IMG/VR virus record: IMGVR_UViG_3300023284_001813
Coordinates: 1-43,981 of that record
Source of the DNA: a virus
Strand: one strand, 5' to 3'
DNA length: 43,981 bases
Below the pieces are notes generated by a model, which saw only the letters and a program-made list of their open reading frames with translations, did no database searches and was not told the DNA's origin. The stretch's first letter is position 1, and each line of letters opens with the position of its first letter. Of this stretch, positions 1 through 43,981 are shown piece after piece. The translations under genes were made by a program, and so were the position numbers.

Positions 1-81
1 GTCTAGGATCATGAAGACAAGATCTTGCCGTTCGTTCAGGTAGATCTGATAGAGTTGATCCTGAATGATTATGTTGTCCAT
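1..81 (-). CDS. Partial copy (N-terminal 27 codons) of the 86-aa hypothetical gene
   Basis: This is the redundant 5' end of the gene that is complete at 43658-43918. The start codon is at 79-81 on the minus strand, preceded by a GAGGTACC ribosome-binding context, and the frame runs off the left end of the window. It is a consequence of the terminal repeat and not a truncated or broken gene. Confidence 0.93.
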   Translation of the reverse strand, partial: MDNIIIQDQLYQIYLNERQDLVFMILD

Positions 82-144
82 AATGGGTACCTCGTTAGTC
101 TTGCTCCCTGTCGGGCGTGTAGAATGTTGCGACAGGAAACGGTG
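1..144. repeat. Terminal direct repeat, left copy
   Basis: These 144 bases are identical, base for base, to 43838-43981. Such an exact end repeat means the contig closes into a circle of 43837 bp. It could be an assembly overlap of a circularly permuted genome or a true short terminal redundancy; sequence alone cannot separate these. The repeat lies inside coding sequence (the 5' end of one leftward gene and the 3' end of the next), which favours assembly overlap over a packaging signal. Confidence 0.97.
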
Positions 145-352
145 TTTGAAGGAGTTCTTCGATATACCATTTGCCCCGTGCCGTGAGTTCATAATCCCAT
201 TGTATATCGGCTGATGTATGCCGAATCATCTCGAGATCCATCCACCATTCAATCGTTTCTGCGGCTATGTCAGTTTTGGGGATGTAGTCTGCTCTCACGT
301 CGAAATAATGCAGGAGAATACGCAATTGAAACGGAGTAATTCGGTGTCTCAT
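95..352 (-). CDS. Small winged-helix-like phage protein, hypothetical
   Basis: An 85-residue protein of the leftward unit. It starts MRHRITPFQL and has alternating helices followed by a segment reading LTARGKWYIEELLQ near residues 57-70. That segment resembles the C-terminal 'LT.RG..yie.ll..P.P' region common in small phage proteins that fold as a winged helix. The family resemblance is my recollection of the pattern, not a search result. No catalytic residues are visible. It lies between the gene that spans the contig join and a small membrane protein. Its last codons are repeated at 43932-43981 because of the end redundancy. Confidence 0.7.
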   Translation of the reverse strand: MRHRITPFQLRILLHYFDVRADYIPKTDIAAETIEWWMDLEMIRHTSADIQWDYELTARGKWYIEELLQTPFPVATFYTPDREQD

Positions 353-358
353 AATGCC

Positions 359-682
359 TCACTTTCGGTTGCTTTCGAGGAATGCGATGTATTCTTCAAG
401 GTATTTGAGTGCGGATCTTATAGATTCGGCGGCCCATGGATTCATTGATCCATACCATTCAATCATCTGATCGTCAACCGCGGCCCATTCAAAGATCTTT
501 TTCAGACCTATAAGCCGCTTCTCGGTAAGCCGGGGCATCTTGGGTTTATTGGGATTTTGAGCCATGTTATTCTTGTTGCTATTGCGCTGCTTCTCCCACT
601 CATCATAGATCACGAACGCGATAAACAAGACAAGAACACCAAGAGGGATGAATACGAACCATACCCAATCGAGCCATTCCAT
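359..682 (-). CDS. Small membrane protein with cytoplasmic helical tail
   Basis: A 107-residue protein and the first gene of the leftward unit. Residues about 5-26 form one strongly hydrophobic segment rich in W, V, F, L and I, followed by a charged, helix-prone tail (residues about 45-107) ending in ESNRK. The topology suggests an inner-membrane anchor with a soluble domain. An in-frame ATG at about residue 40 (MAQNPNK) could start a shorter soluble product of about 68 residues, but I see no convincing ribosome-binding site there. Function is unknown; position next to the candidate control region means it is probably expressed early. Confidence 0.6.
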   Translation of the reverse strand: MEWLDWVWFVFIPLGVLVLFIAFVIYDEWEKQRNSNKNNMAQNPNKPKMPRLTEKRLIGLKKIFEWAAVDDQMIEWYGSMNPWAAESIRSALKYLEEYIAFLESNRK

Positions 683-933
683 GTGTTTTCGAGTTTCGTG
701 TAAGCTGAGATAGCTATCCCAAAGGAGAAGCCTGTTTGAATGATTGTGCTGTTGACGTTGTTAGTGCAGTATCGGCTACTACGCCACTAAGAAAAGTTTG
801 TTGCGCACGAAACTATTTCTCGAGCCCTACGTTTCGAATATCCTAAGTACCTCCATGAGGTGTTTAGGAAGGATTGCAAGGCCCGACGATTGAGCTTAGG
901 TTCACGTCGGGTTCTTGCGTTTCGTATCTTCCT

Positions 934-1080
934 GTTTTCCATGGTGCCCTTTTTTTCTGCGATGGTCCCTGTTTTCCATGGTGCCCCCTTCGTTTTCCAT
1001 GGGGGGGTAGGCGCGACCGGCCCCGTTTTCCACGGTAGCAATTATGTTTTCCATGGGGGGTTCTGTTTTCCATGGGGGGG
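934..1080 (+). repeat. Iteron-like array of GTTTTCCAYGG (six direct copies)
   Basis: Copies begin at 934, 971, 992, 1025, 1046 and 1065. The copy at 1025 reads CACGG, the others CATGG; three run into six or seven G residues. Spacing is irregular (19-37 bases). The inverse complement of the core, GTGGAAAAC, occurs twice more at 1119-1148 inside the DnaA-box repeat. The array may bind a phage initiator or repressor. Confidence 0.85.
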
Positions 1081-1116
1081 TACCGGCCCGATCAGACTTG
1101 TTCACAAGTTATCAAC

Positions 1117-1167
1117 ATGTGGAAAACTTGTGGATAACCCTAAAATGTGGAAAACTTGTGGATAACC
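1117..1167 (+). repeat. Tandem 23-bp repeat with DnaA-box sequences
   Basis: The unit at 1117-1139 recurs exactly at 1145-1167 (28-base period). Each unit contains TGTGGATAA (1129-1137 and 1157-1165), the complement of the consensus DnaA box TTATCCACA. Just upstream, 1101-1115 reads TTCACAAGTTATCAA, a degenerate further box. This is the strongest DnaA-box signal in the window. Confidence 0.8.
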
Positions 1168-1188
1168 GTTTCAACCCGAAAAACTACC

Positions 1189-1560
1189 GTGAACGACAAA
1201 GAGAAAAGCCCGAGCGTAAATCTTCCCCTCAATGCGAAAACGTTCGCTCTCGCAACGCTGCTATTTACGCTTATAACTGGGGGCACAGAAACCCTTTCCC
1301 GTTTCTTTCCCGAAACCGGTGCACACGATCAACTCAAAGCGTCTCAAGTCGAGTCGATCATAGAGCACACAATACGCGATCATTCTACCGCACGTTACGA
1401 CATTACTATACTAGATGAAATCGAGCATTTGAGGCGGGACGTAAGGCTACTGCAAAGCATCCAGGATAGCACAAACTGGGCACATCAGCGCGGTTTTAAG
1501 GATCTGTACGTGCGACTTGTGACACTTCAACAGACGCTCGATACCATGCAAGGATTATGA
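1189..1560 (+). CDS. Single-pass membrane protein with C-terminal coiled coil
   Basis: First gene of the rightward unit, 123 residues when started at the GTG at 1189. An upstream in-frame ATG at 1147 lies inside the second copy of the DnaA-box repeat, so I prefer the GTG. Residues about 16-32 (AKTFALATLLFTLITGG) are a plausible membrane segment. The rest is helical with heptad-like spacing (LDEIEHLRRDVRLLQ), consistent with a coiled coil. No enzymatic motif is visible. An N-terminal anchor plus coiled coil would fit a spanin-like or membrane-remodelling role, but no lysis partner is adjacent. Confidence 0.62.
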   Translation: MNDKEKSPSVNLPLNAKTFALATLLFTLITGGTETLSRFFPETGAHDQLKASQVESIIEHTIRDHSTARYDITILDEIEHLRRDVRLLQSIQDSTNWAHQRGFKDLYVRLVTLQQTLDTMQGL

Positions 1561-1666
1561 ATACTATGTGAAGTGTTTGAATAGTCCTTAAAATACTGAA
1601 CCGGCCCGTCGATCTTACGTATCAAGGTTTTTAATCCTTCCTTATCACACTCAACGGGTACTTATC

Positions 1667-2008
1667 ATGTTAACGAAGCAATTCGAATACACTCCCGACG
1701 GATCTCCCCTTGTATGGAACGTTGAGGTATTCGTGCGTTCGTACGATTTTCGCACGAAAGACGCGAAAATGCACGTTACAGCCATTGTCGATGAATACGA
1801 GATCATCGTTCCTTGGGACTTCTACGAACCGTTCCTTGATGAGATCTTCGAAGAAGCTGAACAGCTTGTAGATGGCTGGATGGCTGAATCCGAACCCGAG
1901 ACCGATCACAAAGCAAACTTGCCGATCATTCCCGGCATACCTCGGAGCGTTCGCCTTGATGCTGACGTGCCGGTCACTCCTGGAACTGTAGGTTATTCGT
2001 ACATCTAA
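1667..2008 (+). CDS. Hypothetical acidic protein
   Basis: A 113-residue protein starting MLTKQFEYTPDG, with an upstream GGGTAC that resembles the GAGGTAC ribosome-binding context of nearby genes. It is acidic, with a beta-rich first half and a helical stretch near residues 50-75 (PFLDEIFEEAEQLVDGW). The C-terminal 30 residues are proline and glycine rich and may be disordered. I do not recognise the family. It belongs to the early rightward cluster. Confidence 0.65.
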   Translation: MLTKQFEYTPDGSPLVWNVEVFVRSYDFRTKDAKMHVTAIVDEYEIIVPWDFYEPFLDEIFEEAEQLVDGWMAESEPETDHKANLPIIPGIPRSVRLDADVPVTPGTVGYSYI

Positions 2009-2060
2009 AGCGAAAACGCCCCCCGTTTCCTTTTCTTCAACCTTCCCAAACAGTCTAACT

Positions 2061-2507
2061 ATGGATAATTTCCGAATCGCCGAAAACGAAAAGAACTTTG
2101 CCGAGTTCTTTTTCCGACTCATGCAAACGCTCGACGTTGAGCACAATTTTTTGCCCCGGGGCAACGATAATTCCTCGAATCTGTTCACGACCTATGCCCG
2201 TTCCTGGATTCTTAATGGGGATGTTCTCGACGTATGGACAATCGAAGCCCGAAGATTTCGGGCCGAGAAACTCGAACAGCACGGTTATTGTGATATGACC
2301 GAGTTGCGGTATCACATGAAGCTGCAGATCTCGGAATATCTTGCCGAGTGTCTCGAATCCTGGATTCCTCGACCGATGAAACCCGAGAACGAAAACGCAG
2401 CTCGGTACTTTTTCATCGATGCTTACGCGTATGTGACTAATCTCATCAATTGGGATGCGATCGTTTCAGTCGTTGTTGATTACGCTTTTCAAACCGATAA
2501 ACTGTAG
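2061..2507 (+). CDS. Hypothetical helical protein
   Basis: A 148-residue, mostly helical, aromatic-rich protein (MDNFRIAENE...) with no membrane segment or recognised motif. Upstream bases lack a clear Shine-Dalgarno site. It is followed after nine bases by a 34-codon membrane micro-gene, suggesting shared transcription. Composition resembles the 4910-5485 product (many F, Y, W and acidic residues), but I cannot show homology. Function unknown. Confidence 0.65.
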   Translation: MDNFRIAENEKNFAEFFFRLMQTLDVEHNFLPRGNDNSSNLFTTYARSWILNGDVLDVWTIEARRFRAEKLEQHGYCDMTELRYHMKLQISEYLAECLESWIPRPMKPENENAARYFFIDAYAYVTNLINWDAIVSVVVDYAFQTDKL

Positions 2508-2516
2508 AGGTAAATC

Positions 2517-2621
2517 ATGCACTTATTCATTCTAGGAGAAGCATTCTATTTTCTTGTGTTGTTTTCGGCTTCATTTGCTTTGGTATGCTCTGGATTGTTG
2601 ATGCTTTCAAAGCGAAGCTAG
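2517..2621 (+). CDS. 34-residue single-pass membrane micro-protein
   Basis: A short open frame starts at ATG 2517, preceded by GTAGAGGTAAATC, a good ribosome-binding site at suitable spacing. The product begins MHLFILGEAFYF and is hydrophobic to about residue 29, ending in LSKRS, so it is a single membrane helix with a basic tail. It sits between two well-spaced genes in the early rightward cluster. Similar tiny membrane proteins occur in the leftward unit (36213-36311, 36314-36472, 43288-43386). Function unknown. Confidence 0.55.
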   Translation: MHLFILGEAFYFLVLFSASFALVCSGLLMLSKRS

Positions 2622-2660
2622 ATTGCCCCCTTTCATCCTTCTTGACCTTTGAGGTACACA

Positions 2661-2888
2661 ATGGCTATCGAAACCAAGAAAAAGTATTACAGTTTGCTCG
2701 ATATGGCGAACCGTGAACCGCTAGAAGCTATCGGTGCAGCGGTTGTGCGCGAATTGCTGAATCAAGCACGCGACTATGATTCAACCGAAGATCTCGAAGA
2801 TATGGACGTAAACGGGGGCGACATGGTCGAATCCGTTTGCAATGAGGTGAAGGTTCAGATTCATTTTATATGGGGAGGTACAGAATGA
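2661..2888 (+). CDS. Hypothetical small acidic protein
   Basis: A 75-residue protein. I chose the ATG at 2661 because GAGGTACACA lies directly upstream at normal spacing; an upstream TTG would include the ribosome-binding site in the coding region. The middle is acidic (STEDLEDMDVNGGD) and the rest helical. Its stop overlaps the next start by four bases (ATGA), implying translational coupling with the membrane/coiled-coil protein that follows. Confidence 0.65.
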   Translation: MAIETKKKYYSLLDMANREPLEAIGAAVVRELLNQARDYDSTEDLEDMDVNGGDMVESVCNEVKVQIHFIWGGTE

Positions 2889-3139
2889 TCGAATTCTTCC
2901 TTCTCTTTTGTCTCGCTTGCTTGATCGTTGCGGTTGGTGTATGGGCGTTACGCGAGACCTTTTCAGAGTTGAAAACGTTGCGTGAACGCGTTCTAATCCA
3001 GGATTTACAGCATGAAGCGCTAAAGGATATAGAACGCTATTTGCTCGACGTTCGAGACGCTTTCAACAGAATGAGCGATGCAAACCGTGCACTCGAACAG
3101 CACGAAAAACAAATGAGGAACGGCCATGACACAACCTGA
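2885..3139 (+). CDS. N-terminal membrane anchor plus coiled-coil protein (spanin-like topology)
   Basis: An 84-residue protein. ATG 2885 follows GGGGAGGTACAG, a strong ribosome-binding site, and overlaps the previous stop. Residues 3-22 (EFFLLFCLACLIVAVGVWAL) form one membrane helix. The remainder is a charged, helix-forming segment rich in R, E, L and Q, likely a coiled coil. This topology matches inner-membrane spanins and also many phage membrane proteins of other roles. No outer-membrane spanin lipobox is seen nearby, so the role is open. Confidence 0.62.
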   Translation: MIEFFLLFCLACLIVAVGVWALRETFSELKTLRERVLIQDLQHEALKDIERYLLDVRDAFNRMSDANRALEQHEKQMRNGHDTT

Positions 3140-3623
3140 TTTCATGAAAGATTTTGATCCGCGAGATGAAGTTTTGCGCGACCCCGGAACCAACCTGCAC
3201 ATTTTGTGCGATGAGCACGGGTACTATTCGTTGCGCGAAGCAAACGAGGACAAAATTACGGATCTCGTGTACGAAGTAGATAATCAAATGTGGACTCTTG
3301 GCGACTTGGGCAATTTTCACGTGCCGTTCGCCACGCGTTTAGGGTTCGTGTTTGGCATGTGCGTTGAAGCGTTCAAACGTGGTGAGTCTAGCGGATTCTT
3401 TAAGGGTGATCGGAACGGATTCGAGCGGGGGTACAATGAAGGCTACGACGACGGTGTATCGCACGTTGAAAAGGAATTCGATATCGGGCAGTTTGCCGAA
3501 GATCAAGATCCGGATCCGGAAGAGGAACACATTTACGTTGTTATTGGATCGGAGGATATGTGCGGCTCATGCGGTAAAGATCTCGAAGATCCTATTCACC
3601 TCCCCGGTTTGCTACTCCGGTAA
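3126..3623 (+). CDS. Hypothetical protein with glycine/aromatic repeat and Cys pair
   Basis: A 165-residue acidic protein overlapping the previous gene by 14 bases. Residues about 85-112 carry a run of short units of the type GF/GY plus charged residues (GFFKGDRNGFERGYNEGYDDG), a pattern seen in small phage proteins with helical hairpins. Near the C-terminus CGSCGKD gives a CxxC pair that could be half of a zinc site, but no second pair is present. Function unknown. Confidence 0.65.
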   Translation: MTQPDFMKDFDPRDEVLRDPGTNLHILCDEHGYYSLREANEDKITDLVYEVDNQMWTLGDLGNFHVPFATRLGFVFGMCVEAFKRGESSGFFKGDRNGFERGYNEGYDDGVSHVEKEFDIGQFAEDQDPDPEEEHIYVVIGSEDMCGSCGKDLEDPIHLPGLLLR

Positions 3624-3663
3624 AATCCGTAAACCTGAAACCGCCCCCCTTTGAACACGTATT

Positions 3664-3683
3664 AAAAGCATTGCTTTTATTTT
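3664..3683 (+). terminator. Weak hairpin with T-rich tail
   Basis: AAAAGC (3664-3669), a three-base loop and GCTTTT (3673-3678), followed by ATTTTC. A short AT-rich stem in the gap before the DUF932 gene; it could be a weak terminator. Confidence 0.35.
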
Positions 3684-3716
3684 CTATCCTTTCACACACT
3701 ATTCGAGGTACATCAA

Positions 3717-4835
3717 ATGAGTGCTAACTTCCTTTCTGAACGTGGCGAATTCCGCGGACAACCTGCATGGCATCGGGCCGGTAACGTGTTCGATCTTATG
3801 GCTAAGGTCCTGTTGATCGACGCCGCCACGAAGCATTGGAGTGATATCAAGATCAAGAAACAACCGCTTTTCACTGCGGGCATACCGATTGCGAACGGCA
3901 CAGGTGGATTCGATATTCCACCGTTTCAGATTCCTGGTAGGTTTGCCGTCGTTCGTTTGCCGATTCCCGAAGATCCCAAACTCATGTATTTGGGCGATGT
4001 GGGGAAAGGTTGGGAGACGAAAGATCCGATCTACTACGCAAAGCAACTCAACGACCTTTCGAAAAAGTTTCCGCTCGAGACCTTGGGCACGCTCGGGCTC
4101 GGCGAACGGTGCTTTTTTTCACTACGGGATGAACCCGTGACCGTTGCGGCTTCGAACGGTTTCAAAGATGAACTGTGGAGCCACTACGTTTTCGAATTGT
4201 CATTGGAGCCGGGTCGGTCTCATCGGTGCTTTTCTACACATACCCGAGTCGTATGCGAGAATACGCTTATGGCAGGTTGGGCGAACGCACAGTATAAGAT
4301 GAAGATACCGCACAGCATGGACGCCGAAGAGGGGTACGAGTGGATGATCACAACCGCCGAACACGCGAAAACGGCAAGCGAAGAAGATCGAAAGGTGTAC
4401 GAAAAGTTCATGTCGGTACCGTTCCGCGTCGATTCTCCCGACTTTGATCTATACCTGTCAGATGTATACCCTTTGCCCGCGGTTCCTGCACGCGTCACGC
4501 GCCATAACAACATGAACCCGGATCAACGTGCCAACTTGAGTGACACGCAGAATGAAGCGATCGAAAAAGATGAACGGCGGTTCGTCACTGGTAGCGAACG
4601 CGCAAAGAAGTTGCGTGAAAACGTTCGTGAACTTGCCCATGGTTTCAATGATGACTATGGCGCTGTAGCGAACACGGTTTGGATGGCATACAATGCCACC
4701 ACGGAACTCGCTACACATCGCAAAAAGCAAGGACGCGAGGACGTCGCTGAATCCGTTCTTACTGGTGCCCGCTCCGAAGAGATCCGGAACTCCTACGACT
4801 TGCTCGTTGAACGCTGTGAAATGAGCTTGAACTAA
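3717..4835 (+). CDS. DUF932 phage/plasmid-like protein
   Basis: A 372-residue protein of the DUF932 (phage/plasmid-like, TIGR03299-type) family. Family marks are PAWHRAG near the N-terminus (residues about 18-24), THTRVVCENTLMAGW (about 176-190) and AYNATTELATH (about 322-332), each matching a typical family motif as I remember it. The biochemical function of DUF932 is not established; members are usually found beside phage and plasmid replication or recombination genes. ATG 3717 has CGAGGTACATCAA upstream. A strong terminator follows at 4862-4887, so this gene ends a transcription segment. Confidence 0.85.
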   Translation: MSANFLSERGEFRGQPAWHRAGNVFDLMAKVLLIDAATKHWSDIKIKKQPLFTAGIPIANGTGGFDIPPFQIPGRFAVVRLPIPEDPKLMYLGDVGKGWETKDPIYYAKQLNDLSKKFPLETLGTLGLGERCFFSLRDEPVTVAASNGFKDELWSHYVFELSLEPGRSHRCFSTHTRVVCENTLMAGWANAQYKMKIPHSMDAEEGYEWMITTAEHAKTASEEDRKVYEKFMSVPFRVDSPDFDLYLSDVYPLPAVPARVTRHNNMNPDQRANLSDTQNEAIEKDERRFVTGSERAKKLRENVRELAHGFNDDYGAVANTVWMAYNATTELATHRKKQGREDVAESVLTGARSEEIRNSYDLLVERCEMSLN

Positions 4836-4861
4836 GATTCCGTCCTGTCCTTTCACAACCT

Positions 4862-4887
4862 GGGATCCCTACGGGGGTCCCTTTTTT
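4862..4887 (+). terminator. Rho-independent terminator after the DUF932 gene
   Basis: Stem GGGATCCC (4862-4869), four-base loop TACG, stem GGGGTCCC (4874-4881) with one T-G pair, then six T residues. A textbook intrinsic terminator on the plus strand. Confidence 0.88.
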
Positions 4888-4909
4888 CTTCCCTTATGAG
4901 GTACTTAAA

Positions 4910-5485
4910 ATGACACATAAAGAGATCATAGAACTGCGCCGTTTAGTTACGATCGAAATCGATCACCACAGCGAAACCGGTTCGATCATGTACGACGAAT
5001 ATGATCGATGCATCGGGCTGATCATCCGTTACCTCGGTGAATCGCGCCACCAGAAACCGCGCTACCTGTCGTTCATCTTTCGCACGTTCGAGATTCGTTG
5101 CCGGTTCGTGCTATCCGTTATACACGAATGGCTTTTCAATCCGTCCACAGACGTTTCCTCATGGCTTGACGGGCACACCGTAGATGTGATCTTCGAAATG
5201 CTTGCCGACGGTTTCGGCAAAGGCAACGCCCAAGGATGCGATTTCTCGCATGTGAGGGATTCGACGGATGTAGCGTTCGAGCAAATGTTTGTGGCGCTTA
5301 TGATTCGCTACGGTGCCTTTTTGCATGGCATGTGCATCACACTTGAGGACGGCCCGTACCGCGAATTTATTGCCGGGGAAGTCGCTTACTACCCTTTCAC
5401 CGAACCTGAACCGGAATTGCCTAAACTAAGCGAGATCCCTGACGGTGAAAAGCCGATTCCATACAAGCAATACCGGATAGCTTAG
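4910..5485 (+). CDS. Hypothetical protein
   Basis: A 191-residue protein, helical and aromatic-rich, starting MTHKEIIELRR at an ATG preceded by ATGAGGTACTTAAA, which is the shared ribosome-binding context of this cluster. The last 35 residues are proline and acidic rich (TEPEPELPKLSEIP). I recognise no domain. It lies directly behind a terminator, so a promoter is expected in the short space at 4888-4909 or read-through must occur. Its stop abuts the next start with no gap. Confidence 0.65.
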   Translation: MTHKEIIELRRLVTIEIDHHSETGSIMYDEYDRCIGLIIRYLGESRHQKPRYLSFIFRTFEIRCRFVLSVIHEWLFNPSTDVSSWLDGHTVDVIFEMLADGFGKGNAQGCDFSHVRDSTDVAFEQMFVALMIRYGAFLHGMCITLEDGPYREFIAGEVAYYPFTEPEPELPKLSEIPDGEKPIPYKQYRIA

Positions 5486-5776
5486 ATGAAAAAAAGAAAC
5501 ACAATTGGGCAGTTCATCAAGTTTTTCAACGTTCGCTATGCATTCGAAGTTGAAAGCGGGTTCCTGTCCCAAGAAATCACCCCTTCCGGTGGCGAGCGGG
5601 TATCGTTTGAATACGACTTAAAGACGATCGACGTTGAGGCATGTGGCATACTTCGAGACGATGTTGGCCGTAAAGTATGGCATGGACTCGGGATCTTCCG
5701 GTGGCTAGATGCGAACCGTGATTGGAGTGATCCGAAACAAGAAGGGGAACCGATCACCCCAACCGGTTCCCCTTGA
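5486..5776 (+). CDS. Hypothetical small beta-rich protein
   Basis: A 96-residue protein starting MKKRNTIGQF immediately after the upstream stop, implying coupled translation. It looks beta-rich in residues 10-60 and ends in a proline/glycine tail (GEPITPTGSP). The last codons form one arm of an 11-bp inverted repeat (5742-5774), so the 3' end of the coding sequence may double as an RNA hairpin. Function unknown. Confidence 0.6.
   Translation: MKKRNTIGQFIKFFNVRYAFEVESGFLSQEITPSGGERVSFEYDLKTIDVEACGILRDDVGRKVWHGLGIFRWLDANRDWSDPKQEGEPITPTGSP
5742..5774 (+). terminator. Inverted repeat overlapping the 3' end of the gene
   Basis: AAGGGGAACCG (5742-5752) pairs perfectly with CGGTTCCCCTT (5764-5774) around an 11-base loop. 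No T-tract follows, so it may be an RNA stability or attenuation hairpin and not a classical terminator. Confidence 0.55.
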
Positions 5777-5790
5777 ACCAACGAAAACGC

Positions 5791-5824
5791 AATGCATAGG
5801 GGGGACCTGTGCCCCCCCGGCATT
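5791..5824 (+). terminator. GC-rich hairpin downstream of the 96-aa gene
   Basis: AATGC at 5791 and GCATT at 5820 enclose a G-run (5799-5804) facing a C-run (5812-5818). A stable hairpin 40 bases before the next gene but without a T-tract. It probably acts with 5742-5774 to end or trim the upstream transcript. Confidence 0.5.
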
Positions 5825-5861
5825 GCTAATCATTCACGAACATAATCCATGAGGTACCACT

Positions 5862-6176
5862 GTGGCAATTAGCTATCGTTACTTTACCCCTAAACAGATC
5901 CGAGCAACCGGCAACGAGTACTGGCATAAGTACCTCGACAAAGAGGAAAAAATCGCCGCGGCTCAGTCGCTCGGTGTCACTGTCAACAACATATACCAAG
6001 CTGTCCAGATCAAAGACACGGATCCCGCCGATAGCTTGCGAGGAATCCCGATATGTATCAAGCTCCTCCGGTTGCGTGGGTTGGTGTTCAACCCCGTTCC
6101 TCTCATTCAGCAGCAACTCATAAAGACCGTCGGCCCCGATCAACTCGATCAAGCTGCACCACTGCCTCACCGGTAA
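5862..6176 (+). CDS. Hypothetical basic protein, GTG start
   Basis: A 104-residue protein. The start is GTG at 5862, supported by ATGAGGTACCACT directly upstream. The first half is helical (YFTPKQIRATGNEYWHKYL) with a possible helix-turn-helix-like stretch around residues 30-55 (KIAAAQSLGVTVNNIYQAVQI), reminiscent of small DNA-binding proteins, but I would not call it a regulator on this alone. A weak hairpin follows at 6201-6228. Confidence 0.6.
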   Translation: MAISYRYFTPKQIRATGNEYWHKYLDKEEKIAAAQSLGVTVNNIYQAVQIKDTDPADSLRGIPICIKLLRLRGLVFNPVPLIQQQLIKTVGPDQLDQAAPLPHR

Positions 6177-6200
6177 TATCCACCTTTCAAGGCACGGCAT

Positions 6201-6228
6201 AAGGGGAAGCGTTTACTCGTTTCCCCTT
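6201..6228 (+). terminator. Hairpin between small early genes
   Basis: AAGGGGAA (6201-6208) and TTCCCCTT (6221-6228) form an 8-bp stem with a 12-base loop, followed by TCGTGTTTC. A weak terminator is plausible. Confidence 0.5.
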
Positions 6229-6241
6229 TCGTGTTTCTCAC

Positions 6242-6514
6242 ATGAATGATCAAGAATCGCTACCACGTTCAAACAAGCCACTACACGAAAAGCATATGCT
6301 CAGTTCCTTTTTCGATATCACCGCCTCAGATCTCCCCGAACAAGCTTTCAACGATATACGAGAACTCGAAAATGCGCTTTTCTACTGTGCACAATTGATC
6401 GAAGCCAAAGCACCGGTTTCACGCGAAAAACTGAACGCCCTAGACCATCTACGATTAGCACGGTTCTACTTTATCGAATCCGTTCGAATTGATTCGAGAA
6501 TGCCCCCTCTTTAG
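6242..6514 (+). CDS. Hypothetical helical protein
   Basis: A 90-residue, helical protein (MNDQESLPRS...) with no recognised motif and no obvious ribosome-binding site. Codon use resembles its neighbours. It ends the early cluster; about 300 bases without a gene follow. Confidence 0.55.
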   Translation: MNDQESLPRSNKPLHEKHMLSSFFDITASDLPEQAFNDIRELENALFYCAQLIEAKAPVSREKLNALDHLRLARFYFIESVRIDSRMPPL

Positions 6515-6825
6515 TATAAGTATATATATACCTTTAAGGGGAAGATACTCTTTTCTTGTTATTTGCTTTTCATACTTTTTCGCTCGCTCGAATTCGTTGT
6601 CTACAGATCCCCTTTTTTACTACGGCCTGTCAGTCCGAAAACGCTCCGGATCACCCCCGTTCGAAACCTGCCAGGACCCGATGTGTGATCTTGTGCCTTT
6701 TTGCCCTCTACCTTAGCCGCTGTGCGACGATCAGCCCTTGACTCTTCCTTCCCTACCAACAATGGAACGAATGCCGTACAGACGATGTAGGCACGTGGTT
6801 CGTGAGAATTAGTTACCTTACGCGT
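6515..6825. other. Intergenic region, possible promoter
   Basis: No supportable gene. The left part is AT-rich (AGTATAAGTATATATATACC at 6513-6532) and could hold a promoter for the helix-turn-helix gene that follows. The frames that cross this region have no ribosome-binding site and odd composition, so I leave them out. No inverted repeat with a T-tract was seen. Confidence 0.4.
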
Positions 6826-7428
6826 ATGAAAAGGCCAGGAAGAGCAAAAAAGGGTGAATCGGGCCGAACCCATCAAGAGAAAACGGTGCTTTTCGAGCGA
6901 CGTGTTCGGGCCGGTCAGTTACAAGCGCAAAAGCGTAGTTTACGCGATATTGCGTCGATTCTGAAGTGTTCACTCACCACTGTGCACAAAGATATTCGGT
7001 GGATTCGGAATTACTGGAAGGAGCAAATAGGTCTTACCTATGACGAACACATAGCGGATGTGCTCCGAGAAGTCGATACGGCCATAAAAGAAGCTTATGC
7101 AGCATGGACGCGTTCGATCGGTCAACACGTGGTCACTACGGAACGCGTAAGCCATAAAGGGGGCGAAACGACTGTTCGTACCGAGACCATGGCCGGGGAT
7201 CCCAGATACTTGCTCGTTGTGTCTCAACTCCTGGACAAAAAGCTCCGGTTATTCGGTACTGCTGCAGACCGAAACCATGGAGGAAAGGGCTTATTCGCGT
7301 TCGTACAGGCATGGGTGGCCCTGCAGGAAACCGATCAAGACACATACCAACTATCAGCCGAGGAACGGGCTGTTGTAGGCGAAACCCCACAGTTAACCGA
7401 ATATGAGGTATTAGACAATGCAGAGTGA
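6826..7428 (+). CDS. Helix-turn-helix protein, candidate small terminase subunit
   Basis: About 200 residues from ATG 6826 (an in-frame GTG at 6802 would add eight). A basic N-terminus (KRPGRAKKG) precedes a clear helix-turn-helix at residues about 38-60 (SLRDIASILKCSLTTVHKDI). Further on, GDPRYLLVVSQLLDKKLRLFGT resembles a region of phage helix-turn-helix proteins that sit near terminase genes and are often called small terminase subunits. The large subunit lies 4.7 kb downstream, so this assignment is an inference; a transcriptional regulator is the main alternative. The next gene overlaps its end by 11 bases. Confidence 0.7.
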   Translation: MKRPGRAKKGESGRTHQEKTVLFERRVRAGQLQAQKRSLRDIASILKCSLTTVHKDIRWIRNYWKEQIGLTYDEHIADVLREVDTAIKEAYAAWTRSIGQHVVTTERVSHKGGETTVRTETMAGDPRYLLVVSQLLDKKLRLFGTAADRNHGGKGLFAFVQAWVALQETDQDTYQLSAEERAVVGETPQLTEYEVLDNAE

Positions 7429-7864
7429 ACCAACGTTGCACGAGTACGTGTGTGAGACGTGTTATACAGCACAGGCGTGTGCCCACGTGCCTACATCATG
7501 GACTGCCATAGGTGTCACCACCTACGTATGTGACGCATGCACCGATCGCTTACGCTCATTCGACAGGCAAGGACAGGCAACAAAGACCGGCATGTTCGCC
7601 GATAGTCGAGAGGACCCTAGAAAGGGCACGAATAGCACGAAAACGGCCATTTATGGGAATGAACTGGTAAACGTGCAAGTACGCGAAAACAACGGGTTCA
7701 CCAGTTATATCGTTAAGATATTGGGTGTCGTTCACGTGCTGAATGAACTGCAGGCAAAAGCCCTGTTTGAAGCAATAACGACAGCTTTTCACGAGTTGCA
7801 ACCCGAGTATTTCAGCGGCTCGGAGGGCGTTCCCGCCTACATTTTATCGGATATTCCTGCCTAA
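7418..7864 (+). CDS. Zinc-ribbon-like hypothetical protein
   Basis: A 148-residue protein overlapping the previous gene by 11 bases. The N-terminal 45 residues contain CETCYTAQAC and later CDAC, two CxxC-type pairs spaced like a zinc ribbon. The C-terminal half (residues about 70-140) looks like a separate alpha/beta domain. It may bind nucleic acid, but nothing shows a specific role. Translation is likely coupled to the helix-turn-helix gene upstream. Confidence 0.65.
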   Translation: MQSEPTLHEYVCETCYTAQACAHVPTSWTAIGVTTYVCDACTDRLRSFDRQGQATKTGMFADSREDPRKGTNSTKTAIYGNELVNVQVRENNGFTSYIVKILGVVHVLNELQAKALFEAITTAFHELQPEYFSGSEGVPAYILSDIPA

Positions 7865-7926
7865 TACCGTTCGAAAACGCTCGAATATCGACATATCGTG
7901 CCAATTTATTCGTACTTATGCACCAA

Positions 7927-7999
7927 TTGTCCACAGTACCCGGTTAGTTGTCCACAATGGGGCTGATCTTACCCACATCTTATCAACAAGTTATCAACA
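7927..7999. repeat. Cluster of four DnaA-box-like sequences
   Basis: TTGTCCACA occurs at 7927-7935 and 7948-7956, and TTATCAACA at 7980-7988 and 7991-7999. Each differs by one base from TTATCCACA. All four lie on the same strand in the 214-base gap between 7864 and 8079, which has no gene. This may be a second origin-like or DnaA-regulated site. Confidence 0.65.
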
Positions 8000-8078
8000 A
8001 CTCAGGAAATAGTGGGATCCGAACGGTGTTTACCGCTACCCCCTCCCGAAAAATCTACAATCCTAAGTAGGAAAAAAT

Positions 8079-8330
8079 ATGCAGCCGACGGAAGAGAAGA
8101 TTGAACGCAGGATAGTTTTCGAATTGGAGGTAGGAGCGGATACGATGCGCGATTTGGCTTCCTGTCTTATGAATTTGGCTCACCAATTGGACCGTTTCGA
8201 ACATGAGCCCAAGGAAGGATGGAGGAGCGTCAGTGGTGGCTACAGTTCAGGCTACGTCGCTAAGATTCGAATCAATCCTGAGATGGATGGAGACAAGTAC
8301 CGAGTGTGGCTCGAAAAGCATCACCAATAG
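8079..8330 (+). CDS. Hypothetical small protein
   Basis: An 83-residue protein (MQPTEEKIERR...) with AGGA nine bases before the ATG. A predicted strand-helix-strand layout with a helix at residues about 22-43 (RDLASCLMNLAHQLDRFE). No recognised domain. It is the first gene of the middle small-gene cluster, just downstream of the DnaA-like boxes. A 137-base gap without a gene follows, up to 8467, in which I see no feature beyond the ribosome-binding site of the next gene. Confidence 0.6.
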   Translation: MQPTEEKIERRIVFELEVGADTMRDLASCLMNLAHQLDRFEHEPKEGWRSVSGGYSSGYVAKIRINPEMDGDKYRVWLEKHHQ

Positions 8331-8467
8331 GCGGGTGAAAAAAATTCTCTCAATTCTCCATAGGGGGTAAAAGTGACCTGGGGTTAGTGGGAACTTCACA
8401 TTCGAGAATGCTTTCACAGTACTTCACCCCATGTAAGTAATAAATAACCTATACAGGAGAACCAACG

Positions 8468-8698
8468 ATGGAAACAACCGAAAGCACACTTCGCGTATTA
8501 CAGGAGTTGTACGACTCCGAGATCAGTTTTTTGATCGAAGCACGTTGGGATGACGGCTTCGATGTTCGTCTTGGCGGCAACTGGAATTCGGTGTACGCCC
8601 GTGCGAATATGGATACTATGGAGGAGGCGGTGGTATTCTTGAAGAAGCACGCAATAATTCATTTCCCGGAATCTGAATTTGCCAAGCGGAGAGGTTGA
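8468..8698 (+). CDS. Hypothetical small protein
   Basis: A 76-residue protein starting METTESTLRV, with AGGAGAACCAACG upstream, a strong ribosome-binding site. It looks like an alpha-beta-alpha fold: N-terminal helix, the strands FLIEARWDDGFDVRLGG, then a helix. Not recognised. The next gene begins after three bases. Confidence 0.62.
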   Translation: METTESTLRVLQELYDSEISFLIEARWDDGFDVRLGGNWNSVYARANMDTMEEAVVFLKKHAIIHFPESEFAKRRG

Positions 8699-8701
8699 GC
8701 C

Positions 8702-8968
8702 ATGGAATACAACGATGAGATGTTGAATCGAATCAGTGAATTGATTTCCCGACTTCAGCGAGCGCCCATGTCAAGTTACTATGGCAAGCCGGTCCACCGT
8801 GTATACGTTTCGGTGGATAGAATAACGGTTCTTGAGGCTGAGTTTAACGAATGGGCAAGGGGGATTGATTGTGAGACGACGGAGCCCGAACCGGCCGTAG
8901 ATGATAGCATCGATTACGAGACTCGAAGCAGCATCCCTTTCCGCGTGAGAAGGAGGAATGAGCGATGA
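8702..8968 (+). CDS. Hypothetical small protein
   Basis: An 88-residue protein (MEYNDEMLNR...) with GAGAGGTTGAGCC before the ATG. The N-terminal half is helical, the C-terminal third is acidic then basic (SIPFRVRRRNER). The stop overlaps the next start (ATGA), showing a translationally coupled string. No domain recognised. Confidence 0.62.
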   Translation: MEYNDEMLNRISELISRLQRAPMSSYYGKPVHRVYVSVDRITVLEAEFNEWARGIDCETTEPEPAVDDSIDYETRSSIPFRVRRRNER

Positions 8969-9231
8969 ATGAAATGGAATATGTTTTCACGCTCGAAGAA
9001 TTGAGGGATGCATTGATGCGCTGGTACGAGGGGGCTCACGATTACGAGCAAGCTACGGAAGAAAAGCTATCGACAATGGCATCTTTCATGATCATTGGGG
9101 CTCGAGAGTTGCCAATTCTCCATGTTGTCCCGGCCGATGAGATCAAAGAAGGCTGGACACCACACCCCAAGATCGTTCGCATGGCGCACGAAGCAAAGAT
9201 GCGTCGTGAAAAAGAGCAGGGGGAGGAATGA
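8965..9231 (+). CDS. Hypothetical helical protein
   Basis: An 88-residue helical protein (MNEMEYVFTL...) with GAAGGAGGAATGAGCG upstream, among the best ribosome-binding sites in the window. Charged C-terminus (KMRREKEQGEE). It overlaps its upstream neighbour by four bases. Function unknown. Confidence 0.62.
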   Translation: MNEMEYVFTLEELRDALMRWYEGAHDYEQATEEKLSTMASFMIIGARELPILHVVPADEIKEGWTPHPKIVRMAHEAKMRREKEQGEE

Positions 9232-9233
9232 TC

Positions 9234-9677
9234 ATGAATGACAAACTATCGTGGCGCAAATTCCCTGAAGAACAGCCGGTGCACGGGCAAATGTATTTTG
9301 TCTGTGGCTGGTGGAGTGATGGCAGTGGGTTTGCTTTTGATCTCGACTCGCTCTTTTGGGATGGGAAGTTCATCACCGATTTTCCGGCCGAATATGACGG
9401 GGGTGTAGATTACTTTTGCATTCTCAATTTGCCCGAGGAAATACCCAGGAAGAAGAAGCCCATGAATTTCATTTCATGCGCTGTAGCTGATGGGCAACAG
9501 CCGTGCTTGGAAGACGCTAAGAATCACTTTTGGAACCGAGAAGCATCCGGGAATGGGTACCGATGCATGAAGTGCGGCGTCACGGCTGAGTTCTTCGGGT
9601 ACAAGGATCCTGAGATGGCGGTTGAACCTGCCCGTGAAATCCCTTCTGCAACCATTCTTGGTGGTCATGATGAATGA
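9234..9677 (+). CDS. DUF551-like protein with C-terminal Cys pair
   Basis: A 147-residue protein. I chose ATG 9234 because GGGGAGGAATGATC gives correct spacing; an ATG at 9228 would be too close. The N-terminus (LSWRKFPEEQPVHGQMYFVC) resembles the opening of DUF551 proteins common in phages ('W..v.e.lP..g..VLv'), where the rest of the domain is a small beta fold. A C-terminal extension has YRCMKCGV, a possible half zinc site. The DUF551 call is pattern recognition only. Confidence 0.62.
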   Translation: MNDKLSWRKFPEEQPVHGQMYFVCGWWSDGSGFAFDLDSLFWDGKFITDFPAEYDGGVDYFCILNLPEEIPRKKKPMNFISCAVADGQQPCLEDAKNHFWNREASGNGYRCMKCGVTAEFFGYKDPEMAVEPAREIPSATILGGHDE

Positions 9678-9918
9678 CGACAAAGAAGAATTGCCGGGAG
9701 GATTCACTATCACGGTTGGGAAGTACGATGTTGAGGTTGGGACGGGGGAGCACTTGTACGCGCTTTTCACGCGGAACCTGTTGCTTGAAAATGATGAGAT
9801 CGATACGGTCACTGGATTCGAATCATTGGGTATGAGCGGTAAGCGTGCCTGGAATGCTACGGCCGCGCAGTTCATGAGAGACTTGATGTATCCTCCGGAG
9901 GAAAGCGATGAGTGCTGA
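9667..9918 (+). CDS. Hypothetical small protein
   Basis: An 83-residue protein starting at one of two adjacent ATGs (9667 or 9670) with GGTGGTC upstream; it overlaps the previous gene by 11 bases. Longer versions of this frame lack a ribosome-binding site. A beta-rich start (GGFTITVGKYDVEVGTG) is followed by helices, ending in YPPEESDEC. Not recognised. Confidence 0.6.
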   Translation: MMNDDKEELPGGFTITVGKYDVEVGTGEHLYALFTRNLLLENDEIDTVTGFESLGMSGKRAWNATAAQFMRDLMYPPEESDEC

Positions 9919-10225
9919 AAAGACGCCGGATGAAGTATTGCAGACTCGAATTGATGCTCTGGAAAAGTCTATAAGCATCGATGAATACATAGGCGAGAAG
10001 GAAGCGGAACTCATGGCAAAGGGACTCGATCACTTAGATATGATGTACCAGGTATTGATGCTCCTTCGTGACATAGCGCAAGGGCAAAGGGGGAGCATCC
10101 GTTATTTCAGCGAATTCTATTATCTGCCCGAGATCAAGAAGGAATTCGTTGATCAGCTATTGGAGGATTTCGAGCGGTATTACGAAACGCTCGAAGTGCC
10201 CGGGGAGGATGATCATGATGGATGA
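9908..10225 (+). CDS. Hypothetical helical protein
   Basis: A 105-residue acidic, helical protein (MSAEKTPDEV...) with GGAGGAAAGCG upstream. It overlaps both neighbours by 11 bases. Three helices are likely, and the C-terminus is strongly acidic (EVPGEDDHDG). No motif recognised. Confidence 0.62.
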   Translation: MSAEKTPDEVLQTRIDALEKSISIDEYIGEKEAELMAKGLDHLDMMYQVLMLLRDIAQGQRGSIRYFSEFYYLPEIKKEFVDQLLEDFERYYETLEVPGEDDHDG

Positions 10226-10478
10226 GGGATTGGTTTCTTACCTTATGCAAGTTATGCAGGAGATCAACCGCTCTCTTTTGCAGTGTTCGGATAACGGATG
10301 TAGATGTGCACAGTGTGCCGGGAAGGTAAATCGACTCGAGAAGATGCGCAAGCACATGGTCAAGCAGTATTTTATGAATGATTGGATTCGGTACCACTTC
10401 TGTCATAAATGGATTGGGAGCATGCCGAGGAATGAGTATGGGCGGCTCGACAATGTTTATTATGTTTGGCTCAATTAG
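10215..10478 (+). CDS. Small Cys-rich helical protein
   Basis: An 87-residue protein from ATG 10215, with GGGGAGGATGATC upstream and an 11-base overlap with the previous gene. Residues about 20-33 hold four cysteines (CSDNGCRCAQC) that could bind one zinc ion. A basic helix follows (KVNRLEKMRKHMVKQ). The last part is rich in aromatic residues. A nucleic-acid or protein-binding role is possible but not shown. Confidence 0.6.
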   Translation: MMDEGLVSYLMQVMQEINRSLLQCSDNGCRCAQCAGKVNRLEKMRKHMVKQYFMNDWIRYHFCHKWIGSMPRNEYGRLDNVYYVWLN

Positions 10479-10496
10479 TAAACGACTGAAACCAAT

Positions 10497-10823
10497 ATGG
10501 AAATAGGAGAAATACTTAAATCCTGGCGTCATGCATTTGGATTAAACCAACGTGATGCGGGAAAACGATTAAGTGTTCATTTTACCTATATAAGCAAGAT
10601 TGAAAACGGAATACTTTCTCCGTCAGTCGATCTTATCGAACGTATGGCCGATGTCTACAATCGATCACGAGAGGATTGTGATTCTGCTTGCATAGCTAAA
10701 AGGCAGCTTCCATCATGGGTAGAGCCTTTAGTGTTATCTAATCCACATGTCTTAAATAATCTACAATTATCATATCGAAGGTGGATGTCTGACCGGAGCA
10801 GCCCCCCCAAAGAATACGCATAA
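10497..10823 (+). CDS. XRE (Cro/CI) family helix-turn-helix regulator
   Basis: A 108-residue protein with a classic N-terminal XRE domain at residues about 5-58: FGLNQRDAGKRLSVHFTYIS is the helix-turn-helix and KIENGILSPSVDLIERMADVY completes the fold. The C-terminal 45 residues are not a known dimerisation domain. The gene is visibly more AT-rich than its neighbours, with codons such as TTA, ATA and AAA, which suggests separate acquisition. It could repress or activate the surrounding genes; no integrase is present, so it need not be a lysogeny repressor. Confidence 0.85.
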   Translation: MEIGEILKSWRHAFGLNQRDAGKRLSVHFTYISKIENGILSPSVDLIERMADVYNRSREDCDSACIAKRQLPSWVEPLVLSNPHVLNNLQLSYRRWMSDRSSPPKEYA

Positions 10824-10857
10824 ATTGTAAAACCAATTAATATCATGAGGAATTGCC

Positions 10858-11205
10858 ATGAACCTCAGATTGACGGTATTTGCGCCTATGCTTTTCTGCT
10901 TTGTGATTGCGATGCTTTTCGTGGGTGAAAAGGAGCCGCATCTAGGCTCTTGCGCTTACACGTGGATGGGCAGGGACAGCACCGAGCACGATGTTTCGCT
11001 ATCGTGGAATGATTATGGTGGATGCGGCGGGCAGAGCATCCAGTATAGCTATGTCTTTCACAAGGTTGAAACGTGGCGCGGCCATTCGTCAACGTATACG
11101 ACGACCGGCAAGATGTGTGCGTTTTCGCCGGGGAATCTTCGGAGTCTGATCGATCCGGATTCCGAGAAGGCGATTAAATCGAACAACCTGAGTTGTGAAC
11201 GATGA
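10858..11205 (+). CDS. Secreted or membrane-anchored Cys-containing protein
   Basis: A 115-residue protein with TGAGGAATTGCC upstream. Residues 4-22 (RLTVFAPMLFCFVIAMLFV) form a signal peptide or membrane anchor. The mature part has cysteines in SCAYTW, GGCGGQ, KMCAF and NLSCER, so two disulfides are possible in the periplasm. No enzymatic motif is visible. The next small gene overlaps it by four bases. A superinfection-exclusion or envelope role is conceivable, but this is speculation. Confidence 0.6.
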   Translation: MNLRLTVFAPMLFCFVIAMLFVGEKEPHLGSCAYTWMGRDSTEHDVSLSWNDYGGCGGQSIQYSYVFHKVETWRGHSSTYTTTGKMCAFSPGNLRSLIDPDSEKAIKSNNLSCER

Positions 11206-11378
11206 CCTACCGGGGATACGAAATAACGGTCAACTACGACAGTACTAGCGAAATGCATACGGCATCGGGTTCGAAAGTCGTTGGTAAGAAAAGGACCACG
11301 ATTTACGGTAGAGCTATGAGTACGGAAGGGGGGGCAATCTCGGATCTTCAGGATAAGATCGACACGGCTTTGAAGTAA
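11202..11378 (+). CDS. 58-residue hypothetical protein
   Basis: A short frame from ATG 11202 to the TAA at 11376-11378. The start overlaps the upstream stop (ATGA), and the frame fills the space to the next gene. The product begins MTYRGYEITV and looks beta-rich then helical, ending DLQDKIDTALK. This opening resembles small phage proteins with a 'y.Gy.I.v' strand. Function unknown. Confidence 0.6.
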   Translation: MTYRGYEITVNYDSTSEMHTASGSKVVGKKRTTIYGRAMSTEGGAISDLQDKIDTALK

Positions 11379-11383
11379 ACCAG

Positions 11384-11572
11384 ATGGCAAATCTAGAGCG
11401 AGGGCGGGACATTATGCTCGCAATATTGCGTGGATATTGCAAATCTATCATTGTTTCATACAAGGTCAAACCCAACAAATTTGAAGTATTGCTTAACGTT
11501 AGGGCCGACAAACTGTACACTATAAGCGTCGAGATTGAAGAAAAGGAGGAGGAGGTTGAAGAAGAAGAGTAA
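11384..11572 (+). CDS. Small protein with polyglutamate tail
   Basis: A 62-residue protein (MANLERGRDI...) following five bases after the previous gene. It has a helix, then strands, and ends in about 14 nearly continuous acidic residues (EEKEEEVEEEE). Such tails occur in DNA-mimic and chaperone-like proteins, but the body is too small to classify. No strong ribosome-binding site, so coupling to the previous gene is likely. Confidence 0.5.
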   Translation: MANLERGRDIMLAILRGYCKSIIVSYKVKPNKFEVLLNVRADKLYTISVEIEEKEEEVEEEE

Positions 11573-11599
11573 GAAGAAAAAGCAACTAGGGAGGGAAAA

Positions 11600-11905
11600 A
11601 TGAGCGATATCCTATTGACACGTGAGGAAAAGGAAAAGCAGCTTGCGGCACTGCGGATGATGCTGACGATGCTTGTTGTGATCAACAAGATTGAGGATCC
11701 TATGATTCCCACACTTCAGTACAAGAATTCGAGGGACTATCGTGAGAATTGCGTGTTTATTGAGAAACAGGCAAAGCTGTTAGGACTAGTGATCCCGAAT
11801 GTAGAGGATGATTTACGGATCCTGATTGCGAAGTACATCGGAAAGCCGTTTATGATGATTCCGAACCGCGAGGTCAATCTAATCAACCCAAAAGGTACAG
11901 CATGA
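11600..11905 (+). CDS. Hypothetical helical protein
   Basis: A 101-residue helical protein (MSDILLTREE...) with AGGGAGGGAAAA upstream. Methionine-rich first helix (LRMMLTMLVV) that is amphipathic and not a clear membrane span. It overlaps the next gene by four bases. Not recognised. Confidence 0.6.
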   Translation: MSDILLTREEKEKQLAALRMMLTMLVVINKIEDPMIPTLQYKNSRDYRENCVFIEKQAKLLGLVIPNVEDDLRILIAKYIGKPFMMIPNREVNLINPKGTA

Positions 11906-12102
11906 AGCGTTTGCATCTATGGATATTGTTATTTGTCGCAGTGGGGTGGGCTTTGATGATGAGTTTCAGTGCATACAATCAATCAAGAGCTATTGTGTCG
12001 ATTCGGGCGTACAACCGCGAGGTAAGCCATGAGCTTGACCTGCATATTGAGGCTCTGGAAAAGATCACCAGTATTGTTGCTCCTGTCGATTCACTTCAAT
12101 AA
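11902..12102 (+). CDS. Single-pass membrane protein
   Basis: A 66-residue protein coupled to the previous gene (ATGA-type overlap). Residues 4-24 (LHLWILLFVAVGWALMMSFSA) are one membrane helix, followed by a helical tail (SHELDLHIEALEKI). Last gene before the terminase. Topology is like other small phage membrane proteins here; function unknown. Confidence 0.6.
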   Translation: MKRLHLWILLFVAVGWALMMSFSAYNQSRAIVSIRAYNREVSHELDLHIEALEKITSIVAPVDSLQ

Positions 12103-12113
12103 TGCTGGCGTAG

Positions 12114-13748
12114 ATGCTCTATTTCGAACAGGAAAAGGGGATCGGATATCGCAACGCGGCCGCACATTTGTTGGAAGCGTGGGAAAACAATCCTGTTCGT
12201 TTTGCCTATGATGTTTTCGGGATAGATTTGTGGGATCGGCAGCGGGAAATGATCTTGTCGGCGGTGAATTCGCATCATTTCGCGTGGAAGAGCGGCCATA
12301 AGACCGGGAAAAGCCTTGATGCGGCTCTTATTGCGTACTGGTGGGCATGTACGCGGAAGGGTGGGCGCGTTGGTCTTACCTCTAGCTCCTATCTGCAGGT
12401 AAAGAAAATCCTATGGCGTGAGATCAAGGCGCTTTACCGCATGGCAAAAGTCGATCTTGGCGGGAAGATACATGACGACCCGCGTAGCGGCTTGGTGTGG
12501 GAGACGGGAAACGAGATCTTTGGGTTCACGACGAAAGACAAGGAACGTGCCGCCGGTTACTCCGGGCCGAATAATCTTTTCATTGTCGATGAGGCTTCCG
12601 GCCGCGGCTTGGAGGATATCTACGATGCACTCGAAGGGAATGTCGCTGGTGGTGGAAAAATCGGTATGTTCTCGAATCCGACTCGCAACAGTGGCATATT
12701 CTTCGAAGCGTTCGCATCCAAAACATCTATATGGACGACGGGCTCGATATCCTCCCGTGAAACGCCCAATGTGAAGGAGGGCCGGATCGTCGTTCCGGGA
12801 TTGGCAACGAAAGAATGGGTTGAACTGAGGGAGAAAGAGTGGGGCAAGGATCATCCGCTGTTCCTCATCCGCGTTGAGGGGAAATTCCCCAAGTACAGTG
12901 ACACTTCGATCATTCCGTATGATCTCCTGGAAGAGTCACAGATCAACTGGCGGGCGCACCGGCTGCAGTACGACGGGAAGGAGAAAGGCGATTGGCAAAT
13001 GATAGCAACGCAGCCGGGAGATTTTCGGGTTGGCATTGACGTTGCCCGCCATGGTAGCGATGATTCGGTGTTGCAACCTCTCCGCGGACTCATTGCACTT
13101 CAACCCAAGAATTATCATGGGCTCGACGGCCCGGAGCTTGCGGCCGAATTCCTCGACTACATCGACATGGCGAGAGAAAGCGGCGCTTTACCGATTGAGG
13201 AAGTAAAGGTCATTGCTCTAGTCGATGAGATCGGCGAAGGTTCAAGCTGCTTCGATGCTCTTAGGCATTCGCACCGGGCAAAGATATTACGCGTTCAGCT
13301 TGTGAGCATCAAGGCTTCGAGAGGGCCGAACTATCCCGAGAAGTTCAAGGATCTCTATACCGAAATGCTTTTCAACATCCGGTATTGGTTATTGCTTGGT
13401 GGGATGCTCCCTGAAAACGTCAAGCTCGATAAGGAACTGCTGTTCGCTGAATATCTACTCGACGAAAAGGCGCGTTATTGCCGCCGGTTCACGAAGGAAG
13501 AAGAGAAGAAAGAGGCGAATATAGGCCATAGTCCTGACAACCGCGATGCACTCGCGGATGCTGTTCCCGGCGGGCTCATTCCTCCGGACTTTGCAGGCAT
13601 GAAATCCGTGCCTCATGACAGTTTGGGCAGTTACGTATCTTCCGAGGGAGATCTTCACCTACCAGAACGCAGAATTGTTCATCCGAACAGTTCTCATTTG
13701 ACAGATGTAACTACCGAGCGTGATTGGATACGCTCGTTTCTGAAGTAG
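12114..13748 (+). CDS. terL: Terminase large subunit
   Basis: A 544-residue DNA-packaging motor subunit. It translocates DNA into the prohead using ATP and cuts concatemers. The N-terminal ATPase shows the Walker A motif GHKTGKS (residues 61-67) and Walker B LFIVDE (155-160). The C-terminal RNase H-like nuclease shows GIDVARHGSDD (307-317), a conserved acid region near VDEIGEGSS (370-378) and SPDNRDALADA (473-483). All expected motifs are present and the length is normal. ATG 12114 has no Shine-Dalgarno site, as for most structural genes here. It opens the head module; the portal follows after seven bases. Confidence 0.97.
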   Translation: MLYFEQEKGIGYRNAAAHLLEAWENNPVRFAYDVFGIDLWDRQREMILSAVNSHHFAWKSGHKTGKSLDAALIAYWWACTRKGGRVGLTSSSYLQVKKILWREIKALYRMAKVDLGGKIHDDPRSGLVWETGNEIFGFTTKDKERAAGYSGPNNLFIVDEASGRGLEDIYDALEGNVAGGGKIGMFSNPTRNSGIFFEAFASKTSIWTTGSISSRETPNVKEGRIVVPGLATKEWVELREKEWGKDHPLFLIRVEGKFPKYSDTSIIPYDLLEESQINWRAHRLQYDGKEKGDWQMIATQPGDFRVGIDVARHGSDDSVLQPLRGLIALQPKNYHGLDGPELAAEFLDYIDMARESGALPIEEVKVIALVDEIGEGSSCFDALRHSHRAKILRVQLVSIKASRGPNYPEKFKDLYTEMLFNIRYWLLLGGMLPENVKLDKELLFAEYLLDEKARYCRRFTKEEEKKEANIGHSPDNRDALADAVPGGLIPPDFAGMKSVPHDSLGSYVSSEGDLHLPERRIVHPNSSHLTDVTTERDWIRSFLK

Positions 13749-13755
13749 AATTATT

Positions 13756-15120
13756 ATGGCAAGGAATCTTCCTGCAGTACTCAAGCAATCACTCGCGGGA
13801 CTCGAAACCGATTTCCTGTTCGCAACCGATGGTTTCAGGCTCAACCCCAAAGATCCTATCACCATTGCAGAGTCACGAGGAACCGATCCGAGGACAATGT
13901 ACCGGCTTCTAGAGCAAGACGGCCGTGTATATACCACTCTGCAGAAGAGATTTACGAACCTCACTCGAAGCGAAATCGTCGTGGAGCCCGGCCGAAGGCG
14001 CGGCGCTTCTACCACTCTCAAGGATCGGAAAGCCGCGGAAATGGTCGAGGATCAGATTGCGGTTATGGGCAAGCGGATGGAATCGGCTCTTCAAGGTACT
14101 TTTGCACGTGCACACTTTGCACGGGGGTTCGAATCGTTCACTCTCGGCATGCTCGATGCGCTCTTGATGGGATATGCCGTTGCGGAAATCATATGGAGTA
14201 CTGACGGCTCGGAAATCGTTGCATCGGAGATAGCAGTTCGTGATCAGCGGCGTTTTGTATTCGTCAAGAACGGGGATGAATATGAACTCAAGCTTGTCAC
14301 GTCTCTTGGGATGTTCAATGCCGAAGATCTACCGCCACGGAAATTTCTAGTCTATACATGGGGCTCAAGCGACGATCCTTATGGTTTGGGGCTCGGGCAC
14401 AGGCTTTATTGGCCGGTATTCTTCAAGCGGCGCGATCTGGCTTATTGGGTGAAGTTCCTCGAAAGGCACGGTTTGCCGACAGTTGTAGGAAAACACCCGC
14501 CGGGAGAAGAGCAATCTAAGATCGATCAACTGTTCAAAGCGTGCAAAGCGGTACAGAGTGAATCAATTGTGACGATCCCCGATAATGAGATGATCGATCT
14601 TATCGAAGCGGCAACTACGTCCGTTTCTACTAGCGGGTTCGATGGATTGCTTCGAGAGATGAACAAGGCGATCACGCTTATCGTCCTCGGTACCGAATTG
14701 TCAACGGATATCGAACAAGGGGGATCTCGAGCTGCGACCGAAGTTCATAGCGATCTGGAAAGGGAGCGAAGTGTACTCGATGGTGTGCGCCTTACCGAAG
14801 GCCCCTATCAGATGCTATCGAACTGGATCACGATGTTCAACTTCGATGGTGCTGTGGCTCCCGTGATAAGGCGGCGTTTCCTGAAGGAAGATAATTTGCA
14901 GCAGCGGGTGAACATCCTCAAGACGTTATCCGAAATGGGATTCGTACCAAGCCTTGAGTTCATAAACGATAAGTTCGGCGATGGCGGTGAGGAAGGAGTA
15001 TTCGAAGAGAAGGAAATGCCCGCCCCTTCCGAGCCCGGCCCGGATCCGGTACCGCCGGATAACCGCGAGGATGAAAAAGAACTCGAACTGGTAGAAGATC
15101 GGCAAAATGGCGAAGCGTAG
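13756..15120 (+). CDS. Portal protein, DUF935 (Mu gp29-like)
   Basis: A 454-residue protein of the DUF935 portal family. Portals form the dodecameric ring at one capsid vertex through which DNA enters and leaves. Typical traits are a regular series of helices and strands, LLMGYAVAEIIW, a YWVKFLERHGLPTVVGK segment and a region near VLGTELSTDIEQGGSRAATEVHSD, all of which match the family as I know it. The acidic C-terminal tail (EDEKELELVED) is probably disordered. It sits between TerL and the morphogenesis gene, as in Mu-like heads. The next gene overlaps its end by 14 bases. Confidence 0.93.
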   Translation: MARNLPAVLKQSLAGLETDFLFATDGFRLNPKDPITIAESRGTDPRTMYRLLEQDGRVYTTLQKRFTNLTRSEIVVEPGRRRGASTTLKDRKAAEMVEDQIAVMGKRMESALQGTFARAHFARGFESFTLGMLDALLMGYAVAEIIWSTDGSEIVASEIAVRDQRRFVFVKNGDEYELKLVTSLGMFNAEDLPPRKFLVYTWGSSDDPYGLGLGHRLYWPVFFKRRDLAYWVKFLERHGLPTVVGKHPPGEEQSKIDQLFKACKAVQSESIVTIPDNEMIDLIEAATTSVSTSGFDGLLREMNKAITLIVLGTELSTDIEQGGSRAATEVHSDLERERSVLDGVRLTEGPYQMLSNWITMFNFDGAVAPVIRRRFLKEDNLQQRVNILKTLSEMGFVPSLEFINDKFGDGGEEGVFEEKEMPAPSEPGPDPVPPDNREDEKELELVEDRQNGEA

Positions 15121-15412
15121 ATCGAAATACCCCGATTGGACGTATATCAAAGTCCCGGCAGATCTCACAACGCAAGAAAAACGGCGGTTGTCTACGCAAG
15201 TCGCAAAATTATGGCGCAATTATGCTATATGGGTTCGATATCTGCAACTCAGAAGTGCCACTGATGACTCCGACACATCGATTTTCCTAGATCTGAGTAT
15301 CGAATTTGATTTGACTCTTCATATGATCCGAGTGATTATTCTGATGAAACTCGGGAAGAAGCAACTCACATCGAAAAGGAAGTCTAGGCTTCTTGAGTAC
15401 CTATTAAAATAA
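15107..15412 (+). CDS. Hypothetical basic protein in head module
   Basis: A 101-residue protein overlapping the portal gene by 14 bases. Basic at both ends (MAKRRSKY and KKQLTSKRKSR), with helical, hydrophobic middle parts. No recognised family. Its place between portal and gpG-like genes suggests a virion or assembly role, but small inserts without structural role also occur here in related phages. Confidence 0.6.
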   Translation: MAKRRSKYPDWTYIKVPADLTTQEKRRLSTQVAKLWRNYAIWVRYLQLRSATDDSDTSIFLDLSIEFDLTLHMIRVIILMKLGKKQLTSKRKSRLLEYLLK

Positions 15413-15463
15413 CATAGAATATCTATTTGCGGGCTTGTTAAAGCACGTCATACCTTCGCCCGC

Positions 15464-15874
15464 ATGCCGAGCCTTGATGTATTCCTGGAACGCTTCCGTA
15501 ATCCCAAGGAACTGCTTGATCGTTTCGGTGAAACTTTGCTGGCAGATATCCAAACTGGATTCGTGATCGAAACGGATCCGAACGGCAGTCCATGGCAACC
15601 GCTTTCACCGGTAACAATCGCAAAGAAACGCGGCCTAGGAATCCTCAGAGAATCGGGGGCACTTTTTAACTCGATTGATATTGCGTTTGAAGGTGATACC
15701 TCAGTGAGCGTTGGCCCGACAGGAAATCTGGAATATGAAGTGATCCATCAAAAGGGCGGGAGATCCGGCAGAAATCGGCAGACCATCATTCCGCAACGGG
15801 CATATGTGGGACTTAGCACAACGGGGCTCGATCAACTCCGGTTCGATATACTCGCATTTTGGTTTGATGAATAG
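15464..15874 (+). CDS. Phage virion morphogenesis protein (Mu gpG-like)
   Basis: A 136-residue protein of the virion morphogenesis family (Mu gpG / P2 gpS type). Family marks are GSPWQPLSPVTIAKK (residues about 41-55), LRESGALFNSI (about 61-71) and a late PQRAYVGLS (about 109-117). These proteins act in tail completion or head-tail joining. The order portal, gpG, protease agrees with Mu-like head clusters. The stop touches the next start without a gap. No ribosome-binding site is seen. Confidence 0.88.
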   Translation: MPSLDVFLERFRNPKELLDRFGETLLADIQTGFVIETDPNGSPWQPLSPVTIAKKRGLGILRESGALFNSIDIAFEGDTSVSVGPTGNLEYEVIHQKGGRSGRNRQTIIPQRAYVGLSTTGLDQLRFDILAFWFDE

Positions 15875-17362
15875 ATGAATTTCCAGGGTCGCCAAGTATG
15901 GGCAATCGATCCGGCCATTTTGCAAGCGGATGTATTGCCGAAGTTGCAGAACCTTCTGGACGGGAAGTATGCGGAATCCGAAGCACAGTATAATGATGAC
16001 GCCCGCAAGCGTAAGCGATCGCTACAAACGGACGACGGAGAACTTCAATTGTCCACGGGGAGCGCCATGGTCGAGTTCACCGGCCGAACGGCGATCGTGC
16101 CGATTACCGGTGTCATTACGAAACGTGCAGACTTTTTCACTTTTCTCTTTGGTGGTACGTCCTCCGACTCTTTACGCGAAATAGCCGGGATCCTCGCAGA
16201 TCTCGACATGATCGATAATGTTCTTTTTAATATTGATAGTCCTGGTGGTGAGGTTGGAGGTCTTGTTCTTGCAACAGAGGCGCTCAGAGATCTTCGCAAG
16301 AGAAAGGCTGTTGGCGCTTTCGCCAATGATGGAATGATGAGTGCCGCTTATATGCTTGGAAGTGCATCCGATTTCATATCGGTAAATCCTTCATCACAAA
16401 CGGGATCGATCGGTGCGCTTGCTATCATTCAGTCAATTGACGGGATGTTGACTCAAATGGGAATCGATACCCGTATTGTTCGGGCCGGGAAATTCAAGGC
16501 TGTACCCAATTTTATTGAGCCGATCACTGACACAGGAGTTGCTATTGTTCAGGAACAGGTCAACAAGCATTATGCTGATTTCGTGCAAGCGGTCAGCTTA
16601 AACCGAAAGATTTCTATGTCTGATGCACAAAACTTGGCCGACGGGCTAGTATTTGAGGGTGAAACGGCAATCGGAGCCACCCTAGCGGACAGTGAAGGAA
16701 CGATCGAAGCAGCGATCGAAGCACTAGAGGCGAAAGAGGATACAAAGGGGTTCGCTCGATTGTTCACATTCATGTCAAAGGCCAAAAGCAACGGTCATTC
16801 ACAACAACCATCGGTTCCACGTGGAACGGAATCTGATACATCGCTTACGGATATGGCAGACAACGACACTCAGGAAAGAATAACAGCGCTCGAAGAGCAG
16901 CTTGAGAAAGCGACGGCAAGAGTCGAAGAGTTTGCCGCAATCGTCTCGACGCAATCGGCCGTTATCGCTTCGAATGCGGCGCGGCAGGTCCAGGACGAAA
17001 ACCGGACGTTTATCGAAGAGACCGTCAAAGAAGGGAAAATCAAGGCTTCGCATGCTCCCGGTCTCGTCGCAACGCTCAACTTGCTTGCCGGACTCGGCGA
17101 AGATGCAACTATCGCTTTCGGCGCGGCTGATGAGCAAGTGAAAACGAACGCTTTCGACTTCATGCGCGGCTTCCTGGCGGGTCAGATCCCGATCGTTGAC
17201 TACAACGAGCATTCCGGCGATGAAAAGAACACCGGAGTAAACGGCAAGCTTTCAAAGGACGAAATTGTTACGCAAGCCAAGGTTTTGATGGAGGAGTACG
17301 CAGAGAAAGGTCAGACTTTGAGTGCGGATCGAGCCGTTCATCTGGTTACGTCGCAGAACTAA
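15875..17362 (+). CDS. Prohead protease (S49/SppA-like) fused to scaffold
   Basis: A 495-residue protein. Residues about 70-275 are an S49 peptidase: IDSPGGEVGG (120-129), catalytic serine 156 in NDGMMSAAYML, and lysine 206 or 208 in RAGKFKAVPN. This protease matures the prohead by cleaving scaffold and capsid proteins. From about residue 325 the sequence becomes a charged, Gln-rich coiled coil (ALEEQLEKATARVEEF) typical of scaffolds, ending in a small folded part. An in-frame ATG at 16853 (MADNDTQE) could start a separate scaffold of about 169 residues, as in Mu I/Z and lambda C/Nu3. Confidence 0.93.
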   Translation: MNFQGRQVWAIDPAILQADVLPKLQNLLDGKYAESEAQYNDDARKRKRSLQTDDGELQLSTGSAMVEFTGRTAIVPITGVITKRADFFTFLFGGTSSDSLREIAGILADLDMIDNVLFNIDSPGGEVGGLVLATEALRDLRKRKAVGAFANDGMMSAAYMLGSASDFISVNPSSQTGSIGALAIIQSIDGMLTQMGIDTRIVRAGKFKAVPNFIEPITDTGVAIVQEQVNKHYADFVQAVSLNRKISMSDAQNLADGLVFEGETAIGATLADSEGTIEAAIEALEAKEDTKGFARLFTFMSKAKSNGHSQQPSVPRGTESDTSLTDMADNDTQERITALEEQLEKATARVEEFAAIVSTQSAVIASNAARQVQDENRTFIEETVKEGKIKASHAPGLVATLNLLAGLGEDATIAFGAADEQVKTNAFDFMRGFLAGQIPIVDYNEHSGDEKNTGVNGKLSKDEIVTQAKVLMEEYAEKGQTLSADRAVHLVTSQN

Positions 17363-17421
17363 CGATCGGCGATATTTCATCGGGAGAAGTTTCGATACCC
17401 AAGATTTAACCAAAGAAGCAA

Positions 17422-17790
17422 ATGTCACAGAACGGAGAAACCATTATCGCAAGGAATGCGACCGCAGCCATATTAGCATCGCGGATCGTCGAAGCTGATA
17501 GCGAAACCACGGTGATCACAGCAAGCGCACGCCTTGCAATAGGTGATCAGTTCGGTATATCAGGACCGAAAATCGACGTTGCGATTGGTGAACGCGTTGA
17601 CGTTTTCTTGTCAGGACGAACCCGGCTAGTTGTTGGTGGAGCGGTCACGGCTGGCGATTTACTCGGATCAGATGCTACCGGCCGTGGCGTGCTTGCTGTC
17701 GCTACAAACTTTGTCATCGCAAAGGCCCTTGAGGATGCAGCAGCCGCGAACATCGTCATCGATGTTATGGTGATTGACGCAAAACTTTAA
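17422..17790 (+). CDS. Capsid decoration protein (DUF2190-like)
   Basis: A 122-residue beta-rich protein. The stretch VTAGDLLGSDATGRGVLA (residues about 75-92) and the following AKALEDAAA match the DUF2190-type decoration/fibre proteins that cover or stabilise capsids. It lies directly between protease-scaffold and major capsid, the expected place. The 59-base gap before it holds no gene. There is only a weak AAGAAG upstream of the start. Confidence 0.8.
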   Translation: MSQNGETIIARNATAAILASRIVEADSETTVITASARLAIGDQFGISGPKIDVAIGERVDVFLSGRTRLVVGGAVTAGDLLGSDATGRGVLAVATNFVIAKALEDAAAANIVIDVMVIDAKL

Positions 17791-17846
17791 TTGCGGCGCA
17801 CATAGCTCGATCGTCGCACGAATCATTTTGAAAGCAACGTAGAACC

Positions 17847-18800
17847 ATGGCAGTCACACCCTTTACCTTAGTCGGCGAGTTAACCGCGATTGCGGAACTC
17901 TACATAAACGAAAGATTTATTGCGGATCGCGCACTTCCACGCGTGAGAACGTCAACGGAAGTTTATCGCTTCCGTCAGTGGCCGCTCGAATCGCGGTTCA
18001 CCGTTCCGGATACCTTCGCTCATAGACTTTCGCCACCGAACAAAGTGCAGGATCTCTGGACCGAAGGAACGGGCACAACTCGAGATTTCGGGCTTGATCA
18101 TCCTGTACCGGTGAAAGATCAAATGAACGCCGCGGCAGATGGGATGAATATGCAGTTGAACGCCACTTCATATGTGACGCAATTGATTTTGCTCGACCGT
18201 GAGGTACGTGCGGCCGGAGTGATCTTCAATGCGGCCAACTACGGTGCAGGTCTGACGCTCACGCTCGGTGCGGGTACGCAATGGGATGATCCTCTGGTGA
18301 ATCCCGTTATCCAGATCAAGGATAACATGGCATTGCCACTCGTACGCCCGAACAAAATGGTGTTGGGCTTAGAGGCATGGAATGCCTTGTGCACTAATCC
18401 ATTCCTCGTTGAATCCATTCGTGGCGGGATTTTCCCTGCAAACAATGCAGCACAAGCCGGAATCACCACAGAATCACAAGTCGCTGCACTCTTTGGCTTG
18501 GATGAGGTTCTCGTTGGAGATAGCCGCCACAACACAGCCAAAGAAGGAGCCACCCCGACGATTGTACGCGTTTTCAATGATAGTGCGGCCTTGCTTCACA
18601 TCAACGACAACGTTCGTACAACGAACGACATGATCGTCACTTGGGGATATACCGCGCAGTTTGGCGAGCGTGTAGCCGGAACGATCCAAGATCCCAACAT
18701 GGGGATTCATGGGGGCGTTTGGGTACGCGTAGGCGAATCTGTGAACGAACAAGTTATCGCGCCAAGTGCGGGATTCTTGTTCTTGGATACCGTCTCTTAA
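17847..18800 (+). CDS. Major capsid protein
   Basis: A 317-residue protein, assigned as major capsid by size, by its place after protease, scaffold and decoration genes, and by composition: many beta strands, few cysteines, a PFTLVGELTAIAELYINE start and the central WTEGTGTTRDFGL segment. HK97-fold capsids of Mu-like siphophages look like this. The strong terminator directly after it is common for a highly expressed capsid gene. I see no obvious cleavage site for the protease near the N-terminus. Confidence in the role is high, in the precise family lower. Confidence 0.88.
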   Translation: MAVTPFTLVGELTAIAELYINERFIADRALPRVRTSTEVYRFRQWPLESRFTVPDTFAHRLSPPNKVQDLWTEGTGTTRDFGLDHPVPVKDQMNAAADGMNMQLNATSYVTQLILLDREVRAAGVIFNAANYGAGLTLTLGAGTQWDDPLVNPVIQIKDNMALPLVRPNKMVLGLEAWNALCTNPFLVESIRGGIFPANNAAQAGITTESQVAALFGLDEVLVGDSRHNTAKEGATPTIVRVFNDSAALLHINDNVRTTNDMIVTWGYTAQFGERVAGTIQDPNMGIHGGVWVRVGESVNEQVIAPSAGFLFLDTVS

Positions 18801-18816
18801 ACCCCAAGGATTAGCG

Positions 18817-18855
18817 GGGGGCATCGCCCCCCTTCTAGCCCTTTTGTATATTACC
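18817..18855 (+). terminator. Terminator after the major capsid gene
   Basis: GGGGGGC (18817-18823), a three-base loop, GCCCCCC (18827-18833), then TTCTAGCCCTTTTGTATATTA. The tail shares TTTTGTATATT with the terminators at 34088-34605. Confidence 0.75.
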
Positions 18856-18886
18856 AACGAAAACATCAATCAACCCCAATTGACTC

Positions 18887-19150
18887 ATGGCTAAACTCGA
18901 ACGTTATATCGTTTTACCTCCGCATCGCGTAATGCACGAGAAAAAAGTATATGCTGCAGGAGCCATATATGAAGCGGATCCAATGTCGCAATTGAGCAAG
19001 ATCGAACAAAAGATCGTTGCTCCTGCAGATCAAGTAGCTGAAGAAAAGCGGAAGGAATCAATTGCTGCAGCCGAAGAAGCGGAGCGGCTTGATCAACCCG
19101 AACAAGGCAACGAAAAGGCCCAAGAGAAGAAATCGGCTAATTCTGAATAA
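18887..19150 (+). CDS. Hypothetical head-module protein with charged tail
   Basis: An 87-residue protein. Residues 1-40 look folded (MAKLERYIVLPPHRV, then YAAGAIYEAD), and the rest is a charged Ala, Glu, Lys and Gln-rich helix (EEKRKESIAAAEEAER). Small proteins with this layout are often found between major capsid and gp36 genes. The last base of its stop codon is the first base of the next ATG. Role unknown. Confidence 0.65.
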   Translation: MAKLERYIVLPPHRVMHEKKVYAAGAIYEADPMSQLSKIEQKIVAPADQVAEEKRKESIAAAEEAERLDQPEQGNEKAQEKKSANSE

Positions 19151-19623
19151 TGGCGCTCACGGATAAAGCAAATATGATCTCCAGGTTCGGTGAGAAAGAG
19201 TTACGAGAACTCACTGATCGAACAGACCCGAGGGTAGGGGAGATCCACGATCCAACGCTAGACAAGGCGATTGCTTCGGCGATAGGTCTCATCTTTGCTA
19301 ATATCCGCACCATTTATCCGGATTTAACTGCCATTTCTGCCAACCCTCCGGATCCTTTGCCCCTATTTGCTGAAGACATAGCGCGATGGTTTCTCTATGC
19401 AAATCCGACTCCTGAAGTTGAAGGGAGATATCTCGCGGCTATCAATTTCCTTACCGCAATAAAAAAGGGGGAGTGTGTTCTTGGCGTTGATAGTTCGAAT
19501 GTGATTCCAACATCGCAAGGTGGAGCCGACTTTTGCGAATCTACACCCCGAGTATTTACGAATCTGCGTCTGTCGAGCTTCTTTGCAGAACCGGCAGGTT
19601 CACGGACGGATTGTATAAACTGA
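19150..19623 (+). CDS. Head-tail connector, DUF1320 (Mu gp36-like)
   Basis: A 157-residue protein of the DUF1320 family. Marks are the start MALTDKANMISRFGEKELRE, which matches the family's 'yat..dl..rfGe.el..Ltdr', and the region FAEDIARWFLY. Mu gp36 homologues join head and tail. The C-terminal 40 residues, with two cysteines, extend beyond the usual domain. The gene overlaps its neighbour by one base and is followed eight bases later by the gp37-like gene, the usual order. Confidence 0.87.
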   Translation: MALTDKANMISRFGEKELRELTDRTDPRVGEIHDPTLDKAIASAIGLIFANIRTIYPDLTAISANPPDPLPLFAEDIARWFLYANPTPEVEGRYLAAINFLTAIKKGECVLGVDSSNVIPTSQGGADFCESTPRVFTNLRLSSFFAEPAGSRTDCIN

Positions 19624-19630
19624 AAGGGAT

Positions 19631-20086
19631 ATGGCGTTTCCGGCCGAAATGACGGTTTTGTTTGATCTGCCTAGCCTTGAGATAGGGCTTGGTGATCTGA
19701 TAAATGATATAGGACCGCTCGAAGTCGAACGTTTCCCGGACGATTTTAGATCATATATCGATACGAAGTTTACCACAACTGACGGTGTTGTATTGATCAG
19801 TTTGAGAACGATTGATCCGATCATTCTCCATGAAGGGGCTACCGGATTTTCATTCACCTTTGATCTGGTGGTGCTCTTCAAATCGCTATATGGGACGGAT
19901 GCTCACACGGGAGGATACCGAATAATCAGTGGAATCATTACTTCACTTGCGGATCAAACGCTTCTGGACAATGATGTTCATTATGCTATTGTCCCTAAAG
20001 GGGCAAGGTTCATCGATCAGCAAAACAATATTTGGATTTGGGCCGTTCGTGTACAGGTCCGTCCTACACTCTCACTAGGTAGGTAA
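19631..20086 (+). CDS. Mu gp37-like tail completion protein
   Basis: A 151-residue protein resembling the DUF1834 / Mu gp37-like family by size, place after DUF1320, and features such as an acidic strand-helix start and a late segment with HYAIVPKGARF and WAVRVQVRP. The role in the family is head-tail joining or tail termination. I place this by context plus weak pattern match. AAAGGGAT just before the ATG is a possible but tightly spaced ribosome-binding site. Confidence 0.68.
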   Translation: MAFPAEMTVLFDLPSLEIGLGDLINDIGPLEVERFPDDFRSYIDTKFTTTDGVVLISLRTIDPIILHEGATGFSFTFDLVVLFKSLYGTDAHTGGYRIISGIITSLADQTLLDNDVHYAIVPKGARFIDQQNNIWIWAVRVQVRPTLSLGR

Positions 20087-20088
20087 TC

Positions 20089-20658
20089 ATGGCAGTTGTT
20101 GACTTACGACTAACTCTCAATGTCTTTCAGAAGGGTTCGTCGCTTTTGGCCGCTGGATTGACTTTGGCACAAGCGACAGCAGCTTTTCCAGTGGGTCATA
20201 TAGCCGCGGGCGGCGGTTGGATCGTAATCGGAAACCTGGAAGGTGGACAGATCCAGCGCTCGCGGGATATCGAAGAGATCAAAGATGAAGCCGACGCGCT
20301 TATTGTCACGCTCGTTACGCGTGATGAACTCATTGTGCAAAACACGGTGTTTCAAACCGATAGCGCACTACTCGGATTCTTCGATTGGTATGAAGATAAC
20401 TTCACTCCGGCCCGGTATCCTTTGCCTACACCAGCGCTCACAACTACTCCTGATCAGTGGTGGTTCTTATTTCAAGTGACCAACAGGAAAATTGATTGGG
20501 CTATACCCACAGGCAACGCGCTTCGAAGCCGTGCTTTCGAACTCTTAGTTACACTCGACGGTACGAATCCATTGTTTACGGTGATCGAATTGCCAACCCT
20601 GCAAACTGATCCGGCATGGACACCCTTCGCAGCATTCAAGGACGACGCTTTTCCGTGA
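20089..20658 (+). CDS. Major tail tube protein
   Basis: A 189-residue protein, beta-rich, in the position of the tail tube subunit: after the gp36/gp37-like genes and before the tail chaperone. It has VIGNLEGGQIQRSRDIEEIKD (residues about 45-65), resembling the part of tail tubes where strands form the inner barrel, and no membrane segment. No tail sheath gene is nearby, so the tail is non-contractile. It is preceded by AGGTAGGTAATC and followed by a strong terminator, consistent with high expression. Confidence 0.8.
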   Translation: MAVVDLRLTLNVFQKGSSLLAAGLTLAQATAAFPVGHIAAGGGWIVIGNLEGGQIQRSRDIEEIKDEADALIVTLVTRDELIVQNTVFQTDSALLGFFDWYEDNFTPARYPLPTPALTTTPDQWWFLFQVTNRKIDWAIPTGNALRSRAFELLVTLDGTNPLFTVIELPTLQTDPAWTPFAAFKDDAFP

Positions 20659-20708
20659 GTTATCAAACAAAAGAAGCGCTATACAGCTTCTTATCGGTGC
20701 ATGCACAT

Positions 20709-20740
20709 GGGGGCGGGCGGTTGTCCCGGCCCCCTTTTTT
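20709..20740 (+). terminator. Terminator after the tail tube gene
   Basis: GGGGGCGGG (20709-20717) pairs with CCCGGCCCCC (20725-20734) with one bulged G, followed by six T residues. A strong intrinsic terminator on the plus strand. Confidence 0.88.
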
Positions 20741-20769
20741 GTTCAATACATACCAACCAACGAAAAATC

Positions 20770-21261
20770 ATGGCGAACCAGAAAGCAGCCAAAACAACCC
20801 CCGAATTACTCGAAGAAATTGCGGGGAACTTGCCCACGATTGATGAACTGCTGGCGGGCCGCCCGCATTTGCAGACTATCTCAGTCCAGCGTGGCGAGGA
20901 ATTCCTTGCGATCCTTCTTGATATTGGGATCGGGGATATAATCAATCGTGTAGTGAGTGAGGATCGTGGTGAGAGTATGATCGGCAAACCGATTTCAGCA
21001 GTCGAACAAACGGGAATGGCAAACGGAAAGCTAATAAATATGCAGGATCGGCTAAGGCAAATCCAGGTCAAAATCGATTACAATGCCTTGATTCAAAAAC
21101 TGGTTGAGCACAAGGCAATGACGAGGCTGGCGTGTGTTGTGCTTGACTGCAAACCAGAAGAAGCATCACTCAACGATTTCAACAGGGATCTATCGGTTTT
21201 TTTGTCGCTTTCCTCCGGGCTTTTGAGCGGGCTCACTGGTTTCGTGTTAAACTCGGTTTGA
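20770..21261 (+). CDS. Tail assembly chaperone (gpG-like) with frameshift site
   Basis: A 163-residue protein placed just before the tape measure gene, where siphophages carry the tail chaperone. I chose ATG 20770; longer versions would run back into the terminator. Helical with no membrane part. Near its end, at 21198-21204, the heptamer T TTT TTG lies in the correct phase for a -1 slip. The -1 frame is open from before the heptamer to 21473. A slip would give a longer 234-residue product, as in lambda gpG/gpGT. The overlap with the next frame is four bases. Confidence 0.85.
   Translation: MANQKAAKTTPELLEEIAGNLPTIDELLAGRPHLQTISVQRGEEFLAILLDIGIGDIINRVVSEDRGESMIGKPISAVEQTGMANGKLINMQDRLRQIQVKIDYNALIQKLVEHKAMTRLACVVLDCKPEEASLNDFNRDLSVFLSLSSGLLSGLTGFVLNSV
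21198..21204 (+). promoter_or_regulatory. Slippery heptamer T TTT TTG for -1 frameshift
   Basis: In the chaperone frame the codons are GTT TTT TTG at 21196-21204. The -1 frame continues GTC GCT TTC without a stop to 21473. Seven T residues (21197-21203) may raise slip frequency. Confidence 0.75.
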
Positions 21262-21473
21262 GATCGGGGGGAATGCCTAACTACAATATCGCAGAGTTTG
21301 ATTTTGGTGATGTTGCTTTTGCTCTAGCGAATAACGGAATTGTTTCATACAGCGATGCTGTTCATTTACCGATCCTCGAAGCATTGAAATTGACAGCAAG
21401 GTTAATGCATCACTTTCAATTGAAGGAAGAACAGGCAAGGTTAGCACATGGGCGAAGTAAACGAACTCGTTAG
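21204..21473 (+). CDS. Tail assembly chaperone C-terminal extension (gpT-like), by -1 frameshift
   Basis: This frame is -1 relative to the chaperone gene. It is open from the slippery site to the TAG at 21471-21473 and would add 89 residues to the first 145 of the chaperone. Independent initiation is possible at ATG 21273 (MPNYNIAEFD) after GGGGGGA, giving 66 residues. In lambda-like tails the extended protein binds the tape measure and tube subunits. The frame overlaps the tape measure gene by 26 bases, which is typical. Confidence 0.78.
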   Translation, partial: VAFLRAFERAHWFRVKLGLRSGGMPNYNIAEFDFGDVAFALANNGIVSYSDAVHLPILEALKLTARLMHHFQLKEEQARLAHGRSKRTR

Positions 21474-24018
21474 GATTCAAGTCGTTCTCGAAGGGATCGA
21501 ACAATCCAACGTTGCTATAGTCGAGCTTTCCGAGAAGTCGATTGAACGTCTCAAGGAAGCGTTTAAATCGGTTAGTAAATCTGCGAAGAAAGTTGCCGCG
21601 GATATAACGGATAGTTTCGATGATGTAGGTGACGTACTCGAGAAACAACTCGTTGAGCCTGCAGAGCGAGCGGCACTTAGCATCACCCAGGTTCGGGACG
21701 CACAGAAGCTTCTCAATCAAGCCTTTGCGGATTCGGCAACAGTCGAGCAACGGCAACGGATAGCTCAACTGATCCGCGTGTATGATGTACTCGAAACTGA
21801 AATCGTAGTTGCGGCAAAGGCTCAAGATCTCTTCGAGACTCGGCTTCGCGGTTTCGATGCTTCAAGTAGCGCGGCTTCGGCTTCACTTATACAACTCGGG
21901 CGTGGTGTCGAAGATGTACGGTTTGGATTTGCCTTCGCAATCAACAACATTGAGCCCTTTATCACTTCGCTTAGGCGCGTACGAGAGACGGCCGCGGCCA
22001 CCGGTACAACTCTAAGCCAACAATTCTTGGGTGCTCTCGGTGGTCCGGCCGGGTTACTTTTTATCTTTCAGGCTCTTCTCACCGCGGCAGTTGTCCTCAA
22101 ACCTGCATTCGATGCTCTATTTGTTGAAGGGTCGGATGAGGTCAACCGATTAAACGATGCGCTCGACACGGCACTCGATACGCTGTTGGAGATTGACCGG
22201 TCGAGCAACATTGAATTCACTCTTGCGGCCGATGAAGGAACGCTCAAGCGGCAACTCGAGACAGTAGAAAGTTTCCTTCTGGTTACACAAACCCAAATCC
22301 GTAAAATAGCGGAATTTACGATCAACAGCATAGCTGTAAACTTGAGAATCGCGGGTACAGCGCTCACCGCTACATTCGATAAACTCAATGAAGAAGAGCA
22401 AGAGGAGCTAGAAAATCTTAAACGTCGTGAGGCAGCGACGTTGCGGTTAATTGCTCAGTTAGAGGAACAGATTGCGCTCACTCTAGCCCTAGCCGCATCG
22501 ACGGATGTTCTAAGGGAGACGGAAACCGGTGAGGAAGGAATAAGCCAAGAAGCACAACGTGATGCTACTAAGCTTAAACGCTTGCGTGAACGGCTTGCCC
22601 GGGAACTGGCGAAAACGCGGATCGAACTCAATGAGGATGTTGAAGCACGAGCGATTGAAAAAGCCGAAGAGACGTTCCGCAAGCGATTGGATCTTGCTCG
22701 TGAGCTTGGGGATGCTGCTGCAATAATTGAATTCGAGCAAGCCTTAGCCGATCGGCGGTTACAGATATCGGAAGAGTTTGCCGACAAACGCGAAGCGCTA
22801 GAACGACGTGTTTTCCGGACTATAGAAGCAGAAACTAAGCGTGCTGGCGACGTAGCCGTACGGGAAGGAGAAAAGGAAACAGCGGCTCTATTCAAGGAAA
22901 TAGCAAAACAGGAAGCTGAACGAATCCGTTTTGCTACGAATCAGATCCAAACTAATCAACGTATTGCACGCTCCATTGAGCGTGAGGCACGCGAGACGCT
23001 CCGTGAGATTCGTCGCATACAACGCAACGTCCAGCGGTTCACCGATGCAGTCGCGGATACGTTCGTTCGAGTTGCTCGTCAGCGAAGAGAGATTACCGAT
23101 GTTGATATTGCCCTAGAGCAAAAGAATTTCCGCGAGGAAGAAGCGGCACTTCGGGATAGTTTAAATCGCCGGTTGATATCACAAGAAGATTTTGCTATTG
23201 AACTGGCGGCTTTGCAGCAAGAACGGGCACGTTTCGAGAAGGACGTTGAAAAGGATAGAGCATCATTCATCGCCCGCAGTGCGGAAGAGCTAGGGGCGCG
23301 TCTCATTGATATCATCGCGCAAGAAACGTCGAAGTTTATCGCCAATCAGATTGCGCGGTTTGTCTTCGCACAGACTCAAATTGCGGCAGCAACGGCAACG
23401 ACTATTGCTTCAATGGTCGCTATCGGAACTGCAGCAGCACCGGCCGCGGCAGCCGTTTCAATCGCAACATTCGGCGGCGCGGCGGCCGCGGGCACGAGTG
23501 CTGCAACAACCGGTATTTTGAGCATAACGGCACTTGTAAAAGCATTACAAGCGAGTGCCGGTGCGTTTCCATCACCCTTTGAAGAAGGGGGCTTCACAGG
23601 AAATCGCAACCGGCACCAGATAGCGGGTATTGTTCATGGTGGCGAATATGTGTTCCCGGAGCGCACAGTAAGGAACGATGTTCGGGCATTTTTGGCGCTC
23701 GATACTTTGCTTCGTAGTGGTGTGCGCTTAACAGATTTACTGCACTCGGTTGGCGTATCTGGATTCCAAGCGGGCGGTTTTGTACCGCTTCCGGAATCAA
23801 CGCGATTCTTCAGCATACCCAATCAACAATCACCACTGTTGAACCGCACAAACGCAGAGTTTAGAAGGCTCAATGAGGGTTTTGATGCTTTGCGGCGCAC
23901 TGTGGAGGAATTAGCGGAACGCCCCAACCTTATCAGATTCGACACCCGAAACAGTAGAAAGCTCACACAAGGCACGACAGTACAACGAGATCAAGCCATA
24001 CCTCGTCGGTTTAGATAA
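21448..24018 (+). CDS. Tape measure protein
   Basis: An 856-residue protein, the longest helical protein here. It sets tail length and passes into the host during DNA entry. Features: N-terminal coiled coils; a hydrophobic stretch near residues 195-215 (GALGGPAGLLFIFQALLTAA); long charged helices from 300 to 640; an Ala-rich hydrophobic part at about 650-690; and near 710-730 GGFTGNRNRHQIAGIVHGGEYV, matching the GG.tG..VhgGE.V pattern typical of tape measures. At about 1.5 angstrom per residue it predicts a tail near 130 nm. A likely AAGGTTAG ribosome-binding site precedes the ATG. Confidence 0.94.
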   Translation: MGEVNELVRIQVVLEGIEQSNVAIVELSEKSIERLKEAFKSVSKSAKKVAADITDSFDDVGDVLEKQLVEPAERAALSITQVRDAQKLLNQAFADSATVEQRQRIAQLIRVYDVLETEIVVAAKAQDLFETRLRGFDASSSAASASLIQLGRGVEDVRFGFAFAINNIEPFITSLRRVRETAAATGTTLSQQFLGALGGPAGLLFIFQALLTAAVVLKPAFDALFVEGSDEVNRLNDALDTALDTLLEIDRSSNIEFTLAADEGTLKRQLETVESFLLVTQTQIRKIAEFTINSIAVNLRIAGTALTATFDKLNEEEQEELENLKRREAATLRLIAQLEEQIALTLALAASTDVLRETETGEEGISQEAQRDATKLKRLRERLARELAKTRIELNEDVEARAIEKAEETFRKRLDLARELGDAAAIIEFEQALADRRLQISEEFADKREALERRVFRTIEAETKRAGDVAVREGEKETAALFKEIAKQEAERIRFATNQIQTNQRIARSIEREARETLREIRRIQRNVQRFTDAVADTFVRVARQRREITDVDIALEQKNFREEEAALRDSLNRRLISQEDFAIELAALQQERARFEKDVEKDRASFIARSAEELGARLIDIIAQETSKFIANQIARFVFAQTQIAAATATTIASMVAIGTAAAPAAAAVSIATFGGAAAAGTSAATTGILSITALVKALQASAGAFPSPFEEGGFTGNRNRHQIAGIVHGGEYVFPERTVRNDVRAFLALDTLLRSGVRLTDLLHSVGVSGFQAGGFVPLPESTRFFSIPNQQSPLLNRTNAEFRRLNEGFDALRRTVEELAERPNLIRFDTRNSRKLTQGTTVQRDQAIPRRFR

Positions 24019-25808
24019 TGTCACTAACACTGCATGTAACAGACGGAACCACCGTCTTTAAGTATTCAGGCGATGTTCTTGCCAGAACAGAAGCATCATT
24101 TCTTGAGGAAGCGACCGACGAAACCATAGAGGCGGGATCCATCGAACTCCGTTTGAATAATCCTGATTTTATGGGTGTGACGAATTTTGAGAATTTGCTT
24201 GCGGGTCCATTTAGGGCACTTGTTTTCTTCACTTTCGATGATCCCTCCATCGGTGTTCAAACTATTGTTGACGGTCGGATACATCGCTCAGAAGTTACAT
24301 GGATACCAAGTCTTCAAAGCTGGATTATTATCATCATTGACGATTCAATCGATGAGTTTTTTGCACGGCTGGAAAACAAAAGTGTATTAGCGACCGGGGA
24401 TTTCGTAGACGTTACAACAAATGTAGTGGATTCAGGCGGGGGTTTTACTGCTTCTTCTCGCAGATGGTATGATATCAAGGATATGTTTCTTGAGACAATA
24501 GACGGAGCCACAGGAATTGATGACGTATTTCTTGATTTCCAATCTGTACGCCAATGGTTTAATCTTGATATTGTCTATGATGATTTGGGGACCGATCGTA
24601 CTATTTCGCGTGAACTGCCTTTGTATGTATCATTTCAACCGACAGCAGCACCCGTGCAGCTTCCTCCATGGAATTGTGCTCAGTTATGGGATATTCTTCG
24701 TGCTTTGTTAGGTTGGCGTGTTCGTTGCGAATTCGCTGGATTTCCGGGCAACGATATCACGGCAACAATCTTGACAGATACCTTCCCACAACCCGTTCAG
24801 CCCGCGCCCGAAATCGATAATCTTGAACAGTTAGACGGCCGTTTGAGCCAAACATTCATTCAGGCACAAATCGAAGATTTCGCTTTATCGTATTCAAATA
24901 AGATCGATGACGAACCTTTGCATGCATCGTTTACCGTTCAAACGAAATTTGCGATATATTCGGCCATTAGAGAAGAAATCGACCCGGACGGCACTCCCGC
25001 AAATCGAGGATTGCAAAAGGTAAAGCTCACACTTCCGGATGTTGGCTCACAAGCAACGCTAGTAGCAGATACGCCCGATCCTACAAACCATCCAAACTAT
25101 ACCGAAGATGTCGTATATGGCATACCTTCAGTTAAGGACACGGATAATGTTTATCTAGCGGCGATACAGAACATTACCGGGCCGGGGAATCGCATGGTTG
25201 AGTCACGCGTGCCGACCAATCCGGCCGTTGGTCAGATTGCGGCCATAGCTGAACATTGGGCACTTTCACTTATCAATAATTTTGTGCTTTCCATAAGTAC
25301 ACTCTTTAAGGTTAACGGAACAATCGAGTTCTCAACCCTCACAGATCCGTCTGTAAGACCGATAGTTGGTGATCCGCTTGAGGGTCTTAGATATCGCAGT
25401 TTTCATTGGATGTTACGATCTATCGAGTGGTTTCCGGCTGAGAACGTCGCGGATGTCGATCTTATCAGACCAGAAGATACTCCCATTGTGGTGCTCGATC
25501 TTCCCACAGTTTGCCCCCCTCAAAATTTGACTGTATTTCCTCCGGAATTCACGCCTCCAGATGGGGTTCGTTTGGAGTGGCAAACCCCGGCTATCAACTG
25601 CGGCGAACAATTACCGTCCTCTTATGATGTAAAAGTTAAGTTGCCGGGGGATGTGTTTTTTACATTTCTCGCTAACGTTACAGCACTGTTTTTTGATACG
25701 GGAGACATGGGAGCCGGATTCGGTATTTATGAATTCTGCGTTCAAAGCAAGACAGCGGGAGGCGCATTTAGCATCTGTGCCTTTGTATCAGCTCTCGGTG
25801 AACCCTAA
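24018..25808 (+). CDS. Tail-tip (distal tail / hub) protein with C-terminal FN3-like domain
   Basis: A 596-residue protein whose ATG shares one base with the tape measure stop. By position it is the distal tail or tail-hub protein. Residues 1-120 are beta-rich. In the middle, residues about 265-440, ITATILTDTFPQ to RMVESRVP, look like a hub-type domain. Residues about 500-596 resemble a fibronectin type III domain: CPPQNLTVFPPEF, VRLEWQTP, YDVKV and a late YEFCVQS. Most siphophages split these jobs over several proteins; here only this gene lies between the tape measure and the propeller proteins. Confidence 0.75.
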   Translation: MSLTLHVTDGTTVFKYSGDVLARTEASFLEEATDETIEAGSIELRLNNPDFMGVTNFENLLAGPFRALVFFTFDDPSIGVQTIVDGRIHRSEVTWIPSLQSWIIIIIDDSIDEFFARLENKSVLATGDFVDVTTNVVDSGGGFTASSRRWYDIKDMFLETIDGATGIDDVFLDFQSVRQWFNLDIVYDDLGTDRTISRELPLYVSFQPTAAPVQLPPWNCAQLWDILRALLGWRVRCEFAGFPGNDITATILTDTFPQPVQPAPEIDNLEQLDGRLSQTFIQAQIEDFALSYSNKIDDEPLHASFTVQTKFAIYSAIREEIDPDGTPANRGLQKVKLTLPDVGSQATLVADTPDPTNHPNYTEDVVYGIPSVKDTDNVYLAAIQNITGPGNRMVESRVPTNPAVGQIAAIAEHWALSLINNFVLSISTLFKVNGTIEFSTLTDPSVRPIVGDPLEGLRYRSFHWMLRSIEWFPAENVADVDLIRPEDTPIVVLDLPTVCPPQNLTVFPPEFTPPDGVRLEWQTPAINCGEQLPSSYDVKVKLPGDVFFTFLANVTALFFDTGDMGAGFGIYEFCVQSKTAGGAFSICAFVSALGEP

Positions 25809-25831
25809 ATCTCAAAACGCTATTTGCACTC

Positions 25832-28800
25832 ATGGCCCTCATTACACTTACGGGACCACCGAAGTTTGTAGATTTCGAAGGAACGACAATCCAGATGTTA
25901 AACCATCCGGATATCGATCCGGGACATTTCATTGCATATCGGGACGAAACGATATGGGTAGAACAATCAAGCCGTTTGATGAGATCCATCGAGGGTATCA
26001 AATATTCACGACCATTCTTTGAACTTGAATTAGGTGGCTTGACTGACGCTCAAGTGTCACTGCTAATTACCGCACTACAAAACGATCCGTTAACATATTT
26101 CCCACGAACACGCGCAACGGGTGATAGTGCCACCGAGCCCGAGATAGGATTCCAAGTAAAAGTAACGGCTCCATTCAGATTTACTGAACATATACGACGC
26201 GGAAGAATCGATATCGGCATATCACTTGAAGCGCTTGTCCCTGTATCATCGATTGCCAGTACTCTAAGTATCCTCATTGCCACAATCAATCCATCTGCCA
26301 TTGCGAATTCCATCGCTGATTTTGTAGCGATTATAAATCTCGGGCATTATCCGTTTTGCTCTGATTTTTGGGATCGGTTGCAGAGTGATGGCAGCAATAT
26401 CCGAGTACGGAATATAGGGGGGTTTGATGTTCCTTTCGAAGTAGGCAAGGATTTCCACTCTGCGAATCGTGCCGGGACTCTGTATTGCAAGATTCAGGTA
26501 TCTGATTCGAATATCACTGAATTCAAAGTCGTTGCGGCAAGCTTACTAGTACCGGCATTTCCGAATGACGATGATCTGAATGGAAAACATGCCGTTTGGG
26601 GACCGAAGAAATTCGCATGGCATTTGGAAGAAAACCCGGTATTTCCTCCGATTGAAGATTCTGCACCCAATGAGAAAGATCTGACTCCAACGAACATGGA
26701 TGCTACAAACATTGAGTTTGGACAAGTTGGATGCGGATATCAACTTAATGATGGTGTGACCGATGAACATCTTACGGCTACGACTCCGGAGATTCCATCC
26801 GGCGATTTCTGCGTTGAGGCTTGGATTTTACATCCTGCATCTGCTCCGGATTTAACTGATGCGGCGATTATGGGAATGGACCGTGCGACGGTTGGCGGCG
26901 CGGGTTACATGTCGCTCTTCAAGGATGCAGCAAATCAATGGAGCTTTGGGGTAATAAATCAAGCCGGAAGCTTTCAGACGATTAATTCCGGCGTGATCAC
27001 TGACGACGTTTTAATACATCTTTTTGGCGCGTTCTTCGACGACGCGGGTACGCGTAGACTTCGGCTCTTTGTGAATGGAGCGTCGGTCGGAGATACTGTT
27101 TTCACTGGTGTACCCGAAACTCCCGTAGGTGATTTAGTTATCGGTAAACGATTTGTCGCTGATGTAGTAGCCGATCCATGGCCGGGAATCATCGATAATG
27201 CCGTGGTTTACGAGGGACTCCCTTCAAGTCTGAATTCGATCAACTCCTGGGCTAAGGCTCGATATGATCAAACGAAAGATAGTGACGACTTAATTGCGCT
27301 TGTGGCCGACATTCCGATCAAGTTCGGCCCGGGATGGAGTACCGATCCTCTGATAGCATGGTTCACCGAGCAAATCACAACTGCCAAACAAGGCATGGCC
27401 GTCGGTGTAATTGGAGATTTTATATACTTCGCTGGCGGGAGAAGCGGCACAACGTCACTCACAGTCGATCGGTACAACTGGCGCACAAATGCATGGGAAT
27501 CTCGAATGTCGCTTCCTTCTGCACGTGAGGGCGCGGCTTTTGGAGTGATAAACGGGCTCTTTTACGTTGCCGGAGGTCGTGATCTTGGTGGATTAGAAAC
27601 GAATACGACATTCGAATACGATCCTGTTGCTGATACGTGGGCAACTAAAGCCACGATGATCAATCTTCATGAGGGCGCGGCAAGTGCGGTTCTCGCTGGT
27701 GAACTCTATTCGATCGCTGGTTTAAATACGGGTGTTGTTTCGACGCTCGTTGAGAAGTACAACCCGAACAACAATACCTGGACGGCTGTTGCCGTTCTGC
27801 CCGCTGCTATTGCTTTTGGTGCGGCCGTACTCGAAAATGGCAAGATTCTCGTCTCGGGTGGCACCAACGGAACGGTTCCGCAAACGGGCACATACGAGTT
27901 CGAAGAAGGAATCGGGTGGACCACAAAGGCCGTCATGACTTCGGCAAGGGAGCGGCATTGCCTTGTTGAGTACAACGGGACTGTCTTTTCCATAGGGGGT
28001 CGAACAACTGCAACTCAATCGTCAGCCACTACAGAAATACTCCGTTTCGATCAGAACAATACATGGAGCATCGAAACCTTTACCTTGCCGACCGCACGAA
28101 CTTATCTCTCATGTGGGAAGGTAGAACCCGATATCGTGTTTGTTGTCGGTGGGCTCGATGGGTCGAGCGTGTTGCGAAATGAGAACGAAGCATATCTTTT
28201 TGCGAATCGTGATTGCCCTAATGATCTCGAGCGGCGATTGACGGTAGACTTTCCGGTTCAGTGGTACGAGACTGGCACGGCCGCGAACGTTATTCCGGCA
28301 GCCGTGCCCGGCACAAACCGTCGTGGTTTTGCTACGGGATTCATGAAGGATCGTATCTACTTGGCGGGGGGAGAAGAACAGACGCCAACATATTTTGATC
28401 GCCTCGATATCTACGACCCCTATCATAACCAGTGGAAGATTGGCGCGCCGATGGCGCAAACTACTACAGCGCCGGCATTCGGAGTCTTTCAGAACAAGCT
28501 CTATGTAGCGGGCGGATTCAACGGCGTGGCATGGGATGATGACTTTGTTGTATACGATCCGCTTACAGATGTTTGGGCTGCTCTGGCAGTCGTTCCTTTT
28601 GCGAACGTGGGTCCATCTGGAGCATGGGCAGCGAACGGAAAGTTCTATGTGAACGGCGGCACGACGGTCCGGCTGGACGAATACGATCCGGTTGCAGATA
28701 CCTGGGCATCAAAAACGGCTCCGCCTACTGCTCTGAATCTGTCACATGCGATTGATTTCAACAGCTTCCTGTATTGGCACGGTGCAGTTCCGGCGAGCGC

Positions 28801-29140
28801 CACGCTGCTTAGATATGATTATGTGCTGGACACTTGGGCAACGATGAATGCGTTTCCGGTCGTCACAACAGGGAGCAAGTTCTTTGTTCATGCATCATTG
28901 CTTTACGTACTCGTAGGCCGCGACTCCGGCGCACAGCCAACGGGACAAGTTTATGTTTACAATGAGGGTGCAGATACTTGGGCTCTTGCTTCCTTTAGTC
29001 CAATAATCGTTCCGGTGGAAGTTCCAGGGATGGCTGTACATGGCGATCGCGTTCATGTATTCGGTGGACTCAACAGCCAAACAGGACCGACGCACACCAA
29101 CACACACCAGATTTACAACTTCGTGAAGAGTTGGTATTAA
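25832..29140 (+). CDS. Large tail protein with LamG-like domain and twelve kelch motifs
   Basis: A 1102-residue protein. Residues 1-140 form a domain (LTGPPKF, YRDETIWVEQS, YFPRT) that is clearly related to the N-terminus of the next protein. Residues about 295-470 look like a LamG/concanavalin-type sandwich (GDFCVEAWILHP, LRLFVNGASVGD, GIIDNAVVYEG). From about 519 to the end I count twelve kelch motifs, each with a YVAGG-like strand, a Y(D/N)P turn and a conserved tryptophan, enough for two six-bladed propellers. Sugar-binding sandwich plus propellers suggests receptor binding at the tail tip. No Shine-Dalgarno site is present. Confidence 0.85.
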   Translation: MALITLTGPPKFVDFEGTTIQMLNHPDIDPGHFIAYRDETIWVEQSSRLMRSIEGIKYSRPFFELELGGLTDAQVSLLITALQNDPLTYFPRTRATGDSATEPEIGFQVKVTAPFRFTEHIRRGRIDIGISLEALVPVSSIASTLSILIATINPSAIANSIADFVAIINLGHYPFCSDFWDRLQSDGSNIRVRNIGGFDVPFEVGKDFHSANRAGTLYCKIQVSDSNITEFKVVAASLLVPAFPNDDDLNGKHAVWGPKKFAWHLEENPVFPPIEDSAPNEKDLTPTNMDATNIEFGQVGCGYQLNDGVTDEHLTATTPEIPSGDFCVEAWILHPASAPDLTDAAIMGMDRATVGGAGYMSLFKDAANQWSFGVINQAGSFQTINSGVITDDVLIHLFGAFFDDAGTRRLRLFVNGASVGDTVFTGVPETPVGDLVIGKRFVADVVADPWPGIIDNAVVYEGLPSSLNSINSWAKARYDQTKDSDDLIALVADIPIKFGPGWSTDPLIAWFTEQITTAKQGMAVGVIGDFIYFAGGRSGTTSLTVDRYNWRTNAWESRMSLPSAREGAAFGVINGLFYVAGGRDLGGLETNTTFEYDPVADTWATKATMINLHEGAASAVLAGELYSIAGLNTGVVSTLVEKYNPNNNTWTAVAVLPAAIAFGAAVLENGKILVSGGTNGTVPQTGTYEFEEGIGWTTKAVMTSARERHCLVEYNGTVFSIGGRTTATQSSATTEILRFDQNNTWSIETFTLPTARTYLSCGKVEPDIVFVVGGLDGSSVLRNENEAYLFANRDCPNDLERRLTVDFPVQWYETGTAANVIPAAVPGTNRRGFATGFMKDRIYLAGGEEQTPTYFDRLDIYDPYHNQWKIGAPMAQTTTAPAFGVFQNKLYVAGGFNGVAWDDDFVVYDPLTDVWAALAVVPFANVGPSGAWAANGKFYVNGGTTVRLDEYDPVADTWASKTAPPTALNLSHAIDFNSFLYWHGAVPASATLLRYDYVLDTWATMNAFPVVTTGSKFFVHASLLYVLVGRDSGAQPTGQVYVYNEGADTWALASFSPIIVPVEVPGMAVHGDRVHVFGGLNSQTGPTHTNTHQIYNFVKSWY

Positions 29141-30460
29141 ATGCCGTTACTTCTCGCCACAGGACCACCGACATTCACAACCCCGACGGGTGAAGTGATA
29201 TCTATGCCTTTACCGGATAGTTCGAACTTCATGAAGGGGGATTATCAAGATGAAACGACCTATCACCAATCGGCTCTGCATGTTGAATCAATCAATCCTG
29301 ATAAGAAAGTTCGGCCCATGTTTACTTTCGGTTATCGCAGTCTCCCGTTAGCGACGGCCGCTGATCTCGTCAGAATCTATGAGCAATTCCCGGAACTAAC
29401 ATTCACGCCCCGAACAATTCTTCCCGCCGATCCGGGAGGAGCCGTTTCACCTTCATACTTGGTGCGTTTTGTAGCGGATATTCCTTTTAGTGTGCATCCA
29501 CTAGGGCATTATTCAGTCAATATAGAACTCGAATCGGTGCGGGGAGGATCGGTTTCAGATATTACGACATTCCCCGATTACAAAACTATCATTTTCAGCA
29601 GTGGAGCAAGCGTAAGCACAATCGGAATCGGCGGGCCGACTTCGCCCATTGTTATAAGCTTGGGAGCAATTTTCCCGGTTCCTCGAAGTCTTTCACCGGA
29701 CCGCATTCTCGAGGAAGCCTATACGACGAGAAACAACGTAGGGGCACCCGAAGATGACTTCTTTCGAACCGGGCCATTTCCTCCGCAAGCAAGTGTGATC
29801 ATTCACAGCGGAATCTCTGGTCCATCGACCTCAATTACTACAGCGGATTCCTTTTGGGATCCTATATCCAACCGCTATATAATCCTCCACGGAAAAACGG
29901 GTGGTTTAACGCCGGGCGTTCACCGAATAAGCAGAACGGGTGCTTCTGTCGATACAGATTGGATTAATCTCGATCCGTTCTTTGGGACGATCGTATCAAA
30001 TTTCGGCTCGATGGCTCTTCATCGTGATTTGAACCGGCTCTACGTGTTCGGTGGTGCTATTCCGGACAAGTTCGGATATATGAATTATGCTGCTTCGGAG
30101 AATCCGGCAGTTACGACGATTACCGGGATTCCCTTTAGTAGTGGTTTTGGCATTCGATCCTTGCGGTGGTCAGAATTCGACGACAAAATGTATTGGATGA
30201 ATGATAGCGTACTCTACCGTGCTGATCCTGACATGGCTACCCGTACGACCGTCGTTGATTTCTCTTCACATACCACGGCCGAACAACATATGGTGGTTCA
30301 CAATTTCAACAGAGAAATCTATGTGGCGGCAAGCTCGAACGGGATATGGCGAGTATCGATCGATTTCACGGATGCACAACTACCACTTAGCCTGAGCGCA
30401 TTTACTCAAATGCACGCGTTAAGTGATGTCACGGGTATCGGGCTTTGGGGTCCTTCATAG
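29141..30460 (+). CDS. Second tail protein with shared N-terminal domain and propeller-like C-terminus
   Basis: A 439-residue protein starting right after the previous stop. Residues 1-130 (LATGPPTF, YQDETTYHQSA, FTPRT) align with the N-terminal domain of its upstream neighbour, so the two are paralogous in their attachment part. Residues about 210-439 show repeated strands with DPISNRYIILHG, HRDLNRLYVFGG, FDDKMYWMNDSVLYRAD and NFNREIYVAASSNGIWRV, typical of a six-bladed propeller of NHL or YWTD type and not kelch. Likely a second adhesin or tail-tip component on the same docking site. Confidence 0.78.
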   Translation: MPLLLATGPPTFTTPTGEVISMPLPDSSNFMKGDYQDETTYHQSALHVESINPDKKVRPMFTFGYRSLPLATAADLVRIYEQFPELTFTPRTILPADPGGAVSPSYLVRFVADIPFSVHPLGHYSVNIELESVRGGSVSDITTFPDYKTIIFSSGASVSTIGIGGPTSPIVISLGAIFPVPRSLSPDRILEEAYTTRNNVGAPEDDFFRTGPFPPQASVIIHSGISGPSTSITTADSFWDPISNRYIILHGKTGGLTPGVHRISRTGASVDTDWINLDPFFGTIVSNFGSMALHRDLNRLYVFGGAIPDKFGYMNYAASENPAVTTITGIPFSSGFGIRSLRWSEFDDKMYWMNDSVLYRADPDMATRTTVVDFSSHTTAEQHMVVHNFNREIYVAASSNGIWRVSIDFTDAQLPLSLSAFTQMHALSDVTGIGLWGPS

Positions 30461-30503
30461 GATTTTCAGTACATTCAAGCATGTTTCACCAAAAGGCGAC
30501 GTT

Positions 30504-30725
30504 ATGAACGACACTCCATTGATCAACCGAATTCTACGGGCTTTGGGCATGGCGGCAGTTGTTGGACTTGGCGTGCTTGCCGAACAGCTTTTCGCCATTG
30601 AATCTAGTGGCATAGGTGCCTTCATCCTCGCTATTCTTGCTGGCGGCATAGGTTTTCTCGTCGAGTTCTTACGCGATAGGGTAAACCTCGAAGCCTCAAC
30701 AAAACCACCCCACAAGAAAAAGTAG
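30504..30725 (+). CDS. Candidate holin (two membrane segments)
   Basis: A 73-residue protein from ATG 30504, with AAAAGGCGACGTT upstream; the longer frame would overlap the previous gene by 38 bases without a ribosome-binding site. Two hydrophobic segments, residues about 11-30 (ALGMAAVVGLGVLAEQLFAI) and 33-53 (SGIGAFILAILAGGIGFLVEF), precede a charged tail ending PPHKKK. This is the layout of a class II holin. No endolysin follows, so the role rests on topology and position in the late region. Confidence 0.62.
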   Translation: MNDTPLINRILRALGMAAVVGLGVLAEQLFAIESSGIGAFILAILAGGIGFLVEFLRDRVNLEASTKPPHKKK

Positions 30726-30754
30726 TCTTTTAACAACCCATACTCCTTAAAATC

Positions 30755-31366
30755 ATGACCTTTTCGAAATCTGATTTCCTCGCTTTTGATATCCTCGACA
30801 GGAATATCGTGGGTGGTGCCGCGACACCGCATTACACGTTGAGCGAAACGATCATATTGCCCGATGGAACGGGGGCAACTCCATGGACCGTAGCGCGATT
30901 CCCGATTCAGCCGAACATGCAGCGTGTTGCAAGGCTCGCGGATAACGATATCTTGATCGTGCTCACGGCTTCGCTTCCCGTGGGTGACAATGGGAAAACG
31001 CTTCCTTTCTACGGCATTTTCGATGCGTTGACGGTTGGCAATTTGTTGTATGCCGGAAGCGTTGGAGCGAACGAAAGCCCGGTCATCTTCGAACCAACCA
31101 CGAATGAAATCTATTGCGAAAACAATCCGTTTGTGTTGGACGATCAGATCCGGATTTACAATGCGGCAACGGGTATCGTGAATGGCGGTATCGTTTTCGT
31201 GCTTACTCCTACGAACAATCGCTTCCAGATCTCGCTTACCTTGGGTGGTGCGGCAATAACGTTCACCGGAGAAGGCAGAGGGCTTGCAGCAGCGAACGGC
31301 GCAATCGTCCCACTTACCGGAGAAGAAGTGAACTTGCCGATTGGGAATCTCCGCATAAGCGAGTAA
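30755..31366 (+). CDS. Hypothetical beta-rich late protein
   Basis: A 203-residue protein, rich in beta strands, Gly, Asn and Thr, with no cysteine bridge and no membrane part (MTFSKSDFLAFDIL...). The repeated pattern of strands suggests a tail appendage or minor capsid-surface protein. I do not recognise the family. No Shine-Dalgarno site. It lies between the holin candidate and the Ig-like/fibre genes. Confidence 0.65.
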   Translation: MTFSKSDFLAFDILDRNIVGGAATPHYTLSETIILPDGTGATPWTVARFPIQPNMQRVARLADNDILIVLTASLPVGDNGKTLPFYGIFDALTVGNLLYAGSVGANESPVIFEPTTNEIYCENNPFVLDDQIRIYNAATGIVNGGIVFVLTPTNNRFQISLTLGGAAITFTGEGRGLAAANGAIVPLTGEEVNLPIGNLRISE

Positions 31367-31465
31367 AAGATACTATCAGGGCGAAGTGTGGAAAATCATA
31401 AAGAAGTGCTGCTATGGCAGTAACTTGAATTCCTTACATCAATCAGGTCAGCATAAAGAACTCAG

Positions 31466-31879
31466 ATGGCTATTACAACGAGTAAAAAGCAGGTTTTTTG
31501 GGCGACAGCTGCTATTAAATCTGTGGCCTTTGGAGCAAATGCCTTATCCGATGCAATAACATCCTTCACTCAGGCCGACTTTCAAATGAAAGTAGTCATT
31601 CAGGCGGATAATGATGGAACGGCGCAGGCTAATGATATAATGGAGTTCTGGTTGAACGAGTCACACGGAGATCCAGGTGTTGATCCAGATGTATTAGCCC
31701 TATTCGACACAGCAGAACAAGGCCGCTTTCTTGGTTTCATAGATACCAATGAAGATGAACCGGGTCGGAAAACGGTTTGGGTCCCAGGGCCTTTCGATGA
31801 AGCAAAAGTGTATATGAAAAACATCTCGGCGGGTCGAGCGATAACGGGCGCGGTTCAGTTCAACGTACAGGCAGGATAA
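31466..31879 (+). CDS. Hypothetical late structural protein
   Basis: A 137-residue protein (MAITTSKKQV...), beta-rich, with DNDGTAQANDIMEFWLNES and VWVPGPFDEAKVYMKN as notable segments. The next gene shares one base with its stop. Composition is like small phage surface or fibre-associated proteins. Not recognised. Confidence 0.65.
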   Translation: MAITTSKKQVFWATAAIKSVAFGANALSDAITSFTQADFQMKVVIQADNDGTAQANDIMEFWLNESHGDPGVDPDVLALFDTAEQGRFLGFIDTNEDEPGRKTVWVPGPFDEAKVYMKNISAGRAITGAVQFNVQAG

Positions 31880-32205
31880 TGTCAATTACTACACGCCTGG
31901 ATTTTAATACAAAGAGTCTCGCAGATGGTGCTACTAAAACGCTCCGTTTTTGGGTTGTAGATGTAGCGGACGATGACACCGAAACGGGAATAACAGGGCA
32001 AAAGGGGAAGGTATCACTAGAGATTATCCATCCGTCAGGTAAAGCAATCATTCCAGGAGCCGTATTAAAAGACAACCTGGATGGGTCCTATGAGGTTAAC
32101 AGAACCTTCACTGAGAAGGGGACAAAACAGGACGTGAAATTTATCTATTCAGACGCCGATGGTATTCGCACTAATAGTGTCTTCTTTTCCGTTGATGCTG
32201 CTTAA
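31879..32205 (+). CDS. Ig-like domain protein
   Basis: A 108-residue protein that appears to be one immunoglobulin-like sandwich: VSLEIIHPSGKAI, an LKDNLDGSYEVNRTF turn-strand region and a final VKFIYSDADGIRTNSVFFSV. Phage Ig-like domains with the 'l.d..G.Y.......G' signature decorate tails and capsids and may bind cell-surface carbohydrate. A similar but longer protein lies at 33695-34087. It overlaps the previous gene by one base and ends two bases before the repeat fibre gene. Confidence 0.7.
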   Translation: MSITTRLDFNTKSLADGATKTLRFWVVDVADDDTETGITGQKGKVSLEIIHPSGKAIIPGAVLKDNLDGSYEVNRTFTEKGTKQDVKFIYSDADGIRTNSVFFSVDAA

Positions 32206-32207
32206 TT

Positions 32208-33692
32208 ATGAGTATTAATGCTGACACGTCAGTTGAGGCTCCTAGATCTGTAACTGGCCGTGCTAGGTTTTATAAGAACTACCCACTTACGGTACTCTTG
32301 TGGCTTCGTGTCAATAGCACAGATGGATTTGATGCTTTGACTACGTTAGCGAGCACCAACGGAGGTGATAATGTAATTCTTCGCTCAACGTCTTCTAACA
32401 TACGATGGTCAGCTAGAAACGACGGAGCTGGAGGAGACAACATTGAAGTTGCGTATCCCAATGATGTGTGGTTTTTGGCAAGGGGGGTCATCAGATCAGC
32501 AACGGATAGAGAGCTTAACCTTATAGAAATCGATGGCACGGTGTCTACTGGGACGAGTACTGTAAGTGTTCCTTGGACGTTTGCAAATGATACGATAGAG
32601 CATAATAATCGTGGAAGCGGAACCGATTGGGACATAGACTACGAGCAAAGTGTAATTCTTCTGGATGAATTCCCTTTGTCGGCAGCAAAAGCGATGGCAA
32701 AAGGGCGGCACCCGAAGGATTTCCTGGAATTCAGGAACAGTATTGTTTCATATCAACCGCTGATTAGTGAATACAATCAGAATGGATATGTAGGGCCACC
32801 CATACTCCACACAGGAAGCGTTGTAATAGGAGCAACAAGGCCAAACGTAGCATCCTTCGCCCTGAGTCCCATCTGGCTTCCTGCTACGTTTGATGTTGCT
32901 GCTAATACAGTTGAGACGGGTGCTGTTAGCGCTGCAGTGGCAGGAAGTAAACCCGTAGTTTTAAGAATCCTATCGCTTAATTCTGGTGCTGTTGGTGCTT
33001 CGGTTGCTGGAAGTAACCCCATTGTTCTCAGGATCTTGCCGATCAGCTCCGGGGCAGTTGGGGCGAGCGTTGCAGGTTGTCAAATACTCATAAACCGGGA
33101 TATTTTCTCCGGCGCGATTGGTGCGAGCGTTGCAGGCAGCGAACCCCAGGTTTTACGCGACTTCAACATCAATAGCGGCGCGGTTGGGGCAAGCGTTGCC
33201 AGCAGTGATCTTGTAGTAATACACAAGATTTCCAGTGGTGGAATCGGCGCAAGCGTTGCAGGAAGTGTTCCGGTAGTTCTCAGAATATTAAGTATCGATT
33301 CTAGCGCTATAGGTGGGAGCGTTGCCGGTTGTGAACCATCCGTAATACCCACATCGCTTCAAGTTCCTTCTGGTGCTATCGGTGCGAGCGTTGCGGGTAG
33401 CACGCCGGTTGTGCTACGGATATTCAATATTCAATCCGGATCTGTTGGCGCGAGTCTATCGGGGAGTGAGCTACAGAAAGTCATCAAGTTGAATTCTGGA
33501 TCTGTTGGTGCAAGTGTAGCCGGATCAGCACCCGTAATCCGTACGATTCACAATCTCCTAACGGGGGCTGTTGGTGGATCAGTTGCCGGTGCAAGGCATG
33601 CTGCAGTATTGCCGCCCCACACGGCCGAGATCGGCGCGAGTTATGCCGATAAAACTACCATCGGTTTATTTTCACACGGACACAAGGTATAA
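32208..33692 (+). CDS. Repeat-rich fibre protein with LamG-like head
   Basis: A 494-residue protein. Residues 1-185 look like a LamG/concanavalin sandwich (LTVLLWLRVNS, VWFLARGVI, LNLIEIDGTVS). From about residue 236 to 480 there are 11 or 12 repeats of 20-23 residues built on SGAVGASVAGSxPVVLRI, with variants such as GAIG and AGC. Regular small-residue repeats of this kind form fibrous shafts or beta-solenoids. The order is binding domain first, shaft second, with the end (SHGHKV) carrying histidines. Likely a tail fibre or spike; which end attaches to the virion is unknown. Confidence 0.75.
   Translation: MSINADTSVEAPRSVTGRARFYKNYPLTVLLWLRVNSTDGFDALTTLASTNGGDNVILRSTSSNIRWSARNDGAGGDNIEVAYPNDVWFLARGVIRSATDRELNLIEIDGTVSTGTSTVSVPWTFANDTIEHNNRGSGTDWDIDYEQSVILLDEFPLSAAKAMAKGRHPKDFLEFRNSIVSYQPLISEYNQNGYVGPPILHTGSVVIGATRPNVASFALSPIWLPATFDVAANTVETGAVSAAVAGSKPVVLRILSLNSGAVGASVAGSNPIVLRILPISSGAVGASVAGCQILINRDIFSGAIGASVAGSEPQVLRDFNINSGAVGASVASSDLVVIHKISSGGIGASVAGSVPVVLRILSIDSSAIGGSVAGCEPSVIPTSLQVPSGAIGASVAGSTPVVLRIFNIQSGSVGASLSGSELQKVIKLNSGSVGASVAGSAPVIRTIHNLLTGAVGGSVAGARHAAVLPPHTAEIGASYADKTTIGLFSHGHKV
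32916..33660 (+). repeat. Coding repeat array encoding G-A-S-V-A-G-S units
   Basis: Imperfect DNA repeats of about 60-69 bases, each with a core close to GGTGCGAGCGTTGCAGG(C/A)AG. Codon choice differs between copies, so the array is old or under diversifying pressure and not a recent duplication. Unit number could change by recombination. Confidence 0.8.
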
Positions 33693-33694
33693 CC

Positions 33695-34087
33695 ATGGCT
33701 TTAATCGATCTTACGCCACAGATTTCAATTGATGGTCCGGTGTTTCCATTACACGGTGTTCTGGTATTCATCGATTTGAAAGACATAAACGGCAATCCAA
33801 TCGATGATACAAGCCTGATCCTCAATATCCAAGATGAGGGCCATGGAACGATCATCATTGCGAACGCCACACTCACACATCCGAGTGTAGGCCGGTACGA
33901 ATTTATACATTGCGCGGCCGCTGCAGGAAAAACGAACGGGCATTGGCGTTCGACCGTAGCCACGAAAATAAGTCTGCACTTCTTTTACCGGGTATGCCAT
34001 ACTCAAATCTTGGCACACAAGATTCATACACACGATGCTGGTGCCCTCGGGCAAGGTGTTGGCGGTTCAGTACCCGCAATCGTCTAA
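33695..34087 (+). CDS. Ig-like protein with single repeat-like tail
   Basis: A 130-residue protein with AAGGTATAACC before the ATG. Residues about 1-95 resemble an Ig-like phage domain: LILNIQDEGHG, the turn-strand TLTHPSVGRYEFIH and KTNGHWRSTVATK. The last 20 residues (HDAGALGQGVGGSVPAIV) look like one unit of the repeat in the upstream fibre, so the genes may share a partner or a common origin. It is the last gene of the rightward unit, before the terminator cluster. Confidence 0.68.
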   Translation: MALIDLTPQISIDGPVFPLHGVLVFIDLKDINGNPIDDTSLILNIQDEGHGTIIIANATLTHPSVGRYEFIHCAAAAGKTNGHWRSTVATKISLHFFYRVCHTQILAHKIHTHDAGALGQGVGGSVPAIV

Positions 34088-34252
34088 TACGTGGGATTGC
34101 TCTTAACGTCGCTCGAGATCGAACCTTTACCCGGGGATACGATCAATGAACTGGTGGGGTCGTTAGAAGCGACGTGAGGAGCTATGAAGCGGGATTTGAT
34201 ATCGGGCTCTTTTTGTATATCTTGATCTGTCCAATTAGCAGCGTTTCCCGAA

Positions 34253-34295
34253 GAGTCCGGTTCATTTGGCACATGCAAACCGGGCTCTTTTTGTA
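34253..34295 (+). terminator. Intrinsic terminator 1 of convergence zone
   Basis: GAGTCCGGTT (34253-34262) pairs with AACCGGGCTC (34278-34287) with one T-G pair, followed by TTTTTGTATATT. Strong, plus strand. Confidence 0.88.
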
Positions 34296-34316
34296 TATTG
34301 GGTTCTTCTGTTTAGG

Positions 34317-34363
34317 AAATGCCCGGTTCACATGCTATGGCCGTAGCCTGGGCATTTTCTTTC
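34317..34363 (+). terminator. Intrinsic terminator 2 of convergence zone
   Basis: AAATGCCC (34317-34324) and GGGCATTT (34350-34357) form an 8-bp stem; the tail is TCTTTCT. The flanking AAA on the other side makes it usable in both directions. Confidence 0.75.
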
Positions 34364-34431
34364 TCCTGGAACCCATATCCAATCCGACGATTTACTATGT
34401 GATTGCACTTCTAGCAAGTGCTTTTGACGTT

Positions 34432-34470
34432 GAAGGGGGTCCCGTGTCACGCGGGATCCCTTCTCTTTTT
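34432..34470 (+). terminator. Intrinsic terminator 3 of convergence zone
   Basis: GAAGGGGGTCCCG (34432-34444) pairs with CGGGATCCCTTC (34452-34463), with one bulged G and one wobble, followed by TCTTTTT and then GTATATT. Strong, plus strand. Confidence 0.87.
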
Positions 34471-34525
34471 GTATATTGCCATTTCACGAGCAAGCCGAGT
34501 CTTGCATTGTGATCTGAAACGAGGA

Positions 34526-34559
34526 ACGCCCGGCATGGATAGAGCGTGCCGGGCGTTTC
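34526..34559. terminator. Perfect 11-bp inverted repeat, likely bidirectional terminator
   Basis: AACGCCCGGCA (34526-34536) and TGCCGGGCGTT (34548-34558) with an 11-base loop. Short T-rich tails lie on both strands. It is well placed to stop the leftward transcript. Confidence 0.75.
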
Positions 34560-34560
34560 T

Positions 34561-34588
34561 GTGTCCGTAGTGAGCAGGGCGCGGACAC
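34561..34588. terminator. Hairpin at the end of the leftward unit
   Basis: GTGTCCG (34561-34567) and CGGACAC (34582-34588) form a 7-bp stem about 20 bases beyond the last leftward stop. There is no T-tract, so it may help the adjacent hairpin. Confidence 0.5.
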
Positions 34589-34605
34589 ATCTGCAGCGAT
34601 AGAGA

Positions 34606-34836
34606 TCAGTGGAAAAACATATGGATGGGCATGATATAAGGCTGTAGATTGATTACATCGATCCTGTCGGAATCAGTCATTCGGCGATCGTGGCGACGGA
34701 TATAATGATTCAATTGCGCGGCCAGGGCATAATGAAAGAAACCCTTGCCGATATCCGGATCTTTTGCGATCTCCTTTAACACGTCGAGATCAATCTTTTC
34801 AATTGACCAATCTGTAAAGTGGCTCATTTTAGGCAT
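34606..34836 (-). CDS. Hypothetical small protein, last gene of leftward unit
   Basis: A 76-residue helical protein (MPKMSHFTDW...), with AGGAATTCCCC upstream of the ATG on the minus strand. The start overlaps the end of the HNH gene by eight bases. Contains RRHDRRMTDSDR, a charged stretch. Not recognised. Confidence 0.62.
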   Translation of the reverse strand: MPKMSHFTDWSIEKIDLDVLKEIAKDPDIGKGFFHYALAAQLNHYIRRHDRRMTDSDRIDVINLQPYIMPIHMFFH

Positions 34837-35203
34837 GGGGAATTCCTAAAGTAAGATTGATGATTTTCAAATAGTTGGCCGTGACGAATTCACGATCCGT
34901 GTTCATCTCTAGCCTGTCGGCATAATATCCCGCCACGTATGGTTTGAACCATTCCGAATGCTCAAACATCCAAACGCGGTTCATCACGACTTTACCCTGA
35001 ATGCACAGGTGGCATCGCTGGCAAAGAGCCGCAAGATTCCACCATTCGCAATTGGCTTTGTTGCCGTCCAGATGATGAACCGTGAGGGTGTACCCGGTGG
35101 AAGAATCGTGAGGGTGTCCACAACGGATACATTTCCATCCCGCTTCTTTCTTGATCCGCTGCGGGATCGTTCCGTCTTTCCATTCTTCGGGATAAATGTT
35201 CAT
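34829..35203 (-). CDS. HNH endonuclease
   Basis: A 124-residue HNH nuclease. A zinc-binding pair C25/C28 (CIRCGH) and C61/C64 (CQRCH) frame the catalytic HH at 43-44 in TVHHLDGNK and the asparagine 56 in WWNLAALC. Small HNH proteins in phages cut DNA during packaging or recombination, or are remnants of homing endonucleases. It overlaps the methyltransferase gene by four bases (ATGA), so the two are co-translated. The 45 residues after the HNH core are helical and unassigned. This is not at the usual packaging position near TerL. Confidence 0.92.
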   Translation of the reverse strand: MNIYPEEWKDGTIPQRIKKEAGWKCIRCGHPHDSSTGYTLTVHHLDGNKANCEWWNLAALCQRCHLCIQGKVVMNRVWMFEHSEWFKPYVAGYYADRLEMNTDREFVTANYLKIINLTLGIPHA

Positions 35204-36015
35204 ACTGCCTTTCTGACTGATTCAACTTCCATGATTATTCTTGCTGTAATTTGTATGAGTTGAGGCACTACGGCATTGCCTAACGATTTAATTCTGTCCA
35301 TCCGATGGGGAATCCCATGAGCCACTCTACCCAATTCGGGTTCAGGCTCCCACCTGCGTGTACTGCTAATGGCGGTGTATTCCTGTTCAGTTCTGCTGGT
35401 GCCGTTCCTGTGTCCTTCCAGTCTCGCGCTGCTGGCGTAGGCCATAGCTTTATTGCTGTTGACAACCCATCTCCGCTTTTTGTGCTCGTCCCCTTCCGGT
35501 TGTGATTGCCGTTTATTGTTGGAGTAGGCCATAATCCATATTCGCATTCTGATATGTTTGGCATCCACGGCACAAGCTGGAATACCAAACGACCCGACCT
35601 CGTACCCTTCATCTTCCAAGTCAGATAACATACGCTCGAATACCAGTCCTTGCTGGATAGAAGTGAGCGGATAAACGTTTTCAGCAACGACCCATGAGGG
35701 CTCAATCTCTTGTATGACTCGGTACATCTCCGGCCAGAGGTCGCGGTCATCTGCTGTGCCAAGTCGCTTCCCGGCAGCGCTGAACGGCTGGCAGGGGAAT
35801 CCTCCGCAAATAATGTTAACTGGTTCAAGATTGTGTGCTCCAACATCTCGGATATCTTCATATCGTTTTACATCCGGCCAGTGCTTCGCTAGGACCTTTC
35901 TGCAAAACTCATCTTTCTCCACTTGCCAACGGACTTCAAAGCCTTCACGCTCGAAGCCGAGATCAAAGCCGCCTATTCCTGCAAAGAGAGATCCTACCGT
36001 CATGCCGCTTTCCAT
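35200..36015 (-). CDS. C5 cytosine DNA methyltransferase
   Basis: A 271-residue Dcm-type enzyme that methylates cytosine at carbon 5 with S-adenosylmethionine. Motif I FAGIGGFDLGFE (residues 11-22), motif IV GGFPCQPFSAAGKR (71-84) with catalytic Cys75, motif VI ENV (112-114), motif VIII HIRMRIW (154-160) and motif X GNAVVP (246-251) are all present. The target-recognition region is short, so specificity cannot be read off. Phage methyltransferases usually protect against host restriction. An alternative start at codon 5 (36003) has GGAAAGCGGC upstream. A second long frame lies inside this gene (see findings). Confidence 0.95.
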   Translation of the reverse strand: MESGMTVGSLFAGIGGFDLGFEREGFEVRWQVEKDEFCRKVLAKHWPDVKRYEDIRDVGAHNLEPVNIICGGFPCQPFSAAGKRLGTADDRDLWPEMYRVIQEIEPSWVVAENVYPLTSIQQGLVFERMLSDLEDEGYEVGSFGIPACAVDAKHIRMRIWIMAYSNNKRQSQPEGDEHKKRRWVVNSNKAMAYASSARLEGHRNGTSRTEQEYTAISSTRRWEPEPELGRVAHGIPHRMDRIKSLGNAVVPQLIQITARIIMEVESVRKAV

Positions 36016-36027
36016 TCAGCCGGATAA

Positions 36028-36216
36028 TCATTCATCCTTCTTCTTAATGTCGTGGATGTACATAGAGGTGGCAAACTTGCCAACAATTACGGCTCGACGA
36101 GCTTGCCTTATTTTCCTCTGAATAAGACAATTGTTTGATCTTATGCCAATCAAAGTTTTCCGCGCCGTTTCGAGTGTGTTATATATTGTTTCGAGTTCTT
36201 CAAGTGTGTCGCTCAT
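36028..36216 (-). CDS. Small coiled-coil protein
   Basis: A 62-residue helical, basic protein (MSDTLEELET...) whose start overlaps the preceding micro-gene by four bases. LEELETIYNTLETARKTL is likely coiled coil. Function unknown. Confidence 0.6.
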   Translation of the reverse strand: MSDTLEELETIYNTLETARKTLIGIRSNNCLIQRKIRQARRAVIVGKFATSMYIHDIKKKDE

Positions 36217-36311
36217 CTTCTTCTTCGTTTTCTACGACCTATCCACGCTGCGATTCCCCAACCGAGGACTACAATAACGAATGCACCAAGTAGGAAAAAC
36301 TCTCCGGGCAT
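36213..36311 (-). CDS. 32-residue single-pass membrane micro-protein
   Basis: A short frame from ATG at 36309-36311 (minus), preceded by GAGAGGTAATC, the best-supported ribosome-binding context in the leftward unit. Hydrophobic residues 4-24 (EFFLLGAFVIVVLGWGIAAWI) are followed by GRRKRRRR. It fits between two other small genes with ATGA overlap downstream. Resembles a tiny inner-membrane protein with the basic end in the cytoplasm. Confidence 0.58.
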   Translation of the reverse strand: MPGEFFLLGAFVIVVLGWGIAAWIGRRKRRRR

Positions 36312-36313
36312 GA

Positions 36314-36472
36314 TTACCTCTCAGGGTTTACTCCGATAATAAGAAGGATTGTTAAGAGCACAAGGGGTACAAGCGCATAGAACGACCAACACAAAACGTC
36401 GTGTTTCGATTTTGGGAGCCTGTAACTCCATTCATGAATGCGGTCAGCCTGAAAACCATCGATAAGACTCAT
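36314..36472 (-). CDS. 52-residue membrane micro-protein
   Basis: A frame from ATG at 36470-36472 to TAA at 36314-36316 on the minus strand. The stop codon is part of the ribosome-binding site of the next micro-gene. The product starts MSLIDGFQADRIHEW, then has a hydrophobic segment (SFYALVPLVLLTILLIIG) near the C-terminus. No good ribosome-binding site upstream, so confidence is moderate. The 109 bases before it hold nothing I can name. Confidence 0.45.
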   Translation of the reverse strand: MSLIDGFQADRIHEWSYRLPKSKHDVLCWSFYALVPLVLLTILLIIGVNPER

Positions 36473-36581
36473 CGTAAATTTCTACGGCTTTTCGTATCGG
36501 GATCGGGGGCAAAGATGCCACCACTGCGAGGAAGTATCCCGCCCCATTTCAATCCCGTTCCCCTAGCTGCACGGGGGAAAT

Positions 36582-37172
36582 CTAAAACGGCGGATCCGCT
36601 TGAACGGTGTCGTCTCTCGGTATTGCAGTTATTTTACCTCCGCCTTGCTCCGCGAGCGTAATGGTCTCGTCACGAAAGAGCGTCCCGGCCGAGACAGGTT
36701 CAAGAAGAACACCGAGCCATGATTTCACGTGTTCAGCTAAACGCTCGAGTTTCTGAACCGTCACGAAATCGAGTTCTTGTAGTTCGTCCGCATGACTATC
36801 CCATTTTAGCGGCGCGTTCAGCACGAGGGGTACACGAGCCATTTCAAGCTCCTTGAGCCCACATAGCTTGAAGGCGCGTCGTCCCTTGACGGTCTTACAC
36901 GAAAACCGCGTCACTGTGATCTTCGACATGGATTCGGCGTGCAACTCACATAGATCCGACAGATCACCCGAGAGATCGTTTAATGATTCCACGAGTTCGG
37001 CCGGTGGAACGATAGCGGTATCATTGATAGATAACCGCAGTTGTGCTCCTCCGGGCAAAGTGATTCCGAAATGGATCGTTGCATGTTTGTCATGATATTT
37101 GAACCCGAATATACCGTTCAACTCAGCGGATCCATTGCTCACGGTCTCGGGTAAAGTTTCGGTTTCTGCCAT
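36582..37172 (-). CDS. Hypothetical protein with SSB-like C-terminal tip
   Basis: A 196-residue protein; I start it at the ATG preceded by GAGAGGTAATTCA (37172) and not at an upstream ATG that includes this site. The N-terminal 90 residues look beta-rich (IFGFKYHDKHATIHFGITLPGG), the C-terminal half mixed. It ends DDTVQADPPF, an acidic segment closing with Pro-Phe, like the tip of bacterial SSB (DDDIPF) that recruits repair proteins. Placed among recombination genes, it may be the phage's single-stranded DNA-binding protein or a mimic of the SSB tip. No OB-fold signature can be claimed. Confidence 0.65.
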   Translation of the reverse strand: MAETETLPETVSNGSAELNGIFGFKYHDKHATIHFGITLPGGAQLRLSINDTAIVPPAELVESLNDLSGDLSDLCELHAESMSKITVTRFSCKTVKGRRAFKLCGLKELEMARVPLVLNAPLKWDSHADELQELDFVTVQKLERLAEHVKSWLGVLLEPVSAGTLFRDETITLAEQGGGKITAIPRDDTVQADPPF

Positions 37173-37192
37173 TGAATTACCTCTCAAATTCG

Positions 37193-37747
37193 TTATTCCC
37201 AATCCGGTATGATTGCTCTGCAGGCAGATTCATTCATTTGAAACCATTGCCTACCGACCACTTTCAAAATTTCATCCGGGTAATACTTTTTGAACCGCTT
37301 GATCTTGGTTCGGCTCTTCGAGTCGAGATATCCTTTCACTTCGTAATAAGAACAAAACACAGGGTTTCCGTCGTTTCCATTCCCCTTGAAAAGTCCTTGC
37401 TGAACTCTCTCGATGATCTGTTCCTCGCTGAATGCATACCATTCAGTTCTGAAATCCGGTTTGTAGCTTCGGACGCCCCGCTTGATATCTTGAAACCAGA
37501 ACGTTTCCGGTTCATACTGCCACTCTATGATCTCCCCGGTTGCCTTTCGCCATTGTAAGAAACGGGCGTAATTTGCTTCCCACTTGGATTTGAAATAGCA
37601 TCGTTTTCCACCGATGGTTCTCCACCCTCGGGAACTGTTTGTGCTGGTGAAATCTCGAGCCCGGCCGGTCGTTACCCTTTTCGTGCAATCGGGCCAAGTA
37701 CACCACTTGCCCGGCCTCAACGGACAATCGCACGTCGCTTGACCCAT
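37193..37747 (-). CDS. DUF1064-like endonuclease (Holliday-junction resolvase type)
   Basis: A 184-residue PD-(D/E)XK-type nuclease. Residues 54-60 SKWEANY give the first acidic residue (E57), YKPDF (95-99) the catalytic aspartate 98, and YEVKGY (135-140) the E136-x-K138 pair. Family members act as phage junction resolvases or T7 endonuclease I-like enzymes that resolve branched DNA before packaging. Unusual is the N-terminal Cys cluster (C6, C8, C16, C21), which could bind zinc. It belongs with RecT and the exonucleases in the leftward recombination set. Confidence 0.85.
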   Translation of the reverse strand: MGQATCDCPLRPGKWCTWPDCTKRVTTGRARDFTSTNSSRGWRTIGGKRCYFKSKWEANYARFLQWRKATGEIIEWQYEPETFWFQDIKRGVRSYKPDFRTEWYAFSEEQIIERVQQGLFKGNGNDGNPVFCSYYEVKGYLDSKSRTKIKRFKKYYPDEILKVVGRQWFQMNESACRAIIPDWE

Positions 37748-37778
37748 TATCGTAAAAGGTTAAGAGCGGAAGAATTGA

Positions 37779-38012
37779 TCATTCGCTAGCCTCATCGAAT
37801 TGCTCTTGGGCAATCCATATTCGAGCCGTTTGACGCGCTTGATCTAATCGGGTATCAATGCATTCGGTCGGATCGGATTTGTGTTCTCGTGCTTCTTGAC
37901 GTTTGGCTTTTTCAGCCTGGAAGAATACTCTACGTGCGATCGCGCCATGAGTTCCAGTAAGCGCTAGCAAAGCATTCTTGATGTACGGGCCGATGAGTTT
38001 CGGAGCGTTCAT
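37779..38012 (-). CDS. Hypothetical basic helical protein
   Basis: A 77-residue helical protein (MNAPKLIGPY...) overlapping the replication gene end by four bases (ATGA). Rich in Lys, Arg and Ala (FFQAEKAKRQEAREHK). Its coupling to the candidate initiator suggests a helper in replication, as helicase loaders often sit here, but it is much too small for a loader and has no ATPase motif. Confidence 0.62.
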   Translation of the reverse strand: MNAPKLIGPYIKNALLALTGTHGAIARRVFFQAEKAKRQEAREHKSDPTECIDTRLDQARQTARIWIAQEQFDEASE

Positions 38013-39028
38013 ATCGTGCCGTCAATGTGGATGTTTGTAGACTGTTCGACGTATCTCCACCGGGCTTTATCGTCCTTTTCGCCATTGAATTCATAGAATT
38101 TCGTGTCTCCTGTTGTCAATCGCAAGCGTTTTGCGTGGTCGTTCATTTGCCCCCAATACATCCAGGGACCTTTTTTGACCCCGTTCGAATCGTCTTTCGG
38201 GCGCTTTGGTTCGTATTGATAAATTCCCTTTTTGATGTTACCTGCCCACGTTGAAAGGTGCCGTTTCACCCGGTCGGCCGTGATCAATGTCGGGAATGTG
38301 TCGCCCTTGCGTTTGTACATCCATCCCTTCTTGTTCTCCCAATGATCCATGAAATCAAGAGCGGCACTTCTGGCGTCTTGGTTCAGGTTGTTGATTTCGA
38401 AATACCCGAGGAAGTATTGTTCGCAGAACTGAACCGTTACCGGCGCATTTGGGAAGTTTAGCTTTTCGAGTTCAGCCGGATCCGTTGGAGGTAAACTAGA
38501 ATCTTTGGTAGTAGTAGTTTTATTTATTGATATATCTTTATTAAAAACATTACTACGTAATGCAAAAAGGTCGGTAGCATGGTCTTTTGAGCCCGGCTTC
38601 AACACTCCTGCGCTTTTGGCAAGAATAAGTACATTTCGTTCATGATCCATGAGTTCATGATCCATTAACACCGGTTCACTTTCAGGGTAATTATCATCCC
38701 CAGGAACTGCGTTTTCGAGCGATTCTTCGATATCTGGTATATGAACCATTAACTTTAAGGGGCGCTTAGAAATGAACTCTAATAATTCGTGTTCGTGAAG
38801 TTCGAGAACTGAGGTATAAACACTCGGTTTCAGCATCGCTTTTCCATTCGTTCGAACCGCTAATTTACCAATATCCTCAAGCGTAGAAACGCAGATTCCT
38901 TGCTCATTTGCAAGCATGAGAATAGCCGCTAAGATACGAAAAGCCTTATCAGAAAGGGGGAGCGTTAATGCGAATGCGAGGTAAAGGGAGGTTTCGGGGA
39001 ACCTGGAATGATATGTGTTGTATTGCAT
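38009..39028 (-). CDS. Candidate replication initiator / replisome organiser
   Basis: A 339-residue protein. Residues about 14-95 look like a winged helix (LPLSDKAFRILAAILMLANE, then STLEDIGKLAVRTNGKA), as in phage replication proteins of the lambda O / DnaD-like class. A low-complexity linker (INKTTTTKDSSLPPTDP) separates it from a second domain at about 195-275 (FCEQYFLGYFEINNLNQDARSAALDFMDHW). Such proteins bind the origin and recruit host helicase. No helicase, primase or loader is seen, so the host machine is probably used directly. The low-complexity stretch matches an AT-rich DNA segment at about 38500-38560. Confidence 0.72.
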   Translation of the reverse strand: MQYNTYHSRFPETSLYLAFALTLPLSDKAFRILAAILMLANEQGICVSTLEDIGKLAVRTNGKAMLKPSVYTSVLELHEHELLEFISKRPLKLMVHIPDIEESLENAVPGDDNYPESEPVLMDHELMDHERNVLILAKSAGVLKPGSKDHATDLFALRSNVFNKDISINKTTTTKDSSLPPTDPAELEKLNFPNAPVTVQFCEQYFLGYFEINNLNQDARSAALDFMDHWENKKGWMYKRKGDTFPTLITADRVKRHLSTWAGNIKKGIYQYEPKRPKDDSNGVKKGPWMYWGQMNDHAKRLRLTTGDTKFYEFNGEKDDKARWRYVEQSTNIHIDGTI

Positions 39029-39080
39029 GCTACATTCGGTGCTCTTTGATCTTTTATGGATTCATGAGCGCTTATGCCTT

Positions 39081-39114
39081 GGGCGATTGGTGCGGACCTT
39101 TCGCCCTTTTTTTT
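39081..39114 (+). terminator. Hairpin with T8 on the plus strand
   Basis: GGGCGA (39081-39086) and TCGCCC (39101-39106) with eight T residues after it. It is oriented against the leftward genes around it, so it could stop antisense transcription in the 113-base gap before the replication gene. Confidence 0.55.
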
Positions 39115-39141
39115 GGACTTGCGTAGACGTAGAACGCGACC

Positions 39142-39486
39142 TTATTCGGAAAGTTCACGCCCTATCCAATCCGGGAAATCTGCAATCTCACATCCATCGA
39201 TGAGAGTCCATATGTTTTCCACGGTGGCATACCAGATTCCGTTCAATTCGAAGCCTGAATACGCGAACGGCACCGGATCTTCATCGTTGTAGTGCCGCCA
39301 AGCAACCCGATTTACAGCGATCAAGTTCAAGCTTTTACCTTGGTATGGAATCGTTATCTCTTGCCGCATCGTAACCGCGGGCAATTTCAATTCCAGATAT
39401 CGCGGCCGGTCCGGGTGATCCGGATCTGAAAAGGCAAGTTTGATAACCCCGTTTTCCACCCGTAGGGCTAGAAGTACGGCGTTCAT
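39142..39486 (-). CDS. Hypothetical beta-rich protein
   Basis: A 114-residue protein overlapping the exonuclease gene by four bases. Beta-rich (VLLALRVENGVIKLAF, then LIAVNRVAWRHYND) with an acidic C-terminus. It includes the DNA motif GTTTTCCAC twice on the opposite strand (39214 and 39451), the same core as in the control region. No family recognised. Confidence 0.63.
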   Translation of the reverse strand: MNAVLLALRVENGVIKLAFSDPDHPDRPRYLELKLPAVTMRQEITIPYQGKSLNLIAVNRVAWRHYNDEDPVPFAYSGFELNGIWYATVENIWTLIDGCEIADFPDWIGRELSE

Positions 39487-40535
39487 GCGATGTTCTTCGC
39501 TTCTTTGTAGGTCTCGATTTGAGATTCGAATCCTTTAAGAATGCGGATGACTTCTTTTCCGAACTCTTTTTTCATCCAATCGATGTACTTCGGATCGTTC
39601 ATGAATACCCAAAAGAGCCCCTTCCCCTTATGCTTACCGAAGCACACTTCAACCTTCCCTTCACCATTTTTCATGAAATGGTGTCCGGTGTCAAGGTAGG
39701 GTTCCATAAAGTATTCAATGATATCCTTGGGTGTGCCGCCGATTTCTTCATGTAAAAGCTGATATTGAAGGATAGCAAGTGTGGCCCATACATCATCCAT
39801 TGCCCGGTGAGGATCAAGCGCTGAAGATGCAGCCGTTGGATCTGAACCACCCTTCACGTAGAAATTGAACGCGTTCTCGAGTGTGTGAGGTACCTGCCTA
39901 AGATAGATCATGAGCGGGTCAAGGATTTGTGTCTCCGGTGAGAACGGCGATTCTCGAGCGCTCAACGCGAATTCCATATCGATAAACTCGATATCGAAAT
40001 CTGCATTGTAAGCGATAACATCCGCATCCATGATCATATCTTCGATCGTGGGTCCGTATGCCCCGAAGAAATCGTACGCTTGCACCATTTCGTCAGTAAT
40101 GCCGTTGATCTCGGTTGCCTCCGGTGGAATCGGTATCCCCGGATTGATGAGTGTATCGAATTTGTCGATTTGACCAATGCCCATAAATCGGGCTATTGCT
40201 ATTTCGATAACGCGATCTTTGCCCGGCTTGCCGTCGTCATGGTATGGATGTAAACCCGTCGTTTCAACGTCAATGCACACCAGCGGTCGTTTCGAATACT
40301 CAGTGATGAAACTCAAATCTATCGTCGGAACGCTCGTTGCTTTCTTGAACAAGACCACGTGCATTCCTTCCGGCCATTCGATGGCTAGAGGGTTCGCCGG
40401 GTATGTCGCTTCGAATTCCGCTTGGGCGTGCGTTGAAAGCCACCGGTACCCGTGCTCCTTCATTTCAAGGATGCGTTTTTCCACACCATGCGGGGGGAGA
40501 TATTCATATACGTCCCAATGTTTTTTGGGTCTCAT
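39483..40535 (-). CDS. DEDDh 3'-5' exonuclease with ExoX-like C-terminal domain
   Basis: A 350-residue protein. Residues about 85-255 are a DnaQ-like exonuclease: CIDVETTG (D89, E91), AYNADFD (177-181) and HRAMDD (H243, D248) give the full DEDDh set. It would degrade DNA from 3' ends or proofread. Residues about 280-335 (EVCFGKHKGKGLFWVF, then YIDWMKKEFG) match the small 'FGK.KGk...' domain found at the end of ExoX-like enzymes. The N-terminal 80 residues form a separate unassigned part. The ATGA overlap with the next gene indicates coupling. Confidence 0.9.
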   Translation of the reverse strand: MRPKKHWDVYEYLPPHGVEKRILEMKEHGYRWLSTHAQAEFEATYPANPLAIEWPEGMHVVLFKKATSVPTIDLSFITEYSKRPLVCIDVETTGLHPYHDDGKPGKDRVIEIAIARFMGIGQIDKFDTLINPGIPIPPEATEINGITDEMVQAYDFFGAYGPTIEDMIMDADVIAYNADFDIEFIDMEFALSARESPFSPETQILDPLMIYLRQVPHTLENAFNFYVKGGSDPTAASSALDPHRAMDDVWATLAILQYQLLHEEIGGTPKDIIEYFMEPYLDTGHHFMKNGEGKVEVCFGKHKGKGLFWVFMNDPKYIDWMKKEFGKEVIRILKGFESQIETYKEAKNIA

Positions 40536-40579
40536 GAGATCTTCTGTTTTTTAATAGTTGATTACTGGATTTGAACGAA

Positions 40580-41923
40580 TTAGAATGGAGATTCGCTTTC
40601 CGAGTCCGTTGCGGCCGTTTGGGGTTCGCTCTTTTTCTTCAGAGATTCGTTGTAGTTCTTGGCCGCGGCATCAACTTCCTTCGTGCCGCTCAATTCTACA
40701 TTGTTTTGGAAGCAAAATGCGAGGAATGACCGTACGAATGCAAGATCGGTGCCCGAGCGGTTGAAACGTTGGTTTATGCGCTTTAGAATACCCGTGAGTT
40801 TCTTGCGATGATTACTCGTAACGACAGACATTGAAGTGGGAGCGGTGCCCAATACCAACTTGACAAAGAATGTCATTTCGTCTTTGGTCACAAAGAAGTG
40901 TTGCATCGAATCCATGAAGAAATCCTCATCCGTCGAAATGGATTCGCCGATCACGAGGACTTCTTCTTCTCCTTCCGTGGCTTCGTTTTCCACTAGGGGG
41001 GTATCGGCTTCGTTTTCCACGGGGGGTTTGTTGTACGATTCGGAGTCGGCTTCTTCATCGGCCCAATCGTACTTGGGTTCTACGTCTGTAATTTCCCCGC
41101 TATCTTTGTTGACTTTCTCCTTCCTGGCCGGGAGAAGCTTCTTGTTCAACTGTTCGAGTTGATCGGCATCTTCAGAGCCCGTATCAAGATCGAACTCCCG
41201 GTTTGCGTGCTCGAGACTTTGCTGCAACATGCCGTAGGGCACATTCAGCCATTTCACCGTACGCCGAAACGCGGCTTTTTTGTGCATCTCTTCGACCCAA
41301 TTGCGATAGGCCGGGGAATCTTTCGATTTGGCACTTGCCCGGATCTTATTGAGTTCATCGATCGAAAGGTAATCGAAGATGTATTCGCCATTGTTTAGCT
41401 TGATCACGCAGTATGCTCCGATCACTTCGCCCCGGCTATCCCCTTTTGAACGTGGCACATATTCTTCATGCATGATATGAGGATCCATGCCCCGGCGAAT
41501 TGAAAACGAGTCCTTTTCGTGGACTATAGCTGATTGAATCCTTGCCACAGCATCCGTACCGTATGCTAATTTCACGAGTCCGGGATAGCCGGGAATGAGT
41601 GTTGCTTCGAGCTTGAATCCTTCATCCGTCTTGTTGTTGAAAGGAATGATGTATGCCTCACCCCGGGCTTTTCCTACGATCAAGCCAAGTTCGCATGCTG
41701 TGATGCATGCCTGAATCATGGAGTTTTGAGTACACCCCATGATCTTTGGAATCTCGATGACAGAGTTTCGAACGTTGAGCTTGAACCGCTCAAAGTCCAG
41801 GTTTTCAGGCAACAGCGGTTCGAGCCGGTCCCGGCATGATTCGAGCAAAGCCGCGAGCCTGCCCGGTGTTTTGATCGGCGCATAAGGCTCGACTTTGAAT
41901 TCGTTGGTTTTCGTATCAGACAT
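40580..41923 (-). CDS. recT: RecT-family single-strand annealing protein
   Basis: A 447-residue RecT protein. It anneals complementary single strands during recombination. Family features in residues about 25-260 include an N-terminal helix with LPENLDFERFK, ITACELGLIVGKARGEAYIIPF, LIPGYPGLVKLAY, a basic EMHKKAAFRRTVKW and YGMLQQSLEHA. The protein is longer than E. coli RecT (about 270 residues): an acidic linker with repeated VENEA and a further helical domain follow, ending SESESPF, similar to the SSB tip. ATG 41923 is preferred to an upstream TTG. The exonuclease partner lies just upstream. Confidence 0.93.
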   Translation of the reverse strand: MSDTKTNEFKVEPYAPIKTPGRLAALLESCRDRLEPLLPENLDFERFKLNVRNSVIEIPKIMGCTQNSMIQACITACELGLIVGKARGEAYIIPFNNKTDEGFKLEATLIPGYPGLVKLAYGTDAVARIQSAIVHEKDSFSIRRGMDPHIMHEEYVPRSKGDSRGEVIGAYCVIKLNNGEYIFDYLSIDELNKIRASAKSKDSPAYRNWVEEMHKKAAFRRTVKWLNVPYGMLQQSLEHANREFDLDTGSEDADQLEQLNKKLLPARKEKVNKDSGEITDVEPKYDWADEEADSESYNKPPVENEADTPLVENEATEGEEEVLVIGESISTDEDFFMDSMQHFFVTKDEMTFFVKLVLGTAPTSMSVVTSNHRKKLTGILKRINQRFNRSGTDLAFVRSFLAFCFQNNVELSGTKEVDAAAKNYNESLKKKSEPQTAATDSESESPF

Positions 41924-41954
41924 AGCTATATACAACTGAGGTTAAAGTGATTGA

Positions 41955-42788
41955 TTAGAAATCGGTGGACTCCCACTCGATAGAGATTACTTCATCTGGC
42001 AAGTTTAAATGCGTTTGCCATTCCTTGAATCCTGTAAGCATCTCCGAGATCGTCCAATCTGCATTTTCGATAACTGATTGTGAGATCTGATAGCTTCGGA
42101 CTAGATACGGAGGTTTCTTTTCTTGTGCGACAATAGCAAAGTTACGGCATGGGATCTCGAGTTGATATGCGCCCCGCAAATAAAACGCGGCTTGTTTGTC
42201 GTACCCGTACTTGAAAATGCTTCTACGAAACGCGGCTTTTAGAGCATCGGCCGTAGTCTTGAGATCGATCAGCCAATCAAGTTCGAGATGTGCTTTGTCA
42301 ATTCGAGCCTTGCACAAAAGTCCCGTTTCGTCATCCCGCCATACAAGCGTCAATTCACCCGGCTGATCATTATCGAGAAGCGTAGCAATACGGGGATATG
42401 ATGTTATCAACGTTCTGCACATTTCATCCATTTCTGCGAATTCCTTTGGCCGATACACATATTCCGGTCCTCCATGAGAATCGCATAGTTTTTGATAGTG
42501 CTCTTTGTCAGTTTTCGAGCGTCTTTCTTGCGGTCCAGCACAATATCGTTCATAGAAACTGTCAGTTTCTAGCACGAACGCGTGATATTGATGGCCGAAA
42601 ATCGTGGCGGGTGTACGATCCTCTTCGTGCAAATACATCTCGGGGGCTTCTTTCCACTTCTTGAGGCTTGACTGTGAGACCGCTTTGATTGCAAAATAAT
42701 CGAATATCGAAATCCCGAAGTATATACCGGGCTCGGGTCGATCCAGATCAAGTTCCTTTCGTACGTGATTTGTCCAGTTAGCTTTCAT
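41955..42788 (-). CDS. RecE-like PD-(D/E)XK exonuclease
   Basis: A 277-residue nuclease resembling the exodeoxyribonuclease VIII / DUF3799 (PDDEXK) group. E145 in PGELTLVW, D164 in ARIDKAH, D175-x-K177 in LIDLKTT and Q199 in YDKQAAFY make a complete active site. Such enzymes chew 5' ends to expose single strands for RecT, which follows directly; the pair forms a RecE/RecT-type system. Start ATG 42788 has AGAGGCTAACCG upstream. The N-terminal part (SQSSLKKWKEAPEMY) is typical of the family. Confidence 0.92.
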   Translation of the reverse strand: MKANWTNHVRKELDLDRPEPGIYFGISIFDYFAIKAVSQSSLKKWKEAPEMYLHEEDRTPATIFGHQYHAFVLETDSFYERYCAGPQERRSKTDKEHYQKLCDSHGGPEYVYRPKEFAEMDEMCRTLITSYPRIATLLDNDQPGELTLVWRDDETGLLCKARIDKAHLELDWLIDLKTTADALKAAFRRSIFKYGYDKQAAFYLRGAYQLEIPCRNFAIVAQEKKPPYLVRSYQISQSVIENADWTISEMLTGFKEWQTHLNLPDEVISIEWESTDF

Positions 42789-42792
42789 TCGG

Positions 42793-43038
42793 TTAGCCTC
42801 TTAATGATCTGAGTTTGTCTTCAGTGATTCGAATTCCTTTAATTCGTTTTCGCTCTTCGCTTTCCCGAATTTGAATATGGCTAATAGGAAAAGAAAACCA
42901 GATTGCGCCAATGATGCATGCGGCAGAAGCAAAAACATTATCGAACCATGCAGCGAAGTAAGCGAAGGTGAAGACTATTATTGTGAATAGAACCTTTCCG
43001 ACAAATAAATGCCGCAGTTCGTTTGTTTTGAAAATCAT
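42793..43038 (-). CDS. Two-pass membrane protein
   Basis: An 81-residue protein from ATG 43038, preceded by AGAGGCAAACCG. Two hydrophobic stretches at residues about 13-32 (VGKVLFTIIVFTFAYFAAWF) and 37-55 (ASAACIIGAIWFSF) and a charged C-terminal tail (ESEERKRIKGIR). Lies four bases before the exonuclease start. Function unknown; it is one of three adjacent membrane genes. Confidence 0.6.
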   Translation of the reverse strand: MIFKTNELRHLFVGKVLFTIIVFTFAYFAAWFDNVFASAACIIGAIWFSFPISHIQIRESEERKRIKGIRITEDKLRSLRG

Positions 43039-43049
43039 TCGGTTTGCCT

Positions 43050-43286
43050 CTATGTGTTGATGTGAAATACGACTTTTAACATTCCCATCACGGGAAATGG
43101 AATCCACACCGTACACAAAAGGGTTACGGTCATAGTCGCTTTCAGTGCTCTCATGTATTCATACACCGGATTGTTGATCATATCGTGAATAGCATCGATC
43201 AGAAAGAGAGCCAATAGGAATTGCACAGATATTAGAAAAAGCGCAACGACTCCGGCCACTACTCTTTGATGTAGTGTGTAATTCAT
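43050..43286 (-). CDS. Two-pass membrane protein
   Basis: A 78-residue protein from ATG 43286 (MNYTLHQRVV...). Residues about 9-29 (VAGVVALFLISVQFLLALFLI) and 50-70 (TMTVTLLCTVWIPFPVMG) are hydrophobic. Upstream GAGAATTGAA may act as ribosome-binding site and overlaps the end of the micro-gene before it. Function unknown. Confidence 0.6.
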   Translation of the reverse strand: MNYTLHQRVVAGVVALFLISVQFLLALFLIDAIHDMINNPVYEYMRALKATMTVTLLCTVWIPFPVMGMLKVVFHINT

Positions 43287-43287
43287 T

Positions 43288-43386
43288 TCAATTCTCGTTT
43301 GTTTTTCGCCGGTTCCCTGCCTCAAGGAATAGAGCTACAATGATCGGGGCAACGACGAAAAGGATTATTAGAATGGCTACGATCAT
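43288..43386 (-). CDS. 32-residue single-pass membrane micro-protein
   Basis: A short frame from ATG 43386 to TGA at 43288-43290 (minus), preceded by GAAAGGTAATAAC. The product is almost entirely hydrophobic to residue 21 (MIVAILIILFVVAPIIVALF), then LEAGNRRKTNEN. It closely fits the gap between the neighbouring genes, ending one base before the next start. Size and layout match 36213-36311. Confidence 0.58.
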   Translation of the reverse strand: MIVAILIILFVVAPIIVALFLEAGNRRKTNEN

Positions 43387-43397
43387 GTTATTACCTT

Positions 43398-43661
43398 TCA
43401 GAATACACGGCTTGCATTGATGGATTCCCAGGGAAGAACGATAACCTCAAAATGCAAGAATTCGTTGCTATAGAAAGCACTTGTTGCATCAACGGTAACG
43501 TATAGGTTTTCGTCGTCATTCCATGAATTGAGCAAGTTTTGATTGTGCGGATCCATCGGGAAAGTTTCGATGAACTCGACCACCTTGTCAATGTCAGCCG
43601 TCACTCCGATTACCTTCGATTGGTAAGGGCTTGTTTGAAGCACAACGTAGACGTTTTTCAT
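43398..43661 (-). CDS. Hypothetical small protein
   Basis: An 87-residue protein from ATG 43661, with GGGGGCAAGCC upstream and a four-base overlap with the gene before. Alpha/beta layout (MKNVYVVLQTSPYQSKVIG, then helix, then YVTVDATSAFY). Longer versions of the frame lack a ribosome-binding site. No family recognised. Confidence 0.63.
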   Translation of the reverse strand: MKNVYVVLQTSPYQSKVIGVTADIDKVVEFIETFPMDPHNQNLLNSWNDDENLYVTVDATSAFYSNEFLHFEVIVLPWESINASRVF

Positions 43662-43918
43662 GGCTTGCCCCCGTGTACGAGTAAGTCGGGCTCCCGCCCA
43701 TAAAATGCTCGCAAAGCGCGAATGTAGCCGTCTTGATGAATCAGCGAGAGGAATTCTAAAACGAGCCTTTTGCATTCGTCGTCACCGTCTAGAACCACGT
43801 CGCTCCATCCGGGAGGAATCAGCAATTCCTCTTCAGTGTCTAGGATCATGAAGACAAGATCTTGCCGTTCGTTCAGGTAGATCTGATAGAGTTGATCCTG
43901 AATGATTATGTTGTCCAT
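43658..43918 (-). CDS. Hypothetical protein spanning the contig join
   Basis: An 86-residue acidic protein (MDNIIIQDQL...), intact only at this end; its first 27 codons are repeated at 1-81. AACGAGGTACCCATT lies before the start, the same GAGGTAC context used by early rightward genes. The C-terminus overlaps the next start by four bases. No domain recognised. Confidence 0.65.
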   Translation of the reverse strand: MDNIIIQDQLYQIYLNERQDLVFMILDTEEELLIPPGWSDVVLDGDDECKRLVLEFLSLIHQDGYIRALRAFYGREPDLLVHGGKP

Positions 43919-43981
43919 AATGGGTACCTCGTTAGTCTTGCTCCCTGTCGGGCGTGTAGAATGTTGCGACAGGAAACGGTG
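43838..43981. repeat. Terminal direct repeat, right copy
   Basis: Exact copy of bases 1-144. It holds the first 27 codons of the 86-residue leftward gene (43658-43918) and, at 43932-43981, the last codons of the gene that is complete at 95-352. Annotating both ends separately would count these two genes twice. Confidence 0.97.

Follow-up and report, generated by a model that had tools for sequence, protein, structure and literature searches.

Six short direct repeats abut a group of DnaA-type boxes in the gap between two divergent gene blocks of an uncultured phage, raising the question of whether this locus is a compact replication origin, as originally predicted from the sequence, or a region that controls the genes to either side. 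The window, the 43,981 nt of IMG/VR record IMGVR_UViG_3300023284_001813, is a complete circular virus record in which bases 1–144 are identical to bases 43838–43981, giving a unit of 43,837 bp. Because these 144-bp ends are identical, the genome is circular or terminally redundant, with the leftward operon running across the ends of the window. A rightward block (~1.2–34.5 kb) contains portal, capsid, and tail genes as well as a terminase-like gene at 12.1 kb, whose product is 25–27% identical to annotated terminases. The leftward block runs from 44 to 34.8 kb and continues over the junction to position 682; it encodes a DUF3799-type exonuclease, RecT, a DnaQ-like exonuclease, proteins of 114, 339, and 77 aa, a resolvase-like nuclease, and a C5 methyltransferase. 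Among the scanned proteins of the phage, none was recognized as a polymerase, helicase, or primase. Searches of IMG/VR with the 339-aa protein, DUF932, and the major capsid protein as queries and with RecT and capsid alignments did not recover close relatives, nor did tblastn and blastn searches of INPHARED and PLSDB. The best relatives found have a RecT that is 38% identical and a capsid protein that is 41–42% identical, and the region between the divergent blocks was present in none of them.

That region (683–1188) spans ~500 bp of non-coding DNA on the open reading frame map, the frames that overlap it having no coding signal. It is flanked by the start of the leftward operon gene at 682 and by a GTG at 1189 that, judging from the sequence, is the probable start of the rightward operon. 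Within it, we observed exact copies of GTTTTCCAYGG at 934, 971, 992, 1025, 1046, and 1065 (span 934–1075, with spacings of 37, 21, 33, 21, and 19), all six being direct + strand repeats in the positions and the single orientation originally described. Sites 1 (934–944), 2 (971–981), 3 (992–1002), 5 (1046–1056), and 6 (1065–1075) read GTTTTCCATGG, with the flanks TGCCC, TGCCCCC, GGGGG, GGGG, and GGGGG, respectively; site 4 (1025–1035) reads GTTTTCCACGG, the CACGG form, and differs from a DnaA box at a single base. Across 200 order-3 Markov genomes, an identical 10-mer occurred at most four times per 200 bp on one strand, placing the array beyond chance. A coding explanation for the array was ruled out by the codon signal of the overlapping frames (log-ratio of –0.04 to 0.02 vs. 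a gene mean of 0.22) and by spacings that break the reading frame.

Next to the array is the 23-bp unit ATGTGGAAAACTTGTGGATAACC (TGTGGAAAA-CT-TGTGGATAA), which is present on the – strand in two identical copies (1117–1139 and 1145–1167), bearing out the earlier description of a tandem repeat with DnaA boxes. Since the units are 28 bp apart, a 5-bp spacer separates them. Each unit consists of two DnaA-type boxes 11 bp apart, TTTTCCACA (1118–1126) and TTATCCACA (1129–1137) in the first unit and the boxes at 1146–1154 and 1157–1165 in the second. Two weaker DnaA-type boxes, also 11 bp apart, had been missed: TTGTTCACA at 1098, the weaker one, and TTATCAACA at 1109 (together 1098–1117) are on the + strand, opposite in orientation to the 23-bp units. 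The DnaA boxes and the array form adjacent blocks, contrary to the suggestion that they are interleaved. When boxes with no more than one mismatch from TTATCCACA were counted, five fell at 1109–1165 and another five at 7927–7999, compared to a simulated maximum of two per 100 bp, and in a set of 111 other phage loci retrieved by similarity of RecT or capsid, not one had at least four such boxes in 120 bp.

The second DnaA-type cluster, which was likewise not part of the original prediction, occupies a non-coding gap (7865–8078) and comprises five + strand boxes in a single orientation: TTGTCCACA at 7927 and 7948, TTACCCACA at 7969, and TTATCAACA at 7980 and 7991. The steps between them are 21, 21, 11, and 11, and their helical phasing is significant (p = 0.0004). 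Third-position GC skew steps from –0.085 to +0.171 at this cluster within one gene direction, which may be an origin signal or may reflect module mosaicism. A promoter/terminator scan of the 7.9-kb region did not rise above background.

Two further exact copies of the array site, also overlooked earlier, are located in coding DNA, and both belong to the leftward replication operon. One is GTTTTCCACGG at 39214–39224 (+ strand), in the gene for the 114-aa protein. The other, GTTTTCCACGG with a GGGG flank at 41012–41022 (+ strand), encodes PVENEA in a linker of recT and is identical to array site 3 at 18 of 19 positions, flanks included. A degenerate site, GTTTTCCACTAGGGG (40985–40999, + strand), lies in the same linker, and both recT sites are held by the C-terminal extension of the RecT-like annealing protein (40580–41935, – strand). 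When synonymous codons were redrawn in 300 trials, 0.037 copies were expected, and at least two copies appeared in 0.3% of trials (P = 0.003). All eight exact copies, six between the operons and two inside the leftward operon, are on the + strand and so have one orientation relative to leftward transcription, although codon usage may partly account for the orientation of the sites in coding DNA. The recT linker (40979–41026) encodes PVENEA repeats, and copies of the intergenic site are carried in the DNA for them; the initiator-like gene of another locus (L010, see below) has a comparable VEN-encoding repeat.

An array and a DnaA cluster that both exceed simulation, their placement in a divergent non-coding gap, and the co-oriented recurrence of the array site within an operon argue for a control region. 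We therefore favor, though tentatively and at somewhat less than even confidence, the reading that 683–1188 is a control region with multiple sites for host DnaA and a DNA-binding protein of the phage, acting mainly on early and replication transcription. The region would be common to the two divergent early operons. Host DnaA would bind the cluster at 1098–1165, and a second sequence-specific protein, probably encoded by the phage, would bind the asymmetric GTTTTCCAYGG array and the extra copies in the leftward replication operon. The main effect of this second protein would most likely be on transcription of the recombination/replication operon, with the array sites serving as operators and the sites inside the operon being stoperator-like, while DnaA would couple transcription of the operon to the replication state of the host. 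Origin opening would more likely take place in the gene for the 339-aa initiator-like protein. Should DnaA and a phage protein share the region, the phage would be a simple and testable example of a viral replication operon tied to the replication initiator of the host.

The repressor sites of Cluster A mycobacteriophages are asymmetric and follow the direction of transcription, and operators at promoters are among them (PMC6550527). The lambda origin is activated by transcription, which DnaA stimulates (PMC3985674 and its references). As in the Cluster A phages L5 and Bxb1, a short asymmetric site occurs here in one orientation relative to transcription, both within operons and in an early control region. 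The mycobacteriophages, however, have 20–30 stoperator sites genome-wide, whereas we found six clustered and two dispersed sites, in the control region and left operon only. The site sequence is also unrelated to that of L5 and Bxb1, no linked repressor was identified here, and a DnaA cluster adjoins the array here. Several observations weigh against a control region: the promoter/terminator scan found three promoter-like sites vs. 2.5 expected, which is not above background; no repressor gene adjoins the array; the dispersed sites are few; and the phasing of five of the copies is compatible with iterons. The only clear HTH_3 protein of the phage is encoded at 10497–10823, away from the array.

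We also looked at comparable elements in other phages. A search of IMG/VR with a GTTTTCCAYGG pair pattern returned 20 contigs, mostly representing one coding sequence, and a three-copy TTTTCCAYGG pattern in 84,980 genomes matched mostly coding or tandem repeats. In Roseobacter phage CRP-6, CTCCGATGGAAAA repeats are located in a divergent gap just upstream of a primase and polymerase block, and the final copy occupies the whole 17-bp spacer of a promoter-like TTGACC-N17-TAGAGT sequence (read by eye). The presence of such an array in a divergent gap with a promoter-like site supports the control-region reading. CRP-811 has two copies of the CRP-6 array core. In L010, TTTTCCACGG-type repeats lie inside a gene that has an initiator-like layout and no Pfam match, where they encode STVENGESTVEN; in L019 and L106 the array is beside an integrase-like gene, and in L041 and L115 tandem arrays are downstream of primase-helicase genes. 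All of these arrays resemble the one described here in having a TTTTCCA core followed by TCGG, TGG, or CGG, often a G-rich flank, steps of 19–23 bp, and a location usually in or near replication modules. The core in CRP-6 and CRP-811 is ATCGG, unlike here, and the phages with such arrays are otherwise unrelated. Because the cores are not identical, neither common descent nor a common binder of the arrays is established. The existence of comparable motifs in several other phages argues against the proposal that the array represents a new iteron type, and it suggests that TTTTCCAYGG-type arrays near the replication modules of unrelated phages are a recurring element, for which we found no name in the literature searched. 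In phages that are uncultured, such arrays could help locate origins or early control regions.

The divergent gap of CRP-6 (L241, 44333–44927) contains TTGCARRAATGTCAC at 16-bp steps in addition to CTCCGATGGAAAA at 21–23-bp steps, and in CRP-811 (L242) a non-coding segment at 4363–4548, beside a RepA-family helicase gene, is rich in ACTACAAA repeats. A dyad repeat, TTTTCCAYGG-YGTGGAAAA, is common in Verrucomicrobia/Kiritimatiellae MAGs and was set aside as differing in layout; many such dyads, apparently intergenic, were seen in Verrucomicrobia, Kiritimatiellae, and Lentisphaerae MAGs (L047, L050, L053, L067, L070, L074, L087, L109, and similar loci).

No DnaA cluster was found beside the arrays of CRP-6, CRP-811, L010, L019/L106, L041, or L115. 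A direct search for the paired box identified other phages with three to nine DnaA boxes in 120 bp, and DnaA-box clusters are thus a known kind of feature. The clusters of five such phages (L029, L031, L037, L030, and L038) contain four to nine boxes per 120 bp and have a TGTGGAAAACTTGTGGATAAC pair in common with the phage studied here but, unlike here, no neighboring array, only single scattered matches to GTTTTCCAYGG. The cluster in L029/L039 immediately precedes a small block of genes leading to a terminase-like ATPase (by eye), which is not a recognized replication module. Since the array and the DnaA cluster are found separately elsewhere, the side-by-side arrangement seen here is not a general one.

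The 339-aa initiator-like protein (38009–39028, – strand) had been named as the best candidate to bind the array. We found nothing that links it to the array: its own gene lacks an array site, and the extra sites are in other genes of the operon. The protein has a winged-helix-like N-terminal region and an acidic/Asn-Thr linker but could not be assigned to a family; an HTH_36 match to the N-terminal piece was below the cut-off (E = 0.039), searches of PHROG, NCBIfam, and PDB gave no match, and an AlphaFold model of the protein alone was unusable (mean pLDDT of 33). Within its gene is a candidate unwinding element (38509–38568, – strand; 82% A+T over 60 bp), which has the lowest stability of any DNA in the genome and the highest A+T content at lengths of 40, 60, and 100 bp. 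This segment sits in the low-complexity linker, downstream of the winged-helix-like N-terminus. Lambdoid origins have iterons and a 40-bp A+T-rich stretch inside the O gene (PMC5043065, PMC7466680), an anatomy that the unstable DNA in the 339-aa gene matches. Upstream of the A+T-rich segment are two direct copies of ATGGATCATGAAC, 15 bp apart (38636–38666, – strand; read by eye), which are weak candidates for iterons; a lambda-type origin calls for at least four iterons beside the A+T-rich element. Thus, as in origins of the lambda-O and SPP1-oriL type, the least stable DNA of the genome is in the linker of an initiator-like gene, whereas only two weak repeats accompany it and the array is elsewhere.

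The leading alternative to a control region is that an initiator occupies the array and DnaA opens nearby DNA, making the locus an iteron-plasmid-type origin, as in P1 oriR, or a second origin, as in SPP1 oriR. We regard this as a real possibility, albeit a doubtful one. Iteron plasmid origins classically pair direct repeats with neighboring DnaA boxes (PMC5043065), and the likeness to P1 oriR, RK2, R6K, and pSC101 extends to the non-coding setting; here, however, the spacing is irregular, the core is 11 bp (theirs are ~17–22 bp), no A+T-rich element is adjacent, and the initiator-like gene is ~6 kb away round the circle. Sites 2–6 fall within ~0.15 turn of one helical face (p ~0.01, for five sites chosen post hoc), but site 1 is out of phase with them, and for all six sites p = 0.13. 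The fifth least stable 50-mer of the genome, the nearest strong candidate for unwinding, starts at 1550, ~390 bp away, but no strongly unstable DNA adjoins the array as it would in an iteron-type origin, the least stable 50-mer nearby (starting at 1106) being only at about the 2nd percentile. The TTTTCCACGG-type repeats within the initiator-like gene of L010 and the repeats beside the primase-helicase genes of L041 and L115 also favor an origin, as does a gene set (exonuclease, RecT, initiator-like protein, small protein, and resolvase) that resembles that of SPP1, which has both oriL and oriR (PMC5615212). Against these points, the least stable 50-mer of the genome is inside the initiator-like gene, where no copy of the array site occurs, and the boxes of the 7.9-kb DnaA-type cluster keep better helical phase and sit at the GC-skew step. 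Together, these results weaken the proposal of a compact origin at the array. By analogy with SPP1, the control-region and origin readings may both be true.

We consider it unlikely that the array is bound by a phage initiator or regulator with DnaA-box-like specificity (compare GTTTTCCAYGG with TTTTCCACA) that would compete or cooperate with DnaA at the true boxes the array abuts. If it were, this tailed phage would have a replication system in three parts governed by DnaA: that locus, the DnaA cluster at 7.9 kb, and the unwinding element within the initiator-like gene. It is improbable that the array sites are themselves low-affinity DnaA sites, namely TTTTCCACA altered at the last one or two bases, and that 934–1165 is a single DnaA locus for titration, a datA/DARS-like function, or an origin. 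The CACGG copies are indeed one mismatch from TTTTCCACA, and the original prediction was correct in noting a core common to the array and the DnaA-box unit, since the string GTTTTCCA occurs exactly in both. Nevertheless, the GG after Y is constant in eight of eight exact copies, beyond what DnaA requires, the G common to both is accounted for by the AG that usually links paired boxes, and the arrays of CRP-6, L010, L041, and L115 are away from DnaA clusters. Equally poorly placed is a repeat family without a binding function, such as a slippage product or spreading repeat: the G-run and TGCCC flanks suggest that longer blocks were copied (48-bp and 19-bp families), but it is the 11-bp core alone that stays constant, flanks and spacing both being variable, and two left-operon genes contain further matches, as expected for selected binding sites. 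The region has no RNA or single-strand DNA fold beyond shuffles (z = 0.97 and 0.07) and no Rfam match.

Two other repeats were observed. Near the end of the rightward block, the 18-bp repeat CGGGCTCTTTTTGTATAT is present in three copies (34203, 34281, and 34459), two of them identical, which may be promoter or regulatory sites. The gene for a 494-aa protein (32208–33692), perhaps a tail fiber, contains tandem 60–69-bp glycine-rich coding repeats at 32981–33523.
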